From a virus, in the IMG/VR virus record IMGVR_UViG_3300047586_000368, positions 1 to 37,753 of that record: a DNA stretch of 37,753 nucleotides. The stretch is one strand, 5' to 3'. The notes beneath the pieces are model-generated. The model was not told the DNA's origin. It did not search any database and worked only from the letters and a program-made list of their open reading frames with translations. Shown here in pieces: positions 1 through 37,753 of the stretch (the first letter of the stretch is position 1; every line of letters begins with the position of its first letter). A program made the translations under genes and the position numbers.

Positions 1-371
1 AGCGTCGGCGGCTCCCTCTACGCACCGGGGGCGGACGCCCAGGCGTTTCCCGCGCTCACGAGCGTCGGCGGCTCCCTCGACGCACAGGGGGCGGACGCCC
101 AGGCGTTTCCCGCGCTCACGAGCGTCGGCGGCTACCTCGACGCACAGGGGGCGGACGCCCAGGCGTTTCCCGCGCTCACGAGCGTCGGCGGCTCCCTCGA
201 CGCACAGGGGGCGGACGCCCAGGCGTTTCCCGCGCTCACGAGCGTCGGCGGCTCCCTCTACGCACCGGGGGCGGACGCCCAGGCGTTTCCCGCGCTCACG
301 AGCGTCGGCGGCTCCCTCTACGCACCGGGGGCGGACGCCCAGGAGTTTCCCGCGCTCACGAGCGTCGGCGG
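1..371 (+). repeat. 60-bp coding tandem repeat array
   Basis: Six consecutive 60-bp units with only a few substitutions each, ending with a partial unit at 361-371. The period is a multiple of three and the frame stays open, so unit gain or loss would keep the protein in frame. The same unit recurs at 37660-37753. Confidence 0.97.
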
Positions 372-483
372 AAAGCCGTGGACGACGAGGTCGGCCGTCG
401 TCTTCGGCACGCCCTCGGCGGCTTCCCGGACTCCGTCCGGACGGACCTGCTGGCGGACGAGACGCCGGAGGAAGGGAAAATAG
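1..483 (+). CDS. LRR-like tandem-repeat protein, 3' part (5' part at 37600-37753)
   Basis: The reading frame is open from base 1. Six 20-residue units (pattern SVGG-x-L-x-A-x-GADAQAFPALT) are followed by about 37 unrelated, Arg/Thr/Pro-rich residues and a TAG at 481-483. Regular Leu, Gly and Pro spacing and a short strand G-x-L-x-A-x-G suggest a solenoid of leucine-rich-repeat type; this is inferred from pattern, not from a family match. Units differ only at residues 5 (S/Y), 7 (D/Y), 9 (P/Q) and once at 15 (A/E). No enzyme motif is seen. The start codon lies at the far end of the window (37600), so the true unit number is unknown. The tail after 371 is encoded by an inverted copy of part of the next gene, so the natural C-terminus may have been lost. 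A binding or adhesion role is plausible but unproven. Confidence 0.75.
   Translation, partial: SVGGSLYAPGADAQAFPALTSVGGSLDAQGADAQAFPALTSVGGYLDAQGADAQAFPALTSVGGSLDAQGADAQAFPALTSVGGSLYAPGADAQAFPALTSVGGSLYAPGADAQEFPALTSVGGKPWTTRSAVVFGTPSAASRTPSGRTCWRTRRRRKGK
386..469 (-). repeat. Inverted, permuted copy of 990-1072
   Basis: Bases 386-416 are the exact reverse complement of 990-1020 and bases 418-469 the exact reverse complement of 1021-1072. The two blocks keep the same left-to-right order in both places, so this is not a simple inverted repeat. It is a circularly permuted inverted copy of 83 bp of the downstream gene. It lies directly after the tandem array. Confidence 0.9.
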
Positions 484-485
484 GA

Positions 486-1529
486 TTGCCAACACGCATT
501 CCACCCGGTGAACCGTTCGTCCAGGTCCCCGATCGCCTGGTCCACGCGGTGGGCCTCGGGGCCGCCAGGCTGTGGGCCGCCGTCCGCTTCTGCCAGGACG
601 ATGGCGGCCGAGGCGTGGCCCTGTCTCTTTCGGCCTTGGCCGGGACCCTGGGCATCTCGACCCGGACAGCCAGGAGATATGCCGCCTCCCTTTCCCCCGA
701 CTGGCTCGTGGTCCGATCCACGGGGCGACAGAACATCTACTCCGCCCTCGTGCCGGTGGCCGGTAACATATTGAGAGTGGACAATGTTGGCCACTCAGAG
801 CGGCCAAAAGTGTCCACTCAGAGTGGCCAAAAGTGTCCACTCGCGCCGCCCCCCCCCTATAACCCCCCTGTAATAACAGCAGTAAAACAACAAGAGGGGG
901 GAGAGAGAGGCGGCAAGGCCCCCCCTCCCGGTGCTCGCGCACCCGAAGAAGAAACCACGGCGGCGGCAGCCGAGACCGAACGGGCGCTCGAGGGCGTGCC
1001 GAAGACGACGGCCGACCTCGTCCGGCGTCTCGTCCGCCAGCAGGTCCGTCCGGACGGAGTCCGGGAAGCCGCGGCCATCGTGATCGAGGACCTGCGTCTG
1101 AAACGATACTCGGGTCCGGATCTGCGTGACTTTCTCGCGGGGACGCCTGCCGTGGACGCCAAGGCGTATCGCCTCCGCACAATTGTGCCACCGTCGGTCG
1201 CCGCGATCCGTCGGGAATGGCTGCTCGACCACCTTCGCCGCATCGAGGCGGATCGGCTCTACCATGCCCGCCGGCGTCGGCCGGGTGGAACGGACAGCCT
1301 CGACGCCCTGGTGGATTTCGTGGACCTGGCGGCCGGGGTGCTGTACCTGCGGGAACGGATGGTGGTCCGCGACCGCGTGGAGGCGGGGTCGCGTTTCGAT
1401 CTGCGGACCCTGTCGGACCTTTCGGCCTGGACCTTCTCGCCGGAAGAGCCGACGCTCTTCCCCCTGCACGAGCAGCCGGCGGCGGCTCCGGTGGCGGCGC
1501 CAAGAGAGGCGGTGCGGCATGGCGGGTAA
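486..1529 (+). CDS. Replication-initiator-like protein with N-terminal HTH
   Basis: Predicted phage DNA-binding protein of about 347 residues. The N-terminal part (roughly residues 8-95) reads as a winged-helix/HTH region, with a helix-turn-helix-like LSALAGTLGISTRTARRY. A low-complexity Pro/Gly/Ala/Glu linker follows, then a helical, Arg-rich C-terminal part with no recognised motif. This layout, with repeats and AT-rich DNA in the linker-coding part, resembles lambda O-type initiators; similarity to O itself is not visible. I place the start at TTG 486 because GGAGGAAGGG lies 9 nt upstream and the encoded MPTRIPP start is mirrored by ATG-started MPSRIPP at 37551. A GTG at 378 would add residues encoded by the duplicated inverted segment. 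The gene runs straight on from the repeat gene (stop 483) and overlaps the next gene. Confidence 0.6.
   Translation: MPTRIPPGEPFVQVPDRLVHAVGLGAARLWAAVRFCQDDGGRGVALSLSALAGTLGISTRTARRYAASLSPDWLVVRSTGRQNIYSALVPVAGNILRVDNVGHSERPKVSTQSGQKCPLAPPPPYNPPVITAVKQQEGGERGGKAPPPGARAPEEETTAAAAETERALEGVPKTTADLVRRLVRQQVRPDGVREAAAIVIEDLRLKRYSGPDLRDFLAGTPAVDAKAYRLRTIVPPSVAAIRREWLLDHLRRIEADRLYHARRRRPGGTDSLDALVDFVDLAAGVLYLRERMVVRDRVEAGSRFDLRTLSDLSAWTFSPEEPTLFPLHEQPAAAPVAAPREAVRHGG
775..893 (+). other. Candidate replication origin: three 23-bp iterons plus AT-rich stretch
   Basis: Three phased 22-mers start at 775, 798 and 821 (period 23). All match GAGYGG-N10-CCACTC, so each is also an imperfect dyad; the last two differ from each other at one base. 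About 20 bp on, a relatively AT-rich stretch (858-893, TATAAC...AACAACAAG) interrupts very GC-rich DNA. Iterons followed by a melting region inside an initiator gene is the lambda-type origin plan. The function is inferred from this layout. Confidence 0.6.
990..1072 (+). repeat. Source segment of the inverted copy at 386-469
   Basis: These 83 bp lie inside the initiator-like gene, coding for the segment around PKTTADLVRRLVRQQVRPD, and reappear inverted in two blocks next to the tandem repeat array. Identity is complete over both blocks, so the duplication is recent or an assembly product. Confidence 0.88.
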
Positions 1530-1665
1530 GTGTCTGGCATGGACGATTGTCGTCGTCTCGGCGCTCGCGGCCGTGGGGTACGCGTTCGGAGGGGATTGGC
1601 GTCGGGCGATCTACTGGGCCGCCGCGGCCGTGCTGGCGACAACCGTCACGGTGGAAGGAGCCTGA
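1519..1665 (+). CDS. Small membrane protein
   Basis: 48-residue protein of unknown function. It has two hydrophobic stretches (about residues 6-24 and 31-46) separated by a short GDWRR segment, consistent with a small inner-membrane hairpin protein. The start overlaps the end of the upstream gene by 11 bp and the stop is one base from the next ATG, so it is translated within the early operon. No family recognised. Confidence 0.6.
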   Translation: MAGKCLAWTIVVVSALAAVGYAFGGDWRRAIYWAAAAVLATTVTVEGA

Positions 1666-1666
1666 G

Positions 1667-2119
1667 ATGGCGAAGCGGACGAACTGGAAGGCTACGGCGG
1701 AACAGTTGGGTAAGGAACTGGTTGTGGCCTTGCGCAACGCGGAGGTGATGGAACGGTCGGCGGCGAACCAGGGTGATCGCGCTGGCCAGGCCGAGGCCTC
1801 CGTGGAACGGTTGCTCTTGGCCGCCGAGCGGTCCGAACGAAATCGTGTCTCCACGGTCCAGACCTTGCAGCGCGCAGCGGCCGTGGCCACTCGGTTGCGG
1901 CGCCAGTGCCAGAACCAAGAGGCGACGATCCAGGGGCTGATGGAGGACAGCGGGTTAGGCGACAGGCTCCGGACTGCGGCCGTGATTGCCACGGGCCTCC
2001 TGGCGAACCCGGACCTCATCTGGCCGCCGACGCCGGAGTCGCGCGCGGCCCTCGCCCGCGAGGCCCTGGCCACGGCCGATGCGCTGATCGCGGCGGCGAA
2101 GGAGGCGAAGAAACCATGA
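1667..2119 (+). CDS. Hypothetical helical protein
   Basis: 150-residue soluble protein, mostly Ala/Glu/Arg-rich and probably helical. Heptad-like stretches at about residues 20-90 suggest a coiled coil. GGAAGGAG lies just before the ATG. It overlaps the next gene by 4 bp (ATGA). No catalytic motif and no recognised family. Confidence 0.7.
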   Translation: MAKRTNWKATAEQLGKELVVALRNAEVMERSAANQGDRAGQAEASVERLLLAAERSERNRVSTVQTLQRAAAVATRLRRQCQNQEATIQGLMEDSGLGDRLRTAAVIATGLLANPDLIWPPTPESRAALAREALATADALIAAAKEAKKP

Positions 2120-2295
2120 ACGAATGTACACATTGTCACGCTCGGAAAATGAAGCGGCTGACGAGGTTTTCCTGGTGGAACGGGATAGCGCAGGTAGAGA
2201 TTCGGCTCTGCGACAAATGCCGCAAGGAAGTCGGCCCGCCAATCCGGCAAGTAAAGCAACTGGGTGGAACCGTGGAAGTTCTGGCGTTGATTTAG
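2116..2295 (+). CDS. Small zinc-ribbon protein
   Basis: 59-residue protein with two CxxC knuckles (C4-C7 and C32-C35) spaced as in a zinc ribbon, with basic and aromatic residues between them. Likely a small DNA-, RNA- or protein-binding factor; function unknown. ATGA overlap with the upstream gene. Confidence 0.75.
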   Translation: MNECTHCHARKMKRLTRFSWWNGIAQVEIRLCDKCRKEVGPPIRQVKQLGGTVEVLALI

Positions 2296-2309
2296 GAGGT
2301 CAAGAAGCC

Positions 2310-2486
2310 ATGAGCCAAGACGGGGGCGTATCGGTTGATTTCTTTTGCGCGGCGACCAAGGTCCTGCGGCGCCGTTACGGCGAGCGGCTCTGCGAGCCGC
2401 ACCAACTGGAGACGTTCCGCCGGCGCCTCGCCGAAGCGGAGACCGCATACCGAGAACTGCCTGAGCCTGCGAAGGATCCGAAATGA
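2310..2486 (+). CDS. Hypothetical protein, 58 aa
   Basis: Small charged protein with an RRRYGERLCEPHQLETFRRR core. The start is supported by a strong AGGAGGT at 2294-2300, 9 nt upstream of ATG 2310, and the gene overlaps the next by ATGA. No family recognised. Confidence 0.65.
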   Translation: MSQDGGVSVDFFCAATKVLRRRYGERLCEPHQLETFRRRLAEAETAYRELPEPAKDPK

Positions 2487-3274
2487 GCCTGACCAAGACC
2501 GCCATCCCCTATCTCACCCGCGTCTTCGGCGCCGCACGCGGCTGCTCGATGGGCTGCCCCTACTGCTCGACCGCCCGCTGGTCGCATCGCCTGGCGTGTC
2601 CCGACTGCCGGGCCCGCAAGGTCCATTTTCACGAGGAGCGGCTCGGCGATCCGGCCGAGGCCAAGAAACCGCAGATCGTCGGCGTCTCGTTCTATGACGA
2701 ACTTTTCGACCCCGAGCGGCCGGTGGCCGACGTCTGCAAGGTCTTTGGTGCCTGCGAGGGGTCTCCGCAGCATCAGTACGTTTTCTTGACCAAGCAGGCC
2801 GCTTGGCCGTCGGGCATGACCATCGAGATGTTCTCCGCGAACGCCAACTGGTGGCTCGGCGTCAGCGTCACCGGCAACATGGACGTGGATCACGAGCGGC
2901 TTGCCCGCATGGAGGCGTGGACGGCGCTCGGTGTCCGTACCTGGCTCTCGCTCGAGCCCTGGTTCGGCCCGGAGCCGTTGCTGTTGCGGCAGACGATCAA
3001 GGGGGTCGGTTTCGTCGCCATCGGCTGTGAATCGGGCCGGACGGTCGACGCCGCTTACGACGAGTCGTGGCAACGCAGCGCCGCCGCCATCGTCGCTGCT
3101 TGCCGCGACGCCGGCGTGCCCGTCTTCGTCAAACAGGCCTGGGTGGGCGGACGCTGTTCGCGCGACCAGGGCGAGTGGCCCTTGGACCTGCGGGTCCGCG
3201 AGGTTCCGGCAGACTGGCGTAACATTCTGTGGTCGCCGACCGAGGGCCGGTCGCGGATGGAGGGCTTGGCATGA
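2483..3274 (+). CDS. DUF5131 / phage Gp37-Gp68 family protein
   Basis: 263-residue protein matching the pattern of the DUF5131 (phage Gp37/Gp68) family, related to radical-SAM enzymes of the Spo photoproduct lyase type. The N-terminus has a CxxxCxxC cluster (C21, C25, C28) suited to a 4Fe-4S centre, then a second pair C39/C42. Family-typical segments follow in order: VFLTKQ, WWLGVSVTGN, TWLSLEPWFGP, GCESG and VPVFVKQ. The biochemical role of the family is not established. The gene overlaps both neighbours by ATGA and sits in the early operon. The TcmP-type partner often seen beside DUF5131 genes is not visible here. Confidence 0.88.
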   Translation: MSLTKTAIPYLTRVFGAARGCSMGCPYCSTARWSHRLACPDCRARKVHFHEERLGDPAEAKKPQIVGVSFYDELFDPERPVADVCKVFGACEGSPQHQYVFLTKQAAWPSGMTIEMFSANANWWLGVSVTGNMDVDHERLARMEAWTALGVRTWLSLEPWFGPEPLLLRQTIKGVGFVAIGCESGRTVDAAYDESWQRSAAAIVAACRDAGVPVFVKQAWVGGRCSRDQGEWPLDLRVREVPADWRNILWSPTEGRSRMEGLA

Positions 3275-3474
3275 AGTTCTCCTTGGCGATCCTGCTGGCG
3301 GCCTTCGTCCTGGCCGGTTGCGGCGACGAGAAGGCCCGCGGTCCCTTGACGCCCGTACTCGGAGCGGACGTGGATCATCCGCTCAAGCGAGAGCAGCCGG
3401 GCGACCAGGACCCCGCCCCGCCGAAGGGCGAATGGCCCGTGGCGAAGCCGAAGAAACAGGAGGGCGGGGCGTGA
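3271..3474 (+). CDS. Small lipoprotein
   Basis: 67-residue protein with a lipoprotein signal peptide: basic start MKFS, hydrophobic stretch, lipobox LAGC with Cys17. The mature part is short, charged and Pro-rich, so it is probably a membrane-tethered exported peptide. It lies in the early operon rather than with the lysis-like genes, so a host-surface or superinfection role is as plausible as a spanin. ATGA overlap upstream, GTGA overlap downstream. Confidence 0.72.
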   Translation: MKFSLAILLAAFVLAGCGDEKARGPLTPVLGADVDHPLKREQPGDQDPAPPKGEWPVAKPKKQEGGA

Positions 3475-3710
3475 GTCTCTTCAAAAAAACCCGGCGATAC
3501 CGGACGCGACGAGCGCGGTGCCAAGTATGCGGCCGGAAACCAGGTCCATCACCGTTAAACCGATTCGGGGAACTAGATTTGAACCCGAAAACGCCGCTGG
3601 GTCGCCTTTCCCGCTGTCCTGATTGCGGGCTGTGGGCCTGTCCCGACTGTTTGCACGAAAAGGACTGCTGCGACATGGCAGCACACGAGGCGAAGGAGGG
3701 CGGGGCATGA
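3471..3710 (+). CDS. Cysteine-rich zinc-finger protein
   Basis: 79-residue basic protein. GTG start overlapping the upstream stop (GTGA). It has a CQVC pair near residue 16, then CPDC, CPDC and a later CC, enough for one or two structural zinc sites. Basic N-terminus KKTRRYRTRRARC. Probably nucleic-acid binding; no family recognised. Confidence 0.7.
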   Translation: MSLFKKTRRYRTRRARCQVCGRKPGPSPLNRFGELDLNPKTPLGRLSRCPDCGLWACPDCLHEKDCCDMAAHEAKEGGA

Positions 3711-4048
3711 GCGAGGCTAAACGCATCCAGCAGAAGCGCATCAAGGGTTGGCGGATGCCGGAAAACACGGTCTATGTCGGCCGGCCGACCGTCTGGGGCA
3801 ATCCGTTCAAGGGGCCGAATGCCGTGCGACTCTATCGGCTGCTGTGGCGGCGTCGGTGGAAACAGATTGAGCGATTGCTGCCCATCAATATCGCCGACCG
3901 GATCGGACTTTCTGTGCTGCTGCATTCCTGGCAGGAGCACCTGCCCGAACTTCGGGGCAAGGACTTGGCGTGCTGGTGTCGGCCCGATGTGCCCTGCCAC
4001 GCAGATGTACTGCTAAAATATGCCAATGCGCCGGAGCGAAAGCCATGA
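3707..4048 (+). CDS. DUF4326 domain protein
   Basis: 113-residue protein with the hallmarks of DUF4326: RIKGWRMPENTVYVGRPTVW, then GNPF, and near the C-terminus LRGKDLACWC and PCHADVLL. This small family is frequent in phages and mobile DNA and has no established biochemical function; the conserved Cys/His residues may bind metal. ATGA overlap with both neighbours. Confidence 0.9.
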   Translation: MSEAKRIQQKRIKGWRMPENTVYVGRPTVWGNPFKGPNAVRLYRLLWRRRWKQIERLLPINIADRIGLSVLLHSWQEHLPELRGKDLACWCRPDVPCHADVLLKYANAPERKP

Positions 4049-5829
4049 CCCTCCACATCGGCCGGTCGTTCAATTTGCCCCTCGACCTCATCACGCAGAC
4101 GGTGGCCATCCTGGCGAAGCGCCGGGCGGGAAAGTCTTACGCGATGCGCCGGATCGTCGAGCAACTTTTCCGGGCCGGTCAGCAGGTGGTCCTCGTGGAC
4201 CCCAAGGGCGATCAGTGGGGCATCCGGTCGGCCGCCGACGGACGCGGGCCCGGTCTCCCCATCGTGATCCTCGGAGGCGAACGCGGGGACATCCCCCTCG
4301 AACCGAGCGGCGGCGAGATCGTCGCCAAACTCGTCGTCGAAGAACGGACGAGCGTCCTCCTCGACCTCTCGCCGTTTCGCAAGTCCGAGGTGGCGACGTT
4401 TATGACGGGGTTCATGGAGGCCCTGTATCGCCTCAAGGCCCGCGAGGTCTACCGGACGCCGATGATGCTCGTCATCGACGAGGCCGACGCCATCGCCCCG
4501 CAGAAGCCCCAAAAAGGCGAAGAGCGGATGCTCGGCGCGGCCGAAGACATCGTTCGCCGCGGCGGGCAGCGCGGCATCGGGTGTATCCTGGTCAGCCAGA
4601 GGTCGGCGGTCCTCAACAAGAACGTCCTCACGCAGGCCCAGATGCTCGTGGCGCTTCGGACCATCGCCCCGCAGGACCTGGCCGCGCTCAATGCCTGGAT
4701 CGACGTGCACGGAACGCCCGACGAGCGGAAGGTGCTGATGGAGTCGCTGCCCGCGCTCCCGGTGGGCGATGCGTGGTTCTGGTCGCCGGGCTGGCCGACG
4801 GTGGACGGCATCTTCGAGCGGGTCCACGTCCTCCCCATTGAGACGTTCGATTCGGGGGCGACACCGAAACCGGGCGAGAAGCACGTCGAACCCAAGCACG
4901 CCGCCGACGTGGACCTGGAGGCGCTCAGGCGACAAATGGCGGCGACGGTCGAACGGGCCAAGGCCGAGGACCCGAAAGAACTCCGGCGCCGAATCGCGGA
5001 CCTCGAGCGCCAACTGGCGGCGAAGGGGAAGGCGGCGGCGGCAGCGAAGACGAACCCGGCTGCCGGGCAGGCGCAGATCGAACGGGCCGTCGCCAAGGCA
5101 CTTCAACATCGTCAGCAGGACGACGGGCTTTTCTTTTCGCTCGTAAAGCGGTCCGTGCCAGCGATCATCGAAGCGCTTAAGGCCCAGGAAGGCAGGCTCG
5201 AAAACCTGCTGCACAGCGCCACCGAGCGGACGAAGGGCGTTCGGGTTTTCCCGGACCGGCCGCGACCCGTCGCCCCCGCCGCGCCGCCGGAGCCGGCAAG
5301 GCCCGCGTCTCAAAATCGCGTTGAACCGCCGGAACCGTGGCCAGAACCAACCGGAGGGGTGAAGCCTCTTGGACGGAAAGGGAAATACCGGATGCTCGTG
5401 GCCCTGGCTCAGCAGCCACAGGGATTGTCGGCCGGGTCGCTTGGTATCCGGGCCGGTCTAAGTCCAAACAGCGGGACGTTCAGCAACTATCTGTCGGAAC
5501 TAAAATCGCCGGGCTGGGTCGAGGGCGAAAGAACCCACTTTCAGATTACCGAGGCGGGTTTCGCGGCGTTGGGGGATTACGAGCCACTTCCCACGGGCCG
5601 AGCACTCCTTGAGTATTGGCTGCACAAGATGGGCGACTCCGGGAAGGCCCGGATGCTCCAGGCGCTGGCCGAGGTTTATCCAAACGCACTGACGGCCGAG
5701 GAACTCGGTGCGGCGGCGAACATCTCGCCTAACTCCGGCACCTTCAGCAACTACCTGAGCGAACTTAAGACACTCGAACTCGTCCAGGGCGATCGCGGCG
5801 AACTGCGACTGGCGGAGGAACTGGCATGA
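4045..5829 (+). CDS. HerA/DUF87-type ATPase with duplicated C-terminal winged helix
   Basis: 594-residue P-loop ATPase of the HerA/FtsK-like helicase group. The P-loop is LAKRRAGKS (residues 23-31), lacking the usual first glycine, and Walker B is MLVIDEADA (141-149). A sensor-like region VSQRSAVLNKNVLTQ and a QxxL segment follow. An Ala/Lys/Glu coiled coil lies at about 295-345, a Pro-rich linker at about 405-440, then two winged-helix copies (about 445-510 and 540-594) sharing SPNSGTFSNYLSELK. Start ATG 4045 gives a 4-bp overlap with the DUF4326 gene. It probably remodels or translocates DNA during replication or maintenance. This is not the packaging ATPase, which is at 23407-25488. Confidence 0.85.
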   Translation: MTLHIGRSFNLPLDLITQTVAILAKRRAGKSYAMRRIVEQLFRAGQQVVLVDPKGDQWGIRSAADGRGPGLPIVILGGERGDIPLEPSGGEIVAKLVVEERTSVLLDLSPFRKSEVATFMTGFMEALYRLKAREVYRTPMMLVIDEADAIAPQKPQKGEERMLGAAEDIVRRGGQRGIGCILVSQRSAVLNKNVLTQAQMLVALRTIAPQDLAALNAWIDVHGTPDERKVLMESLPALPVGDAWFWSPGWPTVDGIFERVHVLPIETFDSGATPKPGEKHVEPKHAADVDLEALRRQMAATVERAKAEDPKELRRRIADLERQLAAKGKAAAAAKTNPAAGQAQIERAVAKALQHRQQDDGLFFSLVKRSVPAIIEALKAQEGRLENLLHSATERTKGVRVFPDRPRPVAPAAPPEPARPASQNRVEPPEPWPEPTGGVKPLGRKGKYRMLVALAQQPQGLSAGSLGIRAGLSPNSGTFSNYLSELKSPGWVEGERTHFQITEAGFAALGDYEPLPTGRALLEYWLHKMGDSGKARMLQALAEVYPNALTAEELGAAANISPNSGTFSNYLSELKTLELVQGDRGELRLAEELA

Positions 5830-6068
5830 CCAAGACTCGGTCCGCCGAAAAAGACGCGACGTTGCGACTGTCGGATGCCCCAGACCTCCTGACGCCTGAA
5901 CAGGTCCTGGCAATCCTGCAATTGAGATCCAAGCGCCCTTCTGCAGCGATCAGGACCCTCGAGCGCCAAGGCCTGGTGGTCACCCGTCTGAATGGCCGCC
6001 TGCGGGTCCTCAAGACCGACCTCCAGGCCCACCTGGGCCGGCTGCGGATCCGGGCGGGGGATGAGTGA
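5826..6068 (+). CDS. Small HTH protein (excisionase-like)
   Basis: 80-residue protein with a helix-turn-helix/winged-helix pattern: TPEQVLAILQL, then AAIRTLERQGLVVTRLNGRLRVLKTDLQAHL. Its size, wing and position two genes upstream of the integrase suit an excisionase or small regulator. ATGA overlap with the ATPase gene. Confidence 0.6.
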   Translation: MTKTRSAEKDATLRLSDAPDLLTPEQVLAILQLRSKRPSAAIRTLERQGLVVTRLNGRLRVLKTDLQAHLGRLRIRAGDE

Positions 6069-6071
6069 CCC

Positions 6072-6317
6072 ATGACCGCCGACGATCTCGAAACCCTGAC
6101 CGTGGACGACGTCGCTAATCGGCTCGGCGTCCGGGCCGAGACCGTCCGCTGCTGGGTTCGCGATGGCCGGCTCGCGGCCATGCGCTGGGGCGGCCGGCTA
6201 CGGTTCACCGTTCAGGCCGTCGCCGAGTACCAGCGGTCATGCCAGGTCCGCATCGAGTCGCCGGCGGAACGCCTTCGCCAGCCTGGACGCGCGAGGCCCC
6301 GGCATGTCCTCCCTTGA
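6072..6317 (+). CDS. MerR-like HTH_17 (Xis-type) DNA-binding protein
   Basis: 81-residue protein with a clear HTH_17/excisionase pattern, TVDDVANRLGVRAETVRCWV followed by RDGRLAAMRWGGRLRF as the wing. It directly precedes and overlaps the integrase gene by 14 bp, as recombination directionality factors often do. Which of the two small HTH proteins is the real Xis cannot be told from sequence. Confidence 0.75.
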   Translation: MTADDLETLTVDDVANRLGVRAETVRCWVRDGRLAAMRWGGRLRFTVQAVAEYQRSCQVRIESPAERLRQPGRARPRHVLP

Positions 6318-7455
6318 CACCCCCCCCGCCACGCCGCATACTGCACCCGCTCCTGGCGAGGGAACGGACGTGCGGCTCTATCGTGTCTATCGCATGCGGC
6401 GCAAGGACCGCGGCCGCAAATGGATCCTCTGGTGGTACGATCCTCCGGGATCGGCTCGTTACCGCGTGAGGACGATCGGCAACATGTCCGATCGAATGGC
6501 CCGCGAGCACCAGGCACTTTTGCAGGCGCAGCTCAACGGCCTGGCTGCCGGCGAGGACGAATCGGCGGTCACCTGGGAGGCCTTCGTCGCCCGCTATCTG
6601 GAGTCCGCAGCGACAGGCCTTAAGGCCCCCAGCCTGTGCATCTCTCGACAAACCCTCGCCCGCTTCGGCCGGCTGGTCGGCCCCAAGTTTCTCAGCCAGG
6701 TCGACCGGGCGATGATCGAGAAATATCGCGTGGCCCGGGCCGGCAAGGTCTCGGCCATCACGGTCGTCAAGGACCTGCGGACGCTCCACGCGGCCTTCGG
6801 GTGGGCGGTGGATCCCATGGGCTGGCTGATCTCCAACCCCGTCACGAAACTCCGCGGCCACGGGCGCCTGAGACGCGAGGACCCAGATGCGATGGACGCT
6901 GGCCAGCGGCAGACCTTCCTGGCGAGACTCGACAAAAAAGACATCCCGACCTGGATTCATGCGAGCCTTCGTCTGGCGATGCTCTGGGGCCCGCGGGCGG
7001 GAGAGCTGGCCGGCATCCTCCGACAGGATATCGATGGCCGCGCCCTCGTGCTCCGCATCCCTGTTCGCGGCCGGCGCGGCACCAAGGAGGGAAGGGGGAA
7101 GACCGTGCCCCTCGACGTCACGACGGCGGGCTTCCTGCAAGAACTGTCGCACCGCGACGGGCCCATCCTCTGGGGCCCGCGGGAAAAGCCGCTCGGTTCA
7201 GCCAGGGCCTGCACGGAGGCCCTCGGGGCCCGTTGCCGCGAGATCCTCGAGGAAATGAGCATCAAGCCGCAGGATAATCACCCGCTTCAGTTTCTGCGCC
7301 GCACGGCCGAAACGCGCCTGCGGGAACGGGGCGTCCCGGACTGGCAGATCGGCGCGATCCTCGGCCACGGCACCCGCGTCGGATTGCAGAACTACAACGG
7401 CATGACGCCGACCCAGGTCGCCCGCCAGGTGGCCGACCTGGGCGGCGAAACCTGA
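6304..7455 (+). CDS. int: Tyrosine recombinase (phage integrase)
   Basis: 383-residue site-specific recombinase. An N-terminal arm-binding part is followed by a core-binding SAM-like domain (about 88-180) and the catalytic domain. Catalytic residues seen: R231 in GPRAGEL, K266 in GKTVPL, R332 in the QFLRRT box, H355 in ILGHG and nucleophile Y364 in LQNYNG. At the box-II position usually His, this protein has Gln329 (H326 lies three residues earlier), a minor deviation. The attP candidate starts a few bases after the stop, giving the usual int-attP order, and marks the phage as temperate. Confidence 0.95.
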   Translation: MSSLDTPPATPHTAPAPGEGTDVRLYRVYRMRRKDRGRKWILWWYDPPGSARYRVRTIGNMSDRMAREHQALLQAQLNGLAAGEDESAVTWEAFVARYLESAATGLKAPSLCISRQTLARFGRLVGPKFLSQVDRAMIEKYRVARAGKVSAITVVKDLRTLHAAFGWAVDPMGWLISNPVTKLRGHGRLRREDPDAMDAGQRQTFLARLDKKDIPTWIHASLRLAMLWGPRAGELAGILRQDIDGRALVLRIPVRGRRGTKEGRGKTVPLDVTTAGFLQELSHRDGPILWGPREKPLGSARACTEALGARCREILEEMSIKPQDNHPLQFLRRTAETRLRERGVPDWQIGAILGHGTRVGLQNYNGMTPTQVARQVADLGGET

Positions 7456-7460
7456 CGGTC

Positions 7461-7678
7461 CTGGGTCCCCAATGGGTCCCCAACCGTAATTCACGGATTT
7501 CAGAATTCGATAATTTGCCCGAAAATCTGACATCCGGGCCCATAGCTCAGCGGTAGAGCAGGGGACTCATAATCCCCTACACCGGCGGGCGATGGTGCGC
7601 TTTCAGGCCTGTTTGTATGGGTTCCGTGCGCGATGATGCGCGATGGTGCGCATGATCTGGGTCCCCAATGGGTCCCCA
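7461..7678. other. Probable attP: tRNA-Met(CAU) 5' half between integrase arm repeats
   Basis: The gap 7456-7803 after int holds no convincing gene. Bases 7536-7578 read as the 5' half of a tRNA-Met gene: acceptor strand GGGCCCA, D arm, and anticodon arm GGGGA-CTCATAA-TCCCC with CAT at 7568-7570. The sequence then leaves the tRNA pattern, with no T arm or 3' acceptor. Identical 22-bp repeats, each two GGGTCCCCA halves, flank it at 7461-7482 and 7657-7678 and look like arm-type integrase sites. Three GCGATGRTGCGC repeats (7589, 7630, 7640) lie to the right and may bind Xis or Int. Strand exchange would fall in or near the anticodon arm. Confidence 0.75.
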
Positions 7679-7803
7679 CTCTTTTGGGCCAGACGCGCCA
7701 GGATGACTTATAGGACGCGCGGCCGGCCGGACGTCTTGGTGCTGGCGGAAGGGCGACTGCATGGCAAGGGCTGGCGGCGGGGCGGCAAGTAGCCGCCCTC
7801 ATA

Positions 7804-8892
7804 TCATTGGTACTCAAACCCCCCCGCGACGTTCCACCACAGGATGCAACTGGCGTAGAAGGTCGCGTAACCTCGAACCTTTGCGTGAAGGGTCCCAGGC
7901 TGGTCGCACCAGGTGGGGTGGGTATCCGGGTCTGTCGGCCCAAACTTTTCATCAGACAGCCCGGTGATCCCCGACACCACGCCCGAACCACTCGACCACT
8001 TGTACCAGCGGCCAGGCAAGGTGTAGCCGCCCGGCCAGTCACCGTTGCCGTCAAAGGTGTTGTCGAAGTTCGGCGGATAAATGATGATGGCGGGATCCGA
8101 CCCGAGGTACGCTATGGACGACGGCGCAACTGTGGCGACATAGAAGTCTACCTGTCTTCCAATTCCGGAAGCGGAGGTTCGCCCGGTCCACACCTGATGG
8201 GATGTATTTCGGTACATATTCGCCCATCCACCGCTCCCGCTCGGCACGTCATACGTGCCAATGGTGTAGGCGCTGGGAGGGGAGTGACCTGCGTCATACA
8301 GGCTTGAAGCATCAAACGCGGTCTCGGACGCCGCCTTGCACGCGGCCCAGGTGGCGCCGCCATCGTAGCCGATCCGTGCCAGGCTCTCGCCGTCCGAGTC
8401 CCAATCATAATCCTGGGCTGCACCGGTCGTGGCCTGAAGCGCCTTGAGTCCTGCCATGAGGTCTTGAAATATCCAATAGTCAATGAGATCTCCAGCCTGT
8501 GCGAGGCCGTAGGCCACTGTGCCGCCGTCGCTCGGATGAACCGTGTATCGCCGAAACCCGCCCGCATTGAGTCCTGCAGCCGCAAGCCAGCGAGCAGAAG
8601 TGAAGGGCGTCATTCCTGTCTCGCCCGTCCAGTCTCCGGGGTGACTGGCGGGGAGCGTGTGATCGGCGAAATAGATCACCATGCTCATCACGGCACCCTG
8701 CATCTTGTAGATGATGCCCTGGACGAATCCCGCGCCCGCAACATCAGCCCCGACCGAGATGGCAGAGATGCCAGTTCCCGGAAGGACGACCAGGTGGCGC
8801 TCGTTGATGGCGGCGGCGAAGGCGGCCAGGAAGGACTGCTTGCACCAGTCCTTGTCCCACGTCGAGGGATCACAGTCGGGCCAGGCGGTCAT
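7804..8892 (-). CDS. Virion-associated protein, probably distal tail
   Basis: 362-residue protein encoded last in the late operon. I use ATG 8892, which overlaps the upstream stop by ATGA; the frame is open eight codons further. The N-terminal half is Ala/Gly-rich and mentions hydrophobic strands; the C-terminal half is Gly/Ser/Tyr/Trp-rich, as in tail-fibre or receptor-binding domains. No family recognised; role inferred from position after the tape measure and tail genes. Confidence 0.6.
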   Translation of the reverse strand: MTAWPDCDPSTWDKDWCKQSFLAAFAAAINERHLVVLPGTGISAISVGADVAGAGFVQGIIYKMQGAVMSMVIYFADHTLPASHPGDWTGETGMTPFTSARWLAAAGLNAGGFRRYTVHPSDGGTVAYGLAQAGDLIDYWIFQDLMAGLKALQATTGAAQDYDWDSDGESLARIGYDGGATWAACKAASETAFDASSLYDAGHSPPSAYTIGTYDVPSGSGGWANMYRNTSHQVWTGRTSASGIGRQVDFYVATVAPSSIAYLGSDPAIIIYPPNFDNTFDGNGDWPGGYTLPGRWYKWSSGSGVVSGITGLSDEKFGPTDPDTHPTWCDQPGTLHAKVRGYATFYASCILWWNVAGGFEYQ

Positions 8893-9404
8893 GCATGGAC
8901 CCTCGGCCAGTCCCATCCGAGCGTGCCGTCAGACTTGCGTTGAAGGACCATGTACGCTGAAGCGGGCGGCGCGAGAAGTTTCCACTCCGCCGCCGCCACA
9001 TCCCAATAAAGCATCTGGTTCTGCGTGGTGCCGGGCGGAAGTCCGCCCCCCACCGTAAACGCCCAGATCGGAAGGCCGTCGGAAGTCTGGCGGCTTTCGA
9101 GGCGGACGATGGTGTCCACGGCGATGTCCGTCCGACCGCCGACCTCGAAGGCCTTGCCGCTCGTGGTCGAGACGAATCCGCTCGCCAGGTCCGCCCACGT
9201 GCCGTCGGCCTTGGGGAGGGACTGGACCCAGGAATACCCGTCGGCGGCGTGGGCGGTGATGCGGGCATAGAGCGGCCCCGGCTGATGTGACGTCCGGCCG
9301 GATAGGGGTCCGGGCGGTTTGCCGCCAGGCTGCGACTCGACCCAGCGGAGGGCCGAGAGCAGCCGGCGCATGAGATTCGGAGTCGGCAGGACAGCATCGG
9401 CCAC
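8889..9404 (-). CDS. Tail-associated structural protein, unknown family
   Basis: 171 residues, GTG start with AGGAG 7 nt upstream. Sequence is strand-rich with Gly/Thr/Trp and no catalytic motif. It lies between the beta-solenoid-like protein and the last late gene, so a baseplate or fibre-associated role is likely. ATGA overlap with the next gene. Confidence 0.6.
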   Translation of the reverse strand: MADAVLPTPNLMRRLLSALRWVESQPGGKPPGPLSGRTSHQPGPLYARITAHAADGYSWVQSLPKADGTWADLASGFVSTTSGKAFEVGGRTDIAVDTIVRLESRQTSDGLPIWAFTVGGGLPPGTTQNQMLYWDVAAAEWKLLAPPASAYMVLQRKSDGTLGWDWPRVHA

Positions 9405-9414
9405 GTGGGCGCTC

Positions 9415-10323
9415 CTAAGCCGCCGCCGAGAACTGGACCAGCACGGCCTCGGCGGACGTGATCTTGTTCGTCAGCGTGACGACCGCAGGGTCGTACTTCA
9501 TCGACGCCCCAGCCCGTCCCGTCACCGTCGTCACCGTGCGAGGATCGCGGGATTGAGTGAAGTCCGTAAGGCCCGCGTTCAGGGCGAGTGCCGTGATGGT
9601 GCCGGTCGAGTTCGAAATGACCATCCCTCCGCCGACCGTCAAGGTCCCGATGGCGCCGCTGCCTTCGGTGATCAGATTCCCGCCGGCATTGGTGACGGTT
9701 GTGGCGGCGGACCGCAAGGCCAGGTCGCCGCCGACCTTGTCGATCGTGGCGACGGTCACGTTGTTTCCCACAACGACGTCGGCGTCGCCCTCCACGTTGC
9801 CGGCGAAGGATTCGCGGATAGCCGAAAGGGTGCAGGCCTCGCCGAGGACGCCGATCCCGACCGAACCTTTGCGGACCTCGATCACGGCGGCGGCATTGTG
9901 CGTGAGCAGACGGACCGGCGGCAGATAGGATTCGGCCGAGGAGTCGCAGGTGTTGTAGACCGTTACGGTCGTCACGCCGCCGGCGTCCGCAAGGTTGAGG
10001 TTCACGCGCTGGCTGCCGACGGGCGCGCCGAATCCGCTATCCTGACCGATCTCGACTACCACGGCCCCGATCTGCCAGGGCGCGGCGGCCGTTCCGATGA
10101 GGCCCGTGAAGGATTGCTCGATGACGAGGCGCGCAAGGATAACGGCCGATTGGGCGAGGCTGGCCGTGATGGACCCGTCGCCGCCCGTGTTGCCGTCCAC
10201 CAGGAGCCGGGAACGGATGATGACGGTGTCTCCGGACGCGGGGGCCGCATTCTCCAGGTAGTTGCCGGCGGTCTGCGGATTGTGAGTGGCGAGGGCGTCG
10301 GTATAATGCAACGTGGATGGCAT
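9415..10323 (-). CDS. Beta-solenoid-like tail protein
   Basis: 302 residues. Start ATG 10323 is set by AAGGAG just upstream; the frame is open further. The sequence is rich in Gly, Ala, Thr and Val with repeated short strands (for example VTNAGGNLITEGSGAIGTLT), typical of parallel beta-helix or solenoid tail-fibre proteins. A host-contact role is likely; no exact family is recognised. Confidence 0.65.
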   Translation of the reverse strand: MPSTLHYTDALATHNPQTAGNYLENAAPASGDTVIIRSRLLVDGNTGGDGSITASLAQSAVILARLVIEQSFTGLIGTAAAPWQIGAVVVEIGQDSGFGAPVGSQRVNLNLADAGGVTTVTVYNTCDSSAESYLPPVRLLTHNAAAVIEVRKGSVGIGVLGEACTLSAIRESFAGNVEGDADVVVGNNVTVATIDKVGGDLALRSAATTVTNAGGNLITEGSGAIGTLTVGGGMVISNSTGTITALALNAGLTDFTQSRDPRTVTTVTGRAGASMKYDPAVVTLTNKITSAEAVLVQFSAAA

Positions 10324-10333
10324 GGAGTTCTCC

Positions 10334-11200
10334 TTATACCAAATGCAGCGGCCCGAACGGCACCGCTCGCTTCCGTTTGAACATGAGCCAGACGGCCTTC
10401 GTCCCGCCGGCCAACTGTTCGGGCAGGATCCTCTGCCCCTTCGCATCCAGGAGCACCGGATGGGAAATGGGAGTGTTCGTCTTTTTGTCCATCACGGGAC
10501 GAACCTCTGTATCGTTGCTGCCAGTCTGAAACTTGGAATTGTAACCCTGATTCAGCATGCGGAGTTTCCAGCCCGCCTTGTCCCGTTCGTTCACGCGGAA
10601 CTGGACGGAGTAGATTGTCCGCCAATAGACGAGTTTTTTGGTTTGGACCTCTTCGGACTCGACCCGGAGCCAGGCCGAGCCGGCCGGGGCGCCCATGAAC
10701 GGATCGGCATTGATGGCATCGTTATACATGAGTGCCACGGCCGGACCGAAGGCCGCCTCGTTCCGGGTGATCGTATAGAGCGGATCGTAAAAATCATCCG
10801 TCGGAGGCGGATCGAAAGTGTCGCCGGCCGAGTTCACGATCGGTTTCCCGTCGAGGTCCTCATCAATCGGCTCGGTGCATTCGACAAAACCCCAGCGGCG
10901 ATCGGGCGGGATGTTCAGGGGATTGTCCTCTCCCTGGCTGCCGCCCGGAATCACATAGGTAATGGTGACCTCGAAATACCACGGAGCGAGAGGTTTGATT
11001 CCGGGGATTTGGGCCCGGAGCCATCCGTCTTCCGGGTGAGCTTCGCCCCAGCGCGGGATGCCAGGCGAGAAAGCGATTTGCGTCGTGGTCATCGGCCTGT
11101 CGCAGAGGACCGTCAGGACACGGGTCTGGGTGCGGGAATCGGTCCCCCCTGATACCATCCCGCTCCAGGATTCTTTAATGTCAATGATGGCCACGATCAC
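10334..11200 (-). CDS. Hypothetical tail protein
   Basis: 288 residues, GTG start overlapping the tape-measure stop (GTGA). Strand-rich with many Trp, Pro and Asp, and no catalytic signature. Its place directly after the tape measure is that of distal tail or baseplate hub genes. I cannot assign a family. Confidence 0.6.
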   Translation of the reverse strand: MIVAIIDIKESWSGMVSGGTDSRTQTRVLTVLCDRPMTTTQIAFSPGIPRWGEAHPEDGWLRAQIPGIKPLAPWYFEVTITYVIPGGSQGEDNPLNIPPDRRWGFVECTEPIDEDLDGKPIVNSAGDTFDPPPTDDFYDPLYTITRNEAAFGPAVALMYNDAINADPFMGAPAGSAWLRVESEEVQTKKLVYWRTIYSVQFRVNERDKAGWKLRMLNQGYNSKFQTGSNDTEVRPVMDKKTNTPISHPVLLDAKGQRILPEQLAGGTKAVWLMFKRKRAVPFGPLHLV

Positions 11201-12603
11201 CCTCCCTCGATCTGGACGGTGAGGGCGGAGTTCTGAGATTCTTTGCCGGCCGCATCGCTCACCGGCTTCAGCAATTTCGCAATTGCGTCCAGGAAGCGAT
11301 TGGTTTGCCGGGCCTCCTGGAGGGTCTGCTGCTCGGGGCCGATGCCGGTCAGGAACCGGGCAGAAGCCGTCGGAGCGGCCCGCCAGTCCCCGCCGAATGC
11401 CGCCCTGACTTTCTGTTCGGCTTCGGCCTGGACCTTCTCGGCCTCCCTGGCCTGGATCGCGGCGTCCTCGTTGGCGAACCTCCCCAGCGCGGCCGCCCGC
11501 TCCTCGTGGTAGGCGTCTTGGAGAGCCGCCATGACCTCAGCGTTCTCCCGCCACTTCATTTGCTGCTTGATGTAGTAGAGGTCAATATCGCGCAGTTCGC
11601 GCTCGCGGGAATCGTGGGTCGCGTTAAAGGCCCGGTCTTGGGCGGCGTGGATGGCATCGAACTTATCCTGCTCGGCCTTCGCGGCCTGGGCGGCCGACCG
11701 TGCGGCCTCGTCCGCGAGGCGCTTGTCTTCCGCAGCCTTTTTCTGCGCCGCCTCGACGCGGGCCTTGTCGTCTTCCACCGTTTTTTTCGATGGGATCCAG
11801 CCGCCACCGACCCAGAGGCCCCCCTCTTCGACCCTTTTCTGGCGGGCCTCTTCTTGTCCCTCCTTTTGCAGGGTCTGTGCCGATGCCTTCAATCGCAAAA
11901 GGTCGGCCTTCGCCTCGTCGATCTTGGCCTTCAGTTGCTTCACCACCGCCAGTTGTTCCTGGAGCCCCCCCGCGGTCTCGCCCCTCCAGATCAGGCCGGC
12001 CGTCTCCAAAGGCGAAGAACCCCGGATATCCGCCAGCATGGTGTCGAGACGTTCTTTCTGAATGGTGTACTCTTTCTGGCCCTCGTCGAGTTCCTTCTGG
12101 ATTTGCTCAATGTCTTTTCCCCGGCCCTCGGCTCCTTGTTTTGCCCGGATCGCGGCAATCTCGGATTCAGGGGCCTTGCGCATCTTGGCGGCGGCGATCT
12201 CGGCCGCATTTCCCCACTCGTCGGCCTTTTTCCCCGCGGCCTCCGTGGCAGCCGTCAGGGCCTTGATGGTTTCGATAGTCTTTTTGATTTCCTTCTCGCG
12301 ACTGAAGGCATCAAAAAAGGCATTCGCGAGCGGCCGGGCACCGGGGATCAGACGAATGGTGTCTTTCCAGGCCTCGTTCAGTTCGAGGTGTTTTTCGAGC
12401 GCCCCTTGCGCATCGCCGGCCATCGCCGCATCGGCCCTGGCCGCCGAAAGGGAGAAGAGTTGATAAGCCCTGGCCGCGGCCGCAGCCCCCCGTTCGACGG
12501 CCCAGAGATTGAGACCCGTCCGAAAGAGGCCGCCCATGCGGTTGATCGTGGCGCTGGCCTCGTCCCTGGCGCGTATCGCGATATCTATGTTGTGCTGGCC
12601 CAT
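11197..12603 (-). CDS. Tail tape measure protein (short)
   Basis: 468-residue, almost wholly helical protein. It starts with the tape-measure-like pattern IDIAIRARDEASATINRMGG, followed by an Ala-rich hydrophobic stretch (about 35-55) and long Glu/Lys/Ala/Gln coiled coils (about 100-400). At about 1.5 angstrom per residue it would set a tail of roughly 70 nm, short for a siphovirus. It begins one base into the stop of the chaperone extension (TGATG), the standard order chaperone then tape measure. Confidence 0.82.
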   Translation of the reverse strand: MGQHNIDIAIRARDEASATINRMGGLFRTGLNLWAVERGAAAAARAYQLFSLSAARADAAMAGDAQGALEKHLELNEAWKDTIRLIPGARPLANAFFDAFSREKEIKKTIETIKALTAATEAAGKKADEWGNAAEIAAAKMRKAPESEIAAIRAKQGAEGRGKDIEQIQKELDEGQKEYTIQKERLDTMLADIRGSSPLETAGLIWRGETAGGLQEQLAVVKQLKAKIDEAKADLLRLKASAQTLQKEGQEEARQKRVEEGGLWVGGGWIPSKKTVEDDKARVEAAQKKAAEDKRLADEAARSAAQAAKAEQDKFDAIHAAQDRAFNATHDSRERELRDIDLYYIKQQMKWRENAEVMAALQDAYHEERAAALGRFANEDAAIQAREAEKVQAEAEQKVRAAFGGDWRAAPTASARFLTGIGPEQQTLQEARQTNRFLDAIAKLLKPVSDAAGKESQNSALTVQIEGG

Positions 12604-13007
12604 CAGATTTTATCCCAAGCCCTTCGTTCGGCCTCCGCCTTCCACCGATCCTTTTCGTTCCCGATGAACCTGGCCGCGGCGACGAATACGGCCGCCTGGT
12701 CGAGCGCCCCGCCCGGAATCGGCGGGATGCCTTTGGACCAGAGGTCCGCCATCTCGATTACCCCAAAGGGTTCGCCGCCGATCCACTCAAGAGGACACGT
12801 CACGAGTTCAAACCATCCCCGGCCCTGGCATTCGGGGCACGGCGTTTCGCCTTCAACTGCTTCATGGCCTCCGCAGGCCGCGCACTCGAACCGGGCCTCC
12901 TGGCCCGGCCCCGGGGCGCTCAGGCACCGTCCGCCCGAGTCTCGGCCTGCGGCGCCGCAGGCCCCGCAGACGGCCCCGGATTGCCAGGCGCAGGCGACTC
13001 GGATGCG
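12603..13007 (-). CDS. Tail assembly chaperone, -1 frame extension (GT-like)
   Basis: Open frame of 134 codons after the A-AAA-AAC slip site, in the -1 frame relative to the upstream chaperone gene. It has no good start of its own: the first in-frame start-like codon is GTG 12803, which would give only 66 residues and lose the cysteines. The extension carries paired cysteines (VCGAC, CAAC, CPEC) in a DnaJ-like zinc-finger pattern, then a helical end. Joined by frameshift, the product would be about 258 residues. This mirrors lambda gpG/gpGT, whose extended form links tail tube and tape measure during assembly. The stop overlaps the tape-measure ATG. Confidence 0.7.
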   Translation of the reverse strand, partial: RIRVACAWQSGAVCGACGAAGRDSGGRCLSAPGPGQEARFECAACGGHEAVEGETPCPECQGRGWFELVTCPLEWIGGEPFGVIEMADLWSKGIPPIPGGALDQAAVFVAAARFIGNEKDRWKAEAERRAWDKI

Positions 13008-13378
13008 TTTTTTTCAGCCCCCCCGAGGCTCGTGCCGATGCGAAGCGCGGCCGCTACCTCCCATATCTCGCGGTCCGAGAGGACCAGGTCCAACCCGCCG
13101 GCCTCGAACGGCACGTCCTTCCCATCCCGCCGCATGGCCTCCCAGCCGACCAGTTTGGAGTTGACGAGACCCCAGATTTCGTCCATGTGGGTGTCGAATG
13201 TTTCCGGTGGGAGGCCCCTGAACGATTCGATGTCCCGGTCGCACAGGGCATCCAACCGTTTCCGTTCCCGGTGCGTCAGGTGCCGGAACACAAACCGCGG
13301 CTGCTCGGTCGGCGGTTTGGCCTGATCGGATGCGAGGACCACGGCGAACGTCTCGGACGGTTCCAGGGCAATCGGCAT
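12920..13378 (-). CDS. Tail assembly chaperone (gpG-like)
   Basis: 152 residues, ATG with AAAGGAG upstream. The first ~124 residues are folded-looking, with FVFRHLTHRERKRLDAL and DEIWGLVNSKLVGWEAM. After the A-AAA-AAC at codons 123-124, the zero frame gives a 28-residue Pro/Ala/Gly/Glu-rich tail that looks like filler, while the -1 frame is long and cysteine-rich. Position between tail tube and tape measure fits the G/T chaperone locus. Function is inferred from locus and frameshift architecture rather than residue identity. Confidence 0.72.
   Translation of the reverse strand: MPIALEPSETFAVVLASDQAKPPTEQPRFVFRHLTHRERKRLDALCDRDIESFRGLPPETFDTHMDEIWGLVNSKLVGWEAMRRDGKDVPFEAGGLDLVLSDREIWEVAAALRIGTSLGGAEKNASESPAPGNPGPSAGPAAPQAETRADGA
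13007..13014 (-). other. Programmed -1 frameshift slippery site
   Basis: On the minus strand the gene reads GCT-GAA-AAA-AAC-GCA, giving the canonical X-XXY-YYZ heptamer A-AAA-AAC. The -1 frame stays open for 134 codons to the tape-measure start. A GC-rich region with pairing potential follows. Confidence 0.72.
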
Positions 13379-13444
13379 GGATTCTCCTTTGTGCGAGGCA
13401 CAACCGTCATCTCCCGCCTTAAGCCTCCAGCCTTAAGCCTTCCG

Positions 13445-14365
13445 TTAACCGATCGTGATCGAAAGTTCGTCGTCGCCGGCCGACGCGGACCGGTTGAGCT
13501 GGAACTCCAGGGGGTTGATGGCGATGCCGTTGCGGTCGTCGTCATCCGCCTTCGTCCACTGCAACTTGGGCGCGGCGAAGGCGACGTGGTTGCCGGTCGG
13601 TCCGAGAGTCAGCGCCAGGGCCGCCTCGGTGCGGGCCAGCCAGTCGCCGTAGACGTCCTTGGTCGCCACCAGGGAGGCCTCGGGGTTCAGCGTCCCTTTC
13701 ATCTTGCGGCCGGTGATGACGGCGCTGATGTAGCCGCTGGCGTTGGCGGCGTCCTCTCGCAGCACGACGTCGTTGCCGAGGTCCAGCGTCAATTCCGCCG
13801 CCTTCGGCGACCAGGCCCCGATGGCGAGCGACGAGGAGACGAACCGCAGGGGGCTCGTCGTCGGATACGTCGGAGCCAGGAGGGCGACGTCGGTCGGGGC
13901 GGACCAGACGCCCTTAAAGGTCCACTCGATGCGGACGGGTTTGCCCGCGACGAATTTGAAGACGGCGTTGCCGGCACAACCCCGAAGGATCTTCAGGACG
14001 CCATCCTGGTAGAGGCCGATCGTCAGGGTCTTGACGTTGGTGCCGGGCCCCTCGCTGTGCGGCGTATAGACGTGGGCGCTCCCCACCATGCCGCAGGCCG
14101 GCAGGAGCGTCGCCGCCCAGAACGGATCGGCGGCGCCGCCGTGCAACTCGGTCTGGAAGCTGATCTGGCCGCCATAAGCGCCCAGGGCGGAGGCGAGGGG
14201 CGAGAAGGATCCCTGGCCCTGGCGTTCCTCGTTCGAGATGTCGGGGGACATCTTCGGATCGAAGACGTTCAGGGCGGCGTCGGCCGCCGCGAGCGTTTCG
14301 GCCGTGCCGACGGTGGACTCGATCTTGGCCGCCAGGATGCGGCGACGGGCGAGCAGGACACTCAT
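13445..14365 (-). CDS. Major tail tube protein
   Basis: 306 residues, strand-rich, with the usual start of siphophage tube proteins, a short region ILAAKIESTVGTAETLAAAD leading into a beta-sandwich-like body. Segments such as LALTLGPTGNHVAFAAPKLQ resemble tail tube C-terminal parts. Strong AAGGAGG upstream suits a highly expressed virion protein. It lies between the tail terminator and chaperone genes, the expected locus. Confidence 0.78.
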   Translation of the reverse strand: MSVLLARRRILAAKIESTVGTAETLAAADAALNVFDPKMSPDISNEERQGQGSFSPLASALGAYGGQISFQTELHGGAADPFWAATLLPACGMVGSAHVYTPHSEGPGTNVKTLTIGLYQDGVLKILRGCAGNAVFKFVAGKPVRIEWTFKGVWSAPTDVALLAPTYPTTSPLRFVSSSLAIGAWSPKAAELTLDLGNDVVLREDAANASGYISAVITGRKMKGTLNPEASLVATKDVYGDWLARTEAALALTLGPTGNHVAFAAPKLQWTKADDDDRNGIAINPLEFQLNRSASAGDDELSITIG

Positions 14366-14366
14366 A

Positions 14367-14864
14367 TCAACCTCCTTGCGTGTAGGGATCGTTCTCGAGC
14401 GTGCGGTAGTGAATTTCCACGTTGACCGTCACGCCCTCAAAAGATCGGTTGGGTTTGAAAATCCAGGATTCCGGCGGCCGCACGATCGCGTCAGTGGCCA
14501 GGCCGCCGAGAGTCGGATTGGCTCGGATGGCCTTTTCGACGTCGGAGCGGAAGCGATTGAGGCGGGTATCGAGCGCCGTGGTGTCCGCATCGCTGATCTG
14601 GAGGAAGCAATGGATGCGGAACGGCTGGAGCCACATCTTCAGTCCGCCCGCCCCCGATTCCAGTTCCCCGTCCTCTTCCGGGTCGTCCTGCATGAGGGCG
14701 ATGCCGGAATCGGCCGCGGCATGGTCCTCGAGGCGGCGTGGACGCACCACGCCGGAGACCGTCGTCCGGTACCCGGCGGCGACGGTGATCGCGGCCAGGA
14801 CCGCGACCAGGGCCGCGGCGATCTGTTCGACGAGGGGTTCGGGCGGAGGCGTGGTGGGGCTCAT
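14367..14864 (-). CDS. Tail terminator-like protein
   Basis: 165 residues. An N-terminal helical part (PLVEQIAAALVAVLAAI), a middle strand-rich part and a closing VTVNVEIHYRT strand match the general plan of tail terminator or minor tail U-type proteins. Assignment rests mainly on size and position between the gpZ-like gene and the tube gene. ATGA overlap with the upstream gene. Confidence 0.6.
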   Translation of the reverse strand: MSPTTPPPEPLVEQIAAALVAVLAAITVAAGYRTTVSGVVRPRRLEDHAAADSGIALMQDDPEEDGELESGAGGLKMWLQPFRIHCFLQISDADTTALDTRLNRFRSDVEKAIRANPTLGGLATDAIVRPPESWIFKPNRSFEGVTVNVEIHYRTLENDPYTQGG

Positions 14865-15487
14865 GCCGCGATCCTCGATTCCAGGGCGGACCGGCCGCCC
14901 GTCTGCTGGAGAAGCACGCGAACTTGATTATCGAGTTCGGTATCCAGGCGGGCGCTGGACTCAGCCATCAGGCGTTCGGCGAGACCGGTGATGCCGGTGA
15001 AGAGTTGCATCGGCGACGGTCCGAACATTTCCTCGATGGGCAGGCGTTTCGAGCCGGTCCGGATAAAGACGCCTTCGTGCCCCGACCGCGGCATCGTCAC
15101 GATGAAGGCATGCTCGGCTAGAAGCCGGCCCTGCTTCGAGCCGGCGTAGTCGAGCGCTGATTCGGCTCCTGCCGGCAGCCGAAACGTGACGCCCTTGGCA
15201 CCCTGACGGGCGCCGAACCAGATGAGGGGCATCCGTTTATTCCAGATGTGGATGATCGCACACAGGGTTTTGTAATTGGCTTTTCGCAGCCGGACCGCTT
15301 TTCGGACATCCTTACGTTTGAGGCCCGACGCGCCAACGATCAGGTCGAGGATGCGGGTAAAGGCCCAGGTGGCGGTCTTATTGACCGCGCGTGTGAGGAC
15401 CTTCGGAAGACCCTGCGAAATCCCGGAGAGGGCCTGCTGGAGTTCGGCTAACTTGGCCTCGTCCACTTTAACCGTAAAGTCAACCAT
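14861..15487 (-). CDS. Minor tail protein Z-like (head-tail connection)
   Basis: 208 residues from ATG 15487 (TTG 15490 also possible). The pattern AVNKTATWAFTRI, then KRKDVRKAV, a hydrophobic centre and near the C-terminus LPIEEMFGPSPMQLF matches the phage minor tail protein Z (gpZ) family, whose members act at the tail top before head joining. TGATG overlap with the upstream gene. Confidence 0.82.
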   Translation of the reverse strand: MVDFTVKVDEAKLAELQQALSGISQGLPKVLTRAVNKTATWAFTRILDLIVGASGLKRKDVRKAVRLRKANYKTLCAIIHIWNKRMPLIWFGARQGAKGVTFRLPAGAESALDYAGSKQGRLLAEHAFIVTMPRSGHEGVFIRTGSKRLPIEEMFGPSPMQLFTGITGLAERLMAESSARLDTELDNQVRVLLQQTGGRSALESRIAA

Positions 15488-15837
15488 CAACGAACCTCCA
15501 GCCGCAGTATGCCGGCGTCCTGTTGGACGATGCGAACGATGCTCTTGGTCACGGCCGCCTCGCCGAGGCGGACCGGCACGTCCACCTGGTCGCCGCCGGT
15601 GTCGACCTCGGCGGAGGAGATCCCCGCGGAGGCGCTGTTGCGGACCACCAGGTGGATCGTCGGAACCGAGAAACCGTCCGCCTCCATGAGAAAGGCCGGC
15701 GGATTACGGTCCACGATCGCCTGGATGGTGCGCGGCGCCGGCGCCGGGACCGCCAGCGTCGGCCGGGGCTTGTAGATCACGGCCTCGGCGAAATCCGTGA
15801 GGAACAGAGCCGCGTCGGCCGCCAGATCAAGCGTCAT
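15487..15837 (-). CDS. Head-tail joining protein, putative
   Basis: 116 residues from ATG 15837, overlapping the upstream gene by 11 bp. Strand-rich with ending RIVQQDAGILRLEVR. Size and position before the gpZ-like gene are those of small head-completion or FII-like adaptors. Family not recognised; role by context. Confidence 0.55.
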   Translation of the reverse strand: MTLDLAADAALFLTDFAEAVIYKPRPTLAVPAPAPRTIQAIVDRNPPAFLMEADGFSVPTIHLVVRNSASAGISSAEVDTGGDQVDVPVRLGEAAVTKSIVRIVQQDAGILRLEVR

Positions 15838-16402
15838 GGCCGATCCTCCGAACCCTGATGCCGTCGCGGGCAAAGAGCGTCGTCAGGTCCTGCCACAGAG
15901 ACTGCTCGCGTGCCCACCGCTCCTCGCCTCGGGTGCTGTTGGGATCGGCCTTGCCGTCCCAGTCCACCAGACCTGACCAATCAACTCCATAGGCGTCGAT
16001 CTCGACGGCGCCCTGCCGGCGGGCGAGGACCAGGGCCGCCGTGCCGCTGAAACTGTCCCAGAGGAGCGGCGTGGGATGTTCGGCGCCGTCCGGTTGCCAC
16101 TCGTGCGGCAACCAGGAGTACTCGACAGGGACAAACGGCAACTGTCGCGCCTCGGGATAGCGGGAACATCTCTCAACGTGCTGATCGCCCCACGACACCA
16201 GGACCGGCAGCCGTTCAGGGGGCCAGGAAGGCCGCTGCATGACCTCGCGGGCGAGGCGGAAGGCCTCGGCGTCCAGCATGACCCAGAAATCGGCGGGGAA
16301 GGCGAGGACGGCCCTGTTGACCGCCAGGACCTGGTCATATTGAGCGGCGCGGCCCTCGAAGAGGGGGAGGCTCGGACCCGGACATAACAGGGCGACTTTC
16401 AT
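15827..16402 (-). CDS. PGPS-motif protein, DUF115/sialyltransferase-like
   Basis: 191 residues starting MKVALLCPGPSL, a glycine/proline loop followed by VLAVNRAV and FWVMLDAEAF. This resembles the nucleotide-binding start of DUF115-type and some sialyltransferase-like proteins, where a G-x-G-P-S loop opens a Rossmann-like fold. A later SGTAALVLARRQGAVEIDAYGVDW fits the second half of such a fold. It interrupts head and tail genes, so it may be an inserted accessory gene acting on sugars or nucleotides. Function is inferred. Confidence 0.55.
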   Translation of the reverse strand: MKVALLCPGPSLPLFEGRAAQYDQVLAVNRAVLAFPADFWVMLDAEAFRLAREVMQRPSWPPERLPVLVSWGDQHVERCSRYPEARQLPFVPVEYSWLPHEWQPDGAEHPTPLLWDSFSGTAALVLARRQGAVEIDAYGVDWSGLVDWDGKADPNSTRGEERWAREQSLWQDLTTLFARDGIRVRRIGHDA

Positions 16403-16452
16403 GGAGCGGCCTCGTTTTCATTGTGCGAGAAGAACGATAAGGCGGCTTGGCG

Positions 16453-16758
16453 TCATTCCGCTGCGCCTCTGTCGCCCGTTGCTTCTCTTTCGCCCCGCTC
16501 GCCTCGGGCCCCATCATGCCCTTGACCGCGAAGAAATCCTGTCAGGTCGGACACGGCCTGGGCCACGCGGTCCAGTTTGGTGTCAATCCCCGTCATCACG
16601 CTGTTATGCACCGAGCAGGGGTTGCCGGCCGTGAGAGTCAGGCGCTCGGAGAGCCTGGCGTTCTCCCGGCCCTGGTTATAGGCCAGCCACGAGAGCGCCA
16701 CGCACCAAGGCACGAGGAACGTGATGACGACCAGTTGGATGATCTCGACGGTGGTCAT
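16453..16758 (-). CDS. Small single-pass membrane protein (holin-like?)
   Basis: 101 residues with one strong N-terminal membrane segment (IIQLVVITFLVPWCVALSWLAY), then a coiled-coil-like part (SVMTGIDTKLDRVAQAVSDL) and a charged Arg/Gly/Glu tail. GGAAGGG upstream. A one-span protein with charged tail could be a type III-like holin or a virion membrane factor; neither is proven. Confidence 0.6.
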   Translation of the reverse strand: MTTVEIIQLVVITFLVPWCVALSWLAYNQGRENARLSERLTLTAGNPCSVHNSVMTGIDTKLDRVAQAVSDLTGFLRGQGHDGARGERGEREATGDRGAAE

Positions 16759-16811
16759 GGTGCACCCTTCCTATCAGCGGCAGCAGACTCCGCGCTTGGT
16801 GATCCATAGGA

Positions 16812-16850
16812 CCGCGCCCGGGGACCGCCCCTTGGGTCCCCGGGTCGCGG
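16812..16850 (-). terminator. Strong hairpin between capsid and downstream late genes
   Basis: A perfect 10-bp stem CCCGGGGACC / GGTCCCCGGG with an 8-nt loop, extended by CCGCG / CGCGG past one bulged base. It lies in the 106-bp gap after the decoration protein gene. No T-run follows on the minus strand, so it may attenuate transcription or protect the capsid mRNA 3' end rather than terminate fully. Confidence 0.55.
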
Positions 16851-16864
16851 CATTCGGACGTTGG

Positions 16865-17209
16865 TCAGGCGGCGCAGGCGCAGTTTCCGTTGATGAGGAC
16901 GTTGGCGGTCGCGGCGGCGGAGGCCTTCGACCCCACGGCGATGCCGGCCTTGTTGTGACCGGTGGCCACGGTGGTCAGCTTGGAGCCGGAAGCGTCCCAG
17001 TACAGCTGGACGGCGTCGTTCCAGGCTATGCCGATCGTGGCGGCCAGCACATGGACGCCGGCCCGATCGACAGGACCGGTGCCGAGGGCAGCGATGTCCG
17101 CCACCACGACACCAATCTCGATACCGCGGACGACCACGTCGCCGGCGGAGTTGCCGCCGCTCGAGTAATAATCGACGCGGGCGCCGGACTGCACAAAGGT
17201 ATTGCTCAT
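16865..17209 (-). CDS. DUF2190 capsid decoration protein
   Basis: 114 residues with the DUF2190 pattern: MSNTFVQSGARVDYYSSGG, then VVVRG and a Gly/Ala/Val-rich core with VAVGS-like and ATANVLING segments. These proteins trimerise on the capsid surface as in lambda gpD-like decoration. Strong AAGGAGG 6 nt before ATG fits high expression. It follows the major capsid gene after a hairpin-containing gap. Confidence 0.85.
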   Translation of the reverse strand: MSNTFVQSGARVDYYSSGGNSAGDVVVRGIEIGVVVADIAALGTGPVDRAGVHVLAATIGIAWNDAVQLYWDASGSKLTTVATGHNKAGIAVGSKASAAATANVLINGNCACAA

Positions 17210-17269
17210 GACTTCCTCCTTGAAAAGTTTCTCGTTCGAGGGGGCATCCGTTCGCGGAGGCCCGGGCGA

Positions 17270-17287
17270 GGGCCGCTCGCGCGGCCC
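17270..17287 (-). other. Hairpin after the capsid gene
   Basis: Perfect stem GGGCCGC / GCGGCCC with a 4-nt loop in the gap between the capsid stop and the decoration protein start. No T-run. It could stabilise the capsid mRNA 3' end or slow polymerase. Confidence 0.4.
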
Positions 17288-17316
17288 CCGCCTATTGGCA
17301 CGGGTCCGGTCCGGCT

Positions 17317-19809
17317 TTAGCCGAGACGCGGGTCGACGACCATCGTCAAGCCGTAGAACGGGTTCTTGGCCATGACGTTCTTCGCCGGATCGAACTGGGA
17401 TCCGGTGAGCTGCTCCATTTCGGTCTCGCCGTCGGAGCCGCAGAGAACGAAGCGCGGCGAGAGGTTGAGGCGGGCCTTGCCCTTCGGGCCCAGCTGGGAG
17501 CGCATCAGTTTGCGGGCCGCACCCAGGGCGGTCACGGTGATCGAGCCGGCCTTGTCGCAGACCAGGCCGCGGAAATCGATGGCCTTGGCGGCGCAGGTGT
17601 GCTCGACCTTGATCTTCAGACTGGAGGTGTCAAAGTCGATCTCGTCGGTCACCAGCGGGCCGTTGCGGCCCTCGAGGAAGCAGACCTCGACGGTGTCGAT
17701 TTCGGCCGGGTCGGCGGCCAGGTAATAGATCTTGGACGAGCCGGACCCAACGAGGTTGTTGTGCGTCGCGTAGAAGAGCGCGATGTTATCCGCCAGGGCC
17801 GTGTTGGCCGTGAGCGGCGCATAGGCGACGTCATCCTCGAGGCGGCGGCAGGCCGACATCTCGGCGATCGGAAGCCGCGAAAGGAAGTTGACGTCGTCGT
17901 TGATGATGACGCGCTGGGTGATGAGGATGCCGCCCGCGTAATCCTCGAGGGCATAGACCTCCTTGCCGTCCCCGAAGGTGACGAACTTGATTTCGCCGCC
18001 TTCCTTGCGAACCACCAGGCTCGGCATCTCAGAGAGAGCGACCCGCGAGATCGTCCGGTAGTCCGGGGCGGTCGCGCGGCGGGCCCAGACCGTCCACGAA
18101 GGCGGCCGTTCGACGTAGCCGAGCCGCAGCGTCCGGTTGACCGTGGAGGCGAGGATCGAGGGGAAGTCGCTGGTCGACTGGACCCCGAGGGCCTCGCCGA
18201 ACCGGCGGCGGAGGTAGGAGGAAGAAACCATGCATCGGGCGATCTCGTCCTTCGAGAGGGCGCCGACACCGGGGACGTTCAGGGCCTGGAGGTAGGCCCG
18301 GCCGATTTCGATCAGGCTTCGGCCTGAGAAGTCGCGGCTCCGCTCGTGGGCGGGGCGGACCTTCGCCTTGCCGGCGGACGCCATTACGATGTCGCCACGG
18401 GCATCGGTCTCCGAAATCGCGACGCCGGCCTTGACGCAGAGGGCGTCGCCGATCGCCACCGCGAGGGTGTCGCGGTTGAGGTCGGAGCCGACGGTGACGC
18501 GACCTTCGCCGATGGCCACCGGCTGGTGGGCCTGGGCGTATTTCTTGAGCGCCTGGGCATTGGCCTCGGCGAGGGAGAAGCCGCCGTTGACCATCTGGTC
18601 GGCGAAGGAGGCATCGAGGCCGAGCATGGCAACCATGCCGCGGATCTCGGCGATCCGGGTCCGTTCGGCGAGCGTGGCGGCGGCGGACAGATCCACCGGG
18701 GACGGAATGACCGCTGCCGGCGCCGAAGCGGCGGGTGCAGGCGTGACGGCCGCCGCCGGCGTGGCCGGCGTCAGAAGGGCATCGGCGATGTCCTTCTGGT
18801 CGGTCGTGAGGGCCGCCAGGAAGGTCATCGCCTGGGCATCGGACGCGTCGGCCTTCAGGCCGACGCTCACCAGGTACTTCTTCAATCTCGGGTTCATGAG
18901 TCGCTCTCCTTCTTGGGCCGCGGCCTGCCCTGAGCCTGCCGAAAGGGCGGCCGTGGCGGTTGCGGCGTTTGCCTGGCGAAAGTTCATGGACGGGGCGCGG
19001 CCGGCCAGTTCAGCCACCGCCTCGTCGAGTGTCTTGATGCCGTCAATGAGACCGACGTCCTGGGCATGGACGCCGACGTGGACGCGGCCATCGGCCATCG
19101 CGAGGGCCTTCTCCGTGGTCCAGCCTCGGCCGCGGGCGACGGCGGCGATGAACGTCTCGGCCAGCTGGTTGATGCGGCGTTGCATCTCGGCGAGTTGCGG
19201 CTCGGTGACGACCGTGCCGGCTTCCCCCGCGCCCTTCATCTCGCCGGCCTTGACGATGTTGATTTTCACGCCTTCCATCTCAGCCATCTTCGAGAAATCC
19301 GGCACGACGCAGTAGACGCCGATCGAACCGACGACCGCGGCCCGGTTGGCATAGATCTTCGAGGCCTGAGAGGCGAGGTAATAGGCGCCGCTCGCGCCCA
19401 TGTCCTGGATGATGGCGACGACGGGCTTCACTTGGCGGGCGCGATAGACGGCGTCGGCCGCCTCGGCCGTGCCGGCGACGGTGCCGCCCGGCGAATCAAT
19501 GGCCAGGACAATCGCCTTGACGCTAGAGTCAGTCGCAGCGTCATTGATTTGTTTCTCGATCTGCGGAAGCGAGGCCGGGCCGGCGCCCATGAAGAGCGCG
19601 CCCCAGTCCAAGGTCTTCACGAGGACGCCGGAGGCCCGGATGATCGCGACACCGTCAACAACCTGCGTCTTCGGGGCTTCCACCTTCGGTCCGAAGGACA
19701 CCGCGGCCCGGGCCTGAAGTTCAGCGACCTGGACGGCCGTCAGACCTCGCAGACGCAGAGCCAGGGGCGAAAGGTATTCCGCCAGAATGGCCAGGATCAA
19801 GGGGTCCAT
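17317..19809 (-). CDS. Fused S49 head protease, scaffold and major capsid protein
   Basis: 830-residue head protein with three parts. Residues ~45-290 form an S49 (SppA/ClpP-fold, lambda C-like) peptidase: oxyanion-type SPGG at 106-109, nucleophile Ser140 in GASG, probable Lys192 in EMKGAG. Residues ~305-480 are Ala/Pro-rich and helical, the scaffold. Residues ~480-830 match a Mu gpT-like major capsid protein, with DFPSILASTVNRTL, SWTVWARR, RTISRV, INDDVNFLSRLP and LENDIAL-type segments (here DNIALFYATHNN). An internal ATG at codon 305 with AAGGAG would give a scaffold-capsid product without protease. The protease presumably frees mature capsid from scaffold. Portal lies directly upstream, decoration protein downstream. 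Confidence 0.9.
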   Translation of the reverse strand: MDPLILAILAEYLSPLALRLRGLTAVQVAELQARAAVSFGPKVEAPKTQVVDGVAIIRASGVLVKTLDWGALFMGAGPASLPQIEKQINDAATDSSVKAIVLAIDSPGGTVAGTAEAADAVYRARQVKPVVAIIQDMGASGAYYLASQASKIYANRAAVVGSIGVYCVVPDFSKMAEMEGVKINIVKAGEMKGAGEAGTVVTEPQLAEMQRRINQLAETFIAAVARGRGWTTEKALAMADGRVHVGVHAQDVGLIDGIKTLDEAVAELAGRAPSMNFRQANAATATAALSAGSGQAAAQEGERLMNPRLKKYLVSVGLKADASDAQAMTFLAALTTDQKDIADALLTPATPAAAVTPAPAASAPAAVIPSPVDLSAAATLAERTRIAEIRGMVAMLGLDASFADQMVNGGFSLAEANAQALKKYAQAHQPVAIGEGRVTVGSDLNRDTLAVAIGDALCVKAGVAISETDARGDIVMASAGKAKVRPAHERSRDFSGRSLIEIGRAYLQALNVPGVGALSKDEIARCMVSSSYLRRRFGEALGVQSTSDFPSILASTVNRTLRLGYVERPPSWTVWARRATAPDYRTISRVALSEMPSLVVRKEGGEIKFVTFGDGKEVYALEDYAGGILITQRVIINDDVNFLSRLPIAEMSACRRLEDDVAYAPLTANTALADNIALFYATHNNLVGSGSSKIYYLAADPAEIDTVEVCFLEGRNGPLVTDEIDFDTSSLKIKVEHTCAAKAIDFRGLVCDKAGSITVTALGAARKLMRSQLGPKGKARLNLSPRFVLCGSDGETEMEQLTGSQFDPAKNVMAKNPFYGLTMVVDPRLG
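18895..18911 (-). promoter_or_regulatory. Internal ribosome binding site and start inside the protease-capsid gene
   Basis: On the minus strand AAGGAG (18911-18906) stands 8 nt before an in-frame ATG at 18897. The product begins MNPRLKKYLVS, exactly where the scaffold-like part starts. This mimics lambda C/Nu3, where scaffold is made from an internal start, but here scaffold and capsid stay joined. Confidence 0.7.
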
Positions 19810-19810
19810 G

Positions 19811-21532
19811 TCAGGTCTCCCTCACGGCGGCCGCCAGGATTTCCGTCGCCAGGCGGTCGGTGGACGTCTCGGGCGCTTGCGCCGATCGCGGCGCCGGCGA
19901 CTTGTCGGTCTCTCCCGGCTGCGGCCGCGGCTCGGCCGGGTTGATGGCCGGGGCGGACCGGTTGCCCGGCCGACCGTCCGGCAGCGGCACCTGGAGTTCG
20001 TCGGCGTCATCCAGTTGCTCGGCGATCCGCCGGAGGCCGTCGCGCCAGACTTCGCCGTTCCGCTGCCAGATTGATTCGCGATCGTCGAAGCGATAATCGA
20101 TGTTGATCTTGTCGGCCGCGGCCTGCTTGGCCTCATCGATCGGCGGCTTGGCCGGCGGCTGCCACTCGAACCGCTCGTAGTTCCTCCGGGCCTTGGCATC
20201 GCTGAAATACTCGGGCGCCTCGACGCGGCCCTCGAGGATCGCCAGGCGGACGAACGTCACCCAGATCTCCCGCAGGATCAGGTCCATCAGGAGATACTGC
20301 AGCGGGTCGGTCTCGCGATCGCGCTCGGCGATTCCCTGGCGCTGACCGCCATACGTGTTGCCTGAGAAATCCCTCGAGACGGTCGGGCCATCGAGGCCGC
20401 TGCCGGCGGCGATGCGATTGGTGCTCATCCGCATGAACGGCTCATACTGCGCGCCCGGCCGCTGGGGATTGAGCAGCGTGACCTTCTCGTCGAGGATCAT
20501 CCCCGGTTCCATCGTCATCGTCGGATTCTGCCGGGAGTCCTTGCCGGCGTTGGTGCCCGGGAGCGCGGGCATCATGCCGCCCAGGCCGGCGCCGGACGCG
20601 GGGTCGTTCGGGTCGCGGCAGAGGCCGATGCAGGCCTCCATCCGCTTGGCGACGATCTCGTATTCCTCGTAATATTGAAGGTTCCACATGCGTGAGAGCA
20701 CCGACTGCATCCGCGAATAGGCCCGCGTCTGGCGGACGCGGCGTTGGCGCATCAGGCAGTGGACCCGCTCCGCCGGCACGCGCTCGGACGGCGACTGAAG
20801 GCGGAAGGCGTCCATCGGCGTGCCCTTCAGCCAGACCCAGTAGGCCACCGGGGCATTGAAGGCGTCCACCTCGACGCCGCCGCGGATCTCGTTGCCGGTG
20901 TCGCCGTTCCACTGCCGCGTATTGTCGAGCTGCTCGGCCTCGAACAGTTGGACTGAAAGGCCCAGTTCGCCGTCCGCTCGGGGCTGATAGTTCAGGATGG
21001 CGAAGGCCGCGCCGACGGTAACCATCTCGTCGGTCATCAGGCCCTGGATCTCGATCAGGCTCTTCTTCCGTTCCTGGTCGCAGAGTCGGGCGCTCCCGGC
21101 CCAGTGGTTCCACTCCTCGTCAAGCGCGCGGTTGAAATCGTCGAGACGGCCGCCTTCGGAATCGCGGGCCGAAGCGCGGAGGCGGATGCCGGTGCCGACG
21201 ACGTGCCGGCGGTACCCGCTCACGATGGAGTCGCCCAGCGGATCGTTGGCGGCGACCTGGCGGGCCCGGGCGCTGGAGACCGGGATGTCGGAGAGAAACG
21301 CCTGGTCGGCCGATCGGGTGGACGTCGCCCGATCGGCCGTCGTGCGCGACCGTTCCGCGCTCGAGAGATAACTCATCGTCTCACCGCGGATCGTGGCGGC
21401 CTGGATGCGGAGGCGGGCCTGGCCGCGGCGGGCGGCCCAGCCGGGAAAGAGCGGCGCGAGCGCGCCATCGGTAAATCGGCCGACGGCCTGACCGGCACGG
21501 GCGAGATGGCTGATCTTCTGTCGCTCGTTCAT
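19811..21532 (-). CDS. Portal protein, lambda family
   Basis: 573 residues with the lambda gpB portal pattern: an N-terminal ARARQVAANDPLGDSIVSGYRRHVVGTGI segment, NHWAGS, then LSVQLFEAEQLDN, VHCLMRQRRVRQTR, and late RIAAGSGLDGPTVSRDFSGNTYGGQR. Such proteins form the dodecameric DNA channel at the capsid vertex. The C-terminus is Pro/Ala-rich and disordered-looking. ATGA overlap with the gpW-like gene; two bases separate it from the protease start. Confidence 0.93.
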   Translation of the reverse strand: MNERQKISHLARAGQAVGRFTDGALAPLFPGWAARRGQARLRIQAATIRGETMSYLSSAERSRTTADRATSTRSADQAFLSDIPVSSARARQVAANDPLGDSIVSGYRRHVVGTGIRLRASARDSEGGRLDDFNRALDEEWNHWAGSARLCDQERKKSLIEIQGLMTDEMVTVGAAFAILNYQPRADGELGLSVQLFEAEQLDNTRQWNGDTGNEIRGGVEVDAFNAPVAYWVWLKGTPMDAFRLQSPSERVPAERVHCLMRQRRVRQTRAYSRMQSVLSRMWNLQYYEEYEIVAKRMEACIGLCRDPNDPASGAGLGGMMPALPGTNAGKDSRQNPTMTMEPGMILDEKVTLLNPQRPGAQYEPFMRMSTNRIAAGSGLDGPTVSRDFSGNTYGGQRQGIAERDRETDPLQYLLMDLILREIWVTFVRLAILEGRVEAPEYFSDAKARRNYERFEWQPPAKPPIDEAKQAAADKINIDYRFDDRESIWQRNGEVWRDGLRRIAEQLDDADELQVPLPDGRPGNRSAPAINPAEPRPQPGETDKSPAPRSAQAPETSTDRLATEILAAAVRET

Positions 21533-21756
21533 CCGGGACTCGCAAAGGTGACGCCCGACGCCCCGCCGCCGGCAGCGCGGGCGATCCGGTTTTCAAGCAG
21601 ACGGACCTGGCCCCAAAGTTCATCGATGAGTTTGAGTTTGGTGACGGTTCGGCCAGCAATGGAGTACGACTGGACGCTGCTGGCAGTGATGGCATCGATT
21701 TGCAAGCGCGTCTGCTCGAGGAGCTGGGCGTCCGTCATGGCCATGATGCCGCCCAT
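21529..21756 (-). CDS. gpW-like head-tail joining protein
   Basis: About 75 residues. Pattern TDAQLLEQTRLQIDAI, SVQSYSIAGRTVTKLKLIDELWGQVRLLENRI matches gpW-type small head-completion proteins (helix, beta hairpin, helix). Three nearby starts are possible (21756, 21744, 21738) with no clear Shine-Dalgarno. Placed directly before the portal gene as in lambda. Confidence 0.75.
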   Translation of the reverse strand: MGGIMAMTDAQLLEQTRLQIDAITASSVQSYSIAGRTVTKLKLIDELWGQVRLLENRIARAAGGGASGVTFASPG

Positions 21757-21790
21757 AGTGGGTGAGCCTCGGACCGGGCACAAGAGGCGG

Positions 21791-21809
21791 GTTTACAGCA
21801 CCTGTAAAC
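21791..21809. promoter_or_regulatory. Dyad GTTTACAG-CAC-CTGTAAAC
   Basis: Perfect 8-bp inverted repeat with a 3-nt centre, about 90 bp upstream of the plus-strand HARE-like gene and upstream of the minus-strand gpW gene. The same TTACAG-N3-CTGTAA core recurs at 22410-22424. Looks like an operator for a dimeric regulator. Confidence 0.55.
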
Positions 21810-21897
21810 AACCCACCGGATTAGCAGGAATGCTCACCTTTTGCCCTTGCATTCGCTCCAAATCCATGCCCTGATCTACATGGAATTAGGAGATACC

Positions 21898-22482
21898 ATG
21901 TTGACGCTCAAACAAAGGCAAGAGCGGGCCGCACGTCGCGCCGCGAGGATCGCGGCGAAGCACGAAGCCATCCGGCAAGCGGCCTGCCAAAACAAGGAAG
22001 GAAGCACGATCATGCAGAAGAAAGCGAAGGTAGCAGGCACGAGGAAGGCCGCCACGACGCCCACGGCGGCCCACGGGGCGGCCGGGAAGCCGCTGGCGGC
22101 CAAGGAGGCCAAGGGGGCGAAACCGGCGGCGTCTGCCCTGGCTGAGGACAAACTGAGTCCCGGTGCCAGGGCCGACCTGGTCAAGGTCCGCGAGGCGGCT
22201 GCGAAGCCCGACCCGGCGCTCGACAAGGCCCTGGCCGACGCCGGCAAGGCGAAGGCCGCCAAGTCGGCCCAGGCCAAGGGGCCGAAGAAGCCGAGCCTCC
22301 TGGACCTGGCCGCTGAGGTCCTGGCGAAGGCCGGGAAGCCCATGGGGTGCAAGGAGATCGTCGAGCAGGTCCTCCTTACTGCTATGCCGGCCACGTCCAA
22401 CAGGCGGCCTTACAGCTGCTGTAAAGGACCGGTTGTCCGAAAAATGACCTTGTCCGTCCTGCCACAATGGCATTTGACGTAG
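21898..22482 (+). CDS. HARE-HTH-like basic DNA-binding protein
   Basis: Plus-strand gene inside the minus-strand late block, up to 194 residues. Basic, Ala/Lys-rich N-terminal tail, then SLLDLAAEVLAKAGKPMGCKEIVEQVL, which fits the start of an HB1/ASXL (HARE) winged helix. The domain then breaks off: the usual GKTPxATLxxAI part is missing and the last ~35 residues look unrelated. In another frame the DNA reads TGGLTAAVKDRLSEK, so a frameshift truncation is possible. ATG 21898 has AGGAG 6 nt upstream; ATG 22012 with AAGGAAGG is a second start. Such proteins are common in Planctomycetota. Its 3' end overlaps a minus-strand gene. Confidence 0.6.
   Translation: MLTLKQRQERAARRAARIAAKHEAIRQAACQNKEGSTIMQKKAKVAGTRKAATTPTAAHGAAGKPLAAKEAKGAKPAASALAEDKLSPGARADLVKVREAAAKPDPALDKALADAGKAKAAKSAQAKGPKKPSLLDLAAEVLAKAGKPMGCKEIVEQVLLTAMPATSNRRPYSCCKGPVVRKMTLSVLPQWHLT
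22410..22424. promoter_or_regulatory. Dyad TTACAG-CTG-CTGTAA
   Basis: Second copy of the dyad core found at 21791-21809, here at the 3' end of the HARE-like gene and over the stop of the minus-strand zinc-ribbon gene. Confidence 0.5.
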
Positions 22483-22631
22483 CGGATGCGCCCCTGGGTG
22501 CTGGTCACGTGCCAGTCGGGATCGCCGCAGCCGCAGGGTTTCTCGGCCAGGGCGGAAGCCAGGGCGGAAGCCAGGGCAGCCCGCTCGCGGCGGGCGATCG
22601 AGGCAGGGCGGATGTGATCGGCCAAGCTCAT
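22410..22631 (-). CDS. Small zinc-ribbon protein
   Basis: 73 residues from ATG 22631 (a GTG at 22655 would add eight). N-terminal MSLADHIRPASIARRERAAL helix, then CGCGDPDW and a C-terminal RYVKCHCGRTDKV, giving two Cys pairs of a zinc ribbon. It lies between the glycosyltransferase and gpW genes. Its start region nearly duplicates that of the glycosyltransferase (shared MASHAFRPMSLAD-coding DNA). Confidence 0.65.
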   Translation of the reverse strand: MSLADHIRPASIARRERAALASALASALAEKPCGCGDPDWHVTSTQGRIRYVKCHCGRTDKVIFRTTGPLQQL

Positions 22632-22646
22632 CGGCCGAAAGGCGTG
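22626..22646. repeat. Left copy of 21-bp direct repeat flanking the glycosyltransferase
   Basis: Exact match to 23405-23425; imperfect similarity extends to about 22617-22670. The pair frames the glycosyltransferase gene and contains the duplicated terminase 3' end and start codon. Confidence 0.8.
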
Positions 22647-22669
22647 AGATGCCACGGTTTTCTCCTTAT

Positions 22670-23410
22670 TCAGGACACAAATGGCGCGTAGTGGTCGGCG
22701 TCGGCGCCGAGCCAGATCCGGAGTCGTGCGAGATCAGGGGCGTCCTCCATTCCAGGGAAGTCCGGCCTGTGACCTGAACCGATTCCGGCCCGCCCCGGCA
22801 TCCCCTTGATCCCGACCGCGAGCGGGTGGTCATCGGGCGTCGTAAAGATCCGTCGGTTGCCGCGCCAGGTTTGCCAGAGTGTCATGTCAACGAACGGGGT
22901 TTTCGACTGGTCCAGGATGGAGGCGAAGAACGCGACCGCCTGAAGCGTCACTCCGGTCTGGCACAGGCTCGCGTGGCCGGCGTTGTGCATATAGGCCCAT
23001 CGCCTCGTCTTGAGGTTGTAATAGTGAGGGTTGCCCTCTCCCACCAGCGGATCGGCGTCGAGCAAGCGCGACATAGTCGCCAGGTATTCCGGGCCGTACC
23101 AGTCATCGTCCTCGATGAACAGAATCTTTGACCCGCGGATCGGAAGCAAGAGTGCGAGGCGCAGGTTCCTAACCAGCGTGTGACCCTCGCCCGGCTCCGG
23201 CAGGCGCCGGACGTGTTCCTGGTTGAGCGTGGTGAGCGTCGGCGCCGCGCCGTCGTCCACGACGATCCATTGCGCCACGTCGAGCCACGCCGTCTGCCGC
23301 CTCATCCACCGCTCACAGAGCGCGAACGCCTGGGCCCGGTCGCCGGTGGGCGTGATGAGCGTCAAGGTCGCCTCGGCGGAGGCGGGGCGCGGGGAATCAG
23401 CCAGGCTCAT
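22670..23410 (-). CDS. GT-A type glycosyltransferase
   Basis: 246 residues from ATG 23410, chosen because it overlaps the terminase stop by ATGA. The N-terminal TLITPTGDRAQ plus WIVVDDG (about 50-54) is the nucleotide-sugar-binding start of a family-2-like GT-A fold, and LFIEDDDWYGPEYL (about 97-110) carries the DxD metal motif. No membrane segment, so it is cytoplasmic. Gene order (between terminase and head genes) is unusual for lambda-like phages, and direct repeats flank the gene, suggesting an inserted cassette. It might glycosylate a virion protein, the host surface or modified DNA; sequence alone does not decide. Confidence 0.8.
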   Translation of the reverse strand: MSLADSPRPASAEATLTLITPTGDRAQAFALCERWMRRQTAWLDVAQWIVVDDGAAPTLTTLNQEHVRRLPEPGEGHTLVRNLRLALLLPIRGSKILFIEDDDWYGPEYLATMSRLLDADPLVGEGNPHYYNLKTRRWAYMHNAGHASLCQTGVTLQAVAFFASILDQSKTPFVDMTLWQTWRGNRRIFTTPDDHPLAVGIKGMPGRAGIGSGHRPDFPGMEDAPDLARLRIWLGADADHYAPFVS

Positions 23411-23425
23411 CGGCCGAAAGGCGTG
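23405..23425. repeat. Right copy of 21-bp direct repeat flanking the glycosyltransferase
   Basis: Exact match to 22626-22646. This copy holds the native 3' end of the terminase gene and the ATG used by the glycosyltransferase. Confidence 0.8.
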
Positions 23426-25488
23426 GGACGCCATGGGTCTCTCCTTTCCCGGGTAGACTTGGGGGCTTCGGCGGCGCGGCGGGCCTCCTCGAGCTGGGCG
23501 GCGCGGAACTGCTCGTATTGTTCGAGCGTCGGCAGCAGGTTGACCTGGGCCATGTAGGCGGCGGCCGCCTGGTAGACCTCGCAGTCCCAGAGGTCGATGC
23601 GGGAACCTTCCTGCTTGGGTTTCCAGACCTCCTTCATCGCGGCGCCGCGACCTTCGACGACCTTGGCCACGCCGGCCAGGTGATGGTTGTATTCCGGGTC
23701 GTCGCGCTGGTTCAGGAACCAGATCTCCGGCCGCTTGTCGTCGGCCGTCGTGCCCTGTGAGGCCTGGGAGGCCAGGACATCGGCGAAGTGGCCGGTGTCG
23801 AGATAGGTCAGGGGGATGTGCCGTCGGCCTGCGGCGGGGTTTTTATGGGTCGGCTCGTCATCGAGCCAGCCCTTGCCCCGCCAAATGAACATCCCCGGCC
23901 GCGGCTGCGAGGCGCCTTTGATGGCGCGGACGCGGAGTTGCCGCGGCAGCGTCCACGTGTAGACCTGCATCGTTCGGGAGGCGCGATCCCCCTCGAGCCG
24001 GGTGCCGCCCGAATCAATCAGGACCAGTTCGGCTACCAGCGGAGCATAGGGCGGTTGACCGGTGGCCGGGTCCGGGGCGAACGACCACGCCTGGCCGAAG
24101 CAGATCCGGTCGAGCTCCTCGAACGTCTCGACTCGGCCGTGCCAGATGCGGGCCGATCGCATCTCGGGGCCCCAGGCGCGGACGACGATCCAGAAATGAT
24201 CGTGCTGCGTGTCGATCGTGATGAGCACCTTCGCCGTCCAGGGCGGCAGCAGGCCCTCGAGGAGCGGCGAGCGACGGCTCTTCTCGCTGTAGAAGTCGGC
24301 GTCGGTCCGGGCCACCTGGAGTTCGAACGGGGCACCCAGCGTCTGCGTGTGGAAGTCCATCGTCTTCGCGAGGTCCCCCTCGGCCCGCAGGAACTCGGCG
24401 ACGATGTCGCCCCAGGAAATCCACCGGACATAGAAGGGATCGATCTGGAGGCCCAGGCGGGTCCCGGCCGGCCACACAGGGACGGCCTCGGCGTCCTGGA
24501 TGCAGCCGTCGGCGCCGAGCCACGGCGGCAGGGTGCCGTCAACCACGGCGTTCCAGGATATCGGGGCCCCCGAAACCCAGCGGCCGCGGCGAGCCATCTC
24601 GTGCTTAGCCGACTCGTCGATCGTCTTGCCGCAGACGGCACACTCGTACCAGACGGCGCCGGGCTCGCGGAGGACCAGGGCGGCCGCGGCGATCTTGTCC
24701 TTGCCGCGGGCCTTGGGGAGTTTCTGCCATTTCAGGCGGCCGAAGACGAGCCGCTGAAACTTCCCGCAATGCGGGCAGGGCACGTGGTAGGTCAGGATCA
24801 TGTCGGAGGCCTCCACGAGCTGCGTGATTCGGCCGTAGCGATGCGTCGGCGTCGAGGAGTTGATCTGGCAGCGGCGGTCGCCGAAGGTCCGCAGGCGTTT
24901 CTCGGTCAGCGTGACGGCATCGGCCTCCACGCCGCTCCATTGGCGGAACTTATTGACCTCGTCGCACATGACCAGCCGCATGGGGTCCGACGCCGTCGAG
25001 GAAGGCGAGCCGGACCACATGAGATGCAACGTGAACCCGTTGTTGAGGCGGATCTGCCCCTTCTTCATTTCGTGGGCCTTGGCCGGCAGTAGATGTTTCA
25101 GCCGCGACGTCTGGCGAAAGAGCGGGAGCACGCGGTTCTCGACGATCTGCCGGCCCTTCTCGCGATCGGGCAGGGCCAGGCCGACGGGGTCAGGCTCGCA
25201 ATCCGCCAGGAATCCCATCAGATTTCGCAGGGCCTCGGAGACGCCGGCCTGGGCCGGCTTCTGCACGTTGGCCTGGACGACGCCTGGCGTGACAGGCAGA
25301 TCCATGATCGCCCGGAGGTATGGCGCGTTGTCGTTCGACCAGGGGCCTTCGATTGAAGACTGGCCGCGCGGGAGCGATCGATAGAGTTCCGCCCATTGTG
25401 ACGGTTTGATTTCCGGCGGCGGCGGCCAGGCCTGACGCTCTTCGGCATCCCACAGATCGATCTCGGGGGGTGTGGCCACGGCTGTCAT
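23407..25488 (-). CDS. Terminase large subunit, lambda gpA family
   Basis: 693-residue packaging motor of the gpA family. The ATPase part has a deviant P-loop KPAQAGVSE (77-85) as in lambda gpA-type proteins and Walker B RLVMCDEVNK (171-180). A zinc-ribbon insert CPHC...CAVC is at about 250-300. The nuclease part begins near VLITIDTQHDHFWIVVRAWG and includes ELVLIDSGG, with acidic residues for metal binding. It cuts and translocates DNA into proheads with the small subunit encoded just upstream (ATGA overlap). gpA-type terminases usually act at cos sites, so cohesive ends are expected; no cos could be pinpointed. Confidence 0.95.
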   Translation of the reverse strand: MTAVATPPEIDLWDAEERQAWPPPPEIKPSQWAELYRSLPRGQSSIEGPWSNDNAPYLRAIMDLPVTPGVVQANVQKPAQAGVSEALRNLMGFLADCEPDPVGLALPDREKGRQIVENRVLPLFRQTSRLKHLLPAKAHEMKKGQIRLNNGFTLHLMWSGSPSSTASDPMRLVMCDEVNKFRQWSGVEADAVTLTEKRLRTFGDRRCQINSSTPTHRYGRITQLVEASDMILTYHVPCPHCGKFQRLVFGRLKWQKLPKARGKDKIAAAALVLREPGAVWYECAVCGKTIDESAKHEMARRGRWVSGAPISWNAVVDGTLPPWLGADGCIQDAEAVPVWPAGTRLGLQIDPFYVRWISWGDIVAEFLRAEGDLAKTMDFHTQTLGAPFELQVARTDADFYSEKSRRSPLLEGLLPPWTAKVLITIDTQHDHFWIVVRAWGPEMRSARIWHGRVETFEELDRICFGQAWSFAPDPATGQPPYAPLVAELVLIDSGGTRLEGDRASRTMQVYTWTLPRQLRVRAIKGASQPRPGMFIWRGKGWLDDEPTHKNPAAGRRHIPLTYLDTGHFADVLASQASQGTTADDKRPEIWFLNQRDDPEYNHHLAGVAKVVEGRGAAMKEVWKPKQEGSRIDLWDCEVYQAAAAYMAQVNLLPTLEQYEQFRAAQLEEARRAAEAPKSTRERRDPWRPTPFGR

Positions 25489-26069
25489 GGGGCGGTGCCC
25501 TCCGAGGCCTCGGCCACCTCAGCGAGGTCGCCGGCATAGGTGCGACAGAGCGAGGCAAACCGCTGCTTCAGGATGCGGGAGATATCGAGGCGAGGCTTAC
25601 CCTCGAGGGCGGGCGGCAGCATCCGCGCCACGTCGAAGAGATTGGCCTTGAGCGTGTGAATTTGGCGGAGGCGACGCTCGCGGCAGTTGGCGACGTCGTG
25701 AAGTTTGTTCGCGCGCTCGTCGCGAGCAGTGCGGGCGGCCATCACTTTCTCGATCAGCAGCTGGACCTCGGCCTGCAGTTTGAGCTTTATCAAGTCGCCC
25801 AGTGCATGCGGTTGGCCGTCCAGGACTTTCTTCTTGGCCTCCTCCCAGGCGCCGGCGGGGTTCGGCGAGAGGACGAGTTCGGACCAAGCCTTGACCTTGG
25901 CCACGTGCCAGGGCGGCATGCGAGGGAAAGGCCAATCAGGGCGTTGCAGCCATGCGCTGACCGTGGAGACCGATCGATTGACGCGGCGGGCTAATTCGCG
26001 GAGGGACTTGGCGTTCTCTGGGAGCGTCTTGGCGACCTTATGCGGACGTTTCTTGATATGTGATGCCAC
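25485..26069 (-). CDS. Terminase small subunit
   Basis: 194 residues, GTG start. An N-terminal HTH, SLRELARRVNRSVSTVSAWL, lies at about residues 21-40, followed by long helices rich in Lys/Arg/Gln (about 75-140), consistent with a Nu1-like DNA-recognition subunit. It directly precedes and overlaps the large subunit. The 148-bp gap upstream (26070-26217) shows no gene and could hold cos or a promoter. Confidence 0.82.
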   Translation of the reverse strand: MASHIKKRPHKVAKTLPENAKSLRELARRVNRSVSTVSAWLQRPDWPFPRMPPWHVAKVKAWSELVLSPNPAGAWEEAKKKVLDGQPHALGDLIKLKLQAEVQLLIEKVMAARTARDERANKLHDVANCRERRLRQIHTLKANLFDVARMLPPALEGKPRLDISRILKQRFASLCRTYAGDLAEVAEASEGTAP

Positions 26070-26217
26070 ACGTTAGCGCCTGGCGCCGATTGCTCAGCCT
26101 TCGCCCGTTCGCCTGTTCGCCCCTAAAATGCCAATCCAGATTTCTGCGAAGCGCGGGCCTCGGTATACCCGCTTCTTCGCCATCCCCTGGCAGGACCCCT
26201 AGCCGGACGGGAGGCGA

Positions 26218-28110
26218 TCAGACACGAATGACCCCTGCGGACCCCGTGGCGACGAGCGTCCCGGCCTGCCCGAGGATGGTCACTCCCAGGAGGATGTCTC
26301 CCGCACGAGCGAGCACGGCAGCCTGGTCTATTTCCAACTGTTCAGCCGCCTCTCTCGATTCCGCCGCCGCGAAGTCATACGTGCCGGCCTGGCCGAGGAT
26401 CGTCGTGTCGTCCTTGATCGAGGCTGCGGCGGCAAGCACCACACCCTGGTCGGTGACTAGTTGGCCGGCCGCCGCTGCTTCTTCGGCTGCTACGAAGTCG
26501 AACGTGCCGGCTTGGCCAAGTATGGTTGCATCATCTTTGATTGATGCCGCTGCCGCCAGGACAACGCCTTGGTCCGTCGACAACTGTTCGGCCTTGCTCG
26601 TCGCGGTGGTGGGGTAGGAGCCGGCCTTCGTCAAGATGGTATGCCCCGTGACGATGAACGTCTTCTGCGCATCCACGGCGGCCTGGTCGGCCGCCAGCTG
26701 TTCGGCCTTGCTCGTGGCCGTCGTCGGGTACGACCCGGCCTTCGTGAGGATGGTGGTGCCGATGACGATGTTCGCCTTCTCGGCGTCCACGGCGGCCTTG
26801 TCCGTCACGAGTTGCCCGGCTGCCGCTGCGGCTTCCGCTGCCGTGAAATCATAGAGGCCGGCCTGTCCGAGGATCGTCGCGTCGTCTTTGATGGACCCTG
26901 CCGCCGCGAGGACAACGCCCTGATCCGTCGCCAACTGAGCCGCCTGGCTCGTGGCCGTGGTGGGATAGGTCCCCGTGGTGGCGTCCACGTCCACTCCATC
27001 CTTGACGTCCGTGGCAGCCGGGATGTGGGCCGTGCCGGTCCGCGCCGCCGTGTCGTAGGAGGTGCCGTTACGCACGTCGGTTGCCGCGGGCGACACCATC
27101 GTGGAAGTCACCTTGTTCGTGCCGGTCATGGTGTACGCATTCGGCGCAAAGGTGCAGTTGAAAACAGCGTGCGCAACGGGATCATGCACGTCGATCACCG
27201 TCTCGGCCGGAGAACCGCCGGAGTTGAAGTCTATCGAGCCCCCGCCGAACGTCGTGTTCGCGGCGAGGAATACGGTCGCTCCAAAGTGACCCGCCTGGGC
27301 GTGGTCGGACGCAAACACCACCCCCGCACCGATGTGGATTTGAGCGGCGGCCAGCGACGGGTCCGACTCCGCCACCCTGCCAGCCCACGAGTGCTCGTTG
27401 AATCGGGCGTTCGCGCCCACCGTGCCACACTGCACGAACACATCGTCGTTGAAGACCGCGTTAGTCCCGATGATGCACGCGTCGCAGATTCGCACATTCC
27501 CTGCACCCGCCGCCGAGTTGCTGAACGTGGCGTAGTTGCCAACAGTAGTATGGCCGAGGATGGAGATATGCACGATGGCCGCGTCGGACGAGTCCCAGGA
27601 GAGGTAATCACCGATGGTTCCCTCCAGGAACGAATCGATGGCCGTCAGGTGATTCCCGATGACGCCGGTGGGCATGTTCCGCGAACCCAACATGCTCACG
27701 TGGTCGCCAAGCGTGCCGTAGTTGGTGCCTTCATACGTGAACACAACGGTCGCCCCGTTCAGGGCCACACCGCCCCAGCCTTGTTCTTTGGGGAAGTCCA
27801 GAAGGTACTTCGCAGGACGCCCCACCCTAAGTGTGCCGTCGGCCGCGATGGTGATGGCCGCTGTGATGGTGGGCGCCAAGGTGCCTTTATCACCGAATCC
27901 TGTGGAGTCGTAACCCGCAAGCGTCATCGTCGGAGCAGCGGTATCAGGAGGAATGGCACTCGCGGGTGACGCGGCACCTAAAACATACACATAGTCTCCG
28001 TCCGTCGGCGCTCTCCCTGCCTGCTGCGTATGAGCCGCGTCGGTCCACCAGTTGCCCGTGACCGTGTTCCAGTGGGCGTCCGCCCCGGATTTGTACCAAT
28101 AGATATTCAT
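26218..28110 (-). CDS. Tail fibre-like protein with C-terminal repeats
   Basis: 630 residues. The N-terminus (MNIYWYKSGADAHWNTVTGNW) opens a Gly/Ala/Thr-rich beta-solenoid-like region (about 30-340). From about residue 345 a series of modules follows: ATDVRNGTSYD, ATDVKDGVDVDATTG, then repeated blocks of the kind QLATDQGVVLAAAASIKDD + ILGQAGTYDF, alternating with AVDAQKT...ILTKAGSYPTTATSKAEQL. This fits a trimeric fibre shaft built by repeat duplication. It sits upstream of the terminase genes, away from the other tail genes. ATGA overlap with the preceding gene. Confidence 0.75.
   Translation of the reverse strand: MNIYWYKSGADAHWNTVTGNWWTDAAHTQQAGRAPTDGDYVYVLGAASPASAIPPDTAAPTMTLAGYDSTGFGDKGTLAPTITAAITIAADGTLRVGRPAKYLLDFPKEQGWGGVALNGATVVFTYEGTNYGTLGDHVSMLGSRNMPTGVIGNHLTAIDSFLEGTIGDYLSWDSSDAAIVHISILGHTTVGNYATFSNSAAGAGNVRICDACIIGTNAVFNDDVFVQCGTVGANARFNEHSWAGRVAESDPSLAAAQIHIGAGVVFASDHAQAGHFGATVFLAANTTFGGGSIDFNSGGSPAETVIDVHDPVAHAVFNCTFAPNAYTMTGTNKVTSTMVSPAATDVRNGTSYDTAARTGTAHIPAATDVKDGVDVDATTGTYPTTATSQAAQLATDQGVVLAAAGSIKDDATILGQAGLYDFTAAEAAAAAGQLVTDKAAVDAEKANIVIGTTILTKAGSYPTTATSKAEQLAADQAAVDAQKTFIVTGHTILTKAGSYPTTATSKAEQLSTDQGVVLAAAASIKDDATILGQAGTFDFVAAEEAAAAGQLVTDQGVVLAAAASIKDDTTILGQAGTYDFAAAESREAAEQLEIDQAAVLARAGDILLGVTILGQAGTLVATGSAGVIRV
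26290..26960 (-). repeat. Degenerate coding repeats in the fibre gene
   Basis: About six related blocks of roughly 100-110 bp encode the pattern QL-x-x-D-x-AAVxAxxxxIxxxxTILxxAGxY. Neighbouring blocks share long identical stretches of DNA, pointing to recent duplication. Borders are approximate. Confidence 0.7.
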
Positions 28111-28499
28111 GGCTTCACCGCCTCTTCCGACGCCGCCTGCGCAGCCGCGGCCACCTTGGTCACAATCAATTCCTTCGCCGTGGCCGTCTGCGTTGACCAG
28201 TCCGCCGTCGGACCGTCAACGAGGGCGCCACTCTGGAGCGCCTCCGCGATGGCCTCCGCCGCGACAGTCGTCTTCGCCTCGACGGTGTCCAGCGCCGCAG
28301 CCAGCCCGCCCTTTACGTGGGGGTGGGCCAGGTCCAGCGGGAGCAGCCCGTCCGCGATGTCCTCGGCCACGTCCACCAGGTCGGGCCGCGCCGCGCGAAT
28401 CCCAACAGCCTCCCGCAGCCGCATGATGGCCTGGACCAGCGTAGCCACCATGACCCGATCCTCCGGCGCGACCTTCGCCAATTCGTCTTCAAATTTCAT
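28107..28499 (-). CDS. Hypothetical virion-region protein
   Basis: 130 residues from ATG 28499, preceded by AGGAG at 8 nt. Helical, acidic, Ala/Val-rich; residues MKFEDELAKVAPEDRVMVATLVQ. No motif recognised. It overlaps the tail fibre start by 4 bp, so a fibre-associated or chaperone role is possible but unproven. The gap 28500-28645 holds only a 21-23-codon open frame that I do not call. Confidence 0.6.
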   Translation of the reverse strand: MKFEDELAKVAPEDRVMVATLVQAIMRLREAVGIRAARPDLVDVAEDIADGLLPLDLAHPHVKGGLAAALDTVEAKTTVAAEAIAEALQSGALVDGPTADWSTQTATAKELIVTKVAAAAQAASEEAVKP

Positions 28500-28645
28500 G
28501 CCTGCACTCCTGTTCCCACCGCGGCGCCCCCGCCACCTGAACGAGTCAGTCCTACCAGGCCGGCAGGCGTCCACCATCCGCCGCCAGAGTCGAGAGATCA
28601 ATCAGCCATTGCAACATGCTCATTCCTTCCTTCTTGAGCCCGCGG

Positions 28646-28879
28646 CTAATCTCGCGTGTACCCAAGCCCCTTGAAGACGCCGAGCACTTCGCTCCACGTC
28701 GGAAACGGCCGGTCGAATTTTCGCTTGTAGGCGTCCATCGCCCGCACAAACTCCAGTTCCTCGAGCGTCAAGTTCCCGGCTTCAGCCCGCCGCCGGACGC
28801 TGCAGGCGTGTTCCCGAATCCGCCGCGTCCTGGTCGATGCCGGCCCTTCGCCGTTCTCGCCAAGCCGGGCATTGGTCAT
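28646..28879 (-). CDS. Small conserved-looking protein
   Basis: 77 residues (ATG 28879; the frame is open 14 codons further). The core LEFVRAMDAYKRKFDRPFPTWSEVLGVFKGLGY resembles small proteins I associate with Planctomycetota genomes and their phages. Basic N-terminus, helical C-terminus, perhaps HTH-like. Function unknown. Confidence 0.6.
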   Translation of the reverse strand: MTNARLGENGEGPASTRTRRIREHACSVRRRAEAGNLTLEELEFVRAMDAYKRKFDRPFPTWSEVLGVFKGLGYTRD

Positions 28880-28924
28880 CTGCCTTTGGGGTTGACCATA
28901 GCATCGTGGTCGGGCAAGCACGCC

Positions 28925-29569
28925 TCAGGCCTTGACGGTGACGTAGACCTTGTCCGCCGCCGTGCCCAGGACGTACAGACCGCACGCGTCGGAGAACTCG
29001 ATGAGATACCCCTTGTCGGCCGGGGCGATTTCGTAGGCCGACGGCGTCGCCGAGTATCCCACGACGACCGAGGCGGCATTGACGCCTCCGCCCACCGCGA
29101 CCGTCTGAGGCTTGACGAAGACGTTCTTGACCGGCCGGGAGAGCACGAGCGCGACCGAGATGTTGGCCGAGTTGCCGATGCTCGTCAATTCGACGTATCC
29201 GCCCAGGCCGGAGGCATTGTCCGCCACGACCGCCTGGTGTCCGACGGCAGCCGCCGCCGTGTGACCGATCAGGGCCGTGCGCGCGGCGTCGGAATAGATC
29301 AGCACATGGCCCGTCGACGCGCCGTCGTCCACGGTCGAAAAATAGACCGTCCGGTCGACCGCACCCAGCCCCAGGATCTGCTCGTAATGGGCGAGGCGGT
29401 TCGAGGGGTCCGTTTCGACAGGCGCGAGGCCGAGCCGCTGGGCGTGGCCGGTCAGGACGAGGACGCCGAGCTCCGTGCCGACGGAGGGTGTTTTCAAGGC
29501 CGTTTCGAGAAGCGGGACGCCGTTCTCGTCCGCCTCCAGGTTTATCGAATGCAGATCCTGCCTGCTCAT
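28925..29569 (-). CDS. Virion-region protein, strand-rich
   Basis: 214 residues. ATG 29569 is placed by AGGAGG 6 nt upstream. Body is Val/Ala/Gly/Thr-rich with repeated short strands and no catalytic residues, consistent with a structural protein. It lies between the membrane and lipoprotein genes and the fibre genes. Confidence 0.62.
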   Translation of the reverse strand: MSRQDLHSINLEADENGVPLLETALKTPSVGTELGVLVLTGHAQRLGLAPVETDPSNRLAHYEQILGLGAVDRTVYFSTVDDGASTGHVLIYSDAARTALIGHTAAAAVGHQAVVADNASGLGGYVELTSIGNSANISVALVLSRPVKNVFVKPQTVAVGGGVNAASVVVGYSATPSAYEIAPADKGYLIEFSDACGLYVLGTAADKVYVTVKA

Positions 29570-29608
29570 ATCCAACCTCCTAAGAGTACACCCCGTCCTT
29601 CAGGCGGA

Positions 29609-29980
29609 TCAGGCACCGGCCTGGCCGGCGGCCTTGTCATTCGGCGGCTTCATCGGACGCAAGGCCTCCTCGAAGCCGAGTGGATTCTTCCACCGCTCCT
29701 CGCGGAGTGCCTGGAGCGCCGCCTTGACGCAGGACGCCACGTCGTCGTTGTTGAGATTTGATGTGTAGGCGTCGCCGCCGGCCGTCAACTGGCCCGAGGC
29801 ACACTGCAACCGGGCCGTGCGACGGACGAGCGTGCCGCTGCCCCAGGCGTCCACCAGCCGGGCCGGGCCGTGGCGGATCAGGCGATAGGTGTAGATCGCA
29901 GGCCGGGCCAGCACGAGGGCCAGTATGCCACCGCAAGCGAGCAGCCCCAGAAGGTAGAGGGTGGTCGTGGATTCGTTCAC
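29609..29980 (-). CDS. Membrane protein, 123 aa
   Basis: One N-terminal membrane segment (LYLLGLLACGGILALVLA) followed by a basic juxtamembrane stretch and a soluble C-terminal part (LQCASGQLTAGGDAYTSNLNNDD). It follows a lipoprotein with membrane spans, so a role in lysis or envelope modification is plausible. No family recognised. Confidence 0.6.
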   Translation of the reverse strand: MNESTTTLYLLGLLACGGILALVLARPAIYTYRLIRHGPARLVDAWGSGTLVRRTARLQCASGQLTAGGDAYTSNLNNDDVASCVKAALQALREERWKNPLGFEEALRPMKPPNDKAAGQAGA

Positions 29981-29992
29981 GGCTTGTCTCCT

Positions 29993-31036
29993 TCAGGGTT
30001 CGTTGGCGGCCTGGACCTTGTTCACGGCCGCCCTGGTCGCATCGTCGCCCTGGGCCGAGTCCTGGGCCTGACCGAAGAGGCGGACGACCGTGTCCTTAGC
30101 CTTCGCCACGTCCGGGTTCTTGGCGGCAACTTCGTTCAGGAGCGCCTGGAAGTTCACGCCGCCCTGGATCACCTGGGTCTGCCCTCGGTTCAGCACGCCG
30201 GTCTTCCACGCCCAGATGATGCCCACGACGAGGATCCCGCCGGCGGTGATGGCGATGGCCCATCCGATTTCGTTGGCCAGGCGATCCAGGCCGACGGCGA
30301 GGCCGGCCGATATCACGGCCGCGACCGCTCCGCCGATGCCCGCCTTGCCGAAACTCCAGACGATGGTCCCGGCCACGCAGATCCCCGCGGCAATCACGCA
30401 CGCGCCCACGAGTCCCATCAATACCCAGTGCATCCCGCTGGCAGCGTTCTCCTCGGCCACCACGCGGCCTTGATGCTCCTGGTCAAAAGCCTCGGCGGCC
30501 GCGCGGGCCAGTTCCGGCGTCGGCGCATTCGCCTTGTCGGGGGCTACCGCTGCGAGAGCCGTGCGAATTTCACCGTCAGCCTGGACCAGTTTTCCGTTCT
30601 GCGTGGCCATCACCTTCACCTGGGCTTCGGCCGCCGTCAGTTTCGGGATGAGGTCGGTGCGGATCTGCTGGGCCACGGTCGCTATGCCTGCGAAGTACTG
30701 CTGGGCGGAAACGAGGTCCGGAAGGACCCGGTTATCGAGCACCGCCATGTAGGCCAGGAGGCGCTGCGCCAGCGCCGACTCCTGGGACGAGAGTTGCGGG
30801 ACAACCGCCTTGACGCCCGCGCTCGTCTCCTGGACGCCCTGCTTGGCGGACTCGATCCGGGCCGTGCCCTGGTCGGAGTTTGCCGCGAGGGTCGTCGCGG
30901 CCGTGCCGGCGCCCTCGACGACAGGCCCCATCTGCGGAGTAGGCGCCGCCGTGATCGCGGGGTTCCCGGAGTGGCCTCGAAGGTTGCACCCCGCCAGGAG
31001 GACGACCGCCAGCAGCAGAGCGGTCAGCGTTTTCAC
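29993..31036 (-). CDS. Large lipoprotein with coiled coil and membrane spans
   Basis: 347 residues. Signal peptide with lipobox LAGC (Cys17), a long helical coiled-coil region (about 45-185), then two or three hydrophobic spans between about 205 and 280 (WVLMGLVGACVIAAGICVAG, AVAAVISAGLAVGL, IAITAGGILVVGIIWAW) and a soluble tail. A lipoprotein that also spans the membrane could work as a unimolecular spanin or holin-spanin-like factor; this is inference from topology. ATGA overlap with the small lipoprotein upstream. Confidence 0.65.
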   Translation of the reverse strand: MKTLTALLLAVVLLAGCNLRGHSGNPAITAAPTPQMGPVVEGAGTAATTLAANSDQGTARIESAKQGVQETSAGVKAVVPQLSSQESALAQRLLAYMAVLDNRVLPDLVSAQQYFAGIATVAQQIRTDLIPKLTAAEAQVKVMATQNGKLVQADGEIRTALAAVAPDKANAPTPELARAAAEAFDQEHQGRVVAEENAASGMHWVLMGLVGACVIAAGICVAGTIVWSFGKAGIGGAVAAVISAGLAVGLDRLANEIGWAIAITAGGILVVGIIWAWKTGVLNRGQTQVIQGGVNFQALLNEVAAKNPDVAKAKDTVVRLFGQAQDSAQGDDATRAAVNKVQAANEP

Positions 31037-31263
31037 AGTTCGCTCCTTAACTTGAGCACCCCGTTCTCGCTTTCGAGGATTCGGATCTTGGCGGCCAGCA
31101 CCCTGTTCTTGCCTTCGAGGAGGATGACGTTCGTTTCGAGGTCCACGCGGCTCATCTTCGCCAGGCCCGCGTATTCGGCCCCGACAACCGCGTGCCGCTC
31201 ACAGCCCGCCATCAAAGCGAGACTGAACGCAAGGCCAAGCCACAACGGGAGTAGAGATTTCAT
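31033..31263 (-). CDS. Small lipoprotein with coiled coil (spanin-like?)
   Basis: 76 residues. Signal peptide with lipobox MAGC, then a leucine-rich coiled coil (LETNVILLEGKNRVLAAKIRILESENGVLKL). First gene of the late block. Lipoprotein plus coiled coil next to a second lipoprotein with membrane spans suggests an envelope-spanning pair, as in Rz/Rz1, though both here carry lipoboxes. A perfect TATAAT ends nine bases before the ATG, with no Shine-Dalgarno, so the message may be leaderless. Confidence 0.65.
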   Translation of the reverse strand: MKSLLPLWLGLAFSLALMAGCERHAVVGAEYAGLAKMSRVDLETNVILLEGKNRVLAAKIRILESENGVLKLRSEL

Positions 31264-31270
31264 GCGGGGG

Positions 31271-31276
31271 CTATTA
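31271..31276 (-). promoter_or_regulatory. Candidate late-operon -10 box (TATAAT)
   Basis: Perfect TATAAT on the minus strand just before the first late gene. No good -35 box is seen 16-18 bp upstream, which suits an activator-dependent late promoter. Confidence 0.45.
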
Positions 31277-31326
31277 TAGACCGGAGATTGGAGGCTGGAC
31301 TTCGAAGGGGAGATCGGCCGGCCCGT

Positions 31327-31368
31327 CATGTCACGCCAGGTTAAGCCATGTCACGCCAGGTCACTGGC
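31327..31368. promoter_or_regulatory. Direct repeats CATGTCACGCCAGGT and adjacent dyad
   Basis: Two exact 15-bp copies start at 31327 and 31347, 20 bp apart (about two helical turns). The second overlaps a dyad GCCAG-GTCA-CTGGC (31355-31368). They lie between the repressor 3' end and the late -10 box, a fitting place for a late regulator. The 162-bp gap holds no gene. Confidence 0.5.
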
Positions 31369-31425
31369 GCGCACGCTGGGCGCAGGGAAAAGGGGAAATT
31401 TTGCTTGACAGAGGGTTGTGGCGAA

Positions 31426-31764
31426 CTACGGAACCGGAAGTTCCAGCCCCTGCCGGATCGCTTCGGCAAACTGTTCCTGGGTAATCGGTTCCCAGGGGAC
31501 ATAACTCGGATCGGCCACCAGCGCCAGCAATGCGCCGCTGGCTGGAGACGGCTTTTCGTCGAATACCAATTCGTCCAGTCCTATACCCAAACATTGAGCA
31601 ATGCGTATAAGTTTGCTGGTTGGCGGATCAACGCGGCCGGTCGAATACGAGTCCAGCGAAGCCTTGTTGAAACCAAATTCTTCCGCAAATTCCCGCACAC
31701 TCTGACCCCGAATCGCACGTATCTTTTGTGCCAGCCGCAGTTTACGCGATCCCGCCGAATGCAT
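31426..31764 (-). CDS. XRE-family repressor (cI-like)
   Basis: 112 residues from ATG 31764, with GGAG 8 nt upstream in a 20-nt leader. HTH: LAQKIRAIRGQSVREFAEEF, then GFNKASLDSYSTGRVDPPTS and LIRIAQCLGIGLDELVF, the standard XRE/HTH_3 fold over residues ~8-70. The short C-terminal part has no peptidase motif, so RecA-type self-cleavage is not expected. It is transcribed leftward from a promoter interleaved with the rightward early promoter, the arrangement of a lysogeny repressor. Confidence 0.85.
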   Translation of the reverse strand: MHSAGSRKLRLAQKIRAIRGQSVREFAEEFGFNKASLDSYSTGRVDPPTSKLIRIAQCLGIGLDELVFDEKPSPASGALLALVADPSYVPWEPITQEQFAEAIRQGLELPVP

Positions 31765-31784
31765 AAAAAATCTCCGCTTTTCTC

Positions 31785-31832
31785 TTGCACGTTGTAGCCA
31801 CGCTCGATATGATGTGCAATGTAGACTACAAC
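31785..31832. promoter_or_regulatory. Interleaved bidirectional promoter with operator dyads (lysis-lysogeny switch)
   Basis: Rightward: TTGCAC (31785-31790), 17 bp, TATGAT (31808-31813). Leftward: TTGCAC (31819-31814), 17 bp, TACAAC (31796-31791). The two promoters share the same DNA, each -35 box lying just outside the other's -10 box, so polymerase cannot use both at once. Perfect dyad TGTAG-A-CTACA at 31820-31830 sits at the rightward start point, and GTTGTAG (31791-31797) and CTACAAC (31826-31832) form an outer inverted pair. These are likely repressor sites. Confidence 0.68.
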
Positions 31833-32048
31833 GGCGAGGGACAAATGGCTCAAGCATTACGATCTGAGGTTCAAGCCCCTGCCCCGGTCCTTCCATCCGC
31901 GTATCGCGTCCCTCGCCAGGCTCACGATCACGCCACGGGAGACCGGGGCCTTGTCAACTCGCGACCGGCCGACAAAGCCCCCGTTCGGGGCACAGTGCCG
32001 CTCCAGTCGCTTGTAGGATTCCGCGAAGTCCCTCGCCAAGGGTTAAGT

Positions 32049-32660
32049 ATGCCCATTTTGCAGGCCTTGTCAAGCATGGCGGCCGTCCTCGTGGCGGCTG
32101 CGTTTCTGCCCGGCGCCGCGGCTACCCCTCCGGCGTCGGGCACTTTTACTTTGAGCGACGGCGCGAGTGCGCCGTCCGGTCCACCCCGGTGCGGTTCGAC
32201 CCTCTCGGCCGCGCCGGGCATTACTTGTGAGCCCGACCGGGTCGGTCCCGGTCGGCGGTCCCCCCCCCGCGCCGCCCCAAGTCCGGCGCGGGGCTTGAAC
32301 GCAACGCGGGGTAGTGCAACGGTAGCACGCCGGCTTCATTCGCCGGAGGTTGCAGGTTCGACCCCTGCCCCCGCTACCATTTTCAAGGTCACCGCCTATT
32401 GCCCCTGCCGCCTGTGTTGCGGCCCGTCGGCCTGCGGCGTCACGGCGAGCGGCAGCCGGGCGGATCATCGCCTCGTGGCAGCCCCGCGAAGCATCCCCTT
32501 CGGCACGGTCCTGGACATCCCCGGATACGGCCAGGTCCGCGTGGAGGATCGCGGCGGGGCGATCACCGAGGGGCGACTCGATGTATTCTTCCCGACCCAC
32601 GCCGAGGCCCTGGCGTGGGGCATGAGGAACCTGGTGGTGAAGGAGGTCCAGCGGACATGA
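32049..32660 (+). CDS. Secreted 3D-domain (MltA-like) lytic protein
   Basis: About 203 residues. ATG 32049 has AAGGG 6 nt upstream and starts a signal peptide (MPILQALSSMAAVLVAAAFL, then PGAAATPP). A low-complexity linker follows to about residue 110, then the 3D domain: FKVTAYCPC, CCG, the first Asp in SRADHRLVAAP, IPFGTVLDIPG, VEDRGGAI (Asp167) and RLDVFFPTHAEALAWG (Asp178). Such domains act on peptidoglycan, so this is the best endolysin candidate seen. The linker-coding DNA contains a whole tRNA gene (32305-32379), so the real start is uncertain; ATG 31845 is in the same frame. First gene after the rightward promoter. Confidence 0.68.
   Translation: MPILQALSSMAAVLVAAAFLPGAAATPPASGTFTLSDGASAPSGPPRCGSTLSAAPGITCEPDRVGPGRRSPPRAAPSPARGLNATRGSATVARRLHSPEVAGSTPAPATIFKVTAYCPCRLCCGPSACGVTASGSRADHRLVAAPRSIPFGTVLDIPGYGQVRVEDRGGAITEGRLDVFFPTHAEALAWGMRNLVVKEVQRT
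32157..32176 (+). other. GC-rich hairpin
   Basis: Perfect stem GACGGCGC / GCGCCGTC with loop GAGT, within the coding region after the signal peptide. No T-run follows. It may slow transcription or translation; role unknown. Confidence 0.3.
32305..32379 (+). tRNA. tRNA with CAU anticodon (Met/Ile2-like), CCA encoded
   Basis: A 75-nt cloverleaf can be drawn: acceptor CGCGGGG / CCCCGCT with a C1-U72 mismatch, D arm GTGC-AACGGTA-GCAC, anticodon stem CCGGC / GCCGG with loop TTCATTC (CAT at 32337-32339), variable loop AGGTT, T arm GCAGG-TTCGACC-CCTGC, then A-CCA. Unpaired 1-72 recalls bacterial initiator tRNAs, but the anticodon stem lacks their GGG/CCC. Position 37 is a pyrimidine (T), unusual for any tRNA. 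It lies wholly within the open frame of the 3D-domain protein. Confidence 0.8.
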
Positions 32661-33091
32661 TCGGTTTACTGACGAAATCCGGCCGCGCCTTCGGGCGCCT
32701 CGCCCGCGTGCTGCGGATGACCGAGGAGAAACTCGCCGCGGCCGACGCCCGGATCGAGGCGCTCGGGCGGGAGGCCGACAAAGACGCCCTGAAAAGCCAC
32801 AGCACGATCCAGGGTCTTGAGTCGGCGATGCTTTCGGACCTCGACTTCGAATCCGAGGTTCTCCGCGCATCCGATCGTCTCGAAGCCTTGGCCGACGAGT
32901 TCAAGCGTCGCGGCCGGCCGTATCCGGCCACGCGACTGATCTGGACCGTCCGCCAGGTCCAGGACCTGGTCGGCTCCGAAACCGCCTGGCGGCGGAGTCA
33001 CAAGCCCGAGCAGCCCGGCCGTCTCGACGCCGAGCATCCTGTCCTGGCCATCATCGGCCAGGGCGACAATCGAAGGGAGATTCGGGGATGA
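32657..33091 (+). CDS. Hypothetical helical protein
   Basis: 144 residues, AGGAGG 10 nt upstream of ATG 32657. Mostly helical; about residues 20-60 (LRMTEEKLAAADARIEALGREADKD) look coiled-coil. No catalytic motif and no recognised family. ATGA overlaps at both ends place it in the rightward operon. Confidence 0.65.
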   Translation: MIGLLTKSGRAFGRLARVLRMTEEKLAAADARIEALGREADKDALKSHSTIQGLESAMLSDLDFESEVLRASDRLEALADEFKRRGRPYPATRLIWTVRQVQDLVGSETAWRRSHKPEQPGRLDAEHPVLAIIGQGDNRREIRG

Positions 33092-33339
33092 GCAAATGGT
33101 CGCCCACGACGGCAGGATGGACCACGGCGGAGATTCAGGCCTACCGCGACTCGACGCTGCGTCGGGCCTTGGATTGCCGCTCCTGCCGGCATCTCTCGAA
33201 GGCGCCGGACGGCGTGTCACTCAATCATGTCGGCGTTTGTCGCTTGGTGGAAGAGCCGCTGGCCGTTGCCGCCGGCCAGATCTGCGCCCTCGTTGAATTC
33301 ATCGAGAATTGTTCGCCCGCGGAGGTCCCTCCTTCGTGA
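33088..33339 (+). CDS. Small Cys-containing protein
   Basis: 83 residues with CRSC near residue 31 and three later single cysteines (VGVCRLV, GQICAL, IENCSP), which could bind metal. N-terminal half is helical. Function unknown. ATGA and GTGA overlaps with neighbours. Confidence 0.65.
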
Positions 33340-33791
33340 TCCGAAACCCCACCAGACCGCCGCTGACGGACGCCGAGCGGATCCTCCTCGGCTACCTTCA
33401 CCGGCATTGTCGGGGTCGCGGGCGGGCCATGCCTTACCGGCGCCTGCGGCGGGAACTCGCATTCCTGGGGACGGAGATCGGGGCCCGCGACATGTACAAG
33501 ATCGTCCGGTCCATCGCCCTCAAAGGCCGCCCGATCGGGACCACCAGCCGCCGCGACCAGGCCGGGGCCTTCGTGTGGAACGAGGGGCGCGATACGGACC
33601 TCGCGGTCCAGAACCTGCGAGGCCGCCTCTTGAAGCAGCTCGTGCGGCTCAGGGTGACCAAGCGCGCCGCGGCCGAGTTTCTGGCCGGGCAACTGTACCT
33701 CGATCTCCAGGAGGCCGAGGCGGCTTACGAAGCGGCGCTGGAAAAGGCGGAAAGCCTGCCGGGACTGACCCCGGCGACCAAGGAGGGCTGA
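33336..33791 (+). CDS. Hypothetical basic protein, possibly HTH
   Basis: 151 residues, GTG start overlapping the upstream stop, GGAGGT 9 nt upstream. The middle ([39 protein letters not shown]) resembles a winged-helix region followed by helices. Probably a DNA-binding regulator, but no family is recognised. Confidence 0.62.
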
Positions 33792-33793
33792 TC

Positions 33794-34027
33794 GTGGCAA
33801 CCATCGAAGATCGCGTGATCGCCATCGTGGCGGAGCAGAAGGGCGAGGACAAAGCCCAGATCACCCGCGAGACGTCGTTCGTCAAGGACCTCTGGGTTGA
33901 CTCGCTCGACACCGTCGAACTCGTCATGGAGTTCGAGGACGAGTTCGACATCAACATCCCCGACGAGGACACCGAGAAGATCGAGACCGTCGGCCAGGCG
34001 ATTGAGTACATCGAGAAACATCTATAA
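33794..34027 (+). CDS. acpP: Acyl carrier protein
   Basis: 77 residues, GTG start with AGGAGGG 6 nt upstream. Whole-length match to bacterial Acp[13 protein letters not shown], then [21 protein letters not shown] with Ser37 of the DSL motif (phosphopantetheine site), [10 protein letters not shown] and [12 protein letters not shown]. The acidic helix II that docks partner enzymes is intact; the usual LGADSL is LWVDSL here. Host AcpP carries fatty-acyl intermediates. Here it is a separate gene in the phage early operon with phage genes on both sides, so it is a phage-borne metabolic or regulatory gene. No fatty-acid enzyme is nearby. Confidence 0.95.
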
Positions 34028-34072
34028 CCGCAGATGCACGCAGATAAACGCGCCCAGAAAAGGAGAACGCAT

Positions 34073-34327
34073 ATGAAACTCGTGGTGCAGGAAGCGGAAC
34101 CCCTCCTCTTTGAGGCGGGCGATGTGCTGGAGGCCGAGATCGTCCCGTCGTCCGGGACCGGCAGGGCGGTGCTCATCATCGACCGCAAGAAGAACTCGGC
34201 CCAGTGGATCACGCCGTCCCTGGCCATCAAGGAAGGCCTGGCCGTGACGGAGGCCTCCGAGCGCGAACTCGGAATGCTCCGGGCCGCCGGTTACCGGCTG
34301 CCGGTGGACCAGGCCGCGAAGAAGTAA
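34073..34327 (+). CDS. Hypothetical protein, 84 aa
   Basis: AGGAG 7 nt before ATG 34073. Strand-rich first half (MKLVVQEAEPLLFEAGDVLEAEIV, then RAVLIIDRKKNSAQWI) followed by helices. Compact soluble protein; no motif recognised. Lies between the ACP and ParB-like genes. Confidence 0.65.
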   Translation: MKLVVQEAEPLLFEAGDVLEAEIVPSSGTGRAVLIIDRKKNSAQWITPSLAIKEGLAVTEASERELGMLRAAGYRLPVDQAAKK

Positions 34328-34367
34328 ACGCCGGCGCCCCGCCGGCGAACGAAAGGAAGTGTGCAGC

Positions 34368-36143
34368 ATGAAGAGCAAGCGCGAAGTTCGGAAAGGTGCA
34401 CTCGAGGAGTTCGTCGCCAAAGGAGCCGCTACTGCGGGCGGTTGGCCGACGTGGCTGGAGACGGTGCTCCTCGCGGCCAACAAGACCCAAGTCCAGGAGG
34501 CCCTCGACCGGCTCACTCCGGCCGACCTGGCGGCCCTCGACAAGGCCCACGTCGAGGCCCGAGGCGACTGGCGGCGAAAGATGATCGTGGACGCCCGCCG
34601 GCGGCTCGAACGGGAGAAGACCGCGGCCGCGAAGGCCGCGCCCGAACCGGCGGCCGCAGCGCCGACCGAGATCGGTCCGATCCAAACATCTCTGCCTCGC
34701 AAGTTCCTCCCTCTTGGTCTGATCGAGGTCCCCAAGGACAACCATCGCCTCGCGATGCCGGCCTCGGACCTGGAGGATCTCCAGGCGTCGCTGCGGACTT
34801 TGGGTCTACAGATGCCCATCCGCGTCGCCACCCGTGGCGGCGAGCCCGGAGCGGACGAGGCGCCTTACGTTCTCGTGTTCGGGTTCCGGCGCCTGGAGGC
34901 GGCCCGGGCCATCGGCTGGCAGGAGATATGGACGGAAGTATCGCCGCCCTTGTCGCCCCAGGAGGCCCATCGGCAGAGGGCGGTGGAGAACTGCCAGCGC
35001 CGAGACCTCGATCCGGTCGAGGAGGCGGTCGCTGTGGCCCGCCTGCTGGAGACCATTGTGGGCGTCAAGAGGGTGGGCACGGCCGAGACGGCCAACATGC
35101 CCACCAAGGCCATCGAAGAGGCGGCGGCGCTCCTCGGCAAACCCCCTGTCTGGGTCCGTGGCCGCATGATCCTTCTCCGTCTCGCACCGGCCGTCCGGGA
35201 CCTGGTGGCGGCGCGGCGGTTGCCCCTGGCCTATGCCCAGGAGATCGCCCGCTTGGCTGATCCGGTCGCCCAGGCCCAGGTGGCCCGGGAGTTCGCGCTG
35301 AACACCGAGGGCGGATCGAAAGCCTGGAAGTCTGACGTCGGGACCTGCCGCGAGAAGGTGGCCGAGCAGCAGCGAAAACTCTCCGGCACGCGGTTCCGCC
35401 TGGACATGCCTTTCGCCGGCCACGAGGCCTGCGATGGATGCCCGCACAACTCGGCGGTGGCCACAGCCCTCTTCGCCGGCGTCTCCGCCAAAGACGCCCG
35501 CTGCCTGAACGGAAAGTGCTTCGACGACAAGGTCACGGCGGCCGAGAAGGGCATCGCCAGGGCGGTTGCGGACGCCCGCAAGAAGAAACTGCCGGCCACG
35601 GCGACGGAGGTTGCAACCGTAACGCCCCAGGGCATCAAGGCCGCCTCGGTGGCCCGCCAGTTCGCCAAGGAAACGGACGGCGGGAAGGCCAAACCCAAGG
35701 GCGCCCGGTCCAGTTACGTGCCCTTCACGGAGACGCCGGCGGGCAAGTTCGACGAGGCATTCCGGCGATGGCAGAAGGATGCCTCAAACGCCGTCCGGGG
35801 TGCGCTCAAGAAGGACAAGGTGGCCAGGGCCGTCCTCGGCCTGGCCGGTCCGTTCCTTCACCTTCAGACCTGGCGGTACCGCGACCAGAAAACGGCCCAG
35901 GCCGAAGCGGCGCGGGCGGGGCCGGTCCTGGACCGGCTCGTCCGCGGATCGCAGAAGGACCTCGATGTCCTGGCGCTGGAGGCAGGGGCGGCCAACGCCA
36001 AGCGTGCCGGCCAGGAGATCGCCGACTGGTCGTCGGCCGCCCTCGCGGCCCTGGCCAAGCGGCTCGGCGTTGAACTGAAGGACGCCCCGACGCTGGAACA
36101 GTTTCAGCCGAAGGCGGAAAAGCAGGCCGCCGCGAAACCATGA
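34368..36143 (+). CDS. ParB/Spo0J-like protein with Cys cluster
   Basis: 591 residues. After a helical N-terminal extension, a ParB N-terminal (CTPase-type) domain at about 105-215 shows LGLIEVP, LEDLQASLRTLGLQMPIRV, GFRRLEAARAIGW (172-184) and ENCQRRDLDPVEEA (207-220). An HTH region follows (about 245-297, MPTKAIEEAAALLGKPPVWV). Then a Cys cluster C355-x2-C358 and C379-x4-C384 in a CPHNS...CLNGKCF pattern seen in plasmid ParB-type proteins, and a long Ala/Lys-rich helical tail. No ParA partner is visible, so it may act as a DNA-binding regulator rather than in partition. Confidence 0.85.
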   Translation: MKSKREVRKGALEEFVAKGAATAGGWPTWLETVLLAANKTQVQEALDRLTPADLAALDKAHVEARGDWRRKMIVDARRRLEREKTAAAKAAPEPAAAAPTEIGPIQTSLPRKFLPLGLIEVPKDNHRLAMPASDLEDLQASLRTLGLQMPIRVATRGGEPGADEAPYVLVFGFRRLEAARAIGWQEIWTEVSPPLSPQEAHRQRAVENCQRRDLDPVEEAVAVARLLETIVGVKRVGTAETANMPTKAIEEAAALLGKPPVWVRGRMILLRLAPAVRDLVAARRLPLAYAQEIARLADPVAQAQVAREFALNTEGGSKAWKSDVGTCREKVAEQQRKLSGTRFRLDMPFAGHEACDGCPHNSAVATALFAGVSAKDARCLNGKCFDDKVTAAEKGIARAVADARKKKLPATATEVATVTPQGIKAASVARQFAKETDGGKAKPKGARSSYVPFTETPAGKFDEAFRRWQKDASNAVRGALKKDKVARAVLGLAGPFLHLQTWRYRDQKTAQAEAARAGPVLDRLVRGSQKDLDVLALEAGAANAKRAGQEIADWSSAALAALAKRLGVELKDAPTLEQFQPKAEKQAAAKP

Positions 36144-36871
36144 TCAAACGAACTTCAATACGTTCGCGCATCTGTCGCAAGCGCGGGTTGTCGGCTTATC
36201 TCCATGCCGACCCACCTGACGATGACCTCGGCGAGGATGCCGAGGGCGTCGAAGATTCGGGGGGGGGGGCGACAGTGACCTACCCCGGCAAGTGCCCCGA
36301 TTGCGGCGACACGCTCGGCGAAGGCGTCAACTGCCGCGTCTGCATGGCCGTCCGCCTCAAGCGCAACTCGCCAGGCTCGTCGCCGAGCGAGGTCGAGGAA
36401 ATGATCCTCAAACTTCCAGGCCGCAGGCTGGGGGCGGGAGGTTGTTCCTCCAGCCTCAAGCCTCCGGTCTCAAACCCAAAGGAGAATCTCATGAAGTTCC
36501 CATGTCCGAACCCCCGCGCGAACCTGGACTGCGTCGGGACGTCCTCGAGGAAAGGTAAACTCTGCCGCTCCTGCGCCGGCATTGAACGCCGGAAGGACCC
36601 GGAGCGGCCTCGCGGCTGGGGCCGGGGCCAGGCCCTGGCGAAACCGCCCGCTGCGGCCGCAGTGCCGGCGCCGCCCACAACCCCACCGCCAACCGGGGCT
36701 GTCGTCAGCGACCTGGTGACGATCGGTCCGATGCCGCGTCACCTGGTGGACGTGATCCTTGTGGCCACGCGGGCCGTGATTACAGGCGCGAAGGTCGAGT
36801 CGCCCCAGGAGGCTTTCAACCTGGGCGAAGCGAGCGCCTACCTCGTAGCGGCGCTTAACTCGCGGAACTGA
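36140..36871 (+). CDS. Double zinc-finger protein, possibly two fused genes
   Basis: 243-residue open frame. The first part holds KCPDCGDTLGEGVNCRVC (zinc finger), the second CPNPRANLDCVGTSSRKGKL and CRSC, then a Pro/Ala linker and a helical C-terminal domain (RHLVDVILVATRAVITGAKV). An in-frame ATG at 36491 has AAAGGAG 7 nt upstream and probably starts a separate 126-residue product. The DNA just before it is a low-complexity CCTCAAGCCTCC-type repeat that may have joined two genes. An 11-G run at 36259-36269 lies in the first part. Function unknown, probably nucleic-acid binding. Confidence 0.55.
   Translation: MIKRTSIRSRICRKRGLSAYLHADPPDDDLGEDAEGVEDSGGGATVTYPGKCPDCGDTLGEGVNCRVCMAVRLKRNSPGSSPSEVEEMILKLPGRRLGAGGCSSSLKPPVSNPKENLMKFPCPNPRANLDCVGTSSRKGKLCRSCAGIERRKDPERPRGWGRGQALAKPPAAAAVPAPPTTPPPTGAVVSDLVTIGPMPRHLVDVILVATRAVITGAKVESPQEAFNLGEASAYLVAALNSRN
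36259..36269 (+). repeat. 11-G homopolymer in coding sequence
   Basis: Run of eleven G between the first residues and the zinc finger of the double zinc-finger gene. A change of one base would shift the frame. A GTG shortly after (36276) could restart translation. Confidence 0.7.
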
Positions 36872-36918
36872 CCTGCCGGCAGGCAGGTTGCACCACGTCG
36901 CATCAGGTAACGCGACGT
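36872..36918 (+). promoter_or_regulatory. Two dyads in the gap before the last complete gene
   Basis: CCTGCCGGCAGG (36872-36883, perfect palindrome) and ACGTCGC / GCGACGT (36895-36901, 36912-36918; 10-nt loop) fill a 62-bp gap in an otherwise overlapping operon. Operator or processing site; unproven. Confidence 0.4.
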
Positions 36919-36933
36919 CAAACGGAGTACCCA

Positions 36934-37473
36934 ATGGACATCATCGTCACGACGCCGAAGTCGGAGATGGCCAATGCCGCCCGCGAGGCGGCCGACTGCA
37001 TCGCCGCCGGTGGCGGGGAATACTTCCGGCGGTTCCATCCACGCCAAGCCCCCACGATCGGCGACGGCGACCGCGTCTACTACGTCGAGGACGGTTTTAT
37101 CCGCGGTTTTGCCCTTGTGACGCAGGCCGAAGAACGTGCCCCCATGTGTTGCGACACGACCGGCGCACGCTGGCCGGCAGGGTTCTACATTTTCATGGAC
37201 GCGGCCTCCTGGCAGTGGATCAGGCCGATCAAGGTGAAAGGGTTCCGGGGATTTCGCTACGCCGGGTCGGCGCTCGGTACGACGGCCAAACGCGACGCCA
37301 TCCTCATGGGCGACCCGGCCCTGCGGTGGGTGGACGTCCTGGTCGTCGGCGGTTGGCTCGACCCGCGGCCGCGGTCCTGCCGCGTCTGCGGATGCACCGA
37401 CCGTTTCGGTTGCCCGCCGCCCCGGGGTCCGTGTTCGTGGATCGAGCCGGACCTTTGCAGCGCCTGCCGGTAA
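36934..37473 (+). CDS. Hypothetical protein with C-terminal zinc finger
   Basis: 179 residues, CGGAG 7 nt before ATG. The N-terminal half includes a PUA/ASCH-like pattern (GDRVYYVEDGFIRGFALV) and the C-terminus a Cys-rich knuckle, CRVCGCTDRFGC, CSWIEPDLCSAC, of a type frequent in phage proteins. Possibly RNA- or modified-base-binding; inference only. Confidence 0.65.
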   Translation: MDIIVTTPKSEMANAAREAADCIAAGGGEYFRRFHPRQAPTIGDGDRVYYVEDGFIRGFALVTQAEERAPMCCDTTGARWPAGFYIFMDAASWQWIRPIKVKGFRGFRYAGSALGTTAKRDAILMGDPALRWVDVLVVGGWLDPRPRSCRVCGCTDRFGCPPPRGPCSWIEPDLCSACR

Positions 37474-37549
37474 CGGCGACCGGAATTGACTTGCCAGGTT
37501 TCGCGTCCCTCGCCCCTGTGTGATCCAGGGGAAAGGCCAAGGAGGAGTG

Positions 37550-37599
37550 GATGCCATCACGCATTCCGCCGGATCGGCGGAAAAAAAAGGAGACTTAAA
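37550..37599 (+). other. 15-codon leader frame resembling the initiator gene start
   Basis: ATG 37551 with AAGGAGG upstream encodes MPSRIPPDRRKKKET and stops at 37598, two bases before the repeat-protein ATG. The first seven codons mirror the initiator-like start at 486 (MPTRIPP), with matching DNA upstream including GGAGGA. It looks like a leftover gene start separated by insertion of the repeat-protein gene. It could also serve as a translated leader. The gap 37474-37599 holds nothing else recognisable. Confidence 0.5.
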
Positions 37600-37753
37600 A
37601 TGATCCACAAAGAGGTGCAAGTCACAGGGGATGTCGATTGGAAGCAGGGAGATACGTTTCCCGCGCTCACGAGCGTCGGCGGCTACCTCGACGCACCGGG
37701 GGCGGACGCCCAGGCGTTTCCCGCGCTCACGAGCGTCGGCGGCTACCTCGACG
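37600..37753 (+). CDS. LRR-like tandem-repeat protein, 5' part (3' part at 1-483)
   Basis: Starts at ATG 37600 with AAAGGAG 7 nt upstream. A 19-residue lead (MIHKEVQVTGDVDWKQGDT) passes directly into repeat units (FPALTSVGGYLDAPGADAQA) and runs off the window in frame. No signal peptide or membrane segment, so the protein would be cytoplasmic or virion-borne unless exported otherwise. Joining to 1-483 is inferred; the two ends do not overlap exactly, so at least part of one unit is missing between them. Confidence 0.8.
   Translation, partial: MIHKEVQVTGDVDWKQGDTFPALTSVGGYLDAPGADAQAFPALTSVGGYLD

What the first reader, a model, noticed from the sequence alone, without database searches (positions are those of the whole stretch)
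1..371. Repeat protein varies only at non-synonymous sites on one face of a predicted strand
Across eight full or partial units every difference changes an amino acid: TCC/TAC, GAC/TAC, CCG/CAG, GCG/GAG. No synonymous change is seen in the other codons. The main variable residues are 5, 7 and 9 of the unit, alternating with Leu6 and Ala8, so side chains would point to one face as in LRR binding surfaces. This suggests selection for a changing binding surface, in a gene placed in the early operon rather than with tail genes. No reverse transcriptase or template repeat is present, so a diversity-generating retroelement is not the cause.
Basis: partly seen in the sequence, partly recalled or inferred. 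Interest (0 to 1): 0.75.

Follow-up and report, generated by a model that had tools for sequence, protein, structure and literature searches.

The report
Phage repeat protein, one variable face
A phage gene encodes a stack of near-identical 20-residue repeats in which almost only three outward-facing residues change, and the same three positions change in dozens of other phages, which suggests that phages use this stack as an evolvable binding surface.

Summary
The array is real, but it is only part of a gene. The window is a 37,753-bp linear virus record that starts and ends inside the same 60-bp array: RBS and start codon at 37586-37602, units at 37672-37753 and 1-371, stop at 481-483. The unit number is therefore unknown (at least eight). 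The four variable codons (5, 7, 9, 15) are read correctly, but four non-synonymous changes of four prove nothing alone.

The idea was tested on relatives: 66 viral loci, 14 genome loci, E. coli prophages, Edwardsiella phages, EBPR podovirus 1. In 56 arrays, single-base codon differences between units at 5/7/9 are 184 non-synonymous to 8 synonymous (neutral expectation 0.75-0.80 non-synonymous); other positions give 159:155. A second set (16 arrays) gives 63:4 against 102:68. Genes with near-identical flanks differ in unit number and in residues 5/7/9. AlphaFold2 predicts a confident beta-solenoid with a strand at residues 6-7. The window has no reverse transcriptase; one of 37 related records has one.

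Best reading: an early, probably intracellular, LRR-like binding protein whose exposed face is under diversifying selection while unit turnover keeps the rest uniform. Its target is unknown.

The parts
37586..37592 (+). Ribosome-binding site (AAAGGAG) of the repeat gene
   Evidence: AAAGGAGACTTAAAATG found once, at 37586-37602
37600..37753 (+). 5' part of the repeat gene: start codon, N-terminal segment MIHKEVQVTGDVDWKQGDTFPALT, one full unit (37672-37731) and one cut unit (37732-37753), then the end of the record
1..371 (+). Array of six full 60-bp units and an 11-nt part unit; hypervariable codons 5, 7, 9 of each unit
   Evidence: profile of 17 other arrays scores it 152 bits against 36 for the best shuffled control
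361..483 (+). C-terminal end of the repeat gene (SVGGKPW..., stop at 481-483); the GKPW cap resembles GKKW/GKPY caps of relatives L011 and L043
   Evidence: the resemblance is by eye
384..472 (+). Inverted copy of 989-1072 in circularly permuted order (89 nt of an 84-nt unit, one mismatch), inside the C-terminal tail; origin unknown, perhaps an assembly or template-switch scar
378..1529 (+). Downstream neighbour: ORF with a weak HTH match, perhaps a replication protein (its true start may be further in)
36934..37473 (+). Upstream neighbour; its 61% identical relative in phage L006 is not followed by a repeat gene

Best explanation
The feature is the gene of a leucine-rich-repeat-like beta-solenoid protein carried as an accessory early gene by a phage with an integrase. 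Each 60-bp unit makes one 20-residue coil. Inward residues (2, 6, 8, 13, 16) and turns are fixed, while residues 5, 7 and 9 flank the short parallel strand and form one outward face, in a small alphabet (5: mainly S/Y/W/D/N; 7: D/Y/N; 9: R/S/E/G/Y). Unequal recombination between identical units expands, contracts and homogenises the array, and selection for altered binding keeps changing residues 5/7/9. Most likely the protein binds an intracellular partner (a host or rival-phage protein) early in infection or in lysogeny, and the partner's evolution drives the change. Shown: gene layout, family membership, codon pattern, unit-number change between near-identical genes, predicted solenoid. Inferred: exposure, binding, cytoplasmic site, identity of the partner, recombination as the mechanism.
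For: Codon test: 184:8 at 5/7/9 against 159:155 elsewhere in 56 arrays, P 3e-10 with equal rates and 3e-15 with kappa 3; 88:3 in the 34 most homogeneous arrays; 63:4 against 102:68 in a second set. E. coli prophages ET846, ET791 and LHM10-1 keep N- and C-terminal parts but carry 14, about 9 and 6 units with an otherwise constant 60-bp backbone and no synonymous change. L051 has one exact 60-bp unit more than L047 with flanks of 90/90, 240/240 and 799/800 nt identical. AlphaFold2 pLDDT 92, pTM 0.86, strands at unit positions 2 and 6-7. Window array fits the family profile at 152 bits. Early-operon position in Edno5, GF-2, E. coli prophages and EBPR podovirus 1; window late genes on the other strand.
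Against: No partner and no function are known. Exposure of 5/7/9 was inferred, not measured. Arrays are partly related, so the P-values are optimistic. Some genes are stable: CP52E and LHM10-1 have the same array, L024-L026 are identical in three samples. In the second set positions 12, 14 and 18 also vary without synonymous change. Some short-read unit counts (for instance GF-2, one unit) may be assembly collapses.
Confidence: 0.6

Rival explanations
1. Relaxed constraint only: residues 5/7/9 are surface positions without a function, so they drift while structural residues are held by purifying selection.
For: Other positions are clearly under purifying selection (159:155, below neutral), and surface residues are usually freer.
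Against: Drift predicts 75-80% non-synonymous changes; 96% is observed (184:8) and 94% in the second set (63:4). The alphabet is narrow: at position 7 GAY, TAY and AAY dominate and CAC (His) occurs once although one step away.
Confidence: 0.17
2. Targeted mutagenesis: a mutator such as a diversity-generating retroelement hits these codons.
For: Change is confined to three codons, sometimes with all three bases replaced (CGC to GAA in E. coli).
Against: No reverse transcriptase in the window and only one in 37 related records; the changes are not limited to adenines; third codon bases are left alone, which a mutator would not know to do.
Confidence: 0.04
3. Modular code reader: each unit recognises one element of a polymer (glycan, repeated protein or nucleic acid) in the manner of TALE repeats, so residues 5/7/9 spell a target rather than fit one surface.
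For: Uniform backbone, few variable residues per unit, unit reshuffling and strongly changing unit number.
Against: The proteins are acidic (pI 4.05-4.96), which speaks against nucleic-acid binding; no target is known; some homologues have one unit or none.
Confidence: 0.13
4. Assembly artefact: a mixed or collapsed repeat at a contig end, with no real variation.
For: The record breaks in the array at both ends; 31 of 65 related viral ORFs are cut by a contig end; an odd inverted fragment follows the array.
Against: Complete E. coli chromosomes and phage Edno5 carry intact genes with the same pattern.
Confidence: 0.04

Closest known systems
Leucine-rich repeat (LRR) and receptor L domain solenoids
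   Same: About 20-residue coils; relatives score in Pfam as LRR_1 (PF00560, L027, 37.7 bits, cut-off 20.6), LRR_4 (PF12799) and Recep_L_domain (PF01030, L023 and L028) above cut-off; predicted parallel strands; variable residues flank the strand as in the LxxLxLxx surface of LRRs (own knowledge).
   Different: The window itself has no Pfam or PHROG LRR match; the motif is SVGGxLxLxG; units are nearly identical at the DNA level.
Variable lymphocyte receptors of jawless fish and plant NLR LRRs
   Same: LRR surfaces in which strand-flanking residues vary under diversifying selection (own knowledge); VLR-B appears as a weak sequence match (E 0.32).
   Different: No somatic assembly, no immune cell; variation seen between phages, in a uniform array.
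Polar flagellar motor LRR chain, PDB 8z5u
   Same: Closest chain of known structure by sequence (E 1.1e-34); structural alignment Z 7.8 over 102 residues.
   Different: Diverged, non-identical units in a cellular structure; not a phage gene as far as the record tells.
HyvI/HyvII (LasAI/LasAII) of 'Ca. Liberibacter asiaticus' prophages (PMC3708911)
   Same: Prophage genes with nearly identical tandem repeats described as LRR; repeat number varies between isolates.
   Different: 44-residue repeat of another sequence, reported as autotransporters.
TAL effector repeats
   Same: Uniform repeats with change confined to a few fixed residues and variable unit number (own knowledge).
   Different: 33-35-residue helical repeats that bind DNA; here a 20-residue acidic beta-solenoid.

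Membership tests
Phage 20-residue SVGGxLxLxG solenoid family (L010-L075, Edno5, EBPR podovirus 1) | Sequence profile match over the array | tested here: met
   152 bits with a profile that excludes the window; best of 500 unit-shuffled controls 36 bits; 67% identity to L010
Phage 20-residue SVGGxLxLxG solenoid family (L010-L075, Edno5, EBPR podovirus 1) | Within-array change concentrated at unit positions 5, 7, 9 and non-synonymous | tested here: met
   Window: three of four variable codons are 5, 7, 9, none synonymous; family 184:8
Leucine-rich repeat (LRR) proteins | Match to a curated LRR model above its cut-off | tested here: inconclusive
   No match for the window; relatives L014, L027, L040 match LRR_1 or LRR_4 above cut-off
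Leucine-rich repeat (LRR) proteins | Solenoid with a parallel strand in every repeat | tested here: met
   AlphaFold2 model, pLDDT 92, strands at unit positions 2 and 6-7; predicted, not solved
Diversity-generating retroelement target | Reverse transcriptase in the same element | tested here: not met
   No PF00078 match in the window; one in 37 related records
Diversity-generating retroelement target | Adenine-specific substitutions against a template repeat | tested here: not met
   Changes at 5/7/9 include G/T, C/G and C/T classes
TALE-like DNA-recognition repeats | 33-35-residue helical repeat with a variable di-residue | tested here: not met
   20-residue beta-solenoid unit without helices
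Pentapeptide-repeat proteins | Pentapeptide-repeat fold or profile | tested here: inconclusive
   No Pfam match; structural alignments to MfpA, NP275 and QnrB1 at Z 7-8.2 may mean only a common arrangement

The most novel reading that the evidence does not exclude
A widespread phage-encoded combinatorial binder: near-identical LRR-like units reshuffled by recombination give each phage a different exposed face, a receptor repertoire spread over a phage population and aimed at intracellular defence or rival-phage proteins.
Probability: 0.35. Interest if true: 0.85.

Novelty: new variant of a known kind. Interest (0 to 1): 0.62.

Why it matters
Phage genes that change quickly at a binding face mark points of conflict with the host. 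Tail fibres and DGR targets are the usual examples; this family is different because it lies among early genes, shows no obvious signal peptide, needs no retroelement and is annotated 'hypothetical' in most records. The codon rule (5/7/9) gives a simple way to recognise members, and the arrays are natural libraries of solenoid binders. The finding also warns that about half of these genes in metagenomic phage records are cut at contig ends, so they are easily missed.

Tried and rejected
Window array against phage DNA: no match. Search for the window's own unit in viral contigs: none, so variation in this phage's own population could not be tested. Profile A2 was too variable for the search for related loci. 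Dropping the finding as an assembly artefact was rejected because complete isolate genomes show the same pattern. A diversity-generating retroelement was rejected. The thought that all four window changes being C/A or G/T points to a mutational signature was rejected: the family spectrum is mixed. The Citrobacter plasmid homologue (L079) has diverged units and is at least 99% identical in 109 of 110 plasmids; it is not a uniform array and was not used for or against array variation. Foldseek against the PDB gave no match at E <= 0.001. Literature searches found no description of the family; the library holds open-access papers only, so this is weak evidence of novelty. The EBPR podovirus paper (PMC3097231) does not use the word leucine in its main text.

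Full report
What is in the window. The window is a whole virus record of 37,753 bp, classed as linear. A 60-bp tandem array fills 1-371 (6.2 copies, 97% matches, no indels). The same array is present at the other end, 37655-37753, 98% identical. A start codon with a ribosome-binding site stands at 37586-37602 and opens MIHKEVQVTGDVDWKQGDTFPALT followed by units; the block at 1-371 continues into 'GKPW...' and stops at 481-483. So the finding describes the second half of one gene that the assembler broke, most likely in a circular or circularly permuted genome (inference). The unit pair at the 3' end (Y-D-P, Y-D) is not found in the 5' block, so the ends do not simply overlap and at least eight units exist.

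The observation. The variable codons are read correctly. In the order of the units the residues at 5-7-9 are YDP, YD(cut) | SYP, SDQ, YDQ, SDQ, SYP, SYP, and the last full unit also has Ala15Glu. No synonymous difference exists. With four variable sites this is not more than chance would often give, so relatives were needed.

Relatives. A three-sequence alignment of the window array, Edwardsiella phage Edno5 and EBPR podovirus 1 found 66 viral loci and 14 bacterial genome loci. A profile from 17 other arrays scores the window array at 152 bits, the best of 500 unit-shuffled controls at 36. Arrays sit between diverse N- and C-terminal domains. Of 65 related viral ORFs, 31 are cut by a contig end: the array breaks assemblies in general.

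The codon test. For each array I joined the distinct codons at each unit position by a minimum spanning tree and classed the single-base steps. In 56 arrays (viral loci, window, EBPR podovirus 1 and Edno5) the counts at 5/7/9 are 65:3, 64:1 and 55:4 (non-synonymous: synonymous), 184:8 together, against a neutral non-synonymous share of 0.80 (equal rates) or 0.75 (kappa 3); P is 3e-10 and 3e-15. All other positions give 159:155, below neutral, as purifying selection predicts. The 34 most homogeneous arrays give 88:3. The second set (genome loci and three E. coli prophages, 16 arrays with enough units) gives 63:4 against 102:68 (P 0.0035 at equal rates, 9e-5 at kappa 3); there positions 12, 14 and 18 also vary. 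Arrays are partly related, so the P-values are optimistic, but the two collections agree.

Near-identical genes, different arrays. In E. coli, the prophages of ET846 and ET791 share the last 225 nt exactly and 128 of the first 132 nt, but carry 14 and about 9 units; the constant codons hold no synonymous change, and nearly all differences are in codons 5 (W/S), 7 (Y/D/E) and 9 (R/E/S). LHM10-1 has six units, A34 one. L047 and L051 are identical in the first 90 nt, the last 240 nt and 799 of 800 nt downstream, yet L051 has one exact extra 60-bp unit. L019 and L021 share the last 240 nt but have different arrays. Enterobacterial homologues range from no variable unit (L103) to 14 units and are rare: 7 of 392 genomes of one family, 5 of 5,426 E. 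coli genomes. Against very fast change, CP52E and LHM10-1 share an identical array and 4,237 of 4,237 nt around it, and L024/L025/L026 are identical in the compared stretches from three samples.

Structure. AlphaFold2 on the window array with 17 other arrays gives pLDDT 92 and pTM 0.86, with strands at unit positions 2 and 6-7 in every unit. A whole relative (L037) gives pLDDT 91.7, with a beta and helical C-terminal domain. The best structural alignments are receptor L domains, pentapeptide-repeat proteins and synthetic solenoids at Z 7-8.4, which may mean only a common arrangement. The strongest sequence match of known structure is the LRR chain of a polar flagellar motor, PDB 8z5u (E 1e-34). 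Outward pointing of 5/7/9 is inferred from the strand and from the hydrophobic, constant residues 6 and 8; coordinates could not be read here.

Context. Terminase, portal, head and tail genes of the window lie on the minus strand; the repeat gene lies on the plus strand between neighbours that include a ParB-like gene and an ORF with a weak HTH match. In Edno5 and GF-2 the gene lies in the early operon between the repressor and the recombination genes, in the E. coli prophages between the repressor and exoX, and in EBPR podovirus 1 it is upstream of recT and exo. A related phage (L006) that has the upstream neighbour at 61% identity has no repeat gene, so the gene is an accessory.

Mechanism. 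Shown: uniform units, gain of an exact unit, change concentrated in three codons with amino-acid effect. Inferred: unequal recombination keeps the backbone uniform and changes unit number; selection for altered binding maintains diversity at 5/7/9; the protein acts inside the cell because its start shows no signal peptide by eye, and acts early because of its operon. A retroelement is not needed and is absent from the window. The partner is unknown; host defence proteins or rival phages are the first guess from the early accessory position.

Verdict. I rate it a new variant of a known kind: LRR-like solenoids with diversifying exposed residues are known, but uniform, expandable arrays of this type as early accessory genes of many phages were not found described in the papers that could be searched.

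Noticed in passing
window 384-472 and 989-1072: Directly behind the array lies an 89-nt inverted copy of a downstream stretch, in circularly permuted order (84-nt unit, one mismatch); template switch or assembly scar.
   Followed up: partly
window 774-842: Three copies of a 23-bp palindromic repeat (AGAGTGGCCAAAAGTGTCCACTC) inside the ORF at 378-1529; iteron-like, perhaps a replication origin.
   Followed up: no
L003 (EBPR podovirus 1) 1-883: The deposited record begins inside the same kind of array with no gene annotated there; the C-terminal domain seen in L010 continues in another frame (annotated as gp1), so the array gene seems frameshifted or mis-sequenced.
   Followed up: partly
G030 (record of L058) 27596-28219: The only related record with a reverse-transcriptase match (E 1.3e-19); whether it belongs to a diversity-generating retroelement was not checked.
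   Followed up: no
L079 3794-4636: A plasmid gene with diverged LRR-like units, found in 110 plasmid records of Citrobacter, Klebsiella, Enterobacter and others, nearly all at least 99% identical; next to a RES/Xre toxin-antitoxin pair.
   Followed up: partly
window 3970-5829: ORF with HerA/DUF87 ATPase matches and a partial match to a phage terminase family, in addition to the clear terminase at 23407-25488 on the minus strand.
   Followed up: no
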